Positions 1 through 64,000 of a DNA stretch of 64,000 nucleotides are shown here, one piece after another. Each line of letters starts with the position of its first letter. Position 1 is the first letter of the stretch. The position numbers and the translations under genes are program-made. The stretch spans positions 186,001 to 250,000 of the forward strand of contig NZ_FOKW01000003.1 of the NCBI RefSeq assembly GCF_900112205.1, in the 5' to 3' direction. Under the pieces are notes generated by a model. It was not told the origin of the DNA and made no database searches. It saw only the letters and a program-made list of their open reading frames with translations. The stretch is from Natronobacterium haloterrestre (GTDB lineage: Archaea; Halobacteriota; Halobacteria; Halobacteriales; Natrialbaceae).

Positions 1-1008
1 TTCCTCGAGTCGGTCGAGCGGTTCCTGCCGGCGGCGAGGGTCGACCGGAAGGGCCGAACCGTCCACTACGAGGGGACGACGACGCGGGTCGTCGCGACCC
101 CGATGGGCGTCGATGCCGCGAGCTACGACCGTGAAGCCCGGGAGGTCGGTGCGGGACCCCTCGAGTCGCTGCGCTCGGAGTATGACGTCCCACACCCGGA
201 CGACGCCGTCATCGGCCTCGGGGTCGATCGCCTCGATTACACGAAGGGGATTCCCGAACGCCTCGCCGCGCTCGAGCGGTTCTTCGAGCGCTACCCGGAC
301 TGGCGCGGGGAGTTCACCTTCGTCCAGAAGGCGACCCTCTCGCGGACGGACATTCCCACCTACGAGCGCCACGGCGACCTGGTCCGCAGCGAGGTCGAGC
401 GGATCAACAGCCGCTTTGGCACCGACGACTGGCAGCCGGTGATCTACACGGAGGACTACCTCGAGCAGGCGGAACTCTGTGCGCTCTACCGCCACGCGGA
501 TCTGTTGCTCGTCAGTCCGCTGGTCGACGGGATGAACCTCGTCGCACAGGAGTACGTCGCCGCCAGCGTCGACGACACCGGCGACACGTTGCTGTTGAGC
601 GACCGGGTCGGCGCACACGACCTGCTGGGGTCGCACGCGATCACGATCGATCCGTCGGACATCGACGGGATGGCCGAACGGATCGCGGACGCACTCGAGA
701 TGCCGATCGACGAGCGACGGCGACGGATGCGAACGCTCCGTGATCGGGTGTTCGACGCGGACATCGAGCGCTGGATGAGCGCGCAGTTCGACTGGATGCG
801 TCGGCTCCACGGTGAGCCGAGTCGGTCCGGCAGAAGGCGACAGGAGCAGGGTCGGGGACGGAACCGACCGTGCTCCGATTCGGGACTCGAGTCGGACTCG
901 AGGTCCGGGATGGAGTTCGACGCTGACCCTGGCTCGGACTCGGGATCGGACTCGGACTCCGACCCGGATCTCGACTCGGACCACCCCGAACGAACACCTC
1001 CCGCATAA
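1..1008 (+). CDS. otsA: trehalose-6-phosphate synthase (GT20), 5' end outside window
   Basis: Transfers glucose from a nucleotide sugar to glucose-6-phosphate, giving trehalose-6-phosphate. The frame is open from base 1, so the N-terminal part of the protein lies upstream of the window. The visible part carries GT20 signatures: VDRLDYTKGIPERL about 45 codons after the internal ATG at 103, and DGMNLVAQEYVAAS in the C-terminal Rossmann half. The last roughly 60 residues are an unusual Ser/Asp-rich tail (repeated SDSDSD) after the fold should have ended. otsB starts 2 bases after the stop, so the two are co-transcribed for trehalose synthesis as a compatible solute. Confidence 0.93.
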   Translation, partial: FLESVERFLPAARVDRKGRTVHYEGTTTRVVATPMGVDAASYDREAREVGAGPLESLRSEYDVPHPDDAVIGLGVDRLDYTKGIPERLAALERFFERYPDWRGEFTFVQKATLSRTDIPTYERHGDLVRSEVERINSRFGTDDWQPVIYTEDYLEQAELCALYRHADLLLVSPLVDGMNLVAQEYVAASVDDTGDTLLLSDRVGAHDLLGSHAITIDPSDIDGMAERIADALEMPIDERRRRMRTLRDRVFDADIERWMSAQFDWMRRLHGEPSRSGRRRQEQGRGRNRPCSDSGLESDSRSGMEFDADPGSDSGSDSDSDPDLDSDHPERTPPA

Positions 1009-1009
1009 C

Positions 1010-1900
1010 ATGACGGCCCGAAGCGAAGCCGCCTCCGCCGACTCGGTTCCGGTCCCCCTCGAGCGACGGCTGCCTCGCGTCCGCGAGCGGATCGAGGGCG
1101 GCTCCCGGCTCCTGCTCTGTCTGGACTTCGACGGGACGCTCGCCCCCATCGTCGACGAACCCGACGAGGCGGCCCCGACCGAGGACAATCGGGCGGCGGT
1201 CGCCGCCCTCTCCGACCACCCCGCGATCGACACTGCGATCGTCAGCGGCCGCGCGCTGGCCGACGTCCGCGAGCGGATCGACGGCCCGTCGATCTACGCC
1301 GGCAACCACGGGCTCGAGCTCGCCCGCAAAGGGTCGGTCGCCGTCCACCCCGTCGCCCGGAAGCGTACCAGACTGATCGAGGCCGTCTGTGAGACGCTCG
1401 AGACCGCCCTCGATACGGTCCCGAACGCCCGTATCGAGAACAAGGGGGTGACGGCGACGGTCCACGTTCGGTCCGTCCCGAGCGCCGCCAGGCCCGTCGT
1501 CGCCGAGCGGACGCGCGCGGTCGTCGACCGGCTCGCGGGCGACGACCTCGAGATTTCGACCGGGAAACGCATCCTCGAGATCGAACCCGCGGTCCCCTGG
1601 GGAAAGGGGAACGCGGTGGCGCTGATCGCGGCGGACGCGCCGGCCGACGCCGTCCCGATCTACGTCGGCGACGACGTTACCGACGAGTCCGCGTTCCGGA
1701 CCGTGTTGCCCGAGGGGATCGCCGTTCGCGTCGGCGACTCGGCACCCTCCGCGGCCTCCTGTCGGGTCGAGGATCCCGACGACGTGACGACGTTCCTCCA
1801 GTGGCTCGGAACGGCGGGGATCGATCTGCTCGATCCGCCCGATACGTCGTGGATCGACGAGCCCGCGTTCCCGGACGACGACCGCCCTCACGTGTCCTAG
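1010..1900 (+). CDS. otsB: trehalose-6-phosphate phosphatase (HAD superfamily)
   Basis: Removes phosphate from trehalose-6-phosphate to release trehalose. HAD motif I is LDFDGTLAPI, with the nucleophile/acid pair D39 and D41. The late motif YVGDDVTDE (residues 218-226) supplies the metal-binding aspartates. The ATG at 1010 is chosen because it follows the otsA stop by one base and puts the DxDGT motif near residue 39. The frame is open further upstream but overlaps otsA. About 296 residues, normal for OtsB. Confidence 0.92.
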   Translation: MTARSEAASADSVPVPLERRLPRVRERIEGGSRLLLCLDFDGTLAPIVDEPDEAAPTEDNRAAVAALSDHPAIDTAIVSGRALADVRERIDGPSIYAGNHGLELARKGSVAVHPVARKRTRLIEAVCETLETALDTVPNARIENKGVTATVHVRSVPSAARPVVAERTRAVVDRLAGDDLEISTGKRILEIEPAVPWGKGNAVALIAADAPADAVPIYVGDDVTDESAFRTVLPEGIAVRVGDSAPSAASCRVEDPDDVTTFLQWLGTAGIDLLDPPDTSWIDEPAFPDDDRPHVS

Positions 1901-2067
1901 TCCGACGGGAACGCGCCGCTCGAGGTTCCGCGAGTCGGTTCGTGACTGCGTGAACTGTCGACACCGATCGCGATATTTGTTGTCAATAGCTACCCCGAAC
2001 TGTCGGACCAGAGCCGAAAGTATTAGTTACCACTGGAAATATACCTACGGTACGAGAGTGAACGAGA

Positions 2068-2418
2068 GTGAAGCTGCGCCAACCTACTGACTTCCTGATC
2101 CTCGAGGCGCTCGAGGACAAGGGACGGAACGTCGCAACGAACCTTGCAGCCCACACGGGCAAGAGCCGAAAGAACATCAACACCCGACTGCCGGTCCTCG
2201 AGGATTACGGTCTCGTCGACAAGATCGGACCGGCCGAGCGGTCCGGTCTCTACGAAATCACCTCGAAGGGGAAGGCAGCGCTGGTGTACCGCGATCAGTA
2301 CGGGGAGGTCGACGACTTCGAGGACCTCATCGAAGGCCCGAACGCCGGTACCGTCGACGATCCAGAGGCCCAGGCCGGGTTCGTCCGCGGCGAAGACGAA
2401 GAAGACGACGAAGAATAA
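2068..2418 (+). CDS. winged-helix DNA-binding protein, PhiH1-repressor-like
   Basis: A 116-residue protein starting at GTG. The opening PTDFLILEALEDKGRNVATNLA, then SRKNINTRLPVLEDYGLVDKI and the wing SGLYEITSKGKAAL form a winged helix of the kind seen in haloarchaeal phage-repressor-like regulators. The C-terminal 35 residues are an acidic tail ending in EDEEDDEE, a typical salt-adaptation feature. It stands alone with about 165 bases of AT-richer sequence upstream (AAATATACC near 2037-2045), consistent with its own promoter. Its target genes cannot be read from the sequence. Confidence 0.8.
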   Translation: MKLRQPTDFLILEALEDKGRNVATNLAAHTGKSRKNINTRLPVLEDYGLVDKIGPAERSGLYEITSKGKAALVYRDQYGEVDDFEDLIEGPNAGTVDDPEAQAGFVRGEDEEDDEE

Positions 2419-2519
2419 TCTCCGGACTTCGACTCGAGAAATTCCGCTTTTCGATTGGTCCCCGTTACTCGGTACCGTGTCCCGTAGCAGCGGGACGTCG
2501 GTTCCACGCCCGCGGGACC

Positions 2520-3314
2520 TTACGGCCTCACGTCGCCGGCGTACGTCTCGAGTCGACGCCGAGCACAGCCGGAAAACGAGAGCGTAATCGCCCTGTCGCG
2601 GCCCGTCGTCTCCGGATAGGCCGTTTTGCAGGCCGACCGATCGCCGTCGTACGACGACGAGAACGCGTACGTGCTCAGCATCGGCGTCGCGACGACCGTC
2701 TCACCGGACCGAAAGACGACGCCGTGATCGTGGTCGAGGCCGAGCGCGTGGCCGACCTCGTGGAGCAACACCTGCATCGTCCGCGTCGGCGTCGTCAGCG
2801 GCACGATCGGGTGGTCGATGGGGACGTCCGGGTTCTCGTCTTCGGCGTCCGGAACGGTCGCCGGCAGTTCGTCGATCGGCTCGAGCGCGGCGAGGTGTCG
2901 CGCTCCGCCAACTGACGCGACGTGTGGGAGCCCGTACCCCGTCGGTGCGTCGACCATTCCGCCGTCGGTGACGAGGAGGTTCACGTCGGCGGCCGGTTCG
3001 AGGTCGCTCGCGCCGGCCAGCCCGCCGGCCAGCGTCAGGGGCCACTCGCCGCGGGTCGTGACGCGAGCGCCGTCCTCGTGAGCGACCGCCACCGTCCCGC
3101 CGAAGGAAAGCTCGAGCGACCAGTACGGGAGGTCGAGGAACCGCTCGAGGTACTCCCGGACTCGGTCCCGGACGCCGTCGTATCGGGCCGCCCGTTCGGA
3201 GCGCCAGACACGGACGGCGAGCGTGTCGACGGTCGACCGATCGCGGCGCGTGTACGCGAACGCGCCGAGCGATGCCGCCGATCCGACCGCGCCGAGGAAC
3301 GTCCGCCGGTTCAC
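2520..3314 (-). CDS. Tat-exported matrixin-like zinc metalloprotease
   Basis: Begins at GTG with NRRTFLGAVGSAASLGAFAY, a twin-arginine signal followed by a hydrophobic stretch, so export by Tat is likely. The zinc site HEVGHALGLDHDH lies near residues 185-197 and matches HExxHxxGxxH, the metzincin/matrixin pattern. A methionine-containing segment (VVATPMLSTYAF) follows at the place expected for a Met-turn. About 264 residues. Three cysteine-containing segments occur near the C terminus. The substrate is unknown. Extracellular protein turnover is an inference from export and family. Confidence 0.82.
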   Translation of the reverse strand: MNRRTFLGAVGSAASLGAFAYTRRDRSTVDTLAVRVWRSERAARYDGVRDRVREYLERFLDLPYWSLELSFGGTVAVAHEDGARVTTRGEWPLTLAGGLAGASDLEPAADVNLLVTDGGMVDAPTGYGLPHVASVGGARHLAALEPIDELPATVPDAEDENPDVPIDHPIVPLTTPTRTMQVLLHEVGHALGLDHDHGVVFRSGETVVATPMLSTYAFSSSYDGDRSACKTAYPETTGRDRAITLSFSGCARRRLETYAGDVRP

Positions 3315-3374
3315 GACGGCCCGTTTCGCGGCCCATGGCTCGACTCCCGGGGTTCACATGGCCGCGTTTTATCC

Positions 3375-3812
3375 TCACGGCTGGACCGCAGGCCTCCGCG
3401 ACGGGCACCTGCGCGTATCGACCGCCAGCGTCGCCTCACCGACGACTCTGACCTCGAGCCAGCACGGGACGTTTGCCGGCTCGATCGGCGTCAACATGAG
3501 CAACGCGCCCTCGTCGGTCTCGACCAGTCGCCGGTCGGGGCCGGGTTCGCGCTGGCGAAGGCAGCGACGCCACTCGCCGATCCGAAGTCGTCGTCGCACC
3601 TGCCAGGCCGTGTAGTAACGCCCGTTCGATCCCTCGAGCAGTTCCAGGTCCTCGAGCGGGGCGTTCGGCGCTACGGCCACGTGAGACCACCCGCGGCGGC
3701 CGCGCCGTCGGCTCCGCTCCCGTCCTCGCCGTCGCTGTCTTCGACTCGCACGTCGCTCCGGTCCATCGTCGATATCGCTCTCGTCGGCGCGTTCGACGCC
3801 CGGTGGCCCCAT
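3375..3812 (-). CDS. hypothetical protein, arginine-rich N terminus
   Basis: A 145-residue frame whose C-terminal two thirds look like a real globular protein (APLEDLELLEGSNGRYYT, EGALLMLTPIEPANVPCW, LEVRVVGEATLAVDTRRC). The first 40 residues are Arg/Asp-rich, so the true start may be internal. No family recognised. It lies just upstream of the zinc protease gene on the same strand, separated by 60 bases, and divergent from the DUF5804 gene. Confidence is moderate because the opposite strand also has open frames here. Confidence 0.5.
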   Translation of the reverse strand: MGPPGVERADESDIDDGPERRASRRQRRRGRERSRRRGRRGWSHVAVAPNAPLEDLELLEGSNGRYYTAWQVRRRLRIGEWRRCLRQREPGPDRRLVETDEGALLMLTPIEPANVPCWLEVRVVGEATLAVDTRRCPSRRPAVQP

Positions 3813-3943
3813 CGGCGCTCGGGTTCACATGCGAGAGCTTTAAGAAATCGTGAGAGTCACTCACACTGGAAGACCGTCTGCGAACGACTGTCCGGACGAC
3901 GAACCCGAAACCCACATTACGGCCACGCACCCACCACAGGACA

Positions 3944-4540
3944 GTGACTCGCGTCTGTCTCATCGGGAACGACGACGTCAACCTCCAGTACGAACTCCTC
4001 TCCCGGGAAACCTCCCGCGAGGCACTCGCGACGTACGACCTCCGGCGGCCGTTCGAGAACTCACTCGCCGTCCGGACGGTCAGCGTCGGCGCGGCCGTCA
4101 CCCTGCTGAACGACCTCCAGTGGTACCTCACCCGGTTCGTCGACGCGGCCCTGGTTCAGGAGCCGAGCATCAGCGACGAGGAGTGGCTCTCGCGGTCGCT
4201 CGCGACCGACCTCCGGAACGGCGACGTCGAGCCCCACGAGACCGGCGAGTTCTGCAAGGTCTACGGGCTCGAGCGGGTCGACAGGGGAGAAACGAATCCG
4301 TCGCCGCCGGAGACGGGAGCCAACGTCCCCGTGGATCGCGGAGCCGAAGCCGACGGCGACGGCGACGGCGACGGGAACGGCGGGGACGACTCCGAAGACA
4401 GCGACGAGGCCGACGCGACGCTCCGACTGGTCGAACCGCTGTACGTGCGCCGGACGGACGGCGACCTCCCGGCCTACGACCTGCGGGACGTCGAGGAGAC
4501 GCTGGTCGTTCGACTCACGGAGTCGGAGTACTCGCCCTGA
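3944..4540 (+). CDS. DUF5804 family protein
   Basis: 198 residues starting at GTG. The N-terminal 115 residues (MTRVCLIGNDDVNLQYELLS, NSLAVRTVSVGAAVTLLND, PSISDEEWLSRSLATDL) match my memory of the haloarchaeal family DUF5804. A low-complexity linker of repeated Asp-Gly and acidic residues (around 125-150) separates it from a short conserved C-terminal segment ending LRDVEETLVVRLTESEYSP. No signal or membrane segment. Function unknown. Confidence 0.75.
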   Translation: MTRVCLIGNDDVNLQYELLSRETSREALATYDLRRPFENSLAVRTVSVGAAVTLLNDLQWYLTRFVDAALVQEPSISDEEWLSRSLATDLRNGDVEPHETGEFCKVYGLERVDRGETNPSPPETGANVPVDRGAEADGDGDGDGNGGDDSEDSDEADATLRLVEPLYVRRTDGDLPAYDLRDVEETLVVRLTESEYSP

Positions 4541-4568
4541 ATGGGGCTCGAGGGCGGTCGGCGTCCGG

Positions 4569-5297
4569 TTACTTGCGGTCGGAACCCTCCTCGCTCGCCG
4601 AATCGACGCCGATCCCGAACCCGTGTTCCTGGCCGTCCTGATCGACGATCGTCGCCGAGAGTTCCGTGACGGGGTCGTCCTCGAAGGTCACGCGGACGAG
4701 GAGGCCGACCGCCGTGATCTGTTCCGCGCAGGCCTGTGCCTCGTCCTGCCCGTCGTCCACGCTGGCGTCGACGGCCAGTCGCTCGTCGTCTCCCTCCTGC
4801 TCCTCGTCCTCGAGGTCGATCGCGTCGAGAACCATCTCGTGACAGAGGTCCGACCCCCCGGCCTCGAGGGCGACTAAGAGGCCGTCGTCGAACGGCGTGT
4901 CTGCGACGAAATCGGCGAGGGCGTCGGAGGACCCGCCGGCCGATTCGCGCTCCTCGAGCCAGTCGTCGGCGTCGTCTTCCTCGAGGAAGAGCCAGGCTTC
5001 CGGGCTCGAGGGGGGCTGGGGGTGTTGGTAGGCGTACGTCTCGTAGGAGAAGCCGTCGCCCTCGCCGCCGGTCTCGTTCCCGTCGTTCTCGTCGTTCTCG
5101 TCGCCGTCGGTCTCGTTTCCGCTCTCGTTCGAGTCCGATTCGTTCCCGTCGCCTTCGTCGTCGGTCCCGTCGTCACCCGACGGGTCGGAGACGCCGCCGA
5201 ACTCGTCGCCGAGACAACCGGCGGCCAGCGCGATCAGGCCCGTCCCGCCAGCGAGAAGGGCTCGTCTGGAGCGCGTAGATTCGGAGGGTCGTTCCAT
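4569..5297 (-). CDS. Tat lipoprotein with acidic linker, function unknown
   Basis: The N terminus has RSRRALLAGG and a hydrophobic run ending in the lipobox LAAGC, so this is a lipid-anchored Tat substrate. It is followed by about 60 residues of Asp/Glu/Asn/Gly/Ser repeats, a tether seen in haloarchaeal surface lipoproteins. A globular domain of about 150 residues comes next, with two cysteines (SDLCHEMV, AQACAEQI) that could pair. No enzyme motif seen. Convergent with the DUF5804 gene. Confidence 0.78.
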   Translation of the reverse strand: MERPSESTRSRRALLAGGTGLIALAAGCLGDEFGGVSDPSGDDGTDDEGDGNESDSNESGNETDGDENDENDGNETGGEGDGFSYETYAYQHPQPPSSPEAWLFLEEDDADDWLEERESAGGSSDALADFVADTPFDDGLLVALEAGGSDLCHEMVLDAIDLEDEEQEGDDERLAVDASVDDGQDEAQACAEQITAVGLLVRVTFEDDPVTELSATIVDQDGQEHGFGIGVDSASEEGSDRK

Positions 5298-5385
5298 CGT
5301 GTCCGAAGGTATCAGGGGGACGGTAAAGACCGTTCCCCAAGGTAAAAGAGACGTTTTGTCAGTGCGATCAGAGGGGAGAACCGGG

Positions 5386-6360
5386 TCAGTCGAACAGCCC
5401 GGTGGAGAGGTACCGCTCCCCGCTGTCCCAGAAGACGGTCACCACCAGCGGGCAGTCCTCGGCCCCTCGTCCCCCGTCGGTCTCGGGCGGCGCGGCCTCG
5501 TCGAACGCGCCGACGACCTCCGGGCAGTCGGTTTCCGGTTCGGCGATCTCCGCGGCCACCTGGCGGGCGACCAGGCTCGTCGCGCCGCTTGACTGCCCGA
5601 CGAGGATCCCCTCTTCGCGGGCGAGGCGGCGACACTCCGCTTCGGCGTCCTCGAGGCGAACTGTCTCGACGCGATCGATCAGATCCCGGTCGAGGTTTTC
5701 GCTGACGAAGCCCGGTCCCATCCCCTGGAAGTCGTCGTTGCCGGCCTTCCCCGTCGAGAGGACGGCGTTACGAGCGGGCTCGAGGGCGACGATTTCCATC
5801 TCGGGGAACTCCTCCCGGAGTCGTCTGCCCGTCCCCGAGATCGTTCCGCCGGTGCCGACGCCGGCGACGAAAGCGTCGATTTCCCGGTCGCCGACCTGTT
5901 CTACGATCTCCTCGCCGGTCGTCCGGTAGTGGGCCTCCGGGTTCGCGGGGTTGTCGAACTGGCCGAGCTGGATCGCGCCTTCCTCGGCGAGTTCGTCGGC
6001 CCTGTCTCGGGCATCCTCCATGGTGCCGTCGACGAGCTCGAGGTCGGCCCCGTAGGCCGCCATCACCTGCCGGCGCTCCTCGGACTTGTCCGACGGCATG
6101 ACGATGGTCAGGTCGTAGTCGCGGGCGGCGGCGACCAGTGCGAGCCCGATCCCCGTGTTCCCGCTCGTGGGCTCGACGAGCCAGTCGCCGGGCTCGATCC
6201 GGCCCTCGCGCTCGGCGGCCCGGATCATCTCCCGTGCGGGACGGTCCTTCGCCGAACCGCCGGGGTTGAAGGATTCGATCTTCGCGGCGACCGTCGCCCC
6301 CTCTGGCGAGTCGACCTGGACCAGCGGCGAGCCGATCGTGTCCAGGATACTTGCCTTCAT
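5386..6360 (-). CDS. cysK: cysteine synthase, PLP-dependent
   Basis: Makes cysteine from O-acetylserine (or a related activated serine) and sulfide. The PLP lysine is in FNPGGSAKDR (K38). The substrate loop PTSGNTGIG and the phosphate-binding GVGTGGTISGTG are intact. 324 residues, normal length. An insert near the C terminus (EAAPPETDGGRGAEDC) is slightly unusual. Single gene on the minus strand with its own upstream region. Which activated serine it uses cannot be told from the sequence. Confidence 0.9.
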   Translation of the reverse strand: MKASILDTIGSPLVQVDSPEGATVAAKIESFNPGGSAKDRPAREMIRAAEREGRIEPGDWLVEPTSGNTGIGLALVAAARDYDLTIVMPSDKSEERRQVMAAYGADLELVDGTMEDARDRADELAEEGAIQLGQFDNPANPEAHYRTTGEEIVEQVGDREIDAFVAGVGTGGTISGTGRRLREEFPEMEIVALEPARNAVLSTGKAGNDDFQGMGPGFVSENLDRDLIDRVETVRLEDAEAECRRLAREEGILVGQSSGATSLVARQVAAEIAEPETDCPEVVGAFDEAAPPETDGGRGAEDCPLVVTVFWDSGERYLSTGLFD

Positions 6361-6453
6361 TACACCCGCATAAGGGGTGGATACGTAAACGCGTGCCGGA
6401 CGTCGGCAGTTCGTGCCGGTGTCGGGCGTCCGGATCGATCCCCAGCTATCGAT

Positions 6454-7515
6454 CTACTCCGCCGGAACGGCGGTTTCGTCGACCGACTCGGCGTTTTCGA
6501 TGCGCTCCTCCGCGTACTCCTCCGCGGCGGCGAGTACGGTCGTGTCCTGGCGCTCGGCCCGGTCGATCATCTCACTGAGGCGGTCGCCGATCGCGGCCGC
6601 CTCGTCGAAGGCCCCCTCGCGGGTCCCGCCGAGGTACTCCTTCGCGACCGTGATCAGGCCGCCCGCGTTGATCACGTAGTCGGGCGCGTAGACGATCCCC
6701 TCCTCCCGGAGTGCCTCCGCGTGGCGGCGCTCGGCCAGGACGTTGTTCGCCGCGCCGGCGACGATGTCACACTCGAGTTGCGGGATCGTGTCGTCGTTGA
6801 CGACGCCCCCGACCGCACACGGCGCGAAGACGTCACAGGGCTCCTCGTAGACGTTCTCCGGCGCGACGGTGTCGACGTCGTGTTCGTCTGCGAACGCCGC
6901 GACGTGGTCCTCGTCGATGTCCGAGACGGTGACCTCGGCCCCGTTGTCCGCGAGTTCCTCCGCGAGCGCCTGGCCGACTTTCCCGAGTCCCTGCACGACG
7001 ACCTCGAGGCCCTCGACCGACTCCGTCCCGTACACGTGGTCGGCACAGGCCTGGATCCCGCTGAAGACGCCGTGGGCGGTGATCGGCGACGGGTTCCCCA
7101 GGCCGTCGCTGGTTCCGACGGCGTAGTCGGTCTCGCGGCGCACGATCTCCATGTCCTCGACGCCCGTGTTGACGTCGACCGACGTGATGTAGCGGCCGCC
7201 CAGGTGATCGACCGCGCGACCGTAGGCCTCGAGCAGGTCCTCCGTCTTGAGCTCCTCGGGGTTCCCCACGATGACGGCCTTTCCGCCGCCCAGCGGGAGG
7301 TCGGCGGCGGCCGCCTTGTAGGTCATCGCCTCGGAGAGCCGGAGCACGTCCTCGAGGGCGTCGTCTTCCGTTTCGTAGTCGTAGAAGCGTGTGCCGCCGA
7401 GGCTGGGCCCGAGCGCCGTGTCGTGGATCGCGACGATCGCCTTGAGCCCCGTTTCGGGATCGGTGAAGTACGATACCTGTTCGTGGCCGCGGTCGTCGAT
7501 CGAGTCAAATACCAT
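6454..7515 (-). CDS. Glu/Leu/Phe/Val dehydrogenase, leucine-dehydrogenase type
   Basis: NAD(P)-dependent oxidative deamination of a branched-chain or aromatic amino acid. The glycine-rich LGPSLGGTRFY and the catalytic lysine segment LPLGGGKAVIVG are followed by a Rossmann domain (VVQGLGKVGQALAEEL). 353 residues matches the shorter leucine/phenylalanine dehydrogenase branch better than the roughly 420-residue glutamate dehydrogenases. The exact substrate is not settled by motif alone. Confidence 0.86.
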   Translation of the reverse strand: MVFDSIDDRGHEQVSYFTDPETGLKAIVAIHDTALGPSLGGTRFYDYETEDDALEDVLRLSEAMTYKAAAADLPLGGGKAVIVGNPEELKTEDLLEAYGRAVDHLGGRYITSVDVNTGVEDMEIVRRETDYAVGTSDGLGNPSPITAHGVFSGIQACADHVYGTESVEGLEVVVQGLGKVGQALAEELADNGAEVTVSDIDEDHVAAFADEHDVDTVAPENVYEEPCDVFAPCAVGGVVNDDTIPQLECDIVAGAANNVLAERRHAEALREEGIVYAPDYVINAGGLITVAKEYLGGTREGAFDEAAAIGDRLSEMIDRAERQDTTVLAAAEEYAEERIENAESVDETAVPAE

Positions 7516-7676
7516 ACTATAACTCTTTGGTTTGGCGTAAAAATTCTACCGACTCCGAGACGGGTTCGACGTCCCGCGGATGAACGCCGAATTCGCTGGA
7601 CGGACCGTCGGCGACGAGCGGAAAAAGGCCGGCGGTTCGTCGGAGACTTTTTGTCGAGTCGCTGTGACGTCGTGGT

Positions 7677-8006
7677 ATGGACGGCATCGTCTTCTTTCGG
7701 ACGGAGCGCCACGACGAGGTAGTCGAGTTCTACCGCGAACTCGGCGCGACGGTCTGGCGGGAACAGCCCGACTGCACCATCCTGCAGGCCGGTTCGTTCC
7801 GGTTCGGGTTCTGCGACCGCGAGTCGGCGGACACGGAGGGCATCGTCACGTTCGTCTTCGACGACCGCGCCGGCGTCGACGACGCCTACGAGGAACTGGC
7901 CGAACTGGCGGACGAGGAACCACGGTACAACGAGACCTACGACATCTACCAGTTCTTTGCGTCCGATCCCGAGAGCCGGACGGTGGAGTTCCAGACCTTC
8001 GAGTAA
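7677..8006 (+). CDS. VOC (glyoxalase/dioxygenase fold) family protein
   Basis: 109 residues with the VOC beta-alpha-beta pattern: GIVFFRTERHDEVVEFYREL, then AGSFRFGFCDR, and the closing IYQFFASDPESRTVEFQTFE. The first strand lacks a classical metal-binding His and the end has a Glu. Metal binding is therefore uncertain. Function unknown. Divergent from the leucine dehydrogenase gene, with about 160 bases between them. Confidence 0.82.
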   Translation: MDGIVFFRTERHDEVVEFYRELGATVWREQPDCTILQAGSFRFGFCDRESADTEGIVTFVFDDRAGVDDAYEELAELADEEPRYNETYDIYQFFASDPESRTVEFQTFE

Positions 8007-8251
8007 CGTCGGACTCGCACGGCTCGACGCCTCGAGGAGTACGACGGCAAGAAAACGCTGAGTGGCACCCCAGGTACCACGTGCCTCTGACACCGAGGCG
8101 GTTGAGAATAGTTTACGAAATCGCATTAATCTTTGCACGTCGGACAGAGTTTCACCTACCGATCCGAACACAGTCCGGAACACGTTCGGCTCCTCGCGAG
8201 AACCCTGTCGGAAACACCGCCGTTAAGCCGGCGGGGCCGCAAGCCGTGGGT

Positions 8252-8623
8252 ATGAGTCTCGAGACCCTCACCCCCAACCCGACGTGGGACGCCGCCTCCT
8301 ACGAGGACGCGGTCGATACGCTCGCAGCGTACAACGACGACCTCGTCTACAAGGTCTGGGGCGGCGACTGGTGCAAGGACTGCCGAAAGCTACTGCCCGA
8401 CCTCGGCGCGGCCCTCGAGGCGGCGGAGGTCCCAGACGACCGGATCGAGGAGTACGCCGTCGACCAGGACAAGCAGGGTCCCGGCGTCGACGAGTACGGG
8501 GTCGAGTACATCCCGACGGTCGTCGTGGAGACGGACGACGGCGAGGAGGTAACGCGGTTCGTCGAAGAGGAGGACCTGCCGCCGGCGCTCTGGCTGGCCG
8601 AGCGGATCGACGAGGAACTGTAG
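8252..8623 (+). CDS. thioredoxin family protein
   Basis: 123 residues. The redox motif is WCKDC (C41, C44), unlike the usual WCGPC. The fold is completed by YGVEYIPTVVVETDDGEEV with the cis-proline. The ATG at 8252 is used because the frame upstream is non-coding. It is convergent with the large DUF255 gene, itself a thioredoxin-fold protein, 36 bases away. Likely a cytoplasmic disulfide reductase. Confidence 0.85.
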   Translation: MSLETLTPNPTWDAASYEDAVDTLAAYNDDLVYKVWGGDWCKDCRKLLPDLGAALEAAEVPDDRIEEYAVDQDKQGPGVDEYGVEYIPTVVVETDDGEEVTRFVEEEDLPPALWLAERIDEEL

Positions 8624-8659
8624 CGCCGCCGACTCCTGCTTTTCCCGCCGTTGTCGCTT

Positions 8660-10885
8660 TCAGAACGGGCTCTCGAAGTCGTCGTCCTCCAGATCGTCGC
8701 CGTCACCGTCGGTCTCGACGTCGACCGCCGCGTTCCCGTCGAGCCACTCGAGCGCGTCGTCGACGTCGTGGGTCGGCGGCGAACACGTCCGGCCGCGGCA
8801 GACGTACAGCGTCGGTTCGCCGTCCCTGGCCTCGCGGCCGGCCCAGATCGGCGGCGCGTTCTCGAGTCCGAGTCGGTCGAGCCACGCCTCGAGGCCGTCC
8901 TCGGTCGGCGGCCGGCGGGCGATCTGTCGGTCGGGGTAATGGCCCGCCGCGAACGCCTCGCGCCACTCGTCGGGCACCTCCTCGGCCGCGACCGTCACCT
9001 CGAGCGCGCCCGACTCGAGCCGATCGGCCGCGAGACACAGCGTCGCGTGCTGGAGCGGACTCCCCTCGAGCCGGTCCGCGTGGGTCGCGAGGACCGTCTC
9101 GGCGATTTCCGCGTAGTCGGCGTCGGGGACGAAGCTCTCGAGCGCGAGCAGCGTCTCGACGGCGACGCCGGTCGCCGAGGGCGTCGACTGGTCGCTCAGT
9201 TCCTGGGGCCGCGTGACGAGGTCTTCGCCGCTCTCGGGGGTGAAATATAGCGTCCCGGCTTCCTCGTCCCAGAACTCGCCTTCGATCTCGCGGGCGACGT
9301 CGAGCGCGAAGGCGAGGTGGTCGACGTCGCCCGTCGCCTCGTAGCAGGCGAGGGCACCCCGCGCGAGGAAGGCGTAGTCCTCGAGGTAGCCGTCGATGGC
9401 GACGTCATCGTCCTTGTACCGCCGCGAGAGGCGGCGTTCGTCGGCGTCCCACAGGCGCTCGCGGACGAACTCGAGCGCGTCGACGGCCATCCTCGCGTAC
9501 TCGTCCGCGCCGAGGGTCATCGCGGCCTCGGCACAGGTCGCGATCATGAGGCCGTTCCAGCCCGCCAGTACCTTCTCGTCGCGGTTCGGGCGGGGCCGTT
9601 CCTCGCGGGCCGCGAACAGCCGTTCGCGGGCGTCCGCGAGTCGGTCCCGAACCTCGCTCTCCTCGAGGTCGAACGACTCGGCGAGGTCCGCGACGGAGCG
9701 GGCGCGGTTGGGCTGGTTCTCGCCCTCGAAGTTGCCCGACGCCGTGATATCGTACCGCTCGCAGAACAGTTCGGCGTCCGTCTCGTCCTCGAGAACGTCG
9801 CGGACCTCGTCGGGGGTCCAGACGTAGAACGCGCCCTCCTCGCGGTCGCCGGTCTCGGGGTCCTCGCTCTGGGCGTCCAGCGTGGCGAAGAACCCGCCCT
9901 CGGCGTGAGTGAGTTCGCGGTCGACGAACGCGAGGGTCTCCTCGACGACCTCGGCGTAGCGGTCGTCGCCCGCGAGTCGATACCCCGTCAGGAACGCCCG
10001 CGGGATCTCCGCGTTGTCGTACAGCATCTTCTCGAAGTGCGGAACGGTCCAGTCCCGATCGACGCAGTAGCGGTGGAAGCCGCCGCCGACGTGGTCGTAG
10101 AGCCCGCCCGCGGCCATCGCGTCCAGCGTCTCCTCGAGCACCTCGCGGTACGTCTCCTCGCCCGTGCGGTCGGACGCGCGGGCCAGCACCCGGAGCCGCG
10201 AGGGCTGGGGGAACTTCGGCCCGTCGGAGCCGAAGCCGCCGTACTGCCGATCCGCGCTCCGGACCGCCGCGTCGGCGGTCGTCTCGAGCAGATCGCTCGA
10301 GGGCGGCGTGGGGTCGGCCGACTCGCCGACGGCACCATCCGTCCCCGGCGTTTCCTCGAGTTGGTCCCGCGCAGCGTCCGTCCACTTCCGTGCGCGGTTC
10401 TCGATCTCCTCGCGGTCCGTCTCCCAGGAGTCGATCACGTTCTCGAGGACGTCGACGAACCCGGGCTGGCCGCGCTTGCTCTCCTTCGGGAAGTAGGTCC
10501 CGACGTAGAACGGCTTCCCCTCGGGCGTGAGCCACGCGGAGAGCGGCCAGCCGCCCCGCCCGCTGACGAGCTGGCAGACCGTCATGTAGATCGAGTCGAC
10601 GTCGGGTCGCTCCTCGCGGTCGACCTTGATCGGGACGAAGTGGTCGTTCAGCAGGTCGGCGACGTCCTCGTCGGCGAAGCTCTCCTCCTCCATGACGTGA
10701 CACCAGTGACACGCCGAGTAGCCGATCGAGAGGAAGATCGGGACGTCGTGTTCGCGGGCCGTTTCGAGGGCCTGTTCGTCCCAGGGCTGCCAGTTGACGG
10801 GGTTGTCCGCGTGCTGGCGCAGGTACGGACTTTCCTCCTCGTCGAGGCGGTTTCGGTCGGTCGGGGGCGCGCTCGGCTCGCTCAT
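8660..10885 (-). CDS. DUF255 thioredoxin-fold protein (YyaL/SSP411-like)
   Basis: About 741 residues from the ATG at 10885. An in-frame ATG 48 bases upstream is less likely because the conserved part begins NRLDEEESPYLRQHADNPV. The N-terminal thioredoxin-like domain holds SACHWCHVMEEESF (C59, C62), diagnostic of DUF255. It is followed by a long alpha-barrel of the glycosidase-like six-hairpin type (GGGFHRYCVDRDWTVPHFEK, LAGWNGLMIATCAEA). The cellular role of the family is poorly defined. Confidence 0.9.
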   Translation of the reverse strand: MSEPSAPPTDRNRLDEEESPYLRQHADNPVNWQPWDEQALETAREHDVPIFLSIGYSACHWCHVMEEESFADEDVADLLNDHFVPIKVDREERPDVDSIYMTVCQLVSGRGGWPLSAWLTPEGKPFYVGTYFPKESKRGQPGFVDVLENVIDSWETDREEIENRARKWTDAARDQLEETPGTDGAVGESADPTPPSSDLLETTADAAVRSADRQYGGFGSDGPKFPQPSRLRVLARASDRTGEETYREVLEETLDAMAAGGLYDHVGGGFHRYCVDRDWTVPHFEKMLYDNAEIPRAFLTGYRLAGDDRYAEVVEETLAFVDRELTHAEGGFFATLDAQSEDPETGDREEGAFYVWTPDEVRDVLEDETDAELFCERYDITASGNFEGENQPNRARSVADLAESFDLEESEVRDRLADARERLFAAREERPRPNRDEKVLAGWNGLMIATCAEAAMTLGADEYARMAVDALEFVRERLWDADERRLSRRYKDDDVAIDGYLEDYAFLARGALACYEATGDVDHLAFALDVAREIEGEFWDEEAGTLYFTPESGEDLVTRPQELSDQSTPSATGVAVETLLALESFVPDADYAEIAETVLATHADRLEGSPLQHATLCLAADRLESGALEVTVAAEEVPDEWREAFAAGHYPDRQIARRPPTEDGLEAWLDRLGLENAPPIWAGREARDGEPTLYVCRGRTCSPPTHDVDDALEWLDGNAAVDVETDGDGDDLEDDDFESPF

Positions 10886-10945
10886 GGCGGCGTCTACGGC
10901 TGGCGCTTGTAAAAGCCCGACGTACGTCCGCACGCTCGAGCGAGC

Positions 10946-11443
10946 CTACGCGAGCCCCAGTACCGAGACGCCGTACGCCGAGACCGCGACCAGGACGATC
11001 GTCCACGCGAAGATGCCGGCCGTCATCCAGGCCGCGACCAGCCGACTCCGGCTGCCCGCGAGCAGCGCGACCAGCGCGGCGACGTGGACGCCGGCCAGCA
11101 CCGGCCCGCCGACCGCCAGCCCCGGCAGGCCGTACCGGTCCCAGAGCCGCCGCGCTCGAGCGTACCGGTCGCTGGGCTCCGATCGGTCGCCGCGGCGACG
11201 CCGTAGCCAGGCCGCGACCCGCCGGTAGCAGGCGATCAGCGCGTACACCGAGAGCACGTTGCCGGCGAACGCGACCACACCCGTGACGACGGGGTCCAGC
11301 CCCAGTCCGATCGCGATGGGGACGACGACGAGGATCTCGATCACCGGAATCGCCGCGAAGACGAACACCAGCAGGTACCGGACGAGGCCGGTCGCCTCCT
11401 CGAGGCTCGAGCCGACGTCGACGAGCAGCGGGGCGAGTGACAT
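10946..11443 (-). CDS. small multidrug export-type membrane protein
   Basis: 165 residues with about four hydrophobic spans, including YLLVFVFAAIPVIEILVVVP and LAVGGPVLAGVHVAALVALL. The second-to-third span pattern (IPVIEILVVVPIAIGLGLDP, then FAGNVLSV) fits the Pfam family called putative small multi-drug export protein. The start at 11443 is chosen because the open frame upstream is arginine-rich and non-coding. The transport role is inherited from the family name, not shown here. Confidence 0.75.
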   Translation of the reverse strand: MSLAPLLVDVGSSLEEATGLVRYLLVFVFAAIPVIEILVVVPIAIGLGLDPVVTGVVAFAGNVLSVYALIACYRRVAAWLRRRRGDRSEPSDRYARARRLWDRYGLPGLAVGGPVLAGVHVAALVALLAGSRSRLVAAWMTAGIFAWTIVLVAVSAYGVSVLGLA

Positions 11444-11589
11444 AGCGGCGCGAGGGGACGGCTCCGGCGCGAGGCGAGGCGGCGACCGCGCCGGCCCGTG
11501 TACGGTGTGCCGTAGGGCGTACAGACGACAAATACGTGGCGCTACCGGCCCACCGAAGGATTGTTTTTCCGACGGGTCGGACGACGAAC

Positions 11590-12006
11590 ATGGACGCGCC
11601 CCGGCGGTATCTGGCGAGCGAGCGGCCGCGGCTCTCCCTCGCGGTGGTCGCCGCCGTCGGAGCGACGACCGCGGCCGTGCTCGTTCCGCTCGGACTCCTC
11701 GGTATCGGCACATCGGGGCGTCCGGGGATAGTCGGGTTTCGAGTCGCGTTCGGGCTGGTTCCGGCGGTAGCCGGCGCGATCTGCGGACTGTATCGGCTCG
11801 GCCTCCCCACAGCCGTCGCGTGCGGCCTCGCTCCCGGCGGGACGTTCTCCCTCGTCGTGGTCGTCGGGACCGCCCTCGAGGTCGGCACCTTCGGCGGCGG
11901 GGACGCACCGCTCGGGCCGCTTTCCGTCGCGCTGACTGCGCCGAGTTTCGTCCTGGCACTGGTCGGCTTCGCGGCCGGTCTGGCGGTCACCGCCGTTCGC
12001 GAGTGA
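11590..12006 (+). CDS. hypothetical membrane protein
   Basis: 138 residues, mostly hydrophobic, with four likely transmembrane segments (AVVAAVGATTAAVLVPLGLL; FGLVPAVAGAICGLYRLGL; GGTFSLVVVVGTALEVG; APSFVLALVGFAAGLAV). The start ATG sits right after a basic/polar non-coding lead. Divergent from the small export protein gene. No family recognised. Confidence 0.65.
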   Translation: MDAPRRYLASERPRLSLAVVAAVGATTAAVLVPLGLLGIGTSGRPGIVGFRVAFGLVPAVAGAICGLYRLGLPTAVACGLAPGGTFSLVVVVGTALEVGTFGGGDAPLGPLSVALTAPSFVLALVGFAAGLAVTAVRE

Positions 12007-12074
12007 CGGGTGGATCGCACTCCCGTCAGGAGTCGGCCTACCGTTCCTCTGTTGCCCTACGGCCTCGAGCGACG

Positions 12075-14840
12075 TCAGTCCAGTTCCTCGTGCAGCAACT
12101 CGCGGAGCACCATGTGGAGCACGCCGCCGTGTTCGACGTACTCGACCGCTGCCGGCGTGTCGACCTGCGCCGTAACCGTAAACTCGGTGACGTCGCCGTC
12201 CTCGGATTCGGCCGTCACCTCGAGTTCCTGATTCGGCTCGAGACCGTCCTCGAGCCCTTCGATGGTGAAGTACTCGGAGCCGTCGAGACCCAGTTCCGCC
12301 CAGCCGTCGCCGTCCTCGAACTGCAGCGGGAGGACGCCCATGCCGATCAGGTTGTCCCGGTAGATGCGCTCGTAGCTCTTCGCGATGGTCGCACGGACCC
12401 CCAGCAGGTCCGTTCCCTTGGCCGCCCAGTCGCGGCTCGAGCCGGTGCCGAACTCCTCGCCGGCCGTGACGACCAGCGGCGTCTCGTCCTCGCGGTAGCG
12501 TTCGCTGGCCTCGAAGACCGTGGTCTCTTCACCGGTCGGATGGTGGATGGTGTAGCCGCCCTCCGTCCCGTCCAGCATCTCGTTCTCGATGCGGACGTTG
12601 GCGAAGGTTCCGCGCATCATGACCTCGTGGTTCCCGCGGCGCGAGCCGTAGGTGTTGAACTCGTGGGGGGAGACGCCGCGCTCTTTCAGCCACTGGCCCG
12701 CGGGCAGGTCCTCGCCGAACTGGCCCGCGGGGCTGATGTGGTCGGTCGTAACCGTATCGCCGAGCGTCAGCAGACAGCGGGCGTCCTCGACGTTCTCGAC
12801 GCCGGGCTTCTCGAGCGGGAACTCCTGGAAGAACGGCGGCTCGCGGATGTACGTCGACTCGGGATCCCAGTCGTAGACGTCGCCCGTCGGCGCGTCCAGC
12901 GCCTCCCAGCGCTCGTCGCCCTCGTAGACCTGCGAGTACTTCTCCTCGAACAGTTCGGGGGAGACGCTCCCGTGGATGGCCTCGTGGATCTCCTCGGCGT
13001 CGGGCCAGACGTCCTCGAGGTACACGTCCTCGCCCTCGTCGTTCGTGCCGATCGGCTCCTCCTCGAGGTCGACGTCCATCCGTCCCGCGAGGCCGTAGGC
13101 GACGACCAGGGGCGGGGACGCGAGGTAGTTGGCCGCGATCCTGGGGTGGATTCGCGCCTCGAAGTTGCGGTTGCCCGAGAGGACGCTGGTCGTCCAGAGG
13201 TCGTGCTCGGCGATGGCTTCCTCGATCGGATCCGGCAGTGGCCCGGAGTTGCCGATACAGGTCGTACAGCCGTAGCCGACGACGTGGTAGCCGAGCTCCT
13301 CGAGGTACGGCAGCAGGTCGGCCTCCTTCAGGTACTCCGTGACGACCCGGCTGCCCGGTGCGAGCGAGGTCTTGACGTACTCGGGCACCTCGAGGCCGGC
13401 CTCGACGGCGTTTTTCGCGAGGAGTCCAGCCGCGAGCATCACCGACGGGTTCGACGTATTGGTACAGGACGTGATCGCGCTCACGAGGACGTCGCCGTGA
13501 CCGATCTCGACCTCCCGCCCGTCCTCGAGTTCGACGGCGACTTTCTCGTCGAGCCCGAGACCAGGGCCGGCGTCGCTCGAGTCGACCGTGGCCCCGCCGC
13601 CGTCGCCGACAGCGGGTTCGCCGCCGGAACCGATCACGCCCTGCTCCTCGAGCAGGCTCGGGAAGTGCTCGTCGAGATCGCCCATCGGGATCCGCGAGTG
13701 GGGCTTCTTGTGGCCCGCGAGGCTCGGCTCGACGTCGCCGAGGTCGAACTCGACGACCTCGGTGTACTCGGGTTCCTGCTCGCCGAACAGCCCCTGGGCC
13801 TCGAGGTACTCGCGGACGAGGTCGACGTGGTCGGGGTCCCGGCCCGTCAGCTCGAGGTACTCGAGGGTCTTCTCGTCGACGGGGAACATGCTGATCGTCG
13901 AGCCCTGTTCGGGGGCCATGTTCGAGATGGTCGCCCGGTCCGCGACCGATAGCTGGGAGACGCCGGGGCCGAAGAACTCGACGAACTTGTCGACGACGCC
14001 GACCTCGCGCAGCCGTTCAGTGATGTGGAGGACGAGGTCCGTCGCGGTCGCGCCCTCCGGCAGTTCACCCTCGAGGCGGACGCCGACGACCTCCGGCAGC
14101 GACATGGTGATCGGCTGGCCGAGCAGCGCGGCCTCGGCCTCGATCCCGCCGACGCCCCAGCCGACGACGCCGATACCGCCGATCATGGGTGTGTGGCTGT
14201 CCGTGCCGACGAGCGTGTCCGGGAGCAGCCACTGCTCGTCACCCTTCTCGCGCGCGTGAACGACCTGCCCCAGATGCTCGAGGTTTACCTGGTGGACGAT
14301 GCCCGTCCCCGGCGGGACGACCTCGAAGTCCTCGAAGGCCTCCTGGGCCCACTTGATCGCTCGATAGCGCTCCTCGTTGCGCTCGTACTCGAGTTCGACG
14401 TTGCGCTCGTAGGCCTCGTCGCTGCCGAAGTAGTCGACCTGGACGCTGTGGTCGATCACGAGATCGCAGGGGACTTCGGGTTCGACGGCCGTCGGGTCGA
14501 CGCCCTTCCGATCCGCAGCGGAGCGCAGCGCCGCGAGGTCGACGACCGCGGGGACGCCGGTCAGGTCCTGCAGGACGACGCGGGAGGGCTGGAAGGGGAC
14601 CTCGGCGTCGGGCACGTCCGGCTCCCAGGACGCCGCCGCGCGCACGTGGTCGGCGTCGATCGTTTCGCCGTCCGTATGTGCCTTACGCAGCACTGACTCG
14701 AGCAGGATCCGGATGCTCACCGGCAGCCTCTCGAGGTCGCAGAGCCCCTGCTCCTCGAGCACGGTGAGGTCGGCCATCTTGTACGTCTCGCCGTCGCGTT
14801 CGAACTCCCGGATCGCCTCCGAGAAGTCATCGGTTGACAT
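12075..14840 (-). CDS. acnA: aconitate hydratase
   Basis: Interconverts citrate and isocitrate in the TCA cycle using a 4Fe-4S cluster. Cluster cysteines are in SCTNTSNPSV and GYGCTTCIGNSG. The swivel-domain motif GEEFGTGSSRDWAAKG near the C terminus binds substrate. 921 residues, typical of the large AcnA/IRP-type enzyme. It also feeds 2-oxoglutarate, then glutamate, to the methylaspartate cycle encoded at 57-64 kb. Confidence 0.95.
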   Translation of the reverse strand: MSTDDFSEAIREFERDGETYKMADLTVLEEQGLCDLERLPVSIRILLESVLRKAHTDGETIDADHVRAAASWEPDVPDAEVPFQPSRVVLQDLTGVPAVVDLAALRSAADRKGVDPTAVEPEVPCDLVIDHSVQVDYFGSDEAYERNVELEYERNEERYRAIKWAQEAFEDFEVVPPGTGIVHQVNLEHLGQVVHAREKGDEQWLLPDTLVGTDSHTPMIGGIGVVGWGVGGIEAEAALLGQPITMSLPEVVGVRLEGELPEGATATDLVLHITERLREVGVVDKFVEFFGPGVSQLSVADRATISNMAPEQGSTISMFPVDEKTLEYLELTGRDPDHVDLVREYLEAQGLFGEQEPEYTEVVEFDLGDVEPSLAGHKKPHSRIPMGDLDEHFPSLLEEQGVIGSGGEPAVGDGGGATVDSSDAGPGLGLDEKVAVELEDGREVEIGHGDVLVSAITSCTNTSNPSVMLAAGLLAKNAVEAGLEVPEYVKTSLAPGSRVVTEYLKEADLLPYLEELGYHVVGYGCTTCIGNSGPLPDPIEEAIAEHDLWTTSVLSGNRNFEARIHPRIAANYLASPPLVVAYGLAGRMDVDLEEEPIGTNDEGEDVYLEDVWPDAEEIHEAIHGSVSPELFEEKYSQVYEGDERWEALDAPTGDVYDWDPESTYIREPPFFQEFPLEKPGVENVEDARCLLTLGDTVTTDHISPAGQFGEDLPAGQWLKERGVSPHEFNTYGSRRGNHEVMMRGTFANVRIENEMLDGTEGGYTIHHPTGEETTVFEASERYREDETPLVVTAGEEFGTGSSRDWAAKGTDLLGVRATIAKSYERIYRDNLIGMGVLPLQFEDGDGWAELGLDGSEYFTIEGLEDGLEPNQELEVTAESEDGDVTEFTVTAQVDTPAAVEYVEHGGVLHMVLRELLHEELD

Positions 14841-14948
14841 ACCCCGAACTTGTGAGTCACTGCATTTGAATCCCTCGAGAACCTCCCGCTGAGCCCATTG
14901 AAACCCGCCATTTGTCGGCCCGGGGGCAGTTTATAAGACCTTCTGCGA

Positions 14949-15827
14949 TTAGTATCCCAGCCGATCCAGCGTCCCCTCGAGGCGCTCGACGTATCGCCCG
15001 CCGAACAGGAGGACGTGGACGAGCAGCGGATAGAGCCGGTAGACGTACCGTCGCCGGTCGAAGAAGCCGGGTGCGATCGAGCGATGCTCCCGGTAGCGGT
15101 CGAAGAACGGGTCGGCGAACGTGTCGGTCCAGTCGACGTACGCGAGTTCGACCTCCGGATGCGCGTAGTACGTCGCGGGGTCGAGAAACGCCGTCACCCG
15201 TCCGTCGGCCGAGAGCACGTTCGTCCGCCAGACGTCGCCGTGGATCAGCGCGGGGTCGTCCGGTTCCTCGAGCAGGGTTCCGAGGTCGTCGGCGACGGCG
15301 TCGACGCGATCCGCGAGCAGCGAGGGGAGCGCCCCGTCCTCGAGCGCGAGTCGTTTGACGTGCTCGAGGCGGTGCTCGCGGTAGAACTCGATCCACGAGT
15401 CGGTCCAGGGGTTCGGCTGCCGGACCGGCCCCGTGAGCGTGTCGCGCTCGAGGCCGAACGCGTCCGCGGTGTGTTCGTGCAGCGCCGCGAGGCGGTCCGC
15501 CGCGTCCCGGGCGACCGCGGCGTCGTGGTCGGTCGACCCCTCGACGTACTCGAGCACGAGCAGGTCGTCGTCGGCGTGATGAACGGCGGGCACGGGCAAC
15601 GCGCTCTCGCGGGCGAGCGTTCGGAGCATGAACGCCTCGACCGACAGCGGCGTCCGGCCGACCTTCGCGACGACGCGGGAGCCGTCCGCGAGGTCGACCC
15701 GGTAGGCCGAGCCGATCTGCCCGCCCTCGAGTTCCCGCGCCTCGGACGGGGCGGAGTCGTCCTCGAGGTCGAGCGCGCGGGCGACGGTGGCGACGACTTC
15801 GGTCTCGTCCCGGTTCGATTCTGCCAT
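14949..15827 (-). CDS. fructosamine kinase family protein
   Basis: Phosphorylates sugar adducts on proteins or amines, allowing deglycation. The kinase-fold motifs ALIHGDVWRTNVL (catalytic Asp) and TAFLDPATYYAHPEVELAY are those of fructosamine kinases. An N-terminal GSAYRVDLADGSRVVAKV gives the ATP-binding lysine. 292 residues. It follows folA by 14 bases on the same strand, so it may be the last gene of a thyA-folA-FN3K transcription unit. Confidence 0.87.
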   Translation of the reverse strand: MAESNRDETEVVATVARALDLEDDSAPSEARELEGGQIGSAYRVDLADGSRVVAKVGRTPLSVEAFMLRTLARESALPVPAVHHADDDLLVLEYVEGSTDHDAAVARDAADRLAALHEHTADAFGLERDTLTGPVRQPNPWTDSWIEFYREHRLEHVKRLALEDGALPSLLADRVDAVADDLGTLLEEPDDPALIHGDVWRTNVLSADGRVTAFLDPATYYAHPEVELAYVDWTDTFADPFFDRYREHRSIAPGFFDRRRYVYRLYPLLVHVLLFGGRYVERLEGTLDRLGY

Positions 15828-15841
15828 CGAATCCCTCCGTT

Positions 15842-16405
15842 TCAGCCCTGCCGGACGTACTCGACGAACGCGAAGCCGTCGCGCTCGTCGCGGTCGGTTT
15901 CGATCCAGTGCTCGGAGTCGATATCGGGGAAGAAGGCGTCACCCTCGGGCTCCTCGTGAACTTCGGTGACGATCAATCGGTCGAGCGCGGGCAGGAACCC
16001 CTCGTACACCGTCGCACCCCCGGCCACGAAGATCCGTTCGGCGTCGCCGTGGCGCTCCCGGGCCGCGCGGTCCGCCCGTTCGACGGCCTCCGCGAGCCCG
16101 TTCGCGACGACGGCGTTCTCGGGCGTCTCGAGGTCCCGGCTCGTCAGTACGACGGTCGTTCGTCCCGGGAGCGGTTCGCCCAGCGTCTCGAGGATCCCCT
16201 CGTAGGTCACCCGGCCCATGATCACGGGGTGGTCCATCGTGGTCTCCTTGAAGTGGGCGAGGTCCGCCGGGAGGTGCCATGGCATCTCGCCGTCGGCCCC
16301 GATGACGCCGTTGTCGGCGACGGCGACGATGCCGACGAGTTCGCGGTCGGTGGCCTCGGCGGCCTCGAGTGCGGAGACCGTCTCCGAGTTCGGCTCCTCG
16401 GCCAT
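15842..16405 (-). CDS. folA: dihydrofolate reductase
   Basis: Reduces dihydrofolate to tetrahydrofolate with NADPH. DHFR motifs are VGIVAVADNGVIGADGEMPW, then LAHFKETTMDHPVIMGRVTY and IFVAGGATVYEGFLP. An N-terminal extension of about 23 acidic residues precedes the first strand, and no later ATG fits. It starts one base after the thyA stop, so the two are translated from one message. Pairing with ThyA makes sense because ThyA regenerates dihydrofolate. Confidence 0.94.
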   Translation of the reverse strand: MAEEPNSETVSALEAAEATDRELVGIVAVADNGVIGADGEMPWHLPADLAHFKETTMDHPVIMGRVTYEGILETLGEPLPGRTTVVLTSRDLETPENAVVANGLAEAVERADRAARERHGDAERIFVAGGATVYEGFLPALDRLIVTEVHEEPEGDAFFPDIDSEHWIETDRDERDGFAFVEYVRQG

Positions 16406-16406
16406 G

Positions 16407-17423
16407 CTACTCGGCGACCCCGAATTCGATCCCGTCGTGGGACTCGTAGTCGCGCAACTGGACGTCGTCGGCGGTCAACTCGTCGATGGAGACGTCCGCG
16501 ACCTCGAGCGTCGGCCGCTCCAGGGGCTCCCGCGAGAGTTGCTCGAGGAGCCCGGGGACGTGATCCAGTCGCTCGTCGCCCTCGGCCTCGGCGGGCGCTT
16601 CGGCCTCGAGCCACTCCCTGATCTCGAGGTACTCCTCGCGGTCCTCGACGGCCTCGAGGCGGGACTGCAGGGCCTCGAGGTTGTCGGCGTACCACTCGCC
16701 GCGGTCGGCGCGCCCGCAGTAGACGTGGGCGTCGACGACGGTGTGGGCGAACGTGCCGGGCTCGAACCCGGTCTGCTGTGCGACCACTTTCGTCAGGAGC
16801 GCGTACGCGGCGATGTTGAACGGCACGCCGAGAGCGATGTCGCCCGAGCGCTGGGTCAGGTGGCAGTTCAGGCGGTCGCCCTGGACGTTGAAGACGAACG
16901 TGTAGTGACAGGGCGGCAGCGTGGAGACGGCCGCATTCGCGGGGTGCCAGGCGTTGACGACCAGTCGCCGGGAGTTGGGCGAATCGGAGAGCGTGTCGAT
17001 CACGTATCCCAGTTGGTCGAACGTGCGCCGACCGTCCGCTTCCTCGCTGACCCACTGCTGACCGTCGTCGGGCCAGGACTCGCCCGGCAGTCGGGCGTCC
17101 CCTTCCGGGACCGGAAACCGTCGCCAGAAGCGGCCGTAGGCGGTGTCGAGGTGCCCCTCCTCGTCCGCCCAGGCGTCCCAGATCTTCGTCTCCTCGCGGA
17201 GGTTCCGGATGTGTTCCTCGCCTGAGAGGTACCAGCAGACCTCGTGGATCATCGAGTTCCACCGGTAGCCGTCCATCTTTTTGGTCGTCAGTAGGGGGTA
17301 CCCCTCCCCGAGATCGACCTCGTAGTGCTCGCTGAACGACGAAATCGTATCGACGCCGGTCCGGTTCGGCTTGTAGGTCCCCGTAGAGAGCGCGGCGTCG
17401 ACGAGATCGAGGTACTGTTGCAT
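16407..17423 (-). CDS. thyA: thymidylate synthase (ThyA type)
   Basis: Methylates dUMP to dTMP with methylene-tetrahydrofolate. The catalytic cysteine is C172 in LPPCHYTF, and the dUMP-binding QRSGDIALGVPFNIA follows. 338 residues is longer than the bacterial 264. The extra length is an acidic insert at about 265-300 (EAPAEAEGDERLDHV) plus a segment near 105-130. First gene of the thyA-folA unit. Confidence 0.95.
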   Translation of the reverse strand: MQQYLDLVDAALSTGTYKPNRTGVDTISSFSEHYEVDLGEGYPLLTTKKMDGYRWNSMIHEVCWYLSGEEHIRNLREETKIWDAWADEEGHLDTAYGRFWRRFPVPEGDARLPGESWPDDGQQWVSEEADGRRTFDQLGYVIDTLSDSPNSRRLVVNAWHPANAAVSTLPPCHYTFVFNVQGDRLNCHLTQRSGDIALGVPFNIAAYALLTKVVAQQTGFEPGTFAHTVVDAHVYCGRADRGEWYADNLEALQSRLEAVEDREEYLEIREWLEAEAPAEAEGDERLDHVPGLLEQLSREPLERPTLEVADVSIDELTADDVQLRDYESHDGIEFGVAE

Positions 17424-17485
17424 CGTCGCTCCCTTTCGTGCGGCCGTTCTTTAGCTTTCAGTTCCATCCCGCCCCGCCCGTCGCG

Positions 17486-19531
17486 CTACGGTGCCACGTA
17501 CTCGACCCCGAGTTGGTCGAAGAGGAACGACCAGTTGTCGAGTTGCTCCTCGACGACCATCCAGGTCGGCTTGCCGGTGCCGTGGCCGGTGTCGCGGTTG
17601 GTCTTGCAGAGGAAGGGGCCACCGTCGGCGACCGCCTGCATGCGGGCGGCGGTCTTCCAGGCGTGGACCGGGTGGACGCGGGTGTCTCCCTCGGCCGTTT
17701 TGAAGAAGACGGGCGGGTACTCGGTTCCGCTCTCGACGTTGTGGTACGGCGAGTACTCCTTGATCCACTCGTAGGCCTCGGGGTCGTCGGGCGAACCGTA
17801 CTCGCTCGTCCAGGAGGCCCCGAGCAGGAACGTGTGGAACCGGAGCATGTCCAGCAGGGGGACCTGACAGCAGACGGCACCGACCAGGTCGGGTCGCTGG
17901 GTGAGGACCGCACCGACGGTCAGCCCGCCGTTCGACCCGCCCTGGATCGCCAGCCGCTCGCTCGACGTATAGTTCTCGTCGAGCAGGTACTCCGCGGCGG
18001 CGATCATGTCGTCGAAGGTCTGCTGTTTGTCCTCGTGTCGGGCGGCCTCGTGCCACTCCTTGCCGAACTCGCCGCCGCCCCGCAGGTTCGCCTGCGCGTA
18101 GACGCCGCCGGAACGGAGGAACTCGCGGCCGAACTTCTGGAAGCCGGGCGTCAGGCTGTTCTCGAACCCGCCGTAGCCGTACAGCAGAGCAGGGTTGTCG
18201 CCGTCCCGCTCGAGGTCGGCACGGTGGACGACGAACATCGGGACCTCGGTGCCGTCCGCGGATTCGTAGCGGACCTGCTGGACGGTCAGGTCGAACGCCA
18301 GGTCGACGTCCGGCCGGTCGAGTTCCTCGGCGTCGTCCCCCTCGAGGTCGTAGCGGAAGACGGCGGGCGGGTGATCGAACGACTGGTAGCCGAAGAACGC
18401 CTCGGGGGCGTCGCGGTTTCCGGCCAGTCCAGTGACGGTGCCGGTGCCGGATCCCGGCAGTTCGATCGATCGCACGTGCTCGCCCTCGAGGTCGAAGACC
18501 TCGAGTTCGGAGACGGCAGCGCGCTCGTACTGGACGACCAGCCGATCGTCGGCGATCGTCGCGCCTTTCACGATGCCCTCGCGCTCGGGGACGACCTCGG
18601 GCAACTCGGCGGGATCGACCTCGCAGACCTCGCCCGAGAGATCGAGTTCGAGAAACCGGTAGTAGGGGGCGTCCAGATCGGTCCGGACGTACGCGGTGTC
18701 GCCGTGGACCAGCGGCGTGTAGAAGTGGTCGGCCTCCGTGATCACCGGCGTCAGTTCGACGTCGCCGACCGGAGCGTAGTAGAGATCGCTTCGCTCCCAG
18801 CCGGTCACGAACGCGACCAGCAGGTGCTCGCCGTCCCGGTCGGTCGAGAGCATCGGCCAGGTCGCCGGGTCGTCGACCTCGTACACCAGCACGTCCTCCT
18901 CCGGATCGTCGCCGTGTTCGTGGTAGCGGATCTCCTTCTCGAGTTGGGCCTCACCTTCCAGCCCGGTCCGACCGTAGTAGAAGCCGTCGGGCGTCCACGC
19001 GAGCATTCCAGGGTTGGCCCGGCCGAGTTCGGGCAACTCTTCGAGGACGTCGCCCGAGAGGACCTCGAGGACGGTCACGTCGTACAGTTCGTCGCCGCCC
19101 TCGTCGACGCCGTAGGCGAGGCGCTCGCCGTCGGGCGAGACGGTCCACCAGCCCATCGACTTCGTGGCGTCCTCGCTGAACTCGTTGGGGTCGACCAGCA
19201 CCTCGCGGTCGTCGGCGAGCGACTCCCGGAAGTAGAGGACGGGCTGGTCGTCCTCCGGAGCCTCGACCTCCTGGAAGTAGCCCGTCGGCGCGGGCGTGAT
19301 CGAACCGTAGTCGGTCGTCCGCGCGAGGTCCTCGAACCGGGGTCGTAACTCCTCGCGGACGTCGACGGACCCGAGGTAGGCGTCGGCGTACTCGTTCTGT
19401 TTCTCGACGAACTCGTCGACGGCCTCGTCGTCGCCGTTCTCGAGCCAGAGGTACGGGTCCTCGACGAGGTCGCCGTGGCGTTCGTAGCTCGTGTTCTCGC
19501 GTTTCGCCTGGGGAGGGCTACCCGGTTGCAT
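17486..19531 (-). CDS. prolyl oligopeptidase family serine peptidase (S9)
   Basis: Cleaves short peptides, typically after proline. The N-terminal half is a beta-propeller. The C-terminal alpha/beta-hydrolase domain has the nucleophile in QGGSNGGLTVGAVLTQRPDL, the acid in EGDTRVHPVHAWK and the catalytic His in NRDTGHGTGKP. The chosen ATG at 19531 gives 681 residues starting MQPGSPPQAKRENTSYERHG. A methionine 27 bases upstream is possible. No signal peptide, so likely cytoplasmic. Confidence 0.9.
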   Translation of the reverse strand: MQPGSPPQAKRENTSYERHGDLVEDPYLWLENGDDEAVDEFVEKQNEYADAYLGSVDVREELRPRFEDLARTTDYGSITPAPTGYFQEVEAPEDDQPVLYFRESLADDREVLVDPNEFSEDATKSMGWWTVSPDGERLAYGVDEGGDELYDVTVLEVLSGDVLEELPELGRANPGMLAWTPDGFYYGRTGLEGEAQLEKEIRYHEHGDDPEEDVLVYEVDDPATWPMLSTDRDGEHLLVAFVTGWERSDLYYAPVGDVELTPVITEADHFYTPLVHGDTAYVRTDLDAPYYRFLELDLSGEVCEVDPAELPEVVPEREGIVKGATIADDRLVVQYERAAVSELEVFDLEGEHVRSIELPGSGTGTVTGLAGNRDAPEAFFGYQSFDHPPAVFRYDLEGDDAEELDRPDVDLAFDLTVQQVRYESADGTEVPMFVVHRADLERDGDNPALLYGYGGFENSLTPGFQKFGREFLRSGGVYAQANLRGGGEFGKEWHEAARHEDKQQTFDDMIAAAEYLLDENYTSSERLAIQGGSNGGLTVGAVLTQRPDLVGAVCCQVPLLDMLRFHTFLLGASWTSEYGSPDDPEAYEWIKEYSPYHNVESGTEYPPVFFKTAEGDTRVHPVHAWKTAARMQAVADGGPFLCKTNRDTGHGTGKPTWMVVEEQLDNWSFLFDQLGVEYVAP

Positions 19532-19636
19532 ACCGCACCGGTTCGAACGGAGGGTCATTGAAACAACCGGTCGCGGAAGTCACGGGCGAGAGATTCGACG
19601 GGAGCGCCGGAGCCGGCGTCGACGCCCGGACCGCGC

Positions 19637-20605
19637 TCACGACCAGGGGTCCGGATCGATAGCGTGGTCGGGTTGCTGTCCGTCGAGGGCCTGCTCGAGT
19701 TGGCGGGCGATCGTCCGGTTCAGATCGTCGTAGGCCTCGAGCGACTGCCAGCCGCTGTGTGGCGTGATGACGACGTTCTCGAGGTTTCGAAGCGGCGTTT
19801 CGCCCGGCGGCTCCTCCGCGAGGACGTCCAGCCCCGCGGCCGCGATCTCGCGGTTCTCCAGGGCCGTCGCGAGGTCGTCCTCGTCGATGATCCCGCCGCG
19901 CCCGACGTTCACGAGGACGGCGTGCTCGGGCATCCGCTCGAACGCGTCCGCGTCGAAGAGTCCGCGGGTCTCCTCCGTCAACGGCGCGTGGATCGAGACC
20001 GCGTCGGACTCCGCGAGCAGTTCCGGAAACTCGACGAGACGGCCGCCGTACTCCTCGACGACCTCCTCGTCGACGTACGGGTCGTAGACGAGCAGATCGA
20101 GGTCGAACCCCTCGACGTACTCCGCCAGTCTTCGGGCGATCCCGCCAAAGGAAACGAGCCCGAGCGTCGAGCCGGGGACGCGCCGCATCGGCCGATCGGT
20201 CTCCCAGCTCCACTCGCCGTCGCGGATTTCGCGGTCGGCGGCCGGGATCCGCCGTCGGCACGCGAGCAGGAGGCCGAAGGCGTGGGTCGCGACCTCGGCG
20301 GTGCAGTAGTCCGGGGCGTTCGTCACGTAGACGCCGTGGTCGGCCGCCGCGCCGACGTCGACGTTGTCGAAGCCGGTCCCGGCGCGAGCGATCAACCGGA
20401 GCCCGTCGGCACGCCCGAGGGCGTCGGCGGTCACCGGCGAGTGAACGTCGACGACGAGTGCGTCCGCGTCGACCGCGGCCTCGGCGACGGCCCCTTCGGT
20501 GTGTGTATCCCGAACCTCCACCTCGATCCCGTTCGCCTCGAGCGCCGATCGCTGGAACTCGACGTCGACGAACGGCGTCTCGCTGATGATGACGCGTTTC
20601 CTCAT
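19637..20605 (-). CDS. D-2-hydroxyacid dehydrogenase, CtBP-like
   Basis: NAD-dependent oxidoreductase on a 2-hydroxy acid. The sequence NAPDYCTAEVATHAFGLLLA resembles C-terminal-binding-protein-like dehydrogenases rather than SerA. The NAD-binding region is atypical (LGLVSFGGIARRLAEYV, with a GFGGIA-type loop). Catalytic Arg is in VNVGRGGIIDE and the His in VITPHSGWQS. 322 residues. A C-terminal ACT domain, found in many SerA proteins, is absent. The substrate is unknown. Confidence 0.85.
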   Translation of the reverse strand: MRKRVIISETPFVDVEFQRSALEANGIEVEVRDTHTEGAVAEAAVDADALVVDVHSPVTADALGRADGLRLIARAGTGFDNVDVGAAADHGVYVTNAPDYCTAEVATHAFGLLLACRRRIPAADREIRDGEWSWETDRPMRRVPGSTLGLVSFGGIARRLAEYVEGFDLDLLVYDPYVDEEVVEEYGGRLVEFPELLAESDAVSIHAPLTEETRGLFDADAFERMPEHAVLVNVGRGGIIDEDDLATALENREIAAAGLDVLAEEPPGETPLRNLENVVITPHSGWQSLEAYDDLNRTIARQLEQALDGQQPDHAIDPDPWS

Positions 20606-20738
20606 ATATTAACTACCTTCGTAGTTCCCTCTTTGTCCCAACTCCTCTTAACTGTACCCTCCGTTCCCGGTCGGCTGAAACGGCGTCGCTACCAGCTTCT
20701 GTCCACGAACGTGCTTACTACGTAGTCGGAAAAGAACA

Positions 20739-20750
20739 ACCTTTACAGGT
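20739..20750 (+). promoter_or_regulatory. TATA region of purD
   Basis: CCTTTACAG lies about 27 bases before the purD ATG at 20772, the distance expected for an archaeal TATA box in front of a leaderless message. No Shine-Dalgarno-like sequence precedes the start. Confidence 0.5.
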
Positions 20751-20771
20751 TCGTGTGTTCCGCTAGCCACC

Positions 20772-22121
20772 ATGTCCGAGACCGTGCTCCTGATCGGTGG
20801 CGGTGGCCGCGAACACGCCATCGCCCGTGCACTCGAGGAAAGCGACGCCGACCTCTACGCCTGTGCGGGTAACCGAAACCCCGGTATCGCCCGCATCGCG
20901 GAGGGATTCGAAACGCTCGCGACGACCAACCCACAGGCGGTCGTCGACTACGCCACGACGGTCGACGCGGGGATCGCCGTCATCGGACCGGAATCGCCAC
21001 TCGAGGCCGGCGTCGCGGACGCACTCGAGGAGGCCGGGGTCTACGCGTTCGGCCCGAAGGAAGCCGACGCCCGAATCGAGACGGACAAGGCCTTCCAGCG
21101 GCGGTTCATGCGGGAGAACGACGTACCGGGCTGTCCGGACTTCGAGACGTTCGACGACATGGAGGCCGCCTGCGACTACATCGACGAGTACGACGGCGAC
21201 CTCGCGATCAAGCCCGCCGGTCTCACGGGTGGCAAGGGCGTGAAGGTCATCGGCGATCAGGTCACCGCCGAGGAGGGCAAGGCATACATCCGCGAGTCGG
21301 AGTACGACCGGATCGTCCTCGAGGAACGGCTGATCGGCGAGGAGTTTACGATCCAGGCGTTCGTCGCCAACGACACGCTCGAGACCGCGCCTGCTGTCCA
21401 GGACCACAAGCGCGCCTACGAGGGCGACGAGGGACCCAACACCGGCGGCATGGGGAGCTACTCGGACGCGACGACCCACCTGCCGTTCATGACCGAAGAC
21501 GACTACGACGAGGCCGTCTCGATCATCGAGGCCGCCGTCGACGCCCTCGAGGACTACCGCGGGATCCTCTATGGCCAGTTCATGCTCACGAGCGAGGGCC
21601 CGAAAGTCGTCGAGTTCAACGCCCGCTTCGGCGACCCCGAGGCGATGAACACCCTCCCGGTGCTCGAGACTGACTTCCTCGACGTGCTCACCGCGGCCCG
21701 GGACGGCGATCCGGTGCCCGAACTCGAGTTCGCCGAGCAGGCCACGGTCTGCAAGTACGCCGTCCCGGAGGGGTACCCGACGGATCCCGAAGCCGGTGCG
21801 AAGGTGAAAGTTGACGAGGAGAGCGTGGCGCGAGCGGTCCGCGCCACGAAAGACTCGAGCGGCGACGAGCCGCGAGAGAGCGCCGGCGACGCCCTGCTGT
21901 ACTACGCCAGCGTCGACGAACGCGACGACGGCATCTACACGACCACCTCGCGCTCGTTCGCCGTCGTCGGCGTCGCCGACTCGATCACCGACGCCGAGGA
22001 GATCGCCGAAGACGCGCTCGCCGTCGCCGGCGACGAGGGACTACACGTCCGTCACGACATCGGCAAGCCCGACCTCGTTCAGCGGCGGATCGACCACGTG
22101 AACGACCTTCGCGGAGAATAG
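20772..22121 (+). CDS. purD: phosphoribosylamine-glycine ligase
   Basis: ATP-grasp enzyme joining phosphoribosylamine and glycine in purine synthesis. The N-terminal LLIGGGGREHAIARALEES is the PurD signature. ATP-grasp motifs LAIKPAGLTGGKGVKVI and PNTGGMGSYS, and the metal site VVEFNARFGDPEAMNTL, are intact. 449 residues. The central loop DSSGDEPRESAGD is somewhat long. Convergent with the small membrane protein gene, 4 bases apart. Confidence 0.95.
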   Translation: MSETVLLIGGGGREHAIARALEESDADLYACAGNRNPGIARIAEGFETLATTNPQAVVDYATTVDAGIAVIGPESPLEAGVADALEEAGVYAFGPKEADARIETDKAFQRRFMRENDVPGCPDFETFDDMEAACDYIDEYDGDLAIKPAGLTGGKGVKVIGDQVTAEEGKAYIRESEYDRIVLEERLIGEEFTIQAFVANDTLETAPAVQDHKRAYEGDEGPNTGGMGSYSDATTHLPFMTEDDYDEAVSIIEAAVDALEDYRGILYGQFMLTSEGPKVVEFNARFGDPEAMNTLPVLETDFLDVLTAARDGDPVPELEFAEQATVCKYAVPEGYPTDPEAGAKVKVDEESVARAVRATKDSSGDEPRESAGDALLYYASVDERDDGIYTTTSRSFAVVGVADSITDAEEIAEDALAVAGDEGLHVRHDIGKPDLVQRRIDHVNDLRGE

Positions 22122-22125
22122 CAAG

Positions 22126-22482
22126 CTACGGCGACGTGTCGCCCTCGTCGTCCGTGAACTCGCTCGTCTCCTCCGAAACCGACGACTGGACGTCCTCGAG
22201 GTCGATCCCCTCCCGCAACCGGTCCGCGTCGATCGCGTTCTCGAGGGTCTCGACGTCCGCTACCGATCCGAGGCCACCCTCGTCGACCGCGTTCTCGATC
22301 GATTGGGCGTCGATCGCTTCGGTGAGCGTGTCTTCGTCCTGGTTCGTCGCCGAGCGCAGCGCCCGCCGCACGGCGACGAAGCCGGCGAGGGCAACGCCGC
22401 CCGAGACGACCGCGCCGGGCACGCCGTACCGCTTGTAGCCGAACTGTACCGCTTTCTTGCCAACTGTGTAGGCCCCGATCAT
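22126..22482 (-). CDS. small membrane-anchored haloarchaeal protein
   Basis: 118 residues. The N-terminal part (AYTVGKKAVQFGYKRYGVPG, then VVSGGVALAGFVAVRRALRS) has one hydrophobic segment. The rest is acidic and repeats an LENAIDADRL / IENAVDEGGL-like unit, suggesting a helical array. I recall similar unnamed proteins in haloarchaea. Function unknown. Its upstream region holds the 34-base tandem duplication described separately. Confidence 0.7.
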   Translation of the reverse strand: MIGAYTVGKKAVQFGYKRYGVPGAVVSGGVALAGFVAVRRALRSATNQDEDTLTEAIDAQSIENAVDEGGLGSVADVETLENAIDADRLREGIDLEDVQSSVSEETSEFTDDEGDTSP

Positions 22483-22527
22483 CGTATCGTGGCTCGAGTT
22501 AGCCGAGGAGCGAAAAGAGAAGTCGGC

Positions 22528-22594
22528 CTTCGTACGCCGACGCGTCGATGGGGACGTGGAGCTTCGTACACCGACGCGTCGATGGGGACGTGGA
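22528..22594. repeat. 34-base tandem duplication
   Basis: Two copies of a 33-base sequence (22528-22560 and 22562-22594) with one spacer base and a single G/A difference. Each copy contains the perfect palindrome CGACGCGTCG (22538-22547 and 22572-22581). It lies between the hemAT stop and the start of the minus-strand small membrane protein gene, i.e. in the latter's upstream region. Confidence 0.9.
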
Positions 22595-22610
22595 CTCGAG
22601 GCCCGCGGCC

Positions 22611-24215
22611 CTACCGATCCGCTGTGAGTCGGGCGATCGACCGCTCGATCTCCTCGGTTCGTTCGGCCTGTTCGTTGATCGCGTCGGCGACCTCGTCCGT
22701 CTCCGCCGCGACCTCCCGGGCGTCGTCGGCGATCCGATCGATCATGCTCGCGACCTCCTCCGTGCTCGCGGCCTGGTCGTCGGTCGCGGCCGCCACCTCC
22801 TCGATCCCGGTCGAGGTCTCCCCGACGGCGTCGGTGATCCGCTCGAGGCCGTCGACGGTCCGCCGGACTTCCTCGACCGCCCTGGAGACGCGTTCCTCGG
22901 CGACGTCGATGCTCTCGGTGGTTTCCTCCGTGTCCTCCTGAATGCGGTCGATCGTGTTCGTGATCATCTCGGCCTGCTCCTGGGACTCCTCGGCCAGCGA
23001 CTTCACCTCGTTCGCGACGACGGCGAACCCGTCTCCCGAACTCCCCGCGTTGGCCGCCTCGATCGACGCGTTGAGCGCGAGCAGGTTCGTCTGGTCGGCG
23101 ATGTCGTCGATGACCGAAACCAGGTCGTCGATCTCGTCGACGCTCTCGCGAAGCCGTTCGATGTCGGCCGAAACCTCCGCGGCGGCATCCTCGACGGCCT
23201 CGATCTGTTCGATCGCGTCCTGGGCGGCGTCGGAGGCCGTCTCCGAGATCTCCTCGGCCTCCTCGCTGGTCGCGTTGACCTCCTCGGCGCTCGCCGCGAT
23301 CTCCTCGACGGTCGCCGAGAGATCAGACACTTCCTTCGACACCTCTTCCACCGACTCGACCTGTTCGTCAGTGATCTCCGCGATCTCGGCGGCGCTTTCC
23401 TCGACGACGCCCGCCTCCGACTCGAGGCGTTCGACCGACTCCTCGACGTCCGCCGCGACCTGTTGCTGGCGCTCGATCTCCTCCTCGATCTCGCTGTAGG
23501 ACCGAATGTAGGTGTCGATGGCGACCTGCTGGTCGAGCAGCATGAGCTTCAGGGCCGAGAGGGTACGATTCCGGATCTCGTCGGTGACCGCCTCGAGTTC
23601 GGTTTCGAACGTGTCGCGGTCGATCGAGTCGGTGGCGGGTTCGTCGTCCGGGGTCTCGTCGGAGTCGAAGGCGGAGGCGGAAGGGGAGTCGGAAGGGGAG
23701 TCGGAAGCGGAGGCGGCGACATCGTCACCCCCGAACCGTCGCTCGAGTGCTTCGTCGACCGCCTCGGACACGATTCCGTCGAGGATCTGCTCGTAATACA
23801 GCGAGTACGACCCCAGATAGACCTTCGGCTCGAGGTCGATCAGTTCGTGTACCTTGCCGATCCGGGCCCGGGTCTCGAAGTACGACCGGTCGTACGTCCC
23901 CTCCCCGAGTTCGCGAAGGTACTGCGCCTGCAGACCTTTGAGCTGGTCGATGGAACGCGAAGAGCGATCGAAGATCGCGTTCGTCTCGGGGTTCGACTGC
24001 AGGTGGTCGTAGAACGCGTCGACCGTTTCGTCCTCGATCGCCGCGAAGAGCGGTTTCATCTCCGCGAGTCGCGCCGCGTCCTCCTCGTCGAACTGGGTGA
24101 TCCGCTTCCTGGCAGCGATCTCCCGCTCGTCGACACCGAGGTCCTCGAGCAGTTCGCTGCCGTCGACGTTGCGTCGCTGTTCCTCCGTCAGGGTCGTCGT
24201 GTTCGCGCGTGCCAT
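22611..24215 (-). CDS. hemAT: HemAT-type globin-coupled aerotaxis transducer
   Basis: A soluble oxygen-sensing chemotaxis receptor. Residues 30-180 form a sensor globin; the likely haem-ligating His is H123 in [19 protein letters not shown] low-complexity linker rich in SDSPSDSPS (about 190-215) leads to the MCP signalling domain, whose hairpin tip is [16 protein letters not shown]. No transmembrane segments. 534 residues. The signalling partner CheA is not encoded in this window. Confidence 0.9.
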
Positions 24216-24588
24216 GAGTTGAACTGAATCTAGAGATCGACCCGTCCTCCGCCGGTCGTCGACGGATCCGGGTCGGTCGGAACTCGGGCGGCTTGCGAGC
24301 CGTTGCCCCGGCTCCGATCCGGCCTTGGCGACGACTCACCCCCGTCGACTGGATCACGTCCGTGTTCGTCGATGGGGAAGTCCCCGCACCTGAGTTCATA
24401 TACTCCCGTGATACGACGGGGCCTAATCACTTTGCTGGCCGACTCGAGTGATTAAATCATCGACAACTCGTCATCGATTTTCGAACGGACGAAGCGGTGT
24501 CGAGTCGGCCAGTGCACGCGGACGGAGAAAACGGGAAAGAACAGTCCTCGATCGTCGTCGGTAGACGATCGCCGGGCGGTCGGTATCG
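24216..24588. other. intergenic region upstream of hemAT
   Basis: No convincing gene. On the minus strand a TATA-like GTATATGAA lies at about 24398-24406, which would start hemAT transcription some 160 bases before its ATG. A possible frame from the ATG within that TATA box runs into hemAT in another phase and looks non-coding. The rest holds nothing I can name. Confidence 0.5.
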
Positions 24589-25935
24589 TTACTGCGAGTC
24601 GGCGGCGTCGTCGATCGCCTCGAGCAGCAGGTCGAGCGCGAGATCGATCTCGCGTTCGGTGACGTCGAGCGGCGGCAGCAGTCGCAGCGTCTTGTGACCA
24701 CAGCCAAGCAGCAGGAGGCCACGCTCGAAGGCGGCCTCGACGACGGCTTCGCGCCGATCCTTGGTGTCGAACTCGACGGCCTGCATCAGTCCGCGGCCCC
24801 GGGCGTCGACCAGTTCCGGACGGTCCTCGACGGCGTCGTCGAGGCGACGACGGAGCTGTTCGCCCCGGGTCCGGGCGTTCTCGAGCAGGTTCTGCTCGTG
24901 GATGATGTCCATCGTGAGCGCGCCCTGCATCGAGCCGATGACGTCCCCTGCACCCCAGGTCGAGGAGAGTCGGCCCTCTTCTTCGGGGAACACGTCGGAG
25001 CGGGAGATGGTCGCGCCGACGCGCAGTCCCTTCGCCGCCGTGATGGCGTCCGGGGTGAGATCGAGGTGGTCGACGCCCCACATCTTTCCGGTACGGCCGA
25101 GGCCGGCCTGGATCTCGTCGGCGATCACGTGCAGGCCGTACTCGTGGCGCAGTTCCTCGAGGTCACGCGCGAACTCGGGGTGGGCGGGCCGGTAGCCGCC
25201 CTCGCCCTGGATCGGCTCGAGGATGAGGTAGGCGACCTCGTCGGGGTCGATGACGCCCTGTTCGGGGTGGAGCTTGTCCGCGACGACGTTTCCGCCGGGG
25301 CCGTCGGTCTGCCAGTTCGACTCGTACTCCGCCTGCGTGGAGGGATAGGGGACGCTGACGATGCCCGGCACTTCGGGGAAGCCCTTCCGGTGGACCGTTT
25401 TCGAGCGGTTCAGCGAGAGCGCACCGAGGGTGCGGCCGTGGAACGCGCCGTCGGTCGTGAACCCGCGGTGGCCGCCGGAGGCGTAACAGATCTTGATCGC
25501 GTTCTCGACGGCTTCGGCACCGGAGTTCGAGAGGAACACCCGGTCCATGTCGTAGTGGTCGGTCGCGTCCACCAGCCGTTCCATCAGCTGGCTCGGGCCG
25601 GGGAGGTCGGGATCGGACGGGGACCCGCCCGCGCTCACGTAGAAGTCCTGGCCGGCGATCTTGAGCGGATCGACCAGATCGAACTCCTCGAGTTTCCGCT
25701 GGAGGGTCGGGTTGTTGTATCCGAGCGGGGAGGCGGCGACGTGACTCGTGAAATCGAGCAGGACGTTGCCGTCGACGTCGGTACAGAACGGTCCGGTCGC
25801 CTCGGCGCTCGCGTCCCAGACGAACTCGTAGACGTACGTACTCGGGGCGGCGAACTCGTGGTGGTAGTTGGCCCACTGTTTCGCTCGTTCGCCTGGCATC
25901 TCCTCGACGCTCGGCTCGGCAGTCTCTCTGTCCAT
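24589..25935 (-). CDS. class III aminotransferase (GABA/ornithine-type)
   Basis: PLP-dependent transamination of an omega-amino group. Fold-type I class III features: VFLSNSGAEAVENAIKICYA, HGRTLGALSLN, EPIQGEGGYRPA, HVIADEIQAGLGRTG and the PLP lysine in TAAKGLRVG. 448 residues. The substrate (4-aminobutyrate, lysine, ornithine or other) is not fixed by these motifs. It stands alone, 50 bases from the MgtC gene on the same strand. Confidence 0.87.
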   Translation of the reverse strand: MDRETAEPSVEEMPGERAKQWANYHHEFAAPSTYVYEFVWDASAEATGPFCTDVDGNVLLDFTSHVAASPLGYNNPTLQRKLEEFDLVDPLKIAGQDFYVSAGGSPSDPDLPGPSQLMERLVDATDHYDMDRVFLSNSGAEAVENAIKICYASGGHRGFTTDGAFHGRTLGALSLNRSKTVHRKGFPEVPGIVSVPYPSTQAEYESNWQTDGPGGNVVADKLHPEQGVIDPDEVAYLILEPIQGEGGYRPAHPEFARDLEELRHEYGLHVIADEIQAGLGRTGKMWGVDHLDLTPDAITAAKGLRVGATISRSDVFPEEEGRLSSTWGAGDVIGSMQGALTMDIIHEQNLLENARTRGEQLRRRLDDAVEDRPELVDARGRGLMQAVEFDTKDRREAVVEAAFERGLLLLGCGHKTLRLLPPLDVTEREIDLALDLLLEAIDDAADSQ

Positions 25936-25985
25936 ATGTGAATATCTACCTTTAGGGGATTAAAATAATTCGAAAGACGCCCCGC

Positions 25986-27281
25986 CTAGATAACTAAAAG
26001 GACCGACGCTACGGCACCACCGAGTAACAATATCGTACTGTACACCGCCACCTGGTTCCGGAACGCGTGATTCGCCGACGTCGCTGCCAGCATCGCTTTG
26101 ACGACGATGCTCGAGACCGTCGCCAGAAGGATGCCGATGGTGGCTTCGGCCGGCCCCAGTTGGCCGCCGCGGTAGAGGACCACCGCCGACGTGGTTGCCC
26201 CCGCACTCGAGACGAAGCCGCTGGCGACGGCGGTCGCGTAGAAGCCGAGGGTGCCGAACCAGTCCTCGGCGAGCGACCCGAACACCAGCACGACCAGGAA
26301 GACCGCGCCGAACGCCAGGGCGTTTTTCATCGAGAACGGGCTCTCGAGTTCCATCGGCCCGGATTCGCCCCAGTCGGCGGTCATGCCGGCGACCGCGAAC
26401 GCGATCAGGATGACCGCCCCGAGCGGGATGGCAGCCTCGACGAGGAGGCCGGTATCGCTCCCGACGGTGAACCCGACCGCGATCGCCAGGTTCCGCGCTG
26501 CCATCGCCGCGTTCGCGAGCAATATCGCGGCGACCGCGTACGACGAAGCCTCGGGCCGCTGGTTGACGTGATCGAGCATCGTCCCGACGACTGCCGTGGA
26601 CGATGCGAGCCCGCCGAAAAAGCCAGTAATGGCGATCCCCCGACCGCCGTAGGTCGAGACGATCGCGTAGTTGACGATGCCGATCCCCGCGACCGCGACG
26701 ACCATTAGCCAGATCACCTGGGGCTCGAGATCGATCGTGACCGTCCCGATATCGAGTGGGTACTCGGCCGGCAACAGCGGGTAGATGACGAACGCGAGGA
26801 TAGCGAACTCCGTCGTCGCGCGCATCTCTTCCCGGGAAAGCCCGCCCGCGAACTCGTGGAGTTCGCGCTTGAGTACCAAAAGCAGCGACGAGAGCACCGC
26901 CACCGTCACGCCCTCGATGATGAATTCGGCCGCGACGAGGGCCCCCACGCCGTAGGCGACCAGCATCGATACGGACGTCGTCAGCGAGAGGCTGGTCCCC
27001 GGTTCGCCGACGAGGCCCTTGACGGCGAGTAATACGCCCTGGACGATCACGAGCAACCCACCGAGTATCAGCAGGTTCCCGCCGACGAGCGGCTCCTCGA
27101 GGACGAGAATCGTAAAGACGGCCCCCAGCAGGCTGATTAGCGAGAACGTCCGGATTCCGGCCGACTTCTGGGACCACTCCCGCTCGAGGCCCAGGAACAT
27201 CCCGAGCGCGCCGGCCAGCGCGATCCGAACGACCGTCTCATCGAGGGGCGCGTCGGCGAGTTGCAGCGCGACCTCGTTCAC
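25986..27281 (-). CDS. MgtC/SapB family membrane protein with DUF4010
   Basis: GTG start. The N-terminal roughly 150 residues carry the MgtC-like signature ALGMFLGLEREWSQKSAGIR with four or so membrane spans. The rest matches DUF4010, a second hydrophobic block (GGLASSTAVVGTMLDHVNQR). 431 residues, about 11-12 predicted spans. Members are linked loosely to magnesium and membrane-potential homeostasis. The precise function is unknown. Confidence 0.83.
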   Translation of the reverse strand: MNEVALQLADAPLDETVVRIALAGALGMFLGLEREWSQKSAGIRTFSLISLLGAVFTILVLEEPLVGGNLLILGGLLVIVQGVLLAVKGLVGEPGTSLSLTTSVSMLVAYGVGALVAAEFIIEGVTVAVLSSLLLVLKRELHEFAGGLSREEMRATTEFAILAFVIYPLLPAEYPLDIGTVTIDLEPQVIWLMVVAVAGIGIVNYAIVSTYGGRGIAITGFFGGLASSTAVVGTMLDHVNQRPEASSYAVAAILLANAAMAARNLAIAVGFTVGSDTGLLVEAAIPLGAVILIAFAVAGMTADWGESGPMELESPFSMKNALAFGAVFLVVLVFGSLAEDWFGTLGFYATAVASGFVSSAGATTSAVVLYRGGQLGPAEATIGILLATVSSIVVKAMLAATSANHAFRNQVAVYSTILLLGGAVASVLLVI

Positions 27282-27515
27282 CCGCGATCATTCATCGTGA
27301 CCGTACATAAGCGGCCTGCCGAAGTGACGTCGTGGAGAATGGGCTCGGACGAATTCGAGTGGAAAGGGAACGGAAGGCGGCGACAGGGCCAATACGAAAT
27401 CGGATAGGTCGAGACGTCAGGTCGAGACGATCCGGGATGCATCGCTGTGCGGAGGAACCGCCGATTCGGCCCAGCAGCCCCGGCAGTCGGCCGCGGCTCA
27501 CGGTTCGATCGGTAC

Positions 27516-27791
27516 CTACAGGTCGACGTACTGGGCTTCCCACTCGCGGCGCGCCTCGAGTTCCCGCTGTCCCCGGCGAGTGAGTGTGTAGAAGTTGGTG
27601 CGCCGGTCGCGTCGTCCTTTCTCGACGAGCCCCTTGTCGACGAGGGTATCGAGGTTCGGGTAGAGCCGCCCGTGGTGGATCTCTTTCTCGTAGTACTCCT
27701 CGAGTTCCTCCTTGATCGCGAGTCCGTGAGGTTCCTCCTCCCCAGCGATCACGTAGAGGAGGTCACGCTGGAATCCTGTCAGGTCGTACAT
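27516..27791 (-). CDS. PadR-family transcriptional regulator
   Basis: 91 residues, a minimal winged helix: LTGFQRDLLYVIAGEEEPHG, then LEEYYEKEIHHGRLYPNLDT and the wing RRTNFYTLTRRGQRELEARR. It lacks the C-terminal dimerisation helix of longer PadR proteins, as is usual for the short haloarchaeal type. An inverted repeat in front of its start may be its own operator. Regulated genes unknown. Confidence 0.88.
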   Translation of the reverse strand: MYDLTGFQRDLLYVIAGEEEPHGLAIKEELEEYYEKEIHHGRLYPNLDTLVDKGLVEKGRRDRRTNFYTLTRRGQRELEARREWEAQYVDL

Positions 27792-27797
27792 TGGGAA

Positions 27798-27812
27798 AGT
27801 ACCACTCGTACT
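27798..27812. promoter_or_regulatory. putative operator before padR
   Basis: AGTAC-N5-GTACT, a perfect 5-base inverted repeat 7-21 bases before the padR start. An AT-rich TATA-like TTATTAAAATT follows further upstream on the minus strand (about 27824-27834). The placement between TATA and start suits repression. Binding by PadR itself is inference. Confidence 0.4.
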
Positions 27813-28050
27813 TACTGTCGAATTTTAATAAGGCTATCGGGATCGATCCACCGGAGGCGTCAAATCACCAACGATGAGGGCCATATCGAGGATATCTGAA
27901 TGATAATTACCGTGATCGATTCGCCCTCGATCCACACATAACGGCGAGGTCATGTTTAGGGTACGTGACGTACGTTTCCGTATTCTTATACTGGATCGGG
28001 TGAAGAGATGCCGGCTCGTCGTTCGAATCACTACGGAACGCGCAGCCGTG

Positions 28051-28064
28051 ACTGATCGGTCAGT
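28051..28064. promoter_or_regulatory. ACTGA-N4-TCAGT palindrome (site 1 of 3)
   Basis: Arms ACTGA and TCAGT around TCGG. The same arms recur at 52853-52866 and 53170-53183. On the minus strand a TATA-like TGTTTACTG lies just upstream (about 28067-28075). The shape fits a TetR-type operator, but no such regulator is encoded in this window. Confidence 0.5.
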
Positions 28065-28085
28065 GACACAGTAAACAGGAAAGCA

Positions 28086-28116
28086 GATCGCGTGACGTGA
28101 AAAGAGTCACGCGATC
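28086..28116. other. stem-loop, 11-base perfect stem
   Basis: GATCGCGTGAC (28086-28096), a 9-base loop, then GTCACGCGATC (28106-28116). The stem is perfect. Neither arm is followed by a T-tract, so a simple terminator is unlikely. Confidence 0.6.
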
Positions 28117-28142
28117 GCTTGCCGCCCTGAATTGGTCCCCGC

Positions 28143-28172
28143 TGACGCTTCGGCCCTCCAAGCGAAGCGTCA
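28143..28172. other. stem-loop, 10-base perfect stem
   Basis: TGACGCTTCG (28143-28152), a 10-base loop, then CGAAGCGTCA (28163-28172). It sits 26 bases after the previous hairpin, so the two could be parts of one structured RNA or paired protein sites. Confidence 0.6.
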
Positions 28173-28250
28173 ACTGAAAGATTCCCCTGGTTGTAGTTAA
28201 ATGTATCGAAATCGCTCCACACTCTGATACGTCATGGACCTGTGACAGTT

Positions 28251-28397
28251 CTAGATGTGTTCCTCTTCGAGCACCCACCCGATCGCGCGCTTGTAGTAGG
28301 TGAACATCTCCTCGACGCCGTCGTGGCGCATCTCGTCGCTCTCGAGGTGTTCCTTGAGAAACTCGTACTGCTCGCGGATTTCTTCTTCGTCGCGCAT
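28251..28397 (-). CDS. 48-residue conserved acidic protein
   Basis: Starts MRDEEEIREQYEFLKEHLES and ends KRAIGWVLEEEHI. Charged, helical, one domain, no cysteines. The heptad-like pattern and the aromatic MFTYYKRAIGW segment suggest a real folded miniprotein. I recall close relatives in haloarchaea but no assigned function. It is short enough to be missed by length cut-offs. The ATG is preceded by an AT-rich stretch (TTTTTTGATGC on the minus strand). Confidence 0.75.
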   Translation of the reverse strand: MRDEEEIREQYEFLKEHLESDEMRHDGVEEMFTYYKRAIGWVLEEEHI

Positions 28398-28529
28398 ACT
28401 CGTGAGTAACGGCCGAGCATCAAAAAAGTGGACGGGCAGTCGGGCGGAGCGGTGCGTACCGGATATCGACTGCGCGGAAAGGGGAAATCGAATCCGCTGC
28501 CGGGAACGGAACCGGAAACCGAGCGCCGA

Positions 28530-29204
28530 TTAGCTGTCGCTTTCGTTGCCGTCTTCCGAATCCTCCGACTCCTCGCCGTCCATCCCGCCGTCTTCGCCGA
28601 GCGTCAGCGTAACCTCCTCGTCGGCGCCCTCGATCGTGACTTCGTCTTCGGCTTCGTCGCCTTCGTGTTCGGCGGTGACGAGGTAATCGCCGTCCTCGAG
28701 TTCTTCGAACTCGACCTCGCCGTTTTCGTCGGTTTCGTCCTCGTCCATCGGTTCCTCGTCTTCCTCTTCATCCATCCCGTCTTCTTCGTCGGTGGTGTCT
28801 TCCTCGTCTTCGGTATCGGTGTCGGTTTCGTTATCCTCAGTGTCCTCGTCCGTTTCGTCTTCCTCGGCCGTCTCCTCGTCGTCCATGCCCATCCCGTCTT
28901 CCTCGAGCTGGACCGTCGCGCCCTCGACGGGTTCTGCCTCGTCGTCTTCGACGGTAACGGTCAGGGTGTACGTCTCGCTCTCGCCGTCTTCTTCTTCCTC
29001 GTCTTCCTCGTCTTCACCCATTCCGTCCTCTTCTTCTTCTTCTTCTTCGGTACCCGTGTCACCGTCACCGGCAGGTTCCTCTTCGTCGTCACCGGCTGGC
29101 TCCTCTCCATCACCGCCTTCGTCCGCACAACCGGCCAAAACGAGCGCACTCGCTGTACCTGCTGCGGCGACGAACTTGCGACGGTTCAGTCTTTGATGGG
29201 ACAT
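28530..29204 (-). CDS. acidic Tat lipoprotein with interrupted Ig-like domain
   Basis: NRRKFVAAAGTASALVLAGC is a Tat signal ending in a lipobox cysteine. It is followed by about 50 residues almost entirely Glu/Asp/Gly. A carboxypeptidase-regulatory-like beta-sandwich is recognisable in two pieces: YTLTVTVEDDEAEPVEGATV and, about 80 residues later, GEVEFEELEDGDYLVTAEHE. Between them sits an acidic insert rich in EDETDED repeats. The C terminus is again acidic. Likely surface anchored; function unknown. Confidence 0.75.
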   Translation of the reverse strand: MSHQRLNRRKFVAAAGTASALVLAGCADEGGDGEEPAGDDEEEPAGDGDTGTEEEEEEEDGMGEDEEDEEEEDGESETYTLTVTVEDDEAEPVEGATVQLEEDGMGMDDEETAEEDETDEDTEDNETDTDTEDEEDTTDEEDGMDEEEDEEPMDEDETDENGEVEFEELEDGDYLVTAEHEGDEAEDEVTIEGADEEVTLTLGEDGGMDGEESEDSEDGNESDS

Positions 29205-29437
29205 ATCCCTGGATAGGACGTTTCTCTTGGTTTCAGTGTGGCCTGCAACTGCCGTACGTTAATCACCCGTTGAACGGAGTACAGCCTCTCGTGACCGTCA
29301 TCGCCGATGAATCGTTCGTTCGCGGGGGTTTGCGCCGATATTCTCCTCTCGAGTCGGGGGCGAGGGGTGAACGGGCTCCCTCATCTCCCTTCGGCGACTC
29401 CGTGGCCTCTTTCCCGCTGGTTCCCCTAGTACTGCAC

Positions 29438-30199
29438 ATGAAGATCCGGGGCGAGCGCGAGTGCAAGGAGTGTGGGACCCGCTGGTCCTATTACGAGACC
29501 GGGAGCATCGACTGTCCTGGGTGTGGCAGCCTCCACAGCGTCGGTGTCGACGAACGGACCGAACACACGGACCTGCAGGTAGCCTTCGACCTGACGCCGG
29601 TCCGCAACGACGTCGACGACGCGTCGACCAGTGAACTCGCGGAGCGGGCACGCGAGCGCTGCCGCGAGTACGTCCGCCGTCGCGGCTTCGTCAACGCAGG
29701 CAACCTCCAGACCCTCGACGATACCTATCTGGCGGCGATGGAACTGCTCCACGTCGCCGACGTGGTCGCCCGCGTGATCGACCCGGAGCGCGACGACCGC
29801 GAGGAACTCTACTTCCTCTCACTGCTCCGGGACGCCGACACCGGCGAACGACCGCCCGCGACGGACGTCCCCGTATCGTTAGCGTCCGCCCGCGGACTCG
29901 CGTACGCCAACGCCGTCCGGGAATACCGCCGTGACCTTCGCACCTGGATCGAAGAACGCGACCGGGAACTGACGACCGCGGAACGGGCCGCACTCGAGAC
30001 GCTCGGCGAACACGTCAAACGCCTGCGGATGCTCGACGGCGACGTCGACCCCGAGATCGCGGAACGACTCGTCGAAGCGACCCGCAATCTAGCAAACGGT
30101 CTGCGGGGCGACGAAATCGCGTTCACGCGGGCCCAGGAGGGCCTCGAGAACCTCGAGTTCGACGGCGGGGAGGCCGGCGGCCGGTTCGGCGGGGATTGA
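29438..30199 (+). CDS. zinc-ribbon helical protein, haloarchaeal
   Basis: 253 residues from the ATG at 29438; the open frame upstream is not coding-like. The N terminus has a zinc ribbon, RECKECGTRWSYYETGSIDC then PGCGSLH (CxxC and CxxC). The rest is helical and charged (ELAERARERCREYVRRRGFV, NLQTLDDTYLAAMELLHVAD). I recall it as a haloarchaeal DUF family, but I do not know its function. It may bind nucleic acid or protein through the ribbon. Confidence 0.72.
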   Translation: MKIRGERECKECGTRWSYYETGSIDCPGCGSLHSVGVDERTEHTDLQVAFDLTPVRNDVDDASTSELAERARERCREYVRRRGFVNAGNLQTLDDTYLAAMELLHVADVVARVIDPERDDREELYFLSLLRDADTGERPPATDVPVSLASARGLAYANAVREYRRDLRTWIEERDRELTTAERAALETLGEHVKRLRMLDGDVDPEIAERLVEATRNLANGLRGDEIAFTRAQEGLENLEFDGGEAGGRFGGD

Positions 30200-30416
30200 A
30201 GCGGCTGTCGGCAGTTTCGACCGGTCACGAGTCGGTCCTGCAGGACGGTAGGGGAATTGACACTCCGGTCGCAGATCTTGCCGCTCTTATACCATCGGTC
30301 GAGAAAGTCCGAACGAACGGACCGCCCTCCATCGGTCGACTGCGACGACCCGGAGATTCGTTTCGTCGCGGACCGGCCGAAGCGAGCCATCGCTCGCGGG
30401 CGTCCACCACAGGACC

Positions 30417-32414
30417 ATGGCACACGGATCACCGGAAGAGCACCAGCAGGCGAGCGACAGTCGCACAGTTCGCGAACGATCGTCGGAAGAGGGACCATCC
30501 CCGTACGTGCCCGCAGGGAAGCGCGTCGCCGAGTTAACGATCAAGGCAGTCGTCATCGGTCTCGCGCTCAACGTGGTGATGTTGACCGCGAACATGTACC
30601 TCGGGATGCGCTCGGGGATGACGATCAGTGCGTCCATTCCCGCGGCAGTCATCAGCATGGGGCTGTTCTACGGCCTCCGCCGGATCGGCGTCGGCGGAAC
30701 CATCCTCGAGAACAACATCGTCCAGACGATGACGTCGGCCGGCGAGGCGCTGGCAGCGGGAGTCATCTTCACGATCGCCGGCGTTACCTTCCTCGACCAG
30801 CCGATCGACGTCGTCAACACTGCCGTCGTCGCGGCGCTCGGCGGCCTGCTCGGGATCCTCTTTATGATCCCCATGCGTCGCTACCTCATTGTCAAGCGCC
30901 ACGAGGAACTCCCCTACCCGGAGGGGACGGCCTGTGCGGACGTCCTCGAGGCGGGGTCCCGGGGTGACGAGGGCGTGAAACTCATCTCCTTTGGCTTTCT
31001 CGTGAGTTTCGTCTACATGTGGCTGGCCAACGGGATGGCCGCCTTCCGGACGACGCTCGAGACGGCGTTTACCGCCGGCGAAACGGAAGGGTTTGCCATC
31101 GGCGGCGATTTCACCCCCGCGCTCGTCGGCGTCGGCTACATCATCGGGCCCCGGATCGCGGGCTACGTGTTCGGCGGCGGCCTGATCGCCTGGATGATGC
31201 TGATCCCGCTGTTGATCACCGGCGGATTCGTCCCCGAATCGGCCGCCGACGCGGCGTTGATGGCACAGGCGAACGCGGTCTGGGACGCCTACATCCGCTA
31301 CGTCGGCGCGGGCGCGATGATCGTCGGAGGCTTCTACGCGATCGTCTCGATGCGCGGGACGATCGTCGACGCCCTGGGAACCGCCGTAGCGGAGATCCGC
31401 GGCTCCGGATCTGGATCGGCCACGACGGGCGAGCGCAAGCGTACCCAGCGGGACCTCCCGATGAAGATCGTCGTGATCGGCGCGGTCCTGATCGCGCTCG
31501 CGCTCGTCGCGGTCCCCCAGGTACAGGTCGGCCTCCTCGGCGGCTTCATCGCCGTGATCGCCGCGTTTCTCTTCGTCGCCGTCTCGGCGTACCTCGTCGG
31601 GGTCGTCGGCAGTTCCTCCAACCCCGTCTCCGGGATGGCCGTGGCGACGATTCTGATCGCCGCGCTGGCGTTGCGCTCGGCCGGCGTCACAGACCCAGTC
31701 GTGGTGCTGATGACGGCTTCGGTCGTGGCCATCGCCGCGGCGGTCGCCGGCGACACCTCACAGGACCTCAAGACCGGCTACCTGCTCGGTGCGACCCCCC
31801 GGAAGCAGCAGATCGCACAGGTGATCGGGATCGCCCTCTCGGCGCTGTTCGCCGGCTGGGTCCTGCACTTCTTCCACCAGGCCTACGGCATCGGCAGCGA
31901 CACCATCCCCGCGCCCCAGGCCGGGATGATGGCGCTGATCTCGGAGGGCGTCCTCACCGGCACAGCCCAGTGGGGGATGATCCTCATCGGCGCGGTCTTC
32001 GCGTTCGTCCTGATCCTCATGGACGTCCCCGTCCTGCCCTTTGCCGTCGGGATCTACCTCCCGATCACGCTCGCGACGCCGATCTTCCTCGGAGGCCTGC
32101 TCCGTGCGGGGATCGACCGCTACGTCGCCCGCCGCGACGACGAGGACGGTACGCTCGCCGAGCACGCGACCTCGAGAGGGCGGATCGTCGCCGCCGGGCT
32201 GATCACCGGTGAGGCGATCATGGGAATCGTCATCGGCGCGTTCTACATCGCCGGGATCGGCAACGCCGACGGCGCACCGTTCCCGCTCGGCCTCGACGCG
32301 GGGACCCAGACGATCCTCGGCGTCGTCGCCCTCGCCGCGCTGGTGGGCCTGTTCGCGGCCAGCGTGCTTCGGAACGCGCCCGACACGGCGGCCGGCAACG
32401 CGACCGATCGGTGA
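30417..32414 (+). CDS. OPT family oligopeptide transporter
   Basis: 665 residues with about 14-16 hydrophobic spans. OPT features include LNVVMLTANMYLGMRSGMTI, GGTILENNIVQTMTSAGEAL and RRYLIVKRHEELPYPEGTAC. A further cytoplasmic motif is AGDTSQDLKTGYLLGATPRK. Imports oligopeptides, or metal-chelate conjugates in some members. A TATA-like CTTATACC at about 30285-30292 lies some 130 bases upstream. The next gene overlaps or abuts its end. Confidence 0.9.
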   Translation: MAHGSPEEHQQASDSRTVRERSSEEGPSPYVPAGKRVAELTIKAVVIGLALNVVMLTANMYLGMRSGMTISASIPAAVISMGLFYGLRRIGVGGTILENNIVQTMTSAGEALAAGVIFTIAGVTFLDQPIDVVNTAVVAALGGLLGILFMIPMRRYLIVKRHEELPYPEGTACADVLEAGSRGDEGVKLISFGFLVSFVYMWLANGMAAFRTTLETAFTAGETEGFAIGGDFTPALVGVGYIIGPRIAGYVFGGGLIAWMMLIPLLITGGFVPESAADAALMAQANAVWDAYIRYVGAGAMIVGGFYAIVSMRGTIVDALGTAVAEIRGSGSGSATTGERKRTQRDLPMKIVVIGAVLIALALVAVPQVQVGLLGGFIAVIAAFLFVAVSAYLVGVVGSSSNPVSGMAVATILIAALALRSAGVTDPVVVLMTASVVAIAAAVAGDTSQDLKTGYLLGATPRKQQIAQVIGIALSALFAGWVLHFFHQAYGIGSDTIPAPQAGMMALISEGVLTGTAQWGMILIGAVFAFVLILMDVPVLPFAVGIYLPITLATPIFLGGLLRAGIDRYVARRDDEDGTLAEHATSRGRIVAAGLITGEAIMGIVIGAFYIAGIGNADGAPFPLGLDAGTQTILGVVALAALVGLFAASVLRNAPDTAAGNATDR

Positions 32415-32437
32415 GAACCTTCCACGCTTTCAGTATC

Positions 32438-32788
32438 ATGAGCACCCACGCGCCGGACGCGATCCCCAGACGAACCGCCGACGACTGGAAGGAGCGTGTC
32501 GTCGATGGCGAGCGTCGCGTCACCGTCCACTGGACGAAGGCGCCGCGCAACCGGATCGACGCGTTCCTGTTCGACCTGTTCGGGACTGATCTGGACCGCG
32601 AACTCGCGCTGGACCCGGTCGGGACGACCGTCTGGCGCCACTGCGACGGGGACCACACCGTCGCGGAAATCGCGTCGATCGTCGCCGAAACTCACGACGC
32701 CGACCGCGTCGATCCGGTCGACGAGACGCTCGCGCACTTCCTCCTGCAACTCGAGGAGCGGGGGCTGATCGGGTTCGAGGACGAGTGA
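32438..32788 (+). CDS. PqqD-like (peptide-binding) small protein
   Basis: 116 residues. The C-terminal 85 residues, LDRELALDPVGTTVWRHCDG through HDADRVDPVDETLAHFLLQLEERG in sense, fit the PqqD winged-helix fold. A GTG at 32411 overlapping the OPT stop would give 9 more residues. It follows the OPT gene by 23 bases, so co-transcription is likely. PqqD-type domains can bind peptides in modification systems, but no modifying enzyme is nearby. Confidence 0.72.
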   Translation: MSTHAPDAIPRRTADDWKERVVDGERRVTVHWTKAPRNRIDAFLFDLFGTDLDRELALDPVGTTVWRHCDGDHTVAEIASIVAETHDADRVDPVDETLAHFLLQLEERGLIGFEDE

Positions 32789-32790
32789 GG

Positions 32791-32820
32791 GGGCAGGTCA
32801 GTGCAGGTCAGTGCAGGTCA
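32791..32820. repeat. three decamer tandem repeats at folD stop
   Basis: GGGCAGGTCA, GTGCAGGTCA, GTGCAGGTCA in tandem. The last copy ends in the folD stop codon (TCA on this strand). It fills the space between the PqqD-like and folD genes. Confidence 0.85.
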
Positions 32821-33723
32821 GGGCAACTCGACGTCGACGCCTTCCTGCAGACTCGCGGCCTTGACCGTGTTGTAGAGCAACATCGCGCGGGTCATCGGCC
32901 CGACGCCGCCGGGGACGGGGGTGATGGCGCTTGCCTTCTCGGCCGCGCTCTCGAACTCGACGTCGCCGACCAGTTCGTACCCTTTCTCGTTGTCTGCGTC
33001 CACTCGGTTGACGCCCACGTCGATCACGACCGCGCCCTCGCCGATCATCGAGCCGTCGACGAGTTCTGGCGCGCCCGCGGCCGCGACGACCACGTCCGCG
33101 CTCCGGGTCTTCTCGGCGAGGTCCTCGGTCCGCGAGTGACAGACCGTCACCGTCGCGTTCCCGTCGTCGGCCTTCTGGATCAACAAATTCGCCAGCGGCT
33201 TGCCGACGATGTCCGAGCGGCCGACGATCGTCACGTCCGCGCCCTCGGTCTCGACGCCGGCGGCCTCGAGCAACTTCTGAACGCCGTGGGGGGTACAGGG
33301 TCGGAAGCGGGCGTCGCCGGCGACGAGGCGGCCGACGTTCTCGGGGTGGAAGCCGTCGACGTCCTTCGCGGGGTCGACCCGTCGGATGACCTCGCGGTAG
33401 TCGACGTGGTCCGGGACCGGGGCCTGGACGATGTAGCCGTGGACGTCGTCGTCCTCGTTGAGCGTGGCGATCTCGTCGTACAGCTCTTCGGCTGGCGCGT
33501 CGCCGTCGACGTCGACGTGGTAGCTCTCGATTCCGACCTCCTCGCAGTCCCGCTGTTTCATGTTTACGTAGGTCTCACTGGCGGGGTCGTCTCCCATCAG
33601 GACCGTCGCCAGCCCCGGCCGCGCGCCGGCGTCCGCGAGGGTCTCGATCGCGTCGGTCAGATCGTCGCGGATCTCGCTCGCGACGGCGTTGCCGTCGATG
33701 ATCTCGGCGTCGATGTCCGTCAT
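32818..33723 (-). CDS. folD: methylene-THF dehydrogenase/cyclohydrolase
   Basis: Converts methylene-tetrahydrofolate to formyl-tetrahydrofolate. Signatures: MKQRDCEEVGIESYHV, GYIVQAPVPDHVDYREVI, VGRSDIVGKPLANLLIQ and TPVPGGVGPMTRAMLL. 301 residues from the ATG at 33723. A methionine 30 bases upstream is less likely. The canonical YVxxKxxxxxxxGI motif is present as YVNMKQRDCEEVGI. Confidence 0.94.
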   Translation of the reverse strand: MTDIDAEIIDGNAVASEIRDDLTDAIETLADAGARPGLATVLMGDDPASETYVNMKQRDCEEVGIESYHVDVDGDAPAEELYDEIATLNEDDDVHGYIVQAPVPDHVDYREVIRRVDPAKDVDGFHPENVGRLVAGDARFRPCTPHGVQKLLEAAGVETEGADVTIVGRSDIVGKPLANLLIQKADDGNATVTVCHSRTEDLAEKTRSADVVVAAAGAPELVDGSMIGEGAVVIDVGVNRVDADNEKGYELVGDVEFESAAEKASAITPVPGGVGPMTRAMLLYNTVKAASLQEGVDVELP

Positions 33724-33906
33724 ACCCGAGACGGCGGCCGCGAGGGTAATCAACCCTCGGGTTCGTGCTCAATACCTGGTGACGAATCGTATCTAATACC
33801 CACGTATGTGTACAACCGGACGGCTGCGGAGGGGGGTTCGCTACATCCTCGCCTACACTGTACTCCATCCCACCCAATCGTGCCGCCCACCGTCGTTACG
33901 CTCCCG

Positions 33907-34836
33907 TCACGTCTCGGTGACCTCCCACTCCGCCGTATCGCGTTCGTTCGTCACCACGACGTCGTACTCCCCTTCGAGGTCGTCGTACCCGCCGTCCGCG
34001 GCCTCGAGCAGCCGATCGGCCTGTCGTTCGTGGGCCTCCCGTGCCGCCGCGAGCGCGTCCGGATCGACGTCGACGTCGGCCGCCTCGAGTTCGGGGGCCA
34101 GCCGCTCCACCCAGGCGTCGTCCTCGAGCAAACAGATCGCGCGGTCGTCGACCGTCACCGGATCCGCACCTGCGACGTGGTTCCCTGCGCCGACGAGGTC
34201 GTGAGTCCGGATGGCCTCTAGAACGCCGACCACGTCGGACTCGGGGACGTCGTTCGGCGCGTCCGCGAGCACGCCGTCGAGCACGACGGGATCGATCGGC
34301 GCGTCCATCGTCTCGGGTCGGGGCGTCGGATCGGCGTCGCGTTCGTGGTCGATCGTCCCCTCGGCGACGGGGTCGCTCTCCCCGGACGCCTCGGGCAGCG
34401 GCTCCTCGCGGTAGGGCTCGCCGTCGCCGAACCGGACGGGAACGAACCCGATCGTCTCCCCTGCGGTGATCGGGTCGAACAGCAGCGGCCGGTCGGGATC
34501 GTACGCCTCGAGGTCGAGCCCGAGTCCTTCGGGCGGAGCCGCCCGCACGATCGGATCGGGGACGGGAACGACGAGCGCGTCGTCGTCGTCCTCGAGGACC
34601 CGTCGCGGGTACGGCGCGTCGCCCGTCTCCGCGTCCGCGATGGCGCTGCAGACGAGCATGGGCAGGTCCCCGTGCTCGTCGACGCCCCAGTCGACGTCGT
34701 CGCCGGCCGACGCGTCCATGAAGTCGGCGACCGGTCCGAGCTCGAGAGCCAGTTCCGAGGCCGCCGTCTCGTCGGTCTCACGGAGCGCGAGCAGCCGATC
34801 GTCGTCGAGGATCGTTCCGGTCGGTCGGGTGGACAT
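33907..34836 (-). CDS. hypothetical acidic protein
   Basis: 309 residues, start ATG at 34836. Very acidic and proline-rich, with no motif I recognise. Two ordered parts: an N-terminal segment (GTILDDDRLLALRETDETAA, ALELGPVADFMDASAGD) and a C-terminal alpha-helical part (AARLEAHERQAD-like). A central linker is rich in Asp/Pro. No signal peptide or membrane span. Divergent from the methyltransferase gene. Confidence 0.6.
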   Translation of the reverse strand: MSTRPTGTILDDDRLLALRETDETAASELALELGPVADFMDASAGDDVDWGVDEHGDLPMLVCSAIADAETGDAPYPRRVLEDDDDALVVPVPDPIVRAAPPEGLGLDLEAYDPDRPLLFDPITAGETIGFVPVRFGDGEPYREEPLPEASGESDPVAEGTIDHERDADPTPRPETMDAPIDPVVLDGVLADAPNDVPESDVVGVLEAIRTHDLVGAGNHVAGADPVTVDDRAICLLEDDAWVERLAPELEAADVDVDPDALAAAREAHERQADRLLEAADGGYDDLEGEYDVVVTNERDTAEWEVTET

Positions 34837-34996
34837 ACCGCCGGTAGGAGCACCCGGAGGAAAAGCCGCGTGCCGGCAATTGGCAGGGCCGGCGACTCGG
34901 ATACGGGTGACTCGAGGGAGGATCGGGTCTCGAGCCACGGTAACAGCCGTCGATTCCTCCGTACATCCACGTCAGTCGGTACCGCATTTCATGATG

Positions 34997-35005
34997 TATT
35001 TATTA
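34997..35005 (+). promoter_or_regulatory. TATA box of the methyltransferase gene
   Basis: TATTTATTA centred about 28 bases before the ATG at 35029. That distance fits a leaderless transcript from 35029 rather than from the in-frame ATG at 35017, which is why 35029 is used. Confidence 0.6.
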
Positions 35006-35028
35006 CAATTGACTGTATGTCACACAGT

Positions 35029-35736
35029 ATGACGGATACAGATCCGTTCGGTCGCGCGATCCGCGACCACTTCCTCGGCGAACGCTCCGAGCCACTGATC
35101 GACCGCGACGGCGACGACACGCGCGAGCACGGGATCGAGGAGTGGTACTTCGGCGATCACGAGGAGGGGGCCTGGCGGGACGAGTGGCTGAACGGTCCGC
35201 TGCTCGATATGGGCGCCGGCGCTGGACGGGACGCACTGTACTATCAGAAGCGATTCGAGACCGTCGCCATCGAGGTAAGCGAGCACCTCGTGGAGACGAT
35301 GCGGGACCGTGGCGTCGAGGACGCCCGCTGTGCCGACATGTTCGCGCTCCCCGAGCATTTCCCGCGCGATCGGTTCCGGTCGGCCCACGCGATCGGGACG
35401 CAGATCGGTTTGGCCGGCTCGATGGCGGGCGTTCGGGAGTTCCTCGCGGACCTCGCGTACGTGACGACCCCGGAGGCCACCGCCGTCCTCGACAACTACG
35501 CGCCGGAACTCGAGGCGACGAGCGACGTCTTCGCCTACCGGGAGGACCCCGCCCCGGGCCTCGCGTACCGGGTCTACCACGAGGAGTACGAGGAGGAGGT
35601 CGGCTCGACGCTCGTCTTTCGGGTCTTCAGCGTCGACCGGCTACGGGAAGCGACGGTCGGGACGCCGTGGGAAGTCGCCGCAACCGACTACGGGGACGTG
35701 CAGTGGCGTGCGGTCCTCGAGAAACACGGAGAATAA
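35029..35736 (+). CDS. SAM-dependent methyltransferase, class I
   Basis: 235 residues. Motif I LLDMGAGAGRDALYYQ, then VAIEVSEHLVETMRDRG as motif II, and the AHAIGTQIGLAG stretch as motif IV region. The C-terminal part (AYREDPAPGLAYRVYHEEYE, FSVDRLREATVGTPWEV) is a substrate lid. Similar proteins are common in haloarchaea with unknown substrates. Convergent with glyA, 16 bases apart. Confidence 0.82.
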   Translation: MTDTDPFGRAIRDHFLGERSEPLIDRDGDDTREHGIEEWYFGDHEEGAWRDEWLNGPLLDMGAGAGRDALYYQKRFETVAIEVSEHLVETMRDRGVEDARCADMFALPEHFPRDRFRSAHAIGTQIGLAGSMAGVREFLADLAYVTTPEATAVLDNYAPELEATSDVFAYREDPAPGLAYRVYHEEYEEEVGSTLVFRVFSVDRLREATVGTPWEVAATDYGDVQWRAVLEKHGE

Positions 35737-35752
35737 CGGCGAGCGTCGACGC

Positions 35753-37000
35753 CTACTCGTAGAGCGGGTTCTCCTCGCAGAGCCGGTCGACCTCCTCGCG
35801 GACCTCGGCGAGAACGGCCTCGTCCTCGGGGGCGTCGATCACGCGAGTGATCAGGTCGCCGACCTCGCGACAGTCCGCCTCGTCGAAGCCGCGCGTGGTC
35901 AGCGCAGGCGTGCCCGCGCGGATGCCCGAGGGGTCGAACGCCGACCGGGTCTCGCCGGGGACGGTGTTTGCGTTGAGGACGATTCCGGCCTCCTCGAGCG
36001 CTTCCTCGGCGTCGCCGCCGGAGGTGTCGGGATGGCTCTCGCGCAGATCCACGAGCACGAGGTGGTTGTCGGTGCCGTCCGAGACCAGCGAGAACCCGTT
36101 CTCGGACAGCGACTCGCCAAGCGCCTTCGCGTTGGCGACGACCTGGTGCGCGTACTCCTCGAACTCCGGCTCGAGCGCTTCCTTGAAGCCAACGGCCTTG
36201 CCGGCGACGTTGTGCATGAGCGGGCCGCCCTGGCCGCCGGGGAAGACGGCGGAGTCGACGTCGTCCGCGTACTCCTCGTCGCACATCACGATGCCACCCC
36301 GGCCCGCGCGGATGGTCTTGTGAGTCGAGCCAGTGACGAAGTCCGCAATGCCGACCGGCGAGTCGTGAACGCCGGCGGCGACCAGGCCCGTGATGTGGGC
36401 GATGTCCGCGAGGTGGTAGGCGTCGACGTCGTCGGCGGCCGCCTGGATGCGCTCCCAGTCGATCTCGCGCGGGTACGCGGAGTAGCCCGAGACGACGATG
36501 TCCGGATCGAACTCCTCGGCCAGGTCGGAAAGCCCCTCGTAGTCGATGTAGCCCGTCTCGGGGTCGACCTCGTACTGCTCGACCTCGTAGAGCTGTCCGG
36601 TGAAGTTGGCGGGGTGGCCGTGGCTGAGGTGGCCCCCGTGGGTCAGGTCCAGCGAGAGGATCCTGTCCCCGGGCTCGAGCATCGCGAAGTAGACTGCCTG
36701 GTTGGCCTGGGTCCCCGAGTGGGGCTGGACGTTGACGTGCTCGGCGCCGAACAGTTCGGTCGCCCGTTCGATCGCGAGTTCCTCGACCTCGTCGGCGTAC
36801 TCGCAGCCGCCGTAGTACCGCGAGCCGGGATACCCCTCCGCGTACTTGTTCGTCAGGGCACTCCCCTGGGCGTCGAGAACCGCGGGGCTGACGTGGTTCT
36901 CGCTCGCGATCATCTGCAACGTCGACCGCTGACGGTCTACCTCGTTCTCGAGCGCATCGGCAACGGCGGGATCGACCTCCCGGACGTGCTCGTGGTCCAT
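35753..37000 (-). CDS. glyA: serine hydroxymethyltransferase
   Basis: Interconverts serine and glycine with tetrahydrofolate, feeding methylene-THF to ThyA and FolD. PLP lysine in FVTGSTHKTIRAGRGG. Also QPHSGTQANQAVYFAMLEPG and HITGLVAAGVHDSP. 415 residues from the ATG at 37000; a methionine 21 bases upstream is possible. The C-terminal DCREVGDLITRVIDAPEDE is typical. Confidence 0.95.
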   Translation of the reverse strand: MDHEHVREVDPAVADALENEVDRQRSTLQMIASENHVSPAVLDAQGSALTNKYAEGYPGSRYYGGCEYADEVEELAIERATELFGAEHVNVQPHSGTQANQAVYFAMLEPGDRILSLDLTHGGHLSHGHPANFTGQLYEVEQYEVDPETGYIDYEGLSDLAEEFDPDIVVSGYSAYPREIDWERIQAAADDVDAYHLADIAHITGLVAAGVHDSPVGIADFVTGSTHKTIRAGRGGIVMCDEEYADDVDSAVFPGGQGGPLMHNVAGKAVGFKEALEPEFEEYAHQVVANAKALGESLSENGFSLVSDGTDNHLVLVDLRESHPDTSGGDAEEALEEAGIVLNANTVPGETRSAFDPSGIRAGTPALTTRGFDEADCREVGDLITRVIDAPEDEAVLAEVREEVDRLCEENPLYE

Positions 37001-37185
37001 GTGCGATAGGGTGACTGGCAATCGTATAAGTGTACCTTTCCCGTGCGCTCCCGTCCGTCTCCGGCGTCTGCCGCGAACGTAACGGCTCGCCGTCGCCGCC
37101 CGAATCCCCTGAACCAGTAGATATAATTATCAGTATCGGTTCATCCAGTACAACTAACTAATCGCGGCAACATTCCGCTGCTCGA

Positions 37186-39477
37186 ATGATAGAGTGGGAA
37201 CTGGACGACCGGGCGCTCCGCGTGACCGACGCGGATAACGCCGAGTTGTCCGTTCAGGCCGAGGATCTCACCGTCGACGGCGACGGCCCCGGCCTCCCGC
37301 GGCCGGTCGACGATACGATCGTCGCGCGCACCTCTCGTCTCTCCTTTCCCCACGCCGTCGTCTACGCGTTCTCGCTCGGATCCGACGGGATGGGCGTCGA
37401 CACTGCCAGCAGGAGCAGTTCCGAATCGGCCGCCGGCGAACGCCGCTACGAACTCGATCCCGGCGGAGACCCGCTTCGGTTACCACCAGGCGAGTACGTC
37501 GTCGACGTCGACACGGAGATCAAGACCTATCTCCGGTTCTCCGGCCGGGCCACCATCGAGAAGACTCCTGACTTCGAATCGGTCGTCGTCTCCTTTCCCC
37601 GCAGCACCCGCGTCGTCCTCGGGTTCCGGAGCCGTCACGAACGCCCCGCCGGAACGATCACCGTCCCCGACGACCCGACGCAGGTCGCGGACGCTGTCTC
37701 CCACCTCGCCGCCTCCCACAAGACCACCGGCCCCGAACGCTCCTACCCGACCCTTCGGGGCCACCCACCGTTGCTCGAGGCCGGCGACGAACTCGCGGTT
37801 CCGGACTGCATCGCCGCCGATACACCCGAAACCGGGATCGAACTCGTCGTGCCGCCGATCTACGAGGTCCTGTACGTCACCGCACCGCTTGCCTACTACC
37901 TGCAGGCGACCGTTCGCACGGACCCAGCCCTGGGCGGCACCGGCGATGGAGTGGGCGGCACTCGTCGAGGGCAACGCCGCGCCGAGGGACCACGCCTCAG
38001 GCTCCTCGACCACGGGATCGAACGGGAGCTCTCGCCGATGCCGGCGCTCGAGCGCGACGTCGAGCGCCTGCTCCGGAAGACGTTCTTCCTCGACTGTCTG
38101 GTCCGCAACGCCGGCCCGTACGGGACGACGCTCGCGGAGAGCAGCGTTCTCCAGGCGCTCGAACTCGACGCGGACGCGCTGTACGAGGCCGACCCCCAGC
38201 GACGGCTCGCGGCCTACCTCGAGGTACCCTTCACAGCGATCGAGCATCGCCTGCCGGAGTGGCACCTCTCGACGTACGTCGCGCCGGAGTTCGGCCGCCT
38301 CGAGACGTTGCCGTTCCTGCTCGACCGAATGAGCCTGATCTACCGGCCCCGGACCTCGACGCTCGAGGGCCAGGAGTTGATCGAGCGATCGCTCGAGGAC
38401 TTTTACCGCGGTCCGAAGCCACAGGGTCCGGCACAGTCGACGGAACCGACGACAGCCGACCGCGCCAGCACCGGCGAGGTCGCGTCCGTCGACGTCGTCA
38501 AACCCGAACTCCGACACGGCCGCGTTCACGGCTGGCTCGCCGAGGGGGTCCCCATCGACGTCTTCAAATCCGCGCCGGGAGCCTACCAGAACCGCCTCGA
38601 CTACCTCGAGCGGGCGAGCGACGGGACCTCGATCCGGATCGTGCTCAACGACCCCGAGATGGCGGGCGAAGGGGACGCCGTCGCCGAGATCTACCGTCGC
38701 CGGTCGGACGAACTGTCGATCGACGTCGCCGTCGAGGAATCGCTCACGACCGCCGAACTGGCACGGACGTTCGAAACGAACCACGACTTCGTCCACTACA
38801 TCGGCCACTGCGAAACCGACGGATTCCGGTGTCCGGACGGCACCCTCGCAGTCTCGAGCCTCGAGCGGTGTAACACAGAGACGTTCTTCCTCAACGCGTG
38901 TGGCTCCTACTACGAGGGGCGAGCCCTGATCGAGAAGGGAAGCGTCGCCGGCGCGGTGACGTTCTCGCGGGTGCTCAACGACCACGCCGTCCGGGTCGGG
39001 TCGACGTTTGCGAAACTGCTCGTCCACGGGTTCAGCATCGAGCGTGCGATGCGACTCGCGCGCCGTCGCATCATGATGGGGAAAGACTACGCGGTCGTCG
39101 GCGACGGTACCCACTCGCTCACGCAGGCGGACCACCGGCTCCCGACGACGGTGACGATCGAATCGCTCGACGGAGAGGACGAGGCCGGCGACGGGGTACA
39201 GCGGAGCGAAAACGGGGCGGCAAACCCCAACGCTCTCGAGCGAAGCGATCGGTACTTCGTTACGCTCGACTGTTACGCTACGGGCGAAACCGGCGGCTAC
39301 TACCATCCACACACCGGGGTCGACGAGTACGCCTACCTCTGCGGGAACGAGGCCGCACTGATACTCTCGGGGACGGAACTTGCGACGCTGCTCAAGGAGA
39401 CGGAGGCGTCGGTGATCTACGACGGCGATCTCTACTGGTCCGGGGAACTGTGGCCGCGGTTCGAGAGTGGCCAGTGA
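37186..39477 (+). CDS. CHAT-domain (caspase-like) protein, haloarchaeal
   Basis: 763 residues, ATG at 37186. The last third has a CHAT-like peptidase pattern: DFVHYIGHCETDGF with H541, then FFLNACGSYYEGRALIEKGS with C572. AGAVTFSRVLND and LLVHGFSIERAMRLARRRI follow, as in CHAT proteins. The His/Cys spacing fits the catalytic dyad. Residues 1-400 are unlike anything I recognise and mostly beta/alpha-rich, without TPR repeats. The 120-residue C-terminal domain (VTLDCYATGETGGYYHPHTG) is also unknown. No partner gene is visible on either side: glyA is divergent and about 500 bases follow. Confidence 0.7.
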   Translation: MIEWELDDRALRVTDADNAELSVQAEDLTVDGDGPGLPRPVDDTIVARTSRLSFPHAVVYAFSLGSDGMGVDTASRSSSESAAGERRYELDPGGDPLRLPPGEYVVDVDTEIKTYLRFSGRATIEKTPDFESVVVSFPRSTRVVLGFRSRHERPAGTITVPDDPTQVADAVSHLAASHKTTGPERSYPTLRGHPPLLEAGDELAVPDCIAADTPETGIELVVPPIYEVLYVTAPLAYYLQATVRTDPALGGTGDGVGGTRRGQRRAEGPRLRLLDHGIERELSPMPALERDVERLLRKTFFLDCLVRNAGPYGTTLAESSVLQALELDADALYEADPQRRLAAYLEVPFTAIEHRLPEWHLSTYVAPEFGRLETLPFLLDRMSLIYRPRTSTLEGQELIERSLEDFYRGPKPQGPAQSTEPTTADRASTGEVASVDVVKPELRHGRVHGWLAEGVPIDVFKSAPGAYQNRLDYLERASDGTSIRIVLNDPEMAGEGDAVAEIYRRRSDELSIDVAVEESLTTAELARTFETNHDFVHYIGHCETDGFRCPDGTLAVSSLERCNTETFFLNACGSYYEGRALIEKGSVAGAVTFSRVLNDHAVRVGSTFAKLLVHGFSIERAMRLARRRIMMGKDYAVVGDGTHSLTQADHRLPTTVTIESLDGEDEAGDGVQRSENGAANPNALERSDRYFVTLDCYATGETGGYYHPHTGVDEYAYLCGNEAALILSGTELATLLKETEASVIYDGDLYWSGELWPRFESGQ

Positions 39478-39799
39478 GACCACTGCCGATTCCCAGGGCT
39501 CAGCTTCGGAAGGCACTGTCCGTGCTCGTCGTCGCTTCGTCCGGGCCCGGATCGAAATCGGAATCGGAAGCGGGACGGAATGGGATCAGAAGCAGGATCA
39601 GGACCAGGATCCGCCGTCCGTCCTAGATCAGGGTCCGCCGTACGTGCTAATACCTTTCGCGTGAACCGTTTCCGACTTCGTTCGTTCGGACTGTTCGCTA
39701 CCGTGTCCGTTCGCGACCCACCACGGTCGCTGTCCTCGATCACCCATGCGGTTCGGTAATCGCAGATGAAGGTTATATATTTACTGTAAGTTAGGAAAT

Positions 39800-39931
39800 A
39801 TGATATCCGCGGCGGGGATTCCCGAATCGACCCCTCGAGGAAACCGAGAGACCGGTCCGAACCGTCGCCATCGACCAGACGGGATCGGCCGAGTTCGATA
39901 CCGGATCCTCACGGAGAAAATTACCGGTTGA
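39800..39931 (+). CDS. possible leaderless 43-residue peptide
   Basis: Starts MISAAGIPESTPRG and ends RILTEKITG. The ATG is about 24 bases downstream of the centre of a strong TATA box (TATATA at 39774-39779), the right spacing for a leaderless message. It is basic and Arg-rich, unlike normal haloarchaeal proteins, so it could equally be an untranslated leader or an sRNA. Its stop codon falls inside the inverted repeat before tbsP. Confidence 0.3.
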   Translation: MISAAGIPESTPRGNRETGPNRRHRPDGIGRVRYRILTEKITG

Positions 39932-39962
39932 CCGCCGAGAGCAGAAGTTCTGCCGGGTCAAC
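39927..39962. promoter_or_regulatory. nested inverted repeat before tbsP
   Basis: Outer arms GTTGACC (39927-39933) and GGTCAAC (39956-39962); inner arms GCAGAA (39941-39946) and TTCTGC (39948-39953) around one G. It sits just upstream of the TATA-like element for tbsP. This suits a regulator site, or RNA structure at the end of the upstream transcript. Confidence 0.45.
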
Positions 39963-40008
39963 GGCCGACAAAATTAAGTAACTTTCTCACGTTTACTTCT
40001 GTATAGGC

Positions 40009-40827
40009 ATGACCTCGAATTTACTCAATCACCAGATTGACGATATCCTCGAGAGTGTGCTCGAGGACGCGAGTGGGGACATTTACATGGTCAATCCCTC
40101 GTGGGAAGGAATCGAGCAGTTCGTCTCCGTGGCGACCGGGTTCGACGACTCGCTTCCGACCGTCCACATGCTCGCCGACGAACGGACACTCAAGGACGTC
40201 ATGGACGACTTCATCGTCGCCTCGAACGCCGCCGACCTCATCAGCGACGACGCGCTCGCCCTGCGGACGCTCGAGGAAGCCCCCGAGAACTCGCTTTTGA
40301 TCACCGAAGACCGGATCGTCGCGATCGTCCACGCCGGCGACCGCGTCGGCGGCCTCGTCACCGAGGACGAGAGTTTCGTCGAGGACACCTACGACACCTA
40401 CGCGGCCCGCTGGGAGGACGCCGAGACGTTCAACCTCCGGACGCCGCCGATCACGGACGTCCAGGACACCCTCTCCGACGAGATCGGCCCCGACGCCGAG
40501 GAGGATTTCTCCGCCATTCTGGACTCCCTCGAGACCGCCCGCGGCGACGGCGACGGACTCGACGAGGTCACCATCTCGCTTCTGGTCGCGGCCAAGAACG
40601 AGGCGCTGCTGTACGACATCAGCAAGTGGGGCGAGGACGTCGGGATCGCCTCCAAGGCGACCTTCTCGCGGACGAAGACCAAACTCGAGGACATGGGCCT
40701 GATCGACACCGAGAAGGTTCCGATCGACGTCGGTCGTCCGCGTCTTCGTCTGAAGATCGGCGACGAGCGTCTGCAGGAGGCCGACAACGGCCAGCTCGCG
40801 ACGGTCGCGCAGTCTATTCTCAATTAA
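40009..40827 (+). CDS. tbsP: transcriptional regulator TbsP (DUF5821)
   Basis: 272 residues matching the haloarchaeal family named TbsP. The family was described in Haloferax as working with TrmB on a glyceraldehyde-3-phosphate dehydrogenase gene. The first half is a sensor-like domain (NLLNHQIDDILESVLEDASG, VHMLADERTLKDVMDDFIVA). The C terminus has a winged helix (DVGIASKATFSRTKTKLEDM, then VDVGRPRLRLKIGD in sense). Leaderless-type promoter upstream. Its ligand is unknown. Confidence 0.82.
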   Translation: MTSNLLNHQIDDILESVLEDASGDIYMVNPSWEGIEQFVSVATGFDDSLPTVHMLADERTLKDVMDDFIVASNAADLISDDALALRTLEEAPENSLLITEDRIVAIVHAGDRVGGLVTEDESFVEDTYDTYAARWEDAETFNLRTPPITDVQDTLSDEIGPDAEEDFSAILDSLETARGDGDGLDEVTISLLVAAKNEALLYDISKWGEDVGIASKATFSRTKTKLEDMGLIDTEKVPIDVGRPRLRLKIGDERLQEADNGQLATVAQSILN

Positions 40828-41128
40828 CGAACTTTTGCTCTGCGGGCGGGGCTGTGCCGCGCCCTCGGCAAAATCTCGAGGGAGTGAAACTCTCTCGGAC
40901 CTCGCGGAATCGAAGATTCGCTTGGCTTCGATGATAAGCACTCCTCTCTCCGTTCGTTCGTCCTGCCGTCCTCGCTCACATCAGTCGTCGGCCCGCTCGC
41001 TCCCTGTGGTCGCTCGGGGTTGATAATAGGGTGACCGCCTGCCCTTCCCCTGACCGCGTGCCCTCACCGTTGTTCGGACACGCTCTCGGCCGCCGTATTG
41101 ATATGGTTGGTGATTGATTGGTCCGACG
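40828..41128. other. intergenic, tbsP to cytidine deaminase
   Basis: About 300 bases. No gene seen. A TATA-like TTGATATGG at about 41096-41104 lies some 28 bases before the cytidine deaminase ATG. Direct repeats of CGCTCG-like words give no clear structure. Confidence 0.45.
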
Positions 41129-41563
41129 ATGGATACGTCGCCGCTGACTCCCGACGACGAAGCCCTGCTCGAGCACGTCGTCGAAACCAACGAGCGAACG
41201 GTCGACGAGGAGTTCTTCGACGGCGCACACATCGTCGCCGCGGGGGTGCGGACGAACGACGGGAGCGTCTACGACGGTGTCAGCCTCCCGGCGAGTATCG
41301 GCCGCGCCTCGATGTGTGCGGAACCGGTCGCGGTCGGATCGGCAATCGCCGACGGCTATCGACACGACGACCTCGAGACCTGCGTCGCCGTCGCCTACCC
41401 GATGGCCGACCACGACGCGACCGGGGTTCGGGTGGTTCCCCCGTGTGGCCCCTGCAGGGAGTTGCTGGCGGACTACAACGAGGAAATGCGGATCATCGTT
41501 CCCGTCGACGGCGAGAACCGGGTGGGGACGGCGATCGATCTCTTGCCGACCAGAACGTGGTAG
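41129..41563 (+). CDS. cytidine deaminase-like protein
   Basis: Zinc-dependent deamination of cytidine or deoxycytidine. The zinc site is MCAEPVAVGSAIADG with Cys/Glu, and VPPCGPCRELLADYN with the CxxC. The first zinc ligand and the catalytic Glu fit the CAE motif. 144 residues from ATG 41129; the TTG 15 bases upstream is unlikely. It lies just before the RNase P operon, separated by 123 bases of CACGCACACGC-type low complexity. Confidence 0.84.
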   Translation: MDTSPLTPDDEALLEHVVETNERTVDEEFFDGAHIVAAGVRTNDGSVYDGVSLPASIGRASMCAEPVAVGSAIADGYRHDDLETCVAVAYPMADHDATGVRVVPPCGPCRELLADYNEEMRIIVPVDGENRVGTAIDLLPTRTW

Positions 41564-41686
41564 CTGGTTCCTGCTCGCAATCGGGCTCACGCACACGCAC
41601 ACGCACCCGCTCTCATTTCCCCTCCCACTCCCACTGGCCCGTCGGATGACGCAAACACCAAGTCGCCGCCCCGAGACCCCTCGAGC

Positions 41687-42391
41687 ATGTACGAGGCCGT
41701 CCACGCCCACCCCGACGGACAGAGTACGGTCGCCAGGCTCGCCAAGACGGCGGCCGACTACGGCTTCGAGGGCGTGGTCGTTCGCAATACTCCGAACGCC
41801 CGCCCCGCGTACGACCCCGACGAGATCCGCGACGAGTACGGAGTAGACGTCGTCGAGGGGGTCGAGATCCGGACGGACGACCCCCAGGAGGCGAGCGGCG
41901 CGGTCGGGAACCACCGACCCGACGAGACGATCGTCGCGGTCGCCGGCGGCTCGACCGCGATGAATCGCTTCGCCGTCGAAAACGACAAGGTCGACGTGCT
42001 CGCTCGCCCGATGGCCGACGACGGCGACGTCAACCACGTCGTCGCGAAGGCGGCCCTCGAGAACGGCGTCCGCCTCGAGTTCGACCTCTCGCGGGTGCTG
42101 GCCGATCACGGCGGTCGGCGGGTTCGAGTGCTCCAGTCGCTGCGGAAACTCTACGAGATCGTCGATCACTACGACGCGCCCTACGTCGTAAGCGCGACGC
42201 CGACTACACACCTCGAGTTCCGGGCGCCCCGCGAACTGACCGCCCTCGGCGAGCAGATCGGACTGCCGGCGGATTTTATCGAGGACGGCCTCGCGGAGTG
42301 GCGGAATCTCGCCGAGCGCAATCGGCACATCCAGTCCGAGTCGTTCATTGAGCCCGGGGTCGAACGTGGCAGGTATGAAGAAGAGCATTGA
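41687..42391 (+). CDS. rnp3: ribonuclease P protein component 3 (p30)
   Basis: Subunit of archaeal RNase P, which matures tRNA 5' ends. It has the TIM-barrel-like p30 fold: VHAHPDGQSTVARLAKTAAD, EGVVVRNTPNARPAYDPDEI, VDVLARPMADDGDVNHVVAK and LEFDLSRVLADHGGRRVRVL. 234 residues. First gene of a tight cluster with a methyltransferase, Pop5 and the proteasome alpha subunit. Confidence 0.9.
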   Translation: MYEAVHAHPDGQSTVARLAKTAADYGFEGVVVRNTPNARPAYDPDEIRDEYGVDVVEGVEIRTDDPQEASGAVGNHRPDETIVAVAGGSTAMNRFAVENDKVDVLARPMADDGDVNHVVAKAALENGVRLEFDLSRVLADHGGRRVRVLQSLRKLYEIVDHYDAPYVVSATPTTHLEFRAPRELTALGEQIGLPADFIEDGLAEWRNLAERNRHIQSESFIEPGVERGRYEEEH

Positions 42392-42998
42392 GGATCACGC
42401 CGCCCGGTTCGACGAGGTTGCCGGGGAGTACGACGAGGACCAGTCCGACGAGTACAGGGCCTGTGCGAACCTGGTGATCGAACGCGCGGATCCCGACGAT
42501 TCGGATACCGTTCTCGATCTCGGGACCGGAACCGGCGCGATCGCGCTCGCGCTGGCTCCCGACGCCGATCGGGTGGTCGGCCGGGACATCAGCGAGGGGA
42601 TGATGGAGGAAGCAAAGCGGAAGGCCGACGAGCGGGGCCTCGAGAACCTCGAGTTCGATTACGGCCGGTTCCGGGACCCCGAGTACGACGGCGAGGTCGA
42701 CGTCATTACGTCGAACTTCGCGATGCACCACCTCTCGGACGAGGAGAAACGCGAGGCCATCGAGACGATCGCCGATCTCGAGCCACGCCGGTTCGTGCTC
42801 GGTGACGTGATGTTCTTCGGGGAACCCGACCCGGAGGAGCCGTTCTACTCGCCGGAGGTCGACGACCCCGCGACGGTCGGCACGCTCGCGGACGCCTTCA
42901 CCGACGCCGGCTTCTCGCTGACGGCGGTCGAACGCGTCCACGACCAGGTCGGCGTGCTGGTCGCCGAACGCGGGCGGGTGACGGACGAGCGGGAATGA
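42375..42998 (+). CDS. class I methyltransferase embedded in RNase P operon
   Basis: 207 residues from ATG 42375, overlapping the end of rnp3 by 17 bases. SAM motif I VLDLGTGTGAIALALAPDAD, then VGRDISEGMMEEAKRKADER. The late DVITSNFAMHHLSDEEKREA resembles motif IV of ubiquinone/menaquinone-like methyltransferases. The substrate is unknown. Its place between two RNase P subunit genes suggests, but does not prove, a role on RNA. Confidence 0.83.
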   Translation: MKKSIEDHAARFDEVAGEYDEDQSDEYRACANLVIERADPDDSDTVLDLGTGTGAIALALAPDADRVVGRDISEGMMEEAKRKADERGLENLEFDYGRFRDPEYDGEVDVITSNFAMHHLSDEEKREAIETIADLEPRRFVLGDVMFFGEPDPEEPFYSPEVDDPATVGTLADAFTDAGFSLTAVERVHDQVGVLVAERGRVTDERE

Positions 42999-43489
42999 AA
43001 CACCTCCCGAAGCACCTCCGTCCGCGGTGGCGCTATCTCGCCGTCGCCATCGAGTCCTGGCCCGACGCCGACATCGACCGGCGGGCCTTCCAGCGCGAAC
43101 TGTGGTATGCGGGCCAGAACCTGCTCGGCGATCCCGGCAGCGCAGCGGCCGATCTCACCGTCGTCAGGTTCGCGTTCGGGGACGGAACCGGGCACGCGCT
43201 GGTCAAAGTCCGCCGAGGGGAGACCGAACCCGCTCGAGCGGCGCTTTCCTGTATCGACGAGATCGACGGCTCTCCCGTCGGAATTCGAGTCTGCGGTATC
43301 AGTGGCACGATCCGTGCCGCTGAAGAAAACTATTTAGGACGCGGCCGGCAAGATTTGGAAGAGAGAAACGTCGTGTTCGGGAACGAGGAGCGAGTCGCCG
43401 TCGTACGCGATGGCGACGGATCTGCAGACGTGCGACTCGCAGACGAATCGTTCGCGGGCGCGACAGACCTCGATTACGATTTAGCGTGA
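42995..43489 (+). CDS. rnp2: ribonuclease P protein component 2 (Pop5)
   Basis: Pop5/Rpp14-type subunit. KHLPKHLRPRWRYLAVAIES is the diagnostic start, followed by the RRM-like core ALVKVRRGETEPARAALSCI and VGIRVCGISGTIRAAEE. 164 residues, ending in an acidic tail. Its ATG overlaps the previous stop by 4 bases (ATGA), showing translational coupling. Confidence 0.9.
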   Translation: MKHLPKHLRPRWRYLAVAIESWPDADIDRRAFQRELWYAGQNLLGDPGSAAADLTVVRFAFGDGTGHALVKVRRGETEPARAALSCIDEIDGSPVGIRVCGISGTIRAAEENYLGRGRQDLEERNVVFGNEERVAVVRDGDGSADVRLADESFAGATDLDYDLA

Positions 43490-43493
43490 TACT

Positions 43494-44249
43494 ATGCAGG
43501 GACAAGCCCAACAGCAGGCGTACGACCGAGGCATCACGATCTTCTCGCCGGACGGCCGACTCTACCAGGTCGAGTACGCCCGCGAGGCGGTCAAGCGCGG
43601 TACGGCAAGTATCGGCGTCCGAACACAGGACGGGGTCGTCCTCGCGGTCGACAAACGAGTTCCCTCCCCGCTGCTCGAGGACTCGAGCGTCGAGAAGATC
43701 CACAAGGCCGACGACCACGTCGGAATCGCGAGCGCCGGTCACGTCGCCGACGCCCGCCAGCTGATCGACTTCGCGCGCCGTCAGGCGCAGGTCAACCAGC
43801 TGCGTTACGGCGAACCGATCGGCGTCGAGACGCTGACCAAGGAAGTCACCGACCACATCCAGCAGTACACCCAGGTCGGCGGCGCGCGCCCGTTCGGCGT
43901 CGCGCTGATCGTCGGCGGGATCGACAACGGCGAACCGCGCCTGTTCGAGACCGACCCGTCCGGCACCCCCTACGAGTGGAAGGCCCTGGCCGTCGGCGCC
44001 GACCGCGGCGACCTCCAGGACTACCTCGAGGAGAACTACGACGAGGAAGCCGATCTGGACGGCGGCATCTCGCTCGCGCTCGACGCCCTCGCATCGGTCA
44101 AAGAGGGCGGTCTGCTCCCCAACGAGGTCGGACTCGCGACCATCGACGTCGAGTCCGAGCGCTTCGAGCAGTTCGAGCAGGACCGGATCGAGACCCACCT
44201 CGAGGAGAACGACCTGCTCGAGGAGCCCGACGAGACCGACGACGAGTAA
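43494..44249 (+). CDS. psmA: 20S proteasome alpha subunit
   Basis: Forms the outer rings of the archaeal proteasome. The N-terminal signature is YDRGITIFSPDGRLYQVEYA, and the H0 helix motif RLYQVEYAREAVKRGTAS is intact. Also GVVLAVDKRVPSPLL and IGIASAGHVADARQLIDF-like segments. 251 residues with a C-terminal acidic tail (LEEPDETDDE). It begins 4 bases after rnp2. Confidence 0.95.
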   Translation: MQGQAQQQAYDRGITIFSPDGRLYQVEYAREAVKRGTASIGVRTQDGVVLAVDKRVPSPLLEDSSVEKIHKADDHVGIASAGHVADARQLIDFARRQAQVNQLRYGEPIGVETLTKEVTDHIQQYTQVGGARPFGVALIVGGIDNGEPRLFETDPSGTPYEWKALAVGADRGDLQDYLEENYDEEADLDGGISLALDALASVKEGGLLPNEVGLATIDVESERFEQFEQDRIETHLEENDLLEEPDETDDE

Positions 44250-44611
44250 CGTAATCGAGTCGCATCGAGACCTCGGATCGGTCCGAGTCGGCGTACTCGA
44301 GCGACGTTCCGGGCCGCGTTCGAACCCGAGATCGAAACCGTTCGGGTGAAGGCGACCGGGATCGTCGACCCGACCGCCGGCCCCCGGCGTCGATCGGAAG
44401 CGTCCGTTTTCCGTTCCCGATTTCCGGCCAGCCGTTCGCTCGCTGTTGTCCCGACCAGAAGTGGCTACGCCCCCGCACGGAGCTCCCGAGGTCGACCCCC
44501 GATCCCAACGGGACTCCGGGAGTCGACGATCCCGCTCGGACGGGACCGCACACCGCTCCGACCGCCGCCGTCAGGAAAAGCTCTTTTACCCGTCCGGCGG
44601 AACTCATCGGT
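44250..44611. other. intergenic, psmA to SBDS
   Basis: About 360 bases, no gene. A TATA-like CTTTTACC at about 44583-44590 lies 22-29 bases before the SBDS start, so the SBDS message is probably leaderless. The rest is GC-rich repeat-like sequence without a strong hairpin. Confidence 0.5.
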
Positions 44612-45337
44612 ATGATATCACTCGACGAGGCGGTGACGGCGCGACTCGAGTCACACGGGGCGCGCTTCGAGGTACTGGTCGATCCGGACGCGGCCCTCGA
44701 GATCAAGCGCGGCGAGTTCGAGGGCGACCTCGAGGACGTCATCGCCGCCGAGGACGTCTTCGAGGACGCCTCCCGAGGCGACCGGCCGGCCGAGAGCGAC
44801 CTCGAGAAGGTCTTCGACACGACCGATCCCCTCGAGATCATCCCCGAGGTGATCAAGGAGGGGGAGATCCAGATCACGGCCGAGCAGCGCCGCGAGATGC
44901 AAGAACAGAAGCGCAGGCAGTTGATCGACACCATCGCGCGCAACGCGATCAACCCGCAGATGGACAACGCTCCGCACCCACCCGAACGGATCGAGAACGC
45001 CCTCGAGGAGGCCGGCTTCACGGTCGATCCGATGGAACCGGTCGAGAGCCAGGTCGACGACGCGCTCGACGCGCTTCGACCCGTGATCCCGATCCGGTTC
45101 GAGGAGGTAACTGTCGCGGTCCAGGTGCCCGCCGACTACGCGGGCAGCGCCCAGGCGAAGATCCGCCAGTTCGGCGACCTGGAACGCGAGGAGTGGCAGC
45201 CCGACGGCTCGTGGATCGGCGTCGTCACCTTCCCCGCAGGGATGCAAAACGACTTCTACGACGTGGTCAACGAGCACTCGAGCGGCGAAGCCGAGACGGA
45301 AATCGTCAAGGACAAGGACGACCTGAAGACCCGGTAA
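44612..45337 (+). CDS. ribosome maturation protein SBDS
   Basis: Archaeal Sdo1/SBDS. It helps release anti-association factor from the large ribosomal subunit in eukaryotes; the archaeal role is less clear. Signatures: [40 protein letters not shown]-like and [20 protein letters not shown], with the FYSH-type domain first. 241 residues, three domains. It sits in the RNase P/proteasome region, a common archaeal context. Confidence 0.92.
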
Positions 45338-45388
45338 CGGGGTATCGGTCGAGCCGGGATCGACCCGACTTCTTCGAAAACGGGTTCG

Positions 45389-45721
45389 CTACCCGCGGTG
45401 GTACCCGATCAGGAACCCGCTCGCGAACCCAGCCCCGATCGCGACCACCGACAGTGCCGACTCGAGCCAGTGGACCCCGACTCCGGCCGCCTGCATACTA
45501 TCGCCGCTCCCGATAGCGCCGGCCGTGAGCCGCTCGTAGTCGACGACGACGATGCCCTGGGACTCGAGGTAGCGAAAGAGCATCAATTCGACGCCGAGGA
45601 CGATCGCGAGCAGTTTCGCGACGCGTTTCGTTCCATACCCCACCAGCGCGCCGAGGACGGCACCGCCTCCGAACTCGAGCAACAGCGTCGTCGGATCGAC
45701 CGAAAGCATCAGATCCAGCAT
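45389..45721 (-). CDS. FUN14-family membrane protein
   Basis: 110 residues, two or three hydrophobic segments (LEFGGGAVLGALVGYGTKRV, KLLAIVLGVELMLFRYLESQ, SVVAIGAGFASGFLIGYHRG). Glycine-patterned helices and GFLIGYHRG at the end fit the FUN14 family. Function in archaea unknown. Confidence 0.78.
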   Translation of the reverse strand: MLDLMLSVDPTTLLLEFGGGAVLGALVGYGTKRVAKLLAIVLGVELMLFRYLESQGIVVVDYERLTAGAIGSGDSMQAAGVGVHWLESALSVVAIGAGFASGFLIGYHRG

Positions 45722-46058
45722 TCGAGCCGTCGATAATTACTGTTGCGTTGTCCCGTTTGCCCAAGAGAGAAATCGACGGTGGGGATGGTCGTGAGTCCCC
45801 GGCCGCCGCGGCGCTGCCGAGCGGCAAGAATTTCCGGGCGCGGCATTCAAGGCGGTCGGATACGTACGGAACGGTATGGCTGAGGCTCGTCTAACGGAGG
45901 TGTTCGACCGCCATCGTTAGTCGATTCCGAGCATCGTCGACCGATCGCGGCCGCGACCGGAACCGTCAGTCCGTCGCGGGCGGAACCGAAAGCGGTCGTA
46001 ACGATCAGTCACGTCCGCGGGCGAGCCAGCAGGCAGCCCATCAACTACTCGTACTCGC
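45722..46058. other. divergent region FUN14 / hflX
   Basis: About 336 bases with no gene. A 14-codon frame at 45876 is not supported. It probably contains divergent promoters for the FUN14 and hflX genes, but I see no clear TATA box. Confidence 0.4.
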
Positions 46059-47360
46059 ATGAGAGCGATCATCGCAAAACGCGTCGACTCCGGCACGCCC
46101 GACACGAGCGAGATCCGCGACCTCGCCGAAGCGGCGGGATACACCGTCGTCGGCGAAGTCACGCAGTCCCGACGGGCCGATCCCGCCCTCCAGATCGGGG
46201 AAGGGAAAGCCGAAGAACTCGCGACGAAAGCCGCGGAGACCGACGCTACGACCGTCATCTTCGACAACCGGCTCGGTCCATACCAGACGTACAACCTCGG
46301 GCAACTGCTCCCCGAGGGCGTCGAGGTGATCGACCGGTTCACGCTGATCCTCGAGATCTTCGGCCAGCGTGCCCAGACCCGCAAGGCGCAACTCCAGGTC
46401 GAACTCGCCGAACTCCGGTACGAACTCCCCCGGGCCGAGGCCAAGACGAGCCTCGCGAAACGGGACGAACACCCCGGGTTCATGGGGCTCGGCGAGTACG
46501 ACGAGAGCCGCGAACGGGACATCAAAGACCAGATCAGTCGGATCAAGGACGAACTCGAGCGGATCGAACAGACCGAGGAGCACCGGCGCGAACGCCGCCG
46601 GGACTCCGGTTTCGATCTGGTCGCACTCGCCGGCTACACGAACGCCGGCAAGTCGACCCTGCTGCGCCGAATGGCGGCGGATCTCGACGTCGACGAGAAC
46701 GAGGACCTCCACCGGGACCTCGAGTCGACGGCCGAGTCACAGGACAAACTGTTCACGACGCTGGGGACGACGACCCGGCGGGCCGACATCGAACCTCGCG
46801 ACGTGCTGGTGACCGACACCGTCGGGTTCATCAGCGACCTGCCCCACTGGCTCGTCGAGTCGTTCAAGTCGACGCTTGACTCCGTCTACCGGGCCGACCT
46901 GGTTTTGCTCGTGGTCGACGTCAGCGAGCCGATCGAGGAGATCCACGAGAAGATCGTCACCAGCCACGACACCCTCTACGAGCGCAACGAGGCCCCGATC
47001 GTCACGGTATTGAACAAGATCGACCAGGTGAGCGACGAGGAACTCGCGGAGAAACGCGAGGCGCTGTCCTCGCTGGCCCCGAACCCGGTGGCGGTCAGCG
47101 CCCGCGAGGGGACCAACGTCGATGCCCTGCTCGACCGGATCGACGACGAACTCCCGGACTGGGAGGAAGAACGGCTCGTGCTCCCGATGACCGAGGACAC
47201 GATGAGCCTCGTCTCGTGGATCCACGACAACGCGAACGTCGAAGACGTTACCTACGGCGACGACGACGTGCTGGTCTCCTTCGAGGCCCGCCCCGCGGTA
47301 ATTTCACAGGCGCGCTCGCGCGCGAGCGAGTTGCAGGCGACGGCGCCGGAGTCGGCCTGA
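46059..47360 (+). CDS. hflX: GTPase HflX
   Basis: Ribosome-associated GTPase. The N-terminal HflX domain (ALQIGEGKAEELATKAAETD, RAQTRKAQLQVELAELRYEL) precedes the G domain. G1 LAGYTNAGKSTLL, G3 VTDTVGFISDLPHWLVESFK, G4 VLNKIDQ and G5 SAREG are intact. 433 residues. In bacteria HflX splits stalled ribosomes; a similar role is inferred. Confidence 0.94.
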   Translation: MRAIIAKRVDSGTPDTSEIRDLAEAAGYTVVGEVTQSRRADPALQIGEGKAEELATKAAETDATTVIFDNRLGPYQTYNLGQLLPEGVEVIDRFTLILEIFGQRAQTRKAQLQVELAELRYELPRAEAKTSLAKRDEHPGFMGLGEYDESRERDIKDQISRIKDELERIEQTEEHRRERRRDSGFDLVALAGYTNAGKSTLLRRMAADLDVDENEDLHRDLESTAESQDKLFTTLGTTTRRADIEPRDVLVTDTVGFISDLPHWLVESFKSTLDSVYRADLVLLVVDVSEPIEEIHEKIVTSHDTLYERNEAPIVTVLNKIDQVSDEELAEKREALSSLAPNPVAVSAREGTNVDALLDRIDDELPDWEEERLVLPMTEDTMSLVSWIHDNANVEDVTYGDDDVLVSFEARPAVISQARSRASELQATAPESA

Positions 47361-47527
47361 CGGCGGACCACAGCGCTCTCGTTTTCCGCTTTGCGTTCGT
47401 CCTGGCCGCTCGAGGCTCGAGCAGGTAGAGACGGCAGCGAGTCCTGCGGAGGCCCCAGCCGCTACGGACCCACTCGACGCCGTGATCGACCCCACAATAT
47501 AAATCGGAGACTCGAGTCCAGTAGGAT

Positions 47528-48685
47528 ATGGAACGTGTTGCAATCATCGGCGCCTCGATGACCCAGTTCGGGCAACGCGAGGACGAGTGGATCCTCGATC
47601 TCCTCGCCGAGGCCGGACTCGAGTGTCTCGAGGACGCGGGCGTCGACGCTGCGGACGTCGAACACCTGTACGTCTCGAACATGGCAAGCGGCGAGTTCGA
47701 GGGCCAGACCGGCGTCCCGAACGCGCTCGCTCACGACATCGACGCGGTACCGGCATACACCCAGCGAGTCGATCAGACCAGTTCCAGCGGCGGCGCGGGG
47801 ATCTACGCCGCCTGGCAGTCGGTCGCCAGCGGGGCAAGCGACATGACCCTGCTCGTCGGCGGGGAGAAGATGACCCACCGCACGACCGGCGAGGCGACCG
47901 ACGTGATCGCGTCGCTGACCCACCCCGCCGAGTACAAACACGGGGTCACCCTCCCCTCGTTCGCGGGGCTGACCGCGCGCCACTACCTCGAGAAGTTCGA
48001 CGCGCCCCGGGAGAGTCTGGCGAAGGTGGCGGTCAAGAACCACCGCAACGGCGTCGACAACCCGAACGCCCAGTTCCGGAAGGAGATCGACGAGGAGACG
48101 GCCCTGGAGTCGCCGATCGTGGCCGATCCGCTGCGGCTGTACGACTTCTGTCCGATCACGGACGGCTCGGCCGCGCTGATGCTCTGTCCGGAGTCGGTCG
48201 CCGAGGAGTACGCAGACGAGTACGTCGTCGTCTCGGGCATCGACGGCGCGACCGATACCCACGTCGTCCACGAGCGCGAGGACCCGACCGTGATGGGTGG
48301 CGTCGTCGAGAGCGGGAAAGGTGCCTACGAAATGAGCGGCCGCGACCCCGAGGACGTCGACGTCGCGGAGCTTCACGACATGTTCACGATCCTCGAGTTC
48401 CTCCAGATGGAGGGGCTGGGCTTCGCCGAGCAGGGCGAGGCCTGGAAGTTAGTCGAGGACGGCTACACCGAACGCGACGGCGAACTGCCGATCAACACCT
48501 CGGGCGGGCTCAAGTCAAAGGGCCACCCGCTCGGGGCCAGCGGCGTCGCACAGGGTGTCGAGATCTACGAACAGCTCATGGGCGAGGCCGGTCCGCGACA
48601 GGTCGACGCGGACGTCGGTCTCTGCTGTAACGTGGGCGGGTTCGGCAACTGCGTCATCACCACGATCATGGAGGCAGCACAATGA
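47528..48685 (+). CDS. thiolase-fold protein with Ser at the nucleophile position
   Basis: 385 residues, SCP2/archaeal thiolase type. At the place where a CASG or CSSG motif carries the acyl-accepting cysteine, this has SSSGG with S85. The second-half motifs are normal: ELHDMFTILEFLQMEG, NTSGGLKSKGHPLGASG with the catalytic His, and CNVGGFGNCVI. So acyl transfer by the standard mechanism is doubtful. It overlaps the next DUF35 gene by 4 bases (ATGA), the usual pairing for archaeal thiolases. Confidence 0.86.
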   Translation: MERVAIIGASMTQFGQREDEWILDLLAEAGLECLEDAGVDAADVEHLYVSNMASGEFEGQTGVPNALAHDIDAVPAYTQRVDQTSSSGGAGIYAAWQSVASGASDMTLLVGGEKMTHRTTGEATDVIASLTHPAEYKHGVTLPSFAGLTARHYLEKFDAPRESLAKVAVKNHRNGVDNPNAQFRKEIDEETALESPIVADPLRLYDFCPITDGSAALMLCPESVAEEYADEYVVVSGIDGATDTHVVHEREDPTVMGGVVESGKGAYEMSGRDPEDVDVAELHDMFTILEFLQMEGLGFAEQGEAWKLVEDGYTERDGELPINTSGGLKSKGHPLGASGVAQGVEIYEQLMGEAGPRQVDADVGLCCNVGGFGNCVITTIMEAAQ

Positions 48686-49041
48686 CGATGGAAGCGATCC
48701 GCTACGAGGACGGTTCGATCAGTTACCCCGGCCACCCGCGCGGCCCGGGCGGCGCGGAGCCGGCGGAGACCATCGACCTGAGCGAGTACACGGCCGAGGT
48801 CGTCACCTGGACCACCAGCACCGCGACGCCGCCGGGCGTTCGCGAACCAAACACGATGGCGATCGTCGAGTTCGACGTGGAGGGCGAGTCGGTGCGCGCG
48901 CTCGGCCAGGTCACGACCGACGACGTCGAGACCGGCGACGAGGTTCAGCCGGTCCACGTCGACGAACTCCGGGAGCCCGGTGCCGGCATTCGAGAGCCAG
49001 ACAGCCAGGACTGGGACGGCTACCGGTTCGAGCCGGTCTGA
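48682..49041 (+). CDS. DUF35 OB-fold protein lacking the zinc ribbon
   Basis: 119 residues. The OB-fold portion is AEVVTWTTSTATPPGVREPN, then TMAIVEFDVEGESVRALGQV and DVETGDEVQPVHVDELREPG. Most DUF35 proteins begin with a rubredoxin-like zinc ribbon. Here there is no cysteine at all, and the first 40 residues are Pro/Gly-rich. In archaea DUF35 proteins bridge thiolase and HMG-CoA synthase. It is translationally coupled to the Ser-thiolase. Confidence 0.8.
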   Translation: MTMEAIRYEDGSISYPGHPRGPGGAEPAETIDLSEYTAEVVTWTTSTATPPGVREPNTMAIVEFDVEGESVRALGQVTTDDVETGDEVQPVHVDELREPGAGIREPDSQDWDGYRFEPV

Positions 49042-49056
49042 CGGGTTCGGTTCGTT

Positions 49057-49959
49057 TTACTCCTCGTTTTCGTTTTCGTCGTCTCCCGTACCCTCCGACC
49101 GGTCCTCAGGATGCTCCTCTGACCGCTTCTCCGACCGTTCCCCCGATCGCGAACCGACTTCTGAATCGGGGTCGACATCGTTGCCCTCGTTTTCACCGAC
49201 ATCGGTCGCCGATTCGTCCTCCGGAGTGGCGTGCTCGCCGGCGTCCGCCTCGGTCTTCTCCTCCGGGCCGTACTGGTCTTTGAGCGTCTCGAGTTCGGCG
49301 TCGACGTCGATCGTCGGGTCGGGCTCGGGACTCGAGTCGGCCTCGACCCCCGTATCGGACTCCCCGTCTCCATCCTCGGGTTGCCCATCCTGGATGTCGA
49401 TGCTGATCGCCTCGCTTCGCTCGCTCGACCGTCTCTCCCATCCGTCCGGTCTCCTGCTCGCGTCACCGTCGGTCGCCGACTCGCGGTCCGTCGTCGCCTG
49501 CCGGAGTCGCTCGTCGACCTCGTCACGGAGCGCTCGAGCCTCCGAGAGGAGGTCGCTCGCCTCCTCGTCGGCGGGGAGCGCCCCTTCGGAGGCGGCTCGC
49601 TGGAGCTGTCCGAGGACGGTATCGAGCTGGGTCAGCGTCGTCTCGCGGAGCGACGCCGCGCGGTCGCCCGCGACGGTCGACGCCTCGTCGGCCCGATCCC
49701 GGACCTCGCGTTCGGTTCTGACGAGTTCAAGCCCTCGCTGAAAGCTCTCGAGGGCGCGCACGCTCGCCTTGAGGACGGCCAGTGCGGCCGGCAGCGCCAC
49801 CTCGTCGGTAAACGCCAGTAGCTCGCGCGGCGTCGGCGGGCGCAGCGACGGCCGCGGCGACCCTCGACGGGACGAGGACGACTCGAGTTCCCGGCGAAGC
49901 TCGTCGACGGTCCGGGTGAGTTCGCGGATCGCTTCGGCGAGCTCGTCGTTGTCGGCCAT
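49057..49959 (-). CDS. coiled-coil protein with long acidic tail
   Basis: 300 residues. Residues 1-170 are helical (NDELAEAIRELTRTVDELRR, RELLAFTDEVALPAALAVLK, ETTLTQLDTVLGQLQRAASE). The last 130 are low-complexity Asp/Glu/Ser (VGENEGNDVDPDSEVGSR, then RSEKRSEEHPEDRSE). No membrane span. It may be a structural or adaptor protein. No family recognised with confidence. Confidence 0.65.
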   Translation of the reverse strand: MADNDELAEAIRELTRTVDELRRELESSSSRRGSPRPSLRPPTPRELLAFTDEVALPAALAVLKASVRALESFQRGLELVRTEREVRDRADEASTVAGDRAASLRETTLTQLDTVLGQLQRAASEGALPADEEASDLLSEARALRDEVDERLRQATTDRESATDGDASRRPDGWERRSSERSEAISIDIQDGQPEDGDGESDTGVEADSSPEPDPTIDVDAELETLKDQYGPEEKTEADAGEHATPEDESATDVGENEGNDVDPDSEVGSRSGERSEKRSEEHPEDRSEGTGDDENENEE

Positions 49960-50078
49960 ACCGATCCTACGGGAGCCGGTGTAAAAAGCCGGGTGGTCAG
50001 ATGAGAGCCCAGAACGCGGGTTTCTAGGGACGCGATGGCCGCAATATTTATTCCTGAATGTTGTATTTGTTATGTCGA

Positions 50079-50738
50079 ATGGTGACGGAATACGGGAGCG
50101 GGGGGACCGATCTGGGGACGTTCGCGCGGACGCTCGAGCGGCTCAAGCGGGAGGGGTGTAACGTCTTGCTGGTCGGCGCGAACGCCACGGACTGTCACGG
50201 CGTCGTCTGTCGTCGACTCTGTGGGGCCGCGGGACCGGAGCCGCGACGCCGGCTGTTCGTCACCGATGGCGAGGGACCGGTCGCCGAGGACGCCGCGATG
50301 GAACGGGGGGCAGCATCCGGAAACGAGGTGGCGGTCCGTGACGCCGATCACGTCGGCGAGACGATCCGGATCGACGAGCACGACTCGCTCGGTGCGATCG
50401 GGATCGACATCGTCGAAGCCATCGACGACCTCGAGGACGAGGTCGGCGGGTTCGCGCCGTCCGAACTGCGGCTCTGTATGGATTCGGTCGCCGGCCTCTT
50501 CCGGGAGCACGACGCCGAGCGCGTCTTCAGACTGCTTCACGTGACGGCCTCTCGCGTCGATCACATCGACGGAATGGGCCACTATCACCTTCCGCTCGAG
50601 CGCGACCACGACGCCGTCAACCTCCTCGAACCGCTGTTCGACGCGGTCGTCGAACTCCGGGTCCGGTCCGATGGCGACCGGCGCGAACAGCGGTGGCATC
50701 TCCGCGAGGGGGAGACCACCGACTGGATTTCGCTGTAG
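50079..50738 (+). CDS. RecA/KaiC-like haloarchaeal protein (DUF7504-like)
   Basis: 219 residues. The N-terminal GCNVLLVGANATDCHGVVCR and EPRRRLFVTDGEG resemble the nucleotide-binding core of the haloarchaeal RecA-like families, but a clear Walker A lysine is not visible. The later ELRLCMDSVAGLFREHDAER and VTASRVDHIDGMGHYHLPLE fit that fold. An ATATTTATT element (about 50044-50052) lies about 30 bases upstream. Function unknown. Confidence 0.65.
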   Translation: MVTEYGSGGTDLGTFARTLERLKREGCNVLLVGANATDCHGVVCRRLCGAAGPEPRRRLFVTDGEGPVAEDAAMERGAASGNEVAVRDADHVGETIRIDEHDSLGAIGIDIVEAIDDLEDEVGGFAPSELRLCMDSVAGLFREHDAERVFRLLHVTASRVDHIDGMGHYHLPLERDHDAVNLLEPLFDAVVELRVRSDGDRREQRWHLREGETTDWISL

Positions 50739-50793
50739 TCGCGGCCCGTGGCCGATCCAAGCGCTTTTGTTGCTTCCGTGCCCCCGATCCCCT

Positions 50794-51546
50794 GTGCGAA
50801 TCGAGAACAGTTTCATTCCCGTTCGGGGGGTCGGCGAGAAGACCGAGCGACGCCTGTGGGAAGCGGGGGTCACGCACTGGGACGAGTTCGACGGCAGCGT
50901 CGTCGGGGAGACGCTGGCGGACCGGATCGACGCGTTCATCGAAGAGGGCCAGCGACACCTCGATCGTGGCGACGTCTCGCCGTTCGCGGAGAAACTCCCC
51001 GCTGCGAGCCGCTGGCGGCTCTACGAGAACGTCAGGGAGGAAACCTGCTTCCTCGACATCGAGACGACGGGACTCGACGCGAGCTGTAACGACGTGACGA
51101 CGGTCAGCCTCCACCGCGGGGGCGAGACGAAGACCTTCGTCAAGGGCCGGGATCTCACTGCGGATCGGCTCGGCCGGGAACTCGAGTCGTCGGCGCTGCT
51201 GGTCACGTTCAACGGCCAGCGGTTCGACGTCCCCTTCCTCGAGACCTGTTACGACCTCGACGTGTCGGTCCCGCACGTCGACCTCATGTACCCCTGCAAG
51301 AAGCTGGGGCTGGACGGCGGTTTGAAACAGATCGAACGGGACGTCGGCATCGACCGCGAGCTGGACGATCTGAGCGGCCGGGACGCCGTCCGACTCTGGC
51401 ACGAGTACGAACGCGGCGACGAATCGGCCCTGGAGACGCTGGTCGAGTACAACCGGGCCGACACGCGGAACATGGAGCCGCTGATGGACGTCGTCGCCGA
51501 CAGGCTCCACGAACGGGTGTTCGAGGCCGCACGCCCTTCCGAGTGA
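50794..51546 (+). CDS. RNase H-fold exonuclease-like protein
   Basis: 250 residues, GTG start. An N-terminal helix-hairpin-like part (SFIPVRGVGEKTERRLWEAG) precedes the DEDD nuclease: Asp/Glu in CFLDIETTGLD, Asp in VTFNGQRFDVPFLE and the final Asp in YNRADTRNMEPLMDVV. Resembles the YprB-type nuclease domain. Likely a DNA or RNA 3'-exonuclease acting in repair; the substrate is unknown. Confidence 0.82.
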   Translation: MRIENSFIPVRGVGEKTERRLWEAGVTHWDEFDGSVVGETLADRIDAFIEEGQRHLDRGDVSPFAEKLPAASRWRLYENVREETCFLDIETTGLDASCNDVTTVSLHRGGETKTFVKGRDLTADRLGRELESSALLVTFNGQRFDVPFLETCYDLDVSVPHVDLMYPCKKLGLDGGLKQIERDVGIDRELDDLSGRDAVRLWHEYERGDESALETLVEYNRADTRNMEPLMDVVADRLHERVFEAARPSE

Positions 51547-51643
51547 GGATCGTGGCGCTGTGCCGGCCTGCTCCGCGTGTGAACGGACGGCCCGACGCTC
51601 GCGGAACGGTACGCATACGACGGTCGGCCGCGTCTCCACGGAC

Positions 51644-52060
51644 GTGAGCGACGACAGTGACGACTCAGATTACGAGTACGAGGTCGAACTGGAGGTACGG
51701 CTCCGGGACATCGACTTCATGGGGCATGTCAACAACGCGACGTACGCCACGTATCTCGAGCAGGCCCGCGAAGCGTTTTTCCGGGACGTACTCGGCGTCT
51801 CGCTCGTCGATACCGGAACGGTTCTTGTCAACCTCGAGATCGACTACGTTCGCCCGATCGCGGCCGACTCGGACGTTACCGTGGCGGTCGAAGTGCCGGA
51901 ACTCGGCGACTCGAGTCTCCCGCTCGAGTACGAGATCCGCGCGGACGGCCGGCGTGCGGCGACTGCGAGTACCGTGCAGGTCGTCCGCGATCCGGACACC
52001 GGCGATTCGGTTCCGTTACCCGACGAGTGGCGCTCCCGGATCGAAACCCACTGGGAGTAG
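51644..52060 (+). CDS. acyl-CoA thioesterase, 4HBT hot-dog fold
   Basis: 138 residues from GTG 51644, preceded by low-complexity frame. The hot-dog motif VRLRDIDFMGHVNNATYATY is that of 4-hydroxybenzoyl-CoA thioesterase-type enzymes, with Asp in DIDFMGHVNN. Also LEQAREAFFRDVLGVSLV and NLEIDYVRPIAADS. Hydrolyses an acyl-CoA; the chain length is not predictable. Confidence 0.83.
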   Translation: MSDDSDDSDYEYEVELEVRLRDIDFMGHVNNATYATYLEQAREAFFRDVLGVSLVDTGTVLVNLEIDYVRPIAADSDVTVAVEVPELGDSSLPLEYEIRADGRRAATASTVQVVRDPDTGDSVPLPDEWRSRIETHWE

Positions 52061-52136
52061 ATTCGGGACGGCTCCGAGCGATCGATGGAAGCGGAGACCG
52101 AGGGCGGAGGACCGAAGGTAGACAGACCGACCGCGT

Positions 52137-52454
52137 CTACGGGTGGGAGTGATCGAATTCGGAAACGTCGACTTCCCCCTCGCTCGTGACGACGACGTGG
52201 TATCCGCAGAACTGGAACTCGACCTGTCCCGTCCCCCGGGGGGTCCCATCCTCCCGAGGAGCGAACAGCGAGTCCAGCGCTTCGGGGTTGACCACGTCGT
52301 ACAGCGCGTCGTATTCGGGGGGTTCGATTTCGGTGGGATCGACGCCCTCTCGTTCGGCGATCGCAGCGATTACCTCGAAGCTGAGCGGCTGGACGTCGTC
52401 TCCTTCCGTACGGTCGACTGAGAGTAGCATTGACCGGACGCTTTCCTCGGTCAC
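52137..52454 (-). CDS. HalOD1 output-domain protein
   Basis: 105 residues, GTG start. Contains PLSFEVIAAIAEREGVDPTE, then EYDALYDVVNPEALDSLFAP and VEFQFCGYHVVVTSEGEVDV, the haloarchaeal HalOD1 pattern. In larger proteins HalOD1 follows receiver or PAS domains; here it is alone. Likely a signalling output module. Confidence 0.83.
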   Translation of the reverse strand: MTEESVRSMLLSVDRTEGDDVQPLSFEVIAAIAEREGVDPTEIEPPEYDALYDVVNPEALDSLFAPREDGTPRGTGQVEFQFCGYHVVVTSEGEVDVSEFDHSHP

Positions 52455-52852
52455 ACATAAATCCTATGGGCCCAACCCAATATTGATGCTGTTCTTTGGC
52501 TATTGTACACCATAAATGGCCATTGAAGGATTATTTGGTCAATATTAGGGGTAGAATCCTACTACATTCACTCGATCCTGGAGAAAAGTCGAAGAAAGCT
52601 ATCTTTCAGGCAGGCCTTGTAAGCCCGCAACGGGCAAAGAAACCGAAGCGGACAGGTGCAACCGCTCGAACGATGTCAGTGACGGAACGACGATGGCGTC
52701 CGGATGAAAGATACGGGGATCCGAGGGGGCCTCCATACGGGCGTTGATACCAATCCCCCAACCGACCGCCGAGCGTAAAACGATCGTTCCCGGCGAATAG
52801 CGACCGCCGATGCGGCACGGAGCGATCGAACGGAACGTTTATGTCGATCTTG

Positions 52853-52866
52853 ACTGAATAGTCAGT
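52853..52866. promoter_or_regulatory. ACTGA-N4-TCAGT palindrome (site 2 of 3)
   Basis: Spacer ATAG. A plus-strand TATA-like GTTTATG lies about 10-16 bases upstream. The flanking 30 bases resemble those of site 3 (GGAAC...TTGACTGA...TCAGTTGG). No gene follows in either direction for over 200 bases. Confidence 0.5.
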
Positions 52867-53169
52867 TGGCGAGGAACCAGGTGGACCTCCTGACATACTG
52901 CTTGATCACACTCTCGGACCCGTTCCTCGCCACCGCCGATCTCGTCCGATCAACTCATCGCTGACGCGATCCCGACCCTCCGTTCGAGGTTCGACGGCTT
53001 CGAATACTCCTCAGGAACACCCGCCTCTCTTCTTTCGATTCCGTCGAGATAGTCCATCCAGTGTTCCCTACGGAGTAGTACCCGCCAAGATTCCCACCGC
53101 CGATCCCGATCAACCCCGGAGCCGGACCGCTGTGGGGATCGAAGGAACAGAAAGTTGATAATGGCTCTG

Positions 53170-53183
53170 ACTGAACGGTCAGT
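53170..53183. promoter_or_regulatory. ACTGA-N4-TCAGT palindrome (site 3 of 3)
   Basis: Spacer ACGG. Upstream TTGATAATGG is the TATA-like element. It lies 317 bases from site 2 in the same orientation. A 34-codon frame starts at the ATG within the element (53161) but has no coding character. Confidence 0.5.
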
Positions 53184-53374
53184 TGGGGACGGCGGCGAGA
53201 CGCCCCGATCGACCGCCGTTACCCCACCGGACCATCTCCACCCTTCCGAACTCTGTGGGACATGACTCTTTTGACCCCGGTCTCGCACCACCGGGGTTTG
53301 GAGGGACGACGAAAACTACGCGCGCGTTACTGAGGTCTCGAGACCGGTCGGTAAAAGAGTTCGTTCGGAAGGAA

Positions 53375-53448
53375 AGCCAGGGGTGGGATTTGAACCCACG
53401 AAATCTCGATTACAAGTCGAGTGCATGAACCGCCCATGCTCCCCTGGC
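53375..53448 (-). tRNA. tRNA-Thr (anticodon TGT)
   Basis: On the minus strand GCCAGGG (5') pairs with CCCTGGC (3') as the 7-base acceptor. The D-stem is GCATG/CATGC, the anticodon arm CTCGA-CTTGTAA-TCGAG gives anticodon TGT, and the T-arm is GTGGG-TTCAAAT-CCCAC. 74 bases with discriminator T. CCA is not encoded, as usual in haloarchaea. No intron. Confidence 0.95.
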
Positions 53449-53464
53449 GCGAGACATTCTGCAG

Positions 53465-54037
53465 TTACCCGTCCTCCTTTGAGTGTGTGTCGTTTTCCGA
53501 CCGGTCGTCGAGCGAACGCTGCATTCCGACCCGGAACGGATCGTATCCCCGGTCCCGGTAAAACTGCCGAGCAGCGTCGTTCTGGGCCATCACCTCGAGC
53601 GTCATCACGTCGACGCCCTGCTCGGCGAGTCTGCGTTCGGCGGCCTCGAGCAGCGCCGTCCCGATCCCCCGGTCACGGTAGGGTGGTTCGACGTAGAGGT
53701 TCGTGAGCGTTCCCCGGTCGGTGTCGAGTTCGAGGGTACCGTGTTCGATCGAGAAAGAGGCGAACCCGGCAATGTCGCCGTTTACTCGCGCGACGAGGAG
53801 CCCACCCGCGGTACAGTGGGCCGCGAGCGTCTCCCGCATCACGGCGCGGTTCGGCTCGGCACGAACCGCGGATTCGTGGCGTCGCTGGTCGCGAGCCAGC
53901 CGCACCCATAGTTCGGTGATGGTGTCGATGTCGGCGGTCGTCGCGGGCTCGATTTCGATGCTCGAGTCCATGTTGTTCTCCCCGTTTTCGTCCTCGTTCT
54001 GGTCCCCATCCTCGTCCTCCGCCGAGTCCGATGTCAT
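53465..54037 (-). CDS. GNAT acetyltransferase
   Basis: Acetyl-CoA-dependent N-acetyltransferase. Motif A LYVEPPYRDRGIGTALLEAA binds CoA; motif B is MAQNDAARQFYRDRGYDPF. From ATG 54037 it has a 20-residue acidic lead (TSDSAEDEDGDQNEDENGEN); starting at the ATG at 53971 removes it. The short ORF at 54042-54152 lies immediately upstream. The acetylated substrate is unknown. Confidence 0.83.
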   Translation of the reverse strand: MTSDSAEDEDGDQNEDENGENNMDSSIEIEPATTADIDTITELWVRLARDQRRHESAVRAEPNRAVMRETLAAHCTAGGLLVARVNGDIAGFASFSIEHGTLELDTDRGTLTNLYVEPPYRDRGIGTALLEAAERRLAEQGVDVMTLEVMAQNDAARQFYRDRGYDPFRVGMQRSLDDRSENDTHSKEDG

Positions 54038-54041
54038 CGTC

Positions 54042-54152
54042 TCACCGGTCTGTGCCCGTCGCCTCGAGCGACTGCGACGCGTTTCCCTCCTCGATCGGAC
54101 GGACACGAACGGTGGTCGCCTCGGCGTCCGAGCCATCGACGGTGTCGATCAT
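54042..54152 (-). CDS. possible 36-residue peptide upstream of GNAT
   Basis: Frame MIDTVDGSDAEATTVRVRPI then EEGNASQSLEATGTDR. It ends 4 bases before the GNAT ATG and has acidic haloarchaeal composition. The TTVRVRPIEEGNASQSL part resembles the start of a GNAT domain, so it could be a decayed or frame-shifted GNAT relic rather than a functional peptide. Confidence 0.3.
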   Translation of the reverse strand: MIDTVDGSDAEATTVRVRPIEEGNASQSLEATGTDR

Positions 54153-54325
54153 TGTCGCTCACATCCACTGCCGCACCCGAAAGGTCTTTTCATCGTATCG
54201 GTCGGCCAGTCTGACTATCAGCGATACTGGTCTCTTCCGGACGAAGATCGATGGGACGGAACGAGGGAGAATCGAGGTGTCGGAAGGAGTGCGGGGTCGT
54301 GCGCGGCCGACGGCGAACCCGTCGG

Positions 54326-54997
54326 TCAGACCGTCCGACAGTCCGAACAGACGAGCTGGCCGTTCGACTCCCACAACGAATCGGCGAGCGAACCACAGGC
54401 CTCGCAGACGCCCTGCGTGGAGTACTCGTCACCGCCGTTGGGCAGGACCGATGACTCGCCCTCCTCGGTCCCGAGCGGGGGCTCTCGAGACAGGTCGTCG
54501 GATATCGGCTCGCCTTCGGCCCCTGTCTCGGAACCGGCCACGGCGGTCCCCGGGTTCGTTCCGGCACCGGTGCCGGGGTCGGTCGATCGTGGTGGCGCCA
54601 CCGTCCCCTGGAACGATCCCGCCGCGGCGATGACGTCTCGCTGGGTGACGAGGCCGAGAACCTCGCCGTCGGTTTCGTCCTCGACGACGACGTTGCGGAT
54701 GTTCTCCCGGGCCATCAGGTTGGCCGCGTCGGAGAGGGAGCGATCCGACGAGACGGAGATGACCGGCGTCGTCATTACTTCGCCGACCGTCGTTTCGGCG
54801 GGGTCGTGCTCCTCGGCGACCAGCCCGAGGACGTCCCATTCGGTCATGATTCCGACCGGGTCCGTCCCCCGAACGACGAGCACTGCGCCCGCCCGTTCCT
54901 CGCGCATGAGTTTGACAGCACCCTGGACGGAGTCCGATTCACTGACCCCAACGTATTCGGTCGTCAGGACCTCCTTGACCGACAGTTCCGATTCCAT
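54326..54997 (-). CDS. CBS-pair protein with C-terminal zinc ribbon
   Basis: 223 residues. Two CBS motifs: VKEVLTTEYVGVSESDSVQG then PVGIMTEWDVLGLVAEE, and VGEVMTTPVISVSSDRSLSD then VLGLVTQRDVIAAAGSF. These bind adenosine nucleotides in many proteins. A Ser/Gly/Pro linker leads to a ribbon with CEACGSLADSLW and LVCSDC. Likely a nucleotide-responsive regulator; the target is unknown. Confidence 0.87.
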   Translation of the reverse strand: MESELSVKEVLTTEYVGVSESDSVQGAVKLMREERAGAVLVVRGTDPVGIMTEWDVLGLVAEEHDPAETTVGEVMTTPVISVSSDRSLSDAANLMARENIRNVVVEDETDGEVLGLVTQRDVIAAAGSFQGTVAPPRSTDPGTGAGTNPGTAVAGSETGAEGEPISDDLSREPPLGTEEGESSVLPNGGDEYSTQGVCEACGSLADSLWESNGQLVCSDCRTV

Positions 54998-55143
54998 ACT
55001 CGAACAATGAGCGCAGACGGGCTAAAAACTACCTCCACCACGCTTAAGCGCGTTGCTGACGAAGTTTTATCGTTCGGGTGATTTCCCACGGGGCTGTCGG
55101 AAGCCACCGTATCAGTGTCACAGGTCGGCCCGGCCGAGCGAGG

Positions 55144-55905
55144 CTACCACTCGAGTTCGACCCGGGTCCCGTCGGCACGACAGGTCTCGAGGGCGTGTTT
55201 CGCCGCGAAGCCGGCGTCGTGGGCTGTCTCGCCCCGGCCGACGCCGACCTGGAGGCTGACGTCGACGGCGTCCTCGACGTGGTGGATCGCCTCCTCGTAG
55301 TCGGGCTCCTCGAGGTCGGGACAGACGACGATCACGTTGTCGCCACCGACGAAAAACGAGAGGCTGTCGTGGGCGTACCGCATGTGTCGCATGAGTTCTG
55401 CGTACCCCTGTTCGATCTCGATGAACGTGTCGAAGGCGTTGAGTTCGTCCGTGTAGTTGCCGGTCGCGTTGATCACGTCGAAGTGGGCGATCTGGACGTC
55501 GTCGGCGGTTCGGTGGGCCTCCTCGATGGCCCGTCCCTCGAGACACTCGCGTCGGTCTTCGTCCTGGGCGCTCCCGGCCTCCTGCAGCCGCTCGGTCGCG
55601 TCCGACAGCGCCTGAACCGGGTCGGTGCCGGTGGCGACGCCGAGGCTGAGCGTGACGGGGTAGCGGTTTCCGACTGACTCCTGTAACAGTTCGTGGTCGG
55701 TCATCGAGAGGCCGTTGGTGACTGCGATCATGTTGTCGAAGCGGGTGAAAAAGACGTAGCCGCCTCGAGCGCCGACGAACTGCGAGATGTCGGCGAAGAG
55801 TCGCGACTGCAGCGTCTGGAGATCGGCTTCCCGACGGGGCTCCGGCGTCACCGTCCACGGACCGTAGTTGTCGATCTGGACGAGCGTAACCTGCGTATTT
55901 GTCAC
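55144..55905 (-). CDS. arfA: GTP cyclohydrolase III (IIa)
   Basis: Converts GTP to 2-amino-5-formylamino-6-ribosylaminopyrimidinone phosphate for archaeal riboflavin/F420 biosynthesis. Motifs: TQVTLVQIDNYGPWTVTPEP, ISQFVGARGGYVFFTRFDNM, LSFFVGGDNVIVVCPDLEEP and VGVGRGETAHDAGFAAKHAL. GTG start. 253 residues, normal length. Confidence 0.93.
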   Translation of the reverse strand: MTNTQVTLVQIDNYGPWTVTPEPRREADLQTLQSRLFADISQFVGARGGYVFFTRFDNMIAVTNGLSMTDHELLQESVGNRYPVTLSLGVATGTDPVQALSDATERLQEAGSAQDEDRRECLEGRAIEEAHRTADDVQIAHFDVINATGNYTDELNAFDTFIEIEQGYAELMRHMRYAHDSLSFFVGGDNVIVVCPDLEEPDYEEAIHHVEDAVDVSLQVGVGRGETAHDAGFAAKHALETCRADGTRVELEW

Positions 55906-55998
55906 GGTGAGCGATTCTTTCGAACGCCGTCGTATAAGTGATACGTAATCCAGATTCGTGATGCGCCGGAGAGTCGGTCCCGTCGGCGATCGCGGTCG

Positions 55999-56325
55999 TT
56001 ACGCGTGGACCTTCTCGGGGTCTTCGCCCTGCGGGTGGTACTTCCAGAAGTTCCCTTCGCGCATGGCCGCCCCGACGGCCTTGTGCATGTCGACGATCTC
56101 CTCGAACTCGTCGGCGTCGATGTACTCGAAGATCTCGCTCATCGCGACGACCTTCTCGTGGTTGATGCGGATCGGGTAATCGCCGTACTCGTCGACGAAC
56201 TCCGCGACGTCGAGCGGGAAGTCCTCTTCCTCGTCGACCTTGTCCGCGATGATACGCATGTCGTACTTGCGCATCCCCTCGCTGCCCTCCTCGCCGTCGG
56301 GATCGACTGGCCACTCGTTGCTCAT
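55999..56325 (-). CDS. DUF5785 family protein
   Basis: 108 residues. KYDMRIIADKVDEEEDFPLD, then GDYPIRINHEKVVAMSEIFE and NFWKYHPQGEDPEKVHA. The ATG at 56325 is chosen over an upstream open frame rich in Arg/Pro. I recall this haloarchaeal family from Pfam. Acidic, helical, cytoplasmic. Function unknown. Confidence 0.75.
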   Translation of the reverse strand: MSNEWPVDPDGEEGSEGMRKYDMRIIADKVDEEEDFPLDVAEFVDEYGDYPIRINHEKVVAMSEIFEYIDADEFEEIVDMHKAVGAAMREGNFWKYHPQGEDPEKVHA

Positions 56326-56446
56326 ACTCGAACGTGTGCAGGGATCTTGCAAAAGGGTTACTCTTGGTGGCGGTCGTCGGGAGGGACAATGCGCTGGGGA
56401 TCTCACCAGATATTTCTCATACGGCTGCTAACATGCCGGAAAGCCT

Positions 56447-56998
56447 ATGTCGAATCTCCGGGGGACGAGTTCGGTCGTCGGGGTCGTATTGCTGGTCGCG
56501 ATCACCGTTATTCTGGCCGGCTCCGTCGGCGCGTTCGTGTTCTCGCTCGGGGATACCCCGTCCGAACCGGGACCCATCGCCGGAGTGACGACGGACGCGA
56601 CCTTCACCCTCTCCGGCACGGCAAGTTGCGACGAGGAGGTCGTCAGGTTACGGCACGTAGCCGGCGATCCGATCGACGTTACCGACATGGAGGTCACGGT
56701 ACGGATCCGCGGCGGCGACATGGAAGCGACGTTAACAGATCTGCCCTCGGAGAACTCGAGTCTCGACGACGATCACGTCGACGGCGACGCGGACGTGATC
56801 GACCAGAGCGGCTGTGCTGGCGGCGCTATCGTCGACTCGAGCGACGGTTCGCCGGAGTGGACCTCCGGGTCCGCTATCGAGTTCCGGGTGAACCACGGCT
56901 CGAGCACCACGGACCTCGAGTCCGGCGATGAGGTCGAGATACTCGTGACGGACACCGACGGCGGAACCGTCGTCGTGTCCGAGACGTTGACCGCCTGA
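56447..56998 (+). CDS. type IV pilin-like protein
   Basis: N terminus LRGTSSVVGVVLLVAITVILAGSVGAFVF in sense: a short basic lead, then the hydrophobic archaeal pilin helix, which fits the haloarchaeal pilin N-terminal domain. Prepilin peptidase would cut before the hydrophobic stretch. The remaining 140 residues are beta-rich and include two cysteines (ASCDEEVVRLR, QSGCAGGAIVD). 183 residues. Confidence 0.84.
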   Translation: MSNLRGTSSVVGVVLLVAITVILAGSVGAFVFSLGDTPSEPGPIAGVTTDATFTLSGTASCDEEVVRLRHVAGDPIDVTDMEVTVRIRGGDMEATLTDLPSENSSLDDDHVDGDADVIDQSGCAGGAIVDSSDGSPEWTSGSAIEFRVNHGSSTTDLESGDEVEILVTDTDGGTVVVSETLTA

Positions 56999-57104
56999 CC
57001 GAGCCGGTTCCTCGAACGGGAGGTCGAACCCGTCGGACCCGTTTCCCTGGTGAAGGGCCCATGACGTGGGATAACGGCCGGACGATCGGCCCGAACCGCC
57101 CAGG

Positions 57105-58277
57105 TCAGTCGTCGGCCGGCGTCTCCGCTTCCTCTCCAAGCACTTCCTCGCGGTGCTCGTCCAGTAGTGGTGCTCGCCCCCCCGGCTCCGGCGGCGTCTC
57201 GGTCATCTTGATCGGCGACCCCGCGATCTCCACCGCCGTATCCGTCCCCGGTTGTTCCACCGGCACTAGCATGTCCCGCGCGTGAACGTGCGGGTCCGCG
57301 AAGATGTCCTCCGTGTTCTGGACCGGCGCGACCGGGACGCGGCCCTCCAGCGCGTCGACGAGGTCGTCGGTCGTGCGCTCGAGGGTCCAGTCGGCGATCT
57401 GCTCGCGCAGGTATTCGCGGTGCTCGAGCCTCGAGGCGCGGTCCGGGTACTCCTCGGCGAGGTCCTCGCGATCCATGGCGGCACAGACCTCCCGCCAGTG
57501 GTTGGTGCCGAAGGCGGCGATCACGGCGTAGCCGTCGGCGGTCTCGAAGGCGTCGTAGGGGAACAGCGTCGGGTGGGAGTTCCCGCGGCGCGTGGGCGCC
57601 TCGCCGGTGTAGGACTGCTGGTAGATCGCGCGCTCGGTGAGGCTGAGCATCGCGTCGTACATCCCGGTGTCGACGTACTGGCCCTCGCCCGTCTGTTCGC
57701 GGTGGTTGACGGCCGCGAGGATGCCGATACAGTTCAGCGTCGCGGTGAACAGGTCGCCGACCCCGGGACCGACCTTCGTCGGCGGGCCGTCGGCCGGCCC
57801 CGTGATCTCCATGACGCCGCCCAGCGCCTGCGCGATCAGATCGAAGGAAGGCTGGCCCTGTCGGTGGGTCTCGCCGGTGCGGGGGTCGCCAAAGCCGCGG
57901 ATCGAGGAGTAAATGAGCAGTGGGTTGTGCTCGCGGAGCGTCTCGTACTCGAGGTCGTACTTCGCCATCGTTCCCGAGCGGTAGTTCTCGACGACGACGT
58001 CGGCCTCCTCGACGAGCGAGAGGAAGTCCGCACGATCCTCGTCGTCGCCGAAGTCGAGTTCGATGCTTCGTTTCCCCCGGTTCACGCTCTGGAAGTAGCC
58101 GCCGTAGGCCTCCGTTTCGGCGTCGTCGACGAACGGCGGGTTCGACCGAATCAGGTCGCCGCCGGGGCGCTCGATCTTGACTACGTCCGCGCCCATGTCC
58201 GCGAGCAACATCGTACAGTACGGTCCGGCGAGCACCTGCGTCAGATCCAGCACGCGCAGGTTCGAAAGCGCACCCAT
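57105..58277 (-). CDS. mct: succinyl-CoA:mesaconate CoA-transferase (CaiB/BaiF family)
   Basis: Activates mesaconate to mesaconyl-CoA in the methylaspartate cycle. The class III transferase start is LSNLRVLDLTQVLAGPYCTM. The catalytic Asp is D175 in KVGPGVGDLFTATLN. 390 residues. The fold is CaiB-like, and the assignment to mesaconate rests on the adjacent divergent glm-mal-mch-mcl genes. Confidence 0.88.
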   Translation of the reverse strand: MGALSNLRVLDLTQVLAGPYCTMLLADMGADVVKIERPGGDLIRSNPPFVDDAETEAYGGYFQSVNRGKRSIELDFGDDEDRADFLSLVEEADVVVENYRSGTMAKYDLEYETLREHNPLLIYSSIRGFGDPRTGETHRQGQPSFDLIAQALGGVMEITGPADGPPTKVGPGVGDLFTATLNCIGILAAVNHREQTGEGQYVDTGMYDAMLSLTERAIYQQSYTGEAPTRRGNSHPTLFPYDAFETADGYAVIAAFGTNHWREVCAAMDREDLAEEYPDRASRLEHREYLREQIADWTLERTTDDLVDALEGRVPVAPVQNTEDIFADPHVHARDMLVPVEQPGTDTAVEIAGSPIKMTETPPEPGGRAPLLDEHREEVLGEEAETPADD

Positions 58278-58322
58278 GCGAAGGGGTGATGCGAACTGGC
58301 GCCAAAAACCTTTACTATCGAT

Positions 58323-58402
58323 AATGATGTTGTGACGGTATCACACGCCCACCCCTCAAACATCATTAAGGAATATTATCATGGAAGATCATTAAGTTTA
58401 TA
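58323..58402. promoter_or_regulatory. shared control region mct / glmS
   Basis: Inverted repeat AATGATGTT (58323-58331) and AACATCATT (58359-58367). TGTGA-N5-TCACA (58331-58345) lies within it. A TATA box TTTATA (58397-58402) is 28 bases before the glmS ATG, giving a leaderless glmS message. The site sits between the two divergent starts, suitable for joint control. Confidence 0.55.
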
Positions 58403-58429
58403 GCCCCGTTTCTCATGATTGGGAACACG

Positions 58430-58870
58430 ATGTCCCAAACGGTTGTCCTCGGCGTGATCGGCTCGGACGCTCACGTCGTCGGCATCACGATCCTAGAGCA
58501 GGCGTTCAGTGCGGCCGGCTTCGACGTCGTCAACCTCGGCGTCCAGACCTCCCAGGAGCAGTTCGCGGAGGCAGCGGCGGATCACGACGCCGGGGCCGTA
58601 CTGGTCTCCTCGCTCTACGGACACGCCGAGCAAGACTGCCAGGGCTTCCACCAGGTGCTCGAGGAAGCGGGCGTCGACGCCGTCACCTACATCGGCGGCA
58701 ACCTCGCGGTCGGGCAGGACGACTTCGAGCAGACCCGACGCACCTTCCGCGAGCTCGGGTTCGACCGGGTCTTCGACTCGGAGACCGATCCCGAGGAGGC
58801 GATCGCTGCCCTCCGGCAGGATCTCGAGATCACCCCGACCGAATCGGAGCGTGTTTCTGTTAGTTCCTAA
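58430..58870 (+). CDS. glmS: glutamate mutase small (B12-binding) subunit
   Basis: Binds the B12 cofactor for the glutamate to methylaspartate carbon-skeleton rearrangement. GSDAHVVG (H15) is the DxHxxG cobalt-ligand motif, followed by the flavodoxin-like core. 146 residues from ATG 58430; the ATG 15 bases upstream is less likely given the TATA spacing. The stop abuts the glmE start. Confidence 0.92.
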   Translation: MSQTVVLGVIGSDAHVVGITILEQAFSAAGFDVVNLGVQTSQEQFAEAAADHDAGAVLVSSLYGHAEQDCQGFHQVLEEAGVDAVTYIGGNLAVGQDDFEQTRRTFRELGFDRVFDSETDPEEAIAALRQDLEITPTESERVSVSS

Positions 58871-60319
58871 ATGATACGCGACGAACGCATTCCCTCCGAC
58901 GAGCTACGGCGTATCGACGACGAAATCCGATCGAACTGGGAGACCGGGAGCGAGGTCGACTTCGAGGAAGCGATCTCCTACCACGAATCGCTCCCCGATC
59001 ACAAGCGGTTCGCCGACGTCCTCGAGTCGGCCGACAAACCGCTCTTGCAACCGCGTGCCGGCGTTCCCAGGCTCGACGACCAGATCGAACTGCTGGAGTA
59101 CCTCCACCGGGAGGGGCAGGCCGATCTCCTCCCGACGACCATCGACTCGTACACGCGCGACAACGAGTACGGGAAGGCCCAGGAGGGACTCGAGAAGGCC
59201 CGCGAGACCGGCGAGGACACGCTCAACGGCTTCCCCGCGGTCAACCACGGCGTCGACGGCTGCCGGGAGCTGATCGAGGCCATCGACGCCCCGATCGAGG
59301 TCCGCCACGGCACGCCCGACGCCCGACTGCTCGCGGCGATCACCTTCGCGGGCGGCTTCCAGAGCTTCGAGGGCGGGCCGATCTCGTACAACATTCCCTA
59401 CACCAAGCGCCACGGCCTCGAGGAGACGATCGAGCGCTGGCAGTTCGTCGACCGGCTGGCCGGGGCCTACACAGAGCGCGGCGTCCGGATCAACCGCGAG
59501 CCGTTCGGCCCGCTTACGGGGACGCTGGTGCCGCCCTCGATCGCCATCGCGATCATGCTGGTCGAGGGGAAACTCGCCGCCACGCAGGGCGTGCGCTCGA
59601 TCACGCTCGGCTACGGTCAGGTCGGCAACGTCGTGCAGGACGTGGCCGCCCTGAACGCCCTCCAGAAGCTCGGGGACGAGTACCTCCCGGACGAGGTCGT
59701 CGTCACGACGGTCTTCCACGAGTGGATGGGCGGATTCCCGCCGGACGAGGCCCGCGCGAACGGCGTGATCGGGCTCGGCGGGATGACCGCCGCGATCGCC
59801 CGGCCGGACAAGGTCATCACCAAGTCTCCCCAGGAGTTCCAGGGCGTGCCGACCAAGGAGGCCAACGCCTCCGGACTGCGGACGACGAGACAGGTCATCG
59901 ACATGGCTATCGAGCAGGACATCGACATCGACGGCATCGAGGACGAACAGGAGTTGATCGAACGCGAGACCCGCTGTCTCATGGAGACGATCCACGAGCA
60001 CGGCGACGGCGACGTCGTCCAGGGGACGATCGAGGCCTTCGACTCGGGTGCGCTCGACGTCCCCTTCGCCCCGAGCGACAGCGCGAAGGGTGCGGTTCTC
60101 CCCGCACGGGACGACGACGGCCGGGTCCGCATCTTCGAGTGGGCCGACCTCGAGATGGACGACGACATCAAGGAGATCCACAAGGCCCGGCTGTCGCGGC
60201 GCGCCGACACCGAGGGCCGCGATCAGTCGTTCCGGATGGTCGCCGACGACGTCGACGCGATCAGCGACGGAAAGCTCATCGGCCGCCCGCGGTCGACCCA
60301 GTCCCAGGAGGGAGCCTGA
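58871..60319 (+). CDS. glmE: glutamate mutase large (catalytic) subunit
   Basis: TIM-barrel radical enzyme partner of glmS. Features: LLQPRAGVPRLDDQIELLEY, HGTPDARLLAAITFAGGFQS, ISYNIPYTKRHGLEETIERW and VVQDVAALNALQKLGDEY. 482 residues, normal length. ATG directly after the glmS TAA. Confidence 0.94.
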   Translation: MIRDERIPSDELRRIDDEIRSNWETGSEVDFEEAISYHESLPDHKRFADVLESADKPLLQPRAGVPRLDDQIELLEYLHREGQADLLPTTIDSYTRDNEYGKAQEGLEKARETGEDTLNGFPAVNHGVDGCRELIEAIDAPIEVRHGTPDARLLAAITFAGGFQSFEGGPISYNIPYTKRHGLEETIERWQFVDRLAGAYTERGVRINREPFGPLTGTLVPPSIAIAIMLVEGKLAATQGVRSITLGYGQVGNVVQDVAALNALQKLGDEYLPDEVVVTTVFHEWMGGFPPDEARANGVIGLGGMTAAIARPDKVITKSPQEFQGVPTKEANASGLRTTRQVIDMAIEQDIDIDGIEDEQELIERETRCLMETIHEHGDGDVVQGTIEAFDSGALDVPFAPSDSAKGAVLPARDDDGRVRIFEWADLEMDDDIKEIHKARLSRRADTEGRDQSFRMVADDVDAISDGKLIGRPRSTQSQEGA

Positions 60320-61608
60320 TGGCGGGGACCGAGATCACCGGAGTCCACGCGACGCCCGGCTACGCCGGGTTCTTCTTCGACGACCAGCGCGCGATCAAGC
60401 AGGGGGCCCGCCAGGACGGGTTCACCTACGAGGGAGCGCCCGTCACGGACGGCTTCGAGGAGATCCGACAAGCCGGCGAGAGCCTCGTCGTCGACGTCGA
60501 ACTCGCGGACGGCCGCGTCGTCCGCGGCGACTGTGCGGCGGTCCAGTACTCCGGCGCCGGCGGCCGGGATCCGCTCTTCCAGCCCGCGGAGTACGCCCCC
60601 GTCGTCGAAGGTCCCGTCGCGGACGAACTCGAGGGCCGGGACGCGACGGAGTTCCTCGCGAACGCGGACGCGCTCGAGGAGATGGCGGTCGAGGGCGACC
60701 GCCTCCACACGGCGATCCGGTACGGCGTCTCGCAGGCACTGCTCGGGGCGGCCGCCGAAGCCGCGGGAACGACGAAAACCGACGTTCTCGCCGACGCGCT
60801 CGGCGCCGAGCCCGCGACGGAGCCGGTGCCGGTCTTCGGCCAGTCGGGCGACGACCGCTACGCGAACGCCGAGAAGATGTTCGTCAAGGGCGTCCCCGTC
60901 CTCCCCCACGGGCTGATCAACAGCGTCGAGAAGATCGGCGAAAACGGCGGGACGCTGCTCGAGTACGTCGAGTGGCTCGTCGAACGCTCGGAGGAACTCG
61001 GCCCCGAGGGATACGAGCCCCGGTTCCACATCGACGTCTACGGGATGATCGGCGAGATCTTCGGCGCGCCGTACGACCGCGAGGAGGTGATCGACTACTT
61101 CCGGGCGCTCGAGGACGCCGCCGCCCCCTATCCGCTCCAGATCGAGGGGCCGATGGACGTCGGCGGCCGGGCGGACCAGATCGCCGCGATGGTCGAGTTG
61201 CGCGAGGGGCTCGCCGACGCGGGCGTCGACGTCGACCTCGTGGCCGACGAGTGGTGCAACACCTTCGACGACGTGTGTGCGTTCGTCGACGCCGGCGCGG
61301 CCGACGTCGTACAGGTCAAGACGCCCGACCTCGGCGGGGTCCACCGCAGCGGCCAGGCCGTCCGGTACTGCGAGGGGACCGACACCCGCGCGTACCTGGG
61401 GGGCACCTGCAACGAGACGGCGACCTCGGCCCGGGCCTGCGCCCACGTCGCGCTCGCGACCGACGCGGCGCAGGTGCTGGCGAAACCCGGCATGGGGTTC
61501 GACGAGGGGTACATGATCGTCGAAAACGAGATGCGACGGACGCTTGCGCGGCGGGCGCGGGCGGGACGAACCGACACGACGACCGACGAACTCACTGCAG
61601 ACGACTGA
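60319..61608 (+). CDS. mal: methylaspartate ammonia-lyase
   Basis: Eliminates ammonia from 3-methylaspartate to give mesaconate. Enolase-superfamily motifs: PHGLINSVEKIGENGGTLLE (catalytic Lys), HIDVYGMIGEIFG (metal Asp), VADEWCNTFDDVCAF and VQVKTPDLGGVHRSGQAVRY. 429 residues. ATG overlaps the glmE stop (TGATG), so it is coupled. Confidence 0.94.
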   Translation: MAGTEITGVHATPGYAGFFFDDQRAIKQGARQDGFTYEGAPVTDGFEEIRQAGESLVVDVELADGRVVRGDCAAVQYSGAGGRDPLFQPAEYAPVVEGPVADELEGRDATEFLANADALEEMAVEGDRLHTAIRYGVSQALLGAAAEAAGTTKTDVLADALGAEPATEPVPVFGQSGDDRYANAEKMFVKGVPVLPHGLINSVEKIGENGGTLLEYVEWLVERSEELGPEGYEPRFHIDVYGMIGEIFGAPYDREEVIDYFRALEDAAAPYPLQIEGPMDVGGRADQIAAMVELREGLADAGVDVDLVADEWCNTFDDVCAFVDAGAADVVQVKTPDLGGVHRSGQAVRYCEGTDTRAYLGGTCNETATSARACAHVALATDAAQVLAKPGMGFDEGYMIVENEMRRTLARRARAGRTDTTTDELTADD

Positions 61609-61615
61609 GACCGAC

Positions 61616-62683
61616 ATGACCGACTGGACAGACCCAGATACGTTCGCACAGGCGCTCGAGCGCGCGGAAACCCGGGAGAAGGGCAACTTCTTCGAGGACT
61701 TCGCGGAGGGCGACGTCATCGAACACGACCCCGGACTCACGCTCTCCCGCTGGGGCAACGAGGAGTGGATGAGCCAGACGCTGAACCACGACCCGGCCTA
61801 CTGGCGGGGAGACGCCGCCCGGGAACGCGGGTTCGACGAACCGCCGATCCACCCCGACTACCTCACGGCCGCGACCCTCGGGATCACCGTCGAGGACTTG
61901 AGCGAGAAAGGCGGCTACTTCCTCGGCCGAACCGACGTCAGGTTCCCCGGCACGCCGGTCTCGCCCGGCACCGACCTGCGGGTCGAGAGCGAGGTCGTCA
62001 GTACTTCGACCTCGAGTTCCCGGCCCGAGTACGGGATCGTCACCTGGCGCACCCGCGGGACGGACGCCGAGACGGGCGAGGCCCTGTGTGCCTACGAGCG
62101 CACGAACATGATCCCGCGCCGGGAACCCGTCGCGACCGACGGGAGCGGCGCTACCGCTACGGAGGAGGGCGACGACGGTCCAGACCTCCCCGGCGAATTC
62201 CTCGTCCCCGAAGGCGGCTACTTCGAGGACTTCGTCGCCGCGCTCGAGGAGGCCGCCGACCGGGACGCCGCCGTCGCCTATCGCCACGAGCGGGGCCGCA
62301 CGCAGGACGACGTCACCGTCGCCTCGCTTCCGCTCGCGACGCTCAACACGGCCAAGCAGCACCACAACGCCGACGTCATGGCCGAGGCGCCGTCCGGCGA
62401 CATCGTCACCTACGGCGACGTCACCCGCTCGACAGCGCTGGGTCACGCCCGTTCGGACGAACGGACCTGGCGCGAGGTCGGCTTCGACGACGAACGGTTC
62501 CACACCTTCGTGACGCCGGGCGATACCGTCTACGCGTTTACACGCGTCCTCGAGGCCGAGGACGACGCCTCGCGGCCGGACCGGGCCGGCACCGTCCGGT
62601 TCGAGCACATCGCCTTCAACCAGGACGACGACCCCGTCTACTCGGGGACCAGAACTGCGGAGATTCGCAAGCGACCGAACTGA
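61616..62683 (+). CDS. mch: mesaconyl-CoA hydratase (MaoC double hot-dog)
   Basis: Hydrates mesaconyl-CoA to beta-methylmalyl-CoA. MaoC-like segments: NFFEDFAEGDVIEHDPGLTL, ETLNHDPAYWRGDAARERGF-like with the Asp/His, PIHPDYLTAATLGITVEDLS, and a second hot-dog (GVTPGDTVYAFTRVLEAED-like). 355 residues. Starts 7 bases after mal. Confidence 0.9.
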   Translation: MTDWTDPDTFAQALERAETREKGNFFEDFAEGDVIEHDPGLTLSRWGNEEWMSQTLNHDPAYWRGDAARERGFDEPPIHPDYLTAATLGITVEDLSEKGGYFLGRTDVRFPGTPVSPGTDLRVESEVVSTSTSSSRPEYGIVTWRTRGTDAETGEALCAYERTNMIPRREPVATDGSGATATEEGDDGPDLPGEFLVPEGGYFEDFVAALEEAADRDAAVAYRHERGRTQDDVTVASLPLATLNTAKQHHNADVMAEAPSGDIVTYGDVTRSTALGHARSDERTWREVGFDDERFHTFVTPGDTVYAFTRVLEAEDDASRPDRAGTVRFEHIAFNQDDDPVYSGTRTAEIRKRPN

Positions 62684-62711
62684 TATCCAGACCACACCGC
62701 TCACCGATACC

Positions 62712-63755
62712 ATGACCGACGACATCCGACTCTGTCGAACCTTCCAGACCGCACCGGCCGCCGTTCCGAAAGACGACTCGGCGAAGTACCTCGTCTCCGG
62801 CCTCGAGGCCGAGGGGTTCCAGGCCCCCGACTGGCTCGTGCCCGACCTCGAGGACGGCACCGCGCCCGACATGAAAGCCGAGGGGCTCGAGAACACGATC
62901 GAGAAGGTGCCCGAGTACGAGTTTCCGGGGGAGATCTGGCCCCGCGTCGAGTGGAGCTACGAGGACGCGTCGTTCCGCGAGAAGGGCCGGGAGCAGATCG
63001 ACCGGCTCGTCGCCGACCTGGGCGACGACATAGAGGGCGTCGTCGTCCCCAAGGTGGGGCGGCTGGCGGACGTCGAACGCGCCGCGGAGGCGGTCGCCGA
63101 GGCCGAGCGCGAACACGGCTACGCGGACGGCTCGATCGGTCTCTCGATCATCGTCGAGACCGGACGGGCCCGGTCGGACCTGCGCGAGATCGCGAAGTTC
63201 GGTGCGGATTCGCGACTCACCGCGCTGGTCTTCGGCCCGGTCGACTACGCCGCGGAACTCGGCGGCCGCGACCTCGGCGACGGGATGCCCCGCTGGGAGG
63301 GCCTGCTCGAGGCGCTGTCGAACGAGGCCAGCGCGGCGGGCCTGCTCGCGATCGGCGGTCCGTTCGACGACCTGTTCACGGAACGTGCCGGGCTGACCTA
63401 CTACAACGCCGAGGAGTACGCCGACCAGATCGAGTACGAGGCCCGGATCGGCCTCGACGGCTCCTGGTCGCTGTATCCGAAACAGACGATTCAGGCGAAC
63501 ACCGTCCACATGCCCACGCCCGAGGAACTCGAGCGCGACGTGAGCAAGATCGAGCGGTTCAACGCCGCCAAGCGGGAGGGAACCGGCGCCGTGACCCTGG
63601 ACGGTCAGATGGTCGACGAGGCCACGTTCAAGAACTTCAAGAACACCGTCGAGCAGGTGCGGGCGATCGACGCGACCCGGCCCGAGCAGACCGCTGACTA
63701 CTACGACGAGGACCTGCTCGAGCGCGCGCTCGAACTCGAGTTGTCCTACCGGTAA
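62712..63755 (+). CDS. mcl: beta-methylmalyl-CoA / malyl-CoA lyase (CitE-like)
   Basis: Splits beta-methylmalyl-CoA into glyoxylate and propionyl-CoA. CitE-type features: WLVPDLEDGTAPDMKAEGLE with the metal Asp/Glu, WPRVEWSY, GVVVPKVGRLADV and GLSIIVETGRARSDLREIA. 347 residues, 28 bases after mch. Confidence 0.9.
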   Translation: MTDDIRLCRTFQTAPAAVPKDDSAKYLVSGLEAEGFQAPDWLVPDLEDGTAPDMKAEGLENTIEKVPEYEFPGEIWPRVEWSYEDASFREKGREQIDRLVADLGDDIEGVVVPKVGRLADVERAAEAVAEAEREHGYADGSIGLSIIVETGRARSDLREIAKFGADSRLTALVFGPVDYAAELGGRDLGDGMPRWEGLLEALSNEASAAGLLAIGGPFDDLFTERAGLTYYNAEEYADQIEYEARIGLDGSWSLYPKQTIQANTVHMPTPEELERDVSKIERFNAAKREGTGAVTLDGQMVDEATFKNFKNTVEQVRAIDATRPEQTADYYDEDLLERALELELSYR

Positions 63756-63846
63756 CGGGGCCTGTGGCGGATCGGGATCGAAGCGACTACCGGCCGATCC
63801 GGCCGGCGACCATGACCGTTTTGTGATCGGTCACGTACACGTCGGT

Positions 63847-64000
63847 ATGGCAGATACCGACACGGGACGCGATCCGGAAGCGCTCGTCAGGGAGTACTAC
63901 GACCTCGTGGACGCCGACGAATACGACGACCTCGTCGCACTCTTCACCGACGACGTTCGGTACGAACGTCCCGGACAGGGTGCGATCGAGGGCCGCGAGG
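63847..64000 (+). CDS. SnoaL-like NTF2-fold protein, 3' end outside window
   Basis: Starts MADTDTGRDPEALVREYYDL and continues DEYDDLVALFTDDVRYER, the beginning of a SnoaL/NTF2-like domain. The gene is cut by the window end. It may be unrelated to the methylaspartate cluster, separated from mcl by 91 bases. Confidence 0.72.
   Translation, partial: MADTDTGRDPEALVREYYDLVDADEYDDLVALFTDDVRYERPGQGAIEGRE

Follow-up and report, generated by a model that had tools for sequence, protein, structure and literature searches.

A putative CHAT-type cysteine protease at a conserved haloarchaeal locus, and its convergent mini-gene

The DNA analysed, a stretch of 64,000 nucleotides from Natronobacterium haloterrestre (the window), contains a gene for a putative CHAT-type cysteine protease, which is a core member of its family in nearly all haloarchaea sampled, and is faced at its 3' end by a cryptic, convergent mini-gene. 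The explanation tentatively preferred, whose chances are put slightly short of even, is that of a CHAT-type protease with a regulatory N-terminal half, acting together with a mini-protein whose C-terminal Gly-Pro (GP) tail is a substrate or pseudosubstrate; the proteolytic activity of the window protein is proposed as a part of this explanation, and with the same reserve. The features of the locus, in window coordinates, are as follows.

35753..37021, minus strand: glyA (serine hydroxymethyltransferase), divergent upstream neighbour, synteny conserved
37186..39477, plus strand: putative CHAT-type protease ORF, 763 aa (ORF, 80 orthologues, AlphaFold2 model)
37186..38418, plus strand: N-terminal half, residues 1-411, without known domain; beta-rich at about 1-160, then alpha/beta at about 161-411, with R191, P194, D303 and W359 invariant
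38518..39120, plus strand: predicted CHAT/caspase-fold region, about residues 445-645, limits approximate (DSSP of the model, Foldseek, profile alignment)
38806..38808, plus strand: codon of H541, proposed catalytic His (80 of 80 orthologues)
38899..38901, plus strand: codon of C572, proposed catalytic Cys (80 of 80 orthologues)
39145..39465, plus strand: predicted C-terminal alpha/beta module, about residues 654-760 (AlphaFold2 model)
39628..39747, minus strand: cryptic convergent mini-gene, 39 aa, MGDRGQRPWWVANGHGSEQSERTKSETVHAKGISTYGGP (convergent-ORF survey of orthologue loci)
39773..39782, minus strand: TATA-like element AAATATATAA, at leaderless spacing from the mini-gene
40009..40827, plus strand: tbsP transcriptional regulator, downstream neighbour, divergent from the mini-gene, synteny conserved

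The protease ORF is intact and starts with ATG. As recognised in the initial annotation, it features a His/Cys dyad, H541 in YIGHCE and C572 in LNACGS, followed by AGAVTFSR and HGFSIERAMRLAR; both dyad residues are invariant in the alignment of 80 orthologues. In the search for CHAT (PF12770), proposed at the same time, CHAT is the sole Pfam match of the window protein, and it scores 12.2 bits (E 0.13), under the cut-off of 24. TPR repeats, already described as absent, were not matched in the same scan, nor was p20 (C14), down to E = 1. Five of 69 family members reach CHAT at E <= 0.01, the best of them at 1.5e-5. Because of the score under the cut-off, the window protein, which has the dyad motifs and the following helices in common with the Pfam family, is described here as CHAT-clade by fold and motif, and not as a curated PF12770 member.

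No match was obtained when the PDB was searched with the window sequence; the family profile reached SAVED-CHAT 8tl0 at E 0.083, with H541 and C572 aligned to the 8tl0 motifs HFIGH and LNAC. The AlphaFold2 model of the window protein, generated from an alignment of 61 family members, rows from plasmid records being left out, has a pLDDT of 88.5 and a pTM of 0.89: its top PDB matches by Foldseek are SAVED-CHAT 8tl0 (E 1.2e-9), separase 5fby, gingipain R 1cvr, MALT1 and caspase-4. Since profile alignment, model and Foldseek ranking agree, the predicted caspase/CHAT fold, also anticipated in the initial annotation, is well supported. A second Cys, C549 (window 38830-38832), in a GxxCxDG motif, is invariant in the first 62-sequence alignment, dyad-dead copies included; in a wider set of sequences three exceptions are found.

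Comparison with known systems places the window protein near several of them. SAVED-CHAT, a type III CRISPR protease and the best structural match, shares the caspase-fold domain and the aligned His/Cys motifs; the window protein differs in having neither a SAVED domain nor a CRISPR neighbourhood, and in its unrelated N-terminal half. Separase (5fby, 5fc2), the second-best structural match, has the caspase fold in common, and its association with a small partner of its own is a possible parallel; unlike the case of separase, sequence similarity is undetectable and a cohesin context is absent. The Craspase TPR-CHAT protein Csx29 is a CHAT protease with a regulatory part at its N-terminus and a target of its own, whose gene lies close by (PMC10028731). 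An N-terminal regulatory part and a nearby dedicated target are likewise proposed for the window protein, which, unlike Csx29, features a different N-terminal fold, no TPR and no Cas7-11, and has non-CRISPR neighbours. Archaeal orthocaspases and metacaspases (p20) are, likewise, His/Cys caspase-fold proteases of Archaea: a survey from 2019, covering caspase homologues of prokaryotes, counted only 93 p20 proteins in Archaea and found no pseudo-variants there (PMC6426788). The haloarchaeal family, in contrast, includes dyad-dead clades and has no p20 Pfam match; as the window protein does not match C14 even at E = 1, the approach of such a survey would pass it by.

For the N-terminal half, the absence of any known domain, noted at the outset, was borne out. 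A separate model of residues 1-411 is confident (pLDDT 89.8, pTM 0.87): its best PDB matches are weak ones to glycosidase beta-sandwiches, at E 0.015 or worse, and no viral structure is matched below E 0.001. Long gingipain alignments of the full-length model in Foldseek had suggested a pseudo-caspase in residues 160-411; the idea was dropped when the model of 1-411 alone gave no caspase match, and a pseudo-caspase nature is not claimed, because that model matched only the glycosidase folds, weakly. The most likely role of this half, we infer, is signal sensing, as the built-in sensor of the initial annotation would have it, or active-site gating.

The protein had been described as solitary, which proved incorrect: the source genome itself contains two family members, and the family is present in 54 of the 61 relatives searched, or 45 of the 49 with good-quality genomes. 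In a wider sample of the phylum, at least 46 genomes of the same order are among the matches listed, plus four of one other family. These four non-haloarchaeal genomes (family f25) contribute the relatives L157-L160: the dyad is intact in three, and no DUF7503 match was found in the mini-gene scan. In the family tree the orthologues of the window gene form one group (25 rows, support 99), apart from the paralogues, which are 30-40% identical and occur in about one to nine copies per genome.

The comparison of neighbour genes across homologues, recommended in the initial annotation, proved informative: nearly every orthologue locus with enough flanking sequence, across haloarchaeal families, has the fixed order glyA/CHAT/tbsP, glyA being divergent; folD is also among the neighbours. 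This constant position between housekeeping genes, over dozens of genera, argues against an abortive-infection caspase effector, a reading which finds some ground in the many CHAT proteases at work in conflict systems, type III CRISPR among them (PMC10028731), and in the location of some paralogues on plasmids. PADLOC models match neither the protease nor DUF7503 nor DUF7504 (the associated families described below), viral or phage relatives were not found, and no CRISPR or nucleotide-sensor gene adjoins the locus; a role in defence was accordingly rejected as very unlikely. A gasdermin or nucleotide-sensor partner was also looked for among the neighbour genes, and none was seen. The plasmid-borne paralogues are mostly named "hypothetical protein" in public plasmid records, "CHAT domain-containing" and "caspase family" being used once each. 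In five genomes (L113-L117), tandem pairs of CHAT paralogues, together with DUF7503, lie between putative genes for ribosomal protein uS7 and elongation factor 2, recognised by eye from their ORF sequences.

Most paralogues retain both His and Cys. The dyad is missing in 20 of 94 rows, belonging to about four clades; homologues lacking His or Cys, which the initial annotation had considered, thus exist in divergent paralogue clades only, and never among the orthologues. Loss nearly always takes both residues: that it always does so is not strictly true, because L179 has lost the Cys and kept the His. One genome (G015, with L118, L174, L175, L176 and L120) contains at least eight dyad-dead members, a single intact-dyad paralogue and only one DUF7503 copy. 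The persistence of dyad-dead clades, in which the rest of the sequence is conserved, G540 and W359 being among the positions that stay invariant, would fit a protein whose caspase fold is retained and whose main role is that of a regulator or scaffold, the dyad being kept for binding and not for hydrolysis; given a dyad invariant over 80 orthologues, such a role appears improbable for the window protein.

The initial annotation also held that no substrate gene adjoins the protease gene, overlooking the convergent mini-gene at 39628-39747 (minus strand), a putative substrate gene. Its family emerged from the clustering of ORFs around the paralogues, which revealed a conserved convergent ORF of 40-55 aa just beyond the CHAT stop codon. 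By Pfam the paralogue mini-gene is DUF7503 (PF24335), and a gene of about 240 aa, often found upstream, is DUF7504 (PF24336); a literature search found no paper naming either. The pairing with the protease is exclusive: all 39 DUF7503 matches, in the 28 genomes searched as a whole, are convergent and lie 4-282 bp past the stop of a CHAT-family gene, which provides a first functional lead for DUF7503. These proteins consist of a hydrophobic helix ending in an A-rich stretch, 6-12 polar residues and a GP terminus; in the paralogues the helix is membrane-spanning or signal-peptide-like.

In the window, the mini-gene lies 151 bp past the CHAT stop, and its product ends in ...GISTYGGP. A mini-ORF is found in 62 of 81 orthologue records, ending in Y[GST]GP in 54 and in another xGP in eight; the latter carry a helix of the NPR or HPR type, and intermediate forms at other orthologue loci retain NPR/HPR along with GP. 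The N-terminal parts of the mini-proteins at orthologue loci vary. In the conserved tail, each of the four bases occurs at the third position of Gly and Pro codons, and TAG, TGA and TAA all serve as stop: selection, therefore, acts at the protein level, and an RNA or DNA element is ruled out. A TATA box at leaderless spacing, 26-35 nt ahead of the mini-gene ATG in the window, is conserved among orthologue loci and fits leaderless transcription, its exact position being slightly favoured by the method, as mini-gene starts were picked partly by means of the box. At several loci (window 39748-39800 and orthologues), the box is flanked by an inverted repeat, ACAATAAC ... GTTATTGT, which looks operator-like; tbsP, divergent from the mini-gene, could be its regulator.

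The mini-protein of the window lacks a hydrophobic helix and gives no match with the Pfam DUF7503 model; the case for homology is accordingly made by its convergent site just past the CHAT stop, its orientation, the C-terminal GP and the intermediate forms, and descent from DUF7503 is likely, not proven. Gene callers and Pfam thus overlook a part of the mini-gene family. Some intact family members have no mini-gene: Haloarculaceae-type orthologues (convergent ORFs checked by eye), second copies of tandem pairs and relatives outside haloarchaea.

A mini-gene is found beside 52 of 74 intact-dyad members and beside only one of 20 dyad-dead ones; the Fisher test gives p ~1e-7, a value inflated by relatedness, and with only about four dyad losses on the tree the association loses its significance when relatedness is taken into account. 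Strict pairing, fixed C-terminus and near absence beside dyad-dead copies together suggest that the tail meets the active site, as substrate or pseudosubstrate, and the mini-protein is probably a partner or target of the protease. The same exclusive pairing and near absence, a short fixed tail suited to docking in the active site, and the presence of separase among the structural neighbours would also agree with a dedicated, uncleaved inhibitor, securin- or antitoxin-like, which silences the protease until loss of the labile mini-protein frees it for cellular targets. Antitoxins, however, usually share an operon with their toxin, whereas protease gene and mini-gene run towards each other, each from its own promoter; moreover, no mini-gene could be detected beside several intact proteases, and pure inhibition is considered unlikely.

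DUF7504 bears on a further alternative. Its family is larger, with many unlinked members; 15 copies directly precede a CHAT paralogue on the same strand, at a distance of 87-242 bp, and in one case DUF7504 is fused to HalOD1. This arrangement, together with the DUF7503 layout of signal-like helix, A-rich end, polar residues and GP, would suit a peptide-signal precursor or membrane sensor, with the CHAT protein as receptor or processing enzyme, in a pathway with DUF7504/HalOD1. Such a pathway is rated quite unlikely, as the window mini-protein has no helix, and helix conservation in DUF7503 is stricter than a signal peptide requires. A DUF7504 protein of 226 aa is also encoded in the window (50058-50738, plus strand), where it follows the CHAT gene at about 10.7 kb; in four other genomes a DUF7504 gene lies, likewise, 8.9-13.9 kb from the orthologue.

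In the preferred explanation, H541 and C572 would form the catalytic dyad, while residues 1-411 would sense a signal or gate the active site. The protease would work with a mini-protein of its own, the product of a convergent gene at the 3' end of the protease gene with a separate promoter; the C-terminal tail of this mini-protein (Y-G-G-P in the window, GP in the family) would most likely dock in the active site, either as a substrate or as an inhibitor of the pseudosubstrate type. Once cleaved or released, the mini-protein, helix-bearing in the DUF7503 paralogues, would pass into another state. A more specific version, a housekeeping proteolytic switch, ancestral in haloarchaea, which cuts the mini-protein at its GP tail and is the source of haloarchaeal caspase-like activity, is regarded as decidedly unlikely.

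Finally, the family may be relevant to an activity already described. Exactly one copy, with intact dyad, is present in each of the 12 Haloferax genomes searched. One genome encodes a PCNA with 100% identity to the chain in PDB entry 3hi8 (H. volcanii PCNA), and has a single family member, dyad intact, flanked by DUF7504 and DUF7503; both are also present in the named H. volcanii control genome. The Haloferax copy is a paralogue, not an orthologue, of the window gene. Strong, specific, zVAD-FMK-sensitive caspase-like activity has been reported in H. volcanii extracts, by authors who did not know the gene and urged that it be identified (PMC3615174). For this orphan activity, reported in 2010-2012, the Haloferax copy is a candidate. 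For CHAT-clade proteases cleavage after Asp is not obligatory, and the activity has a rival source in the proteasome: the link is therefore a testable candidate only, which, thanks to the single copy, may be addressed by a single deletion.
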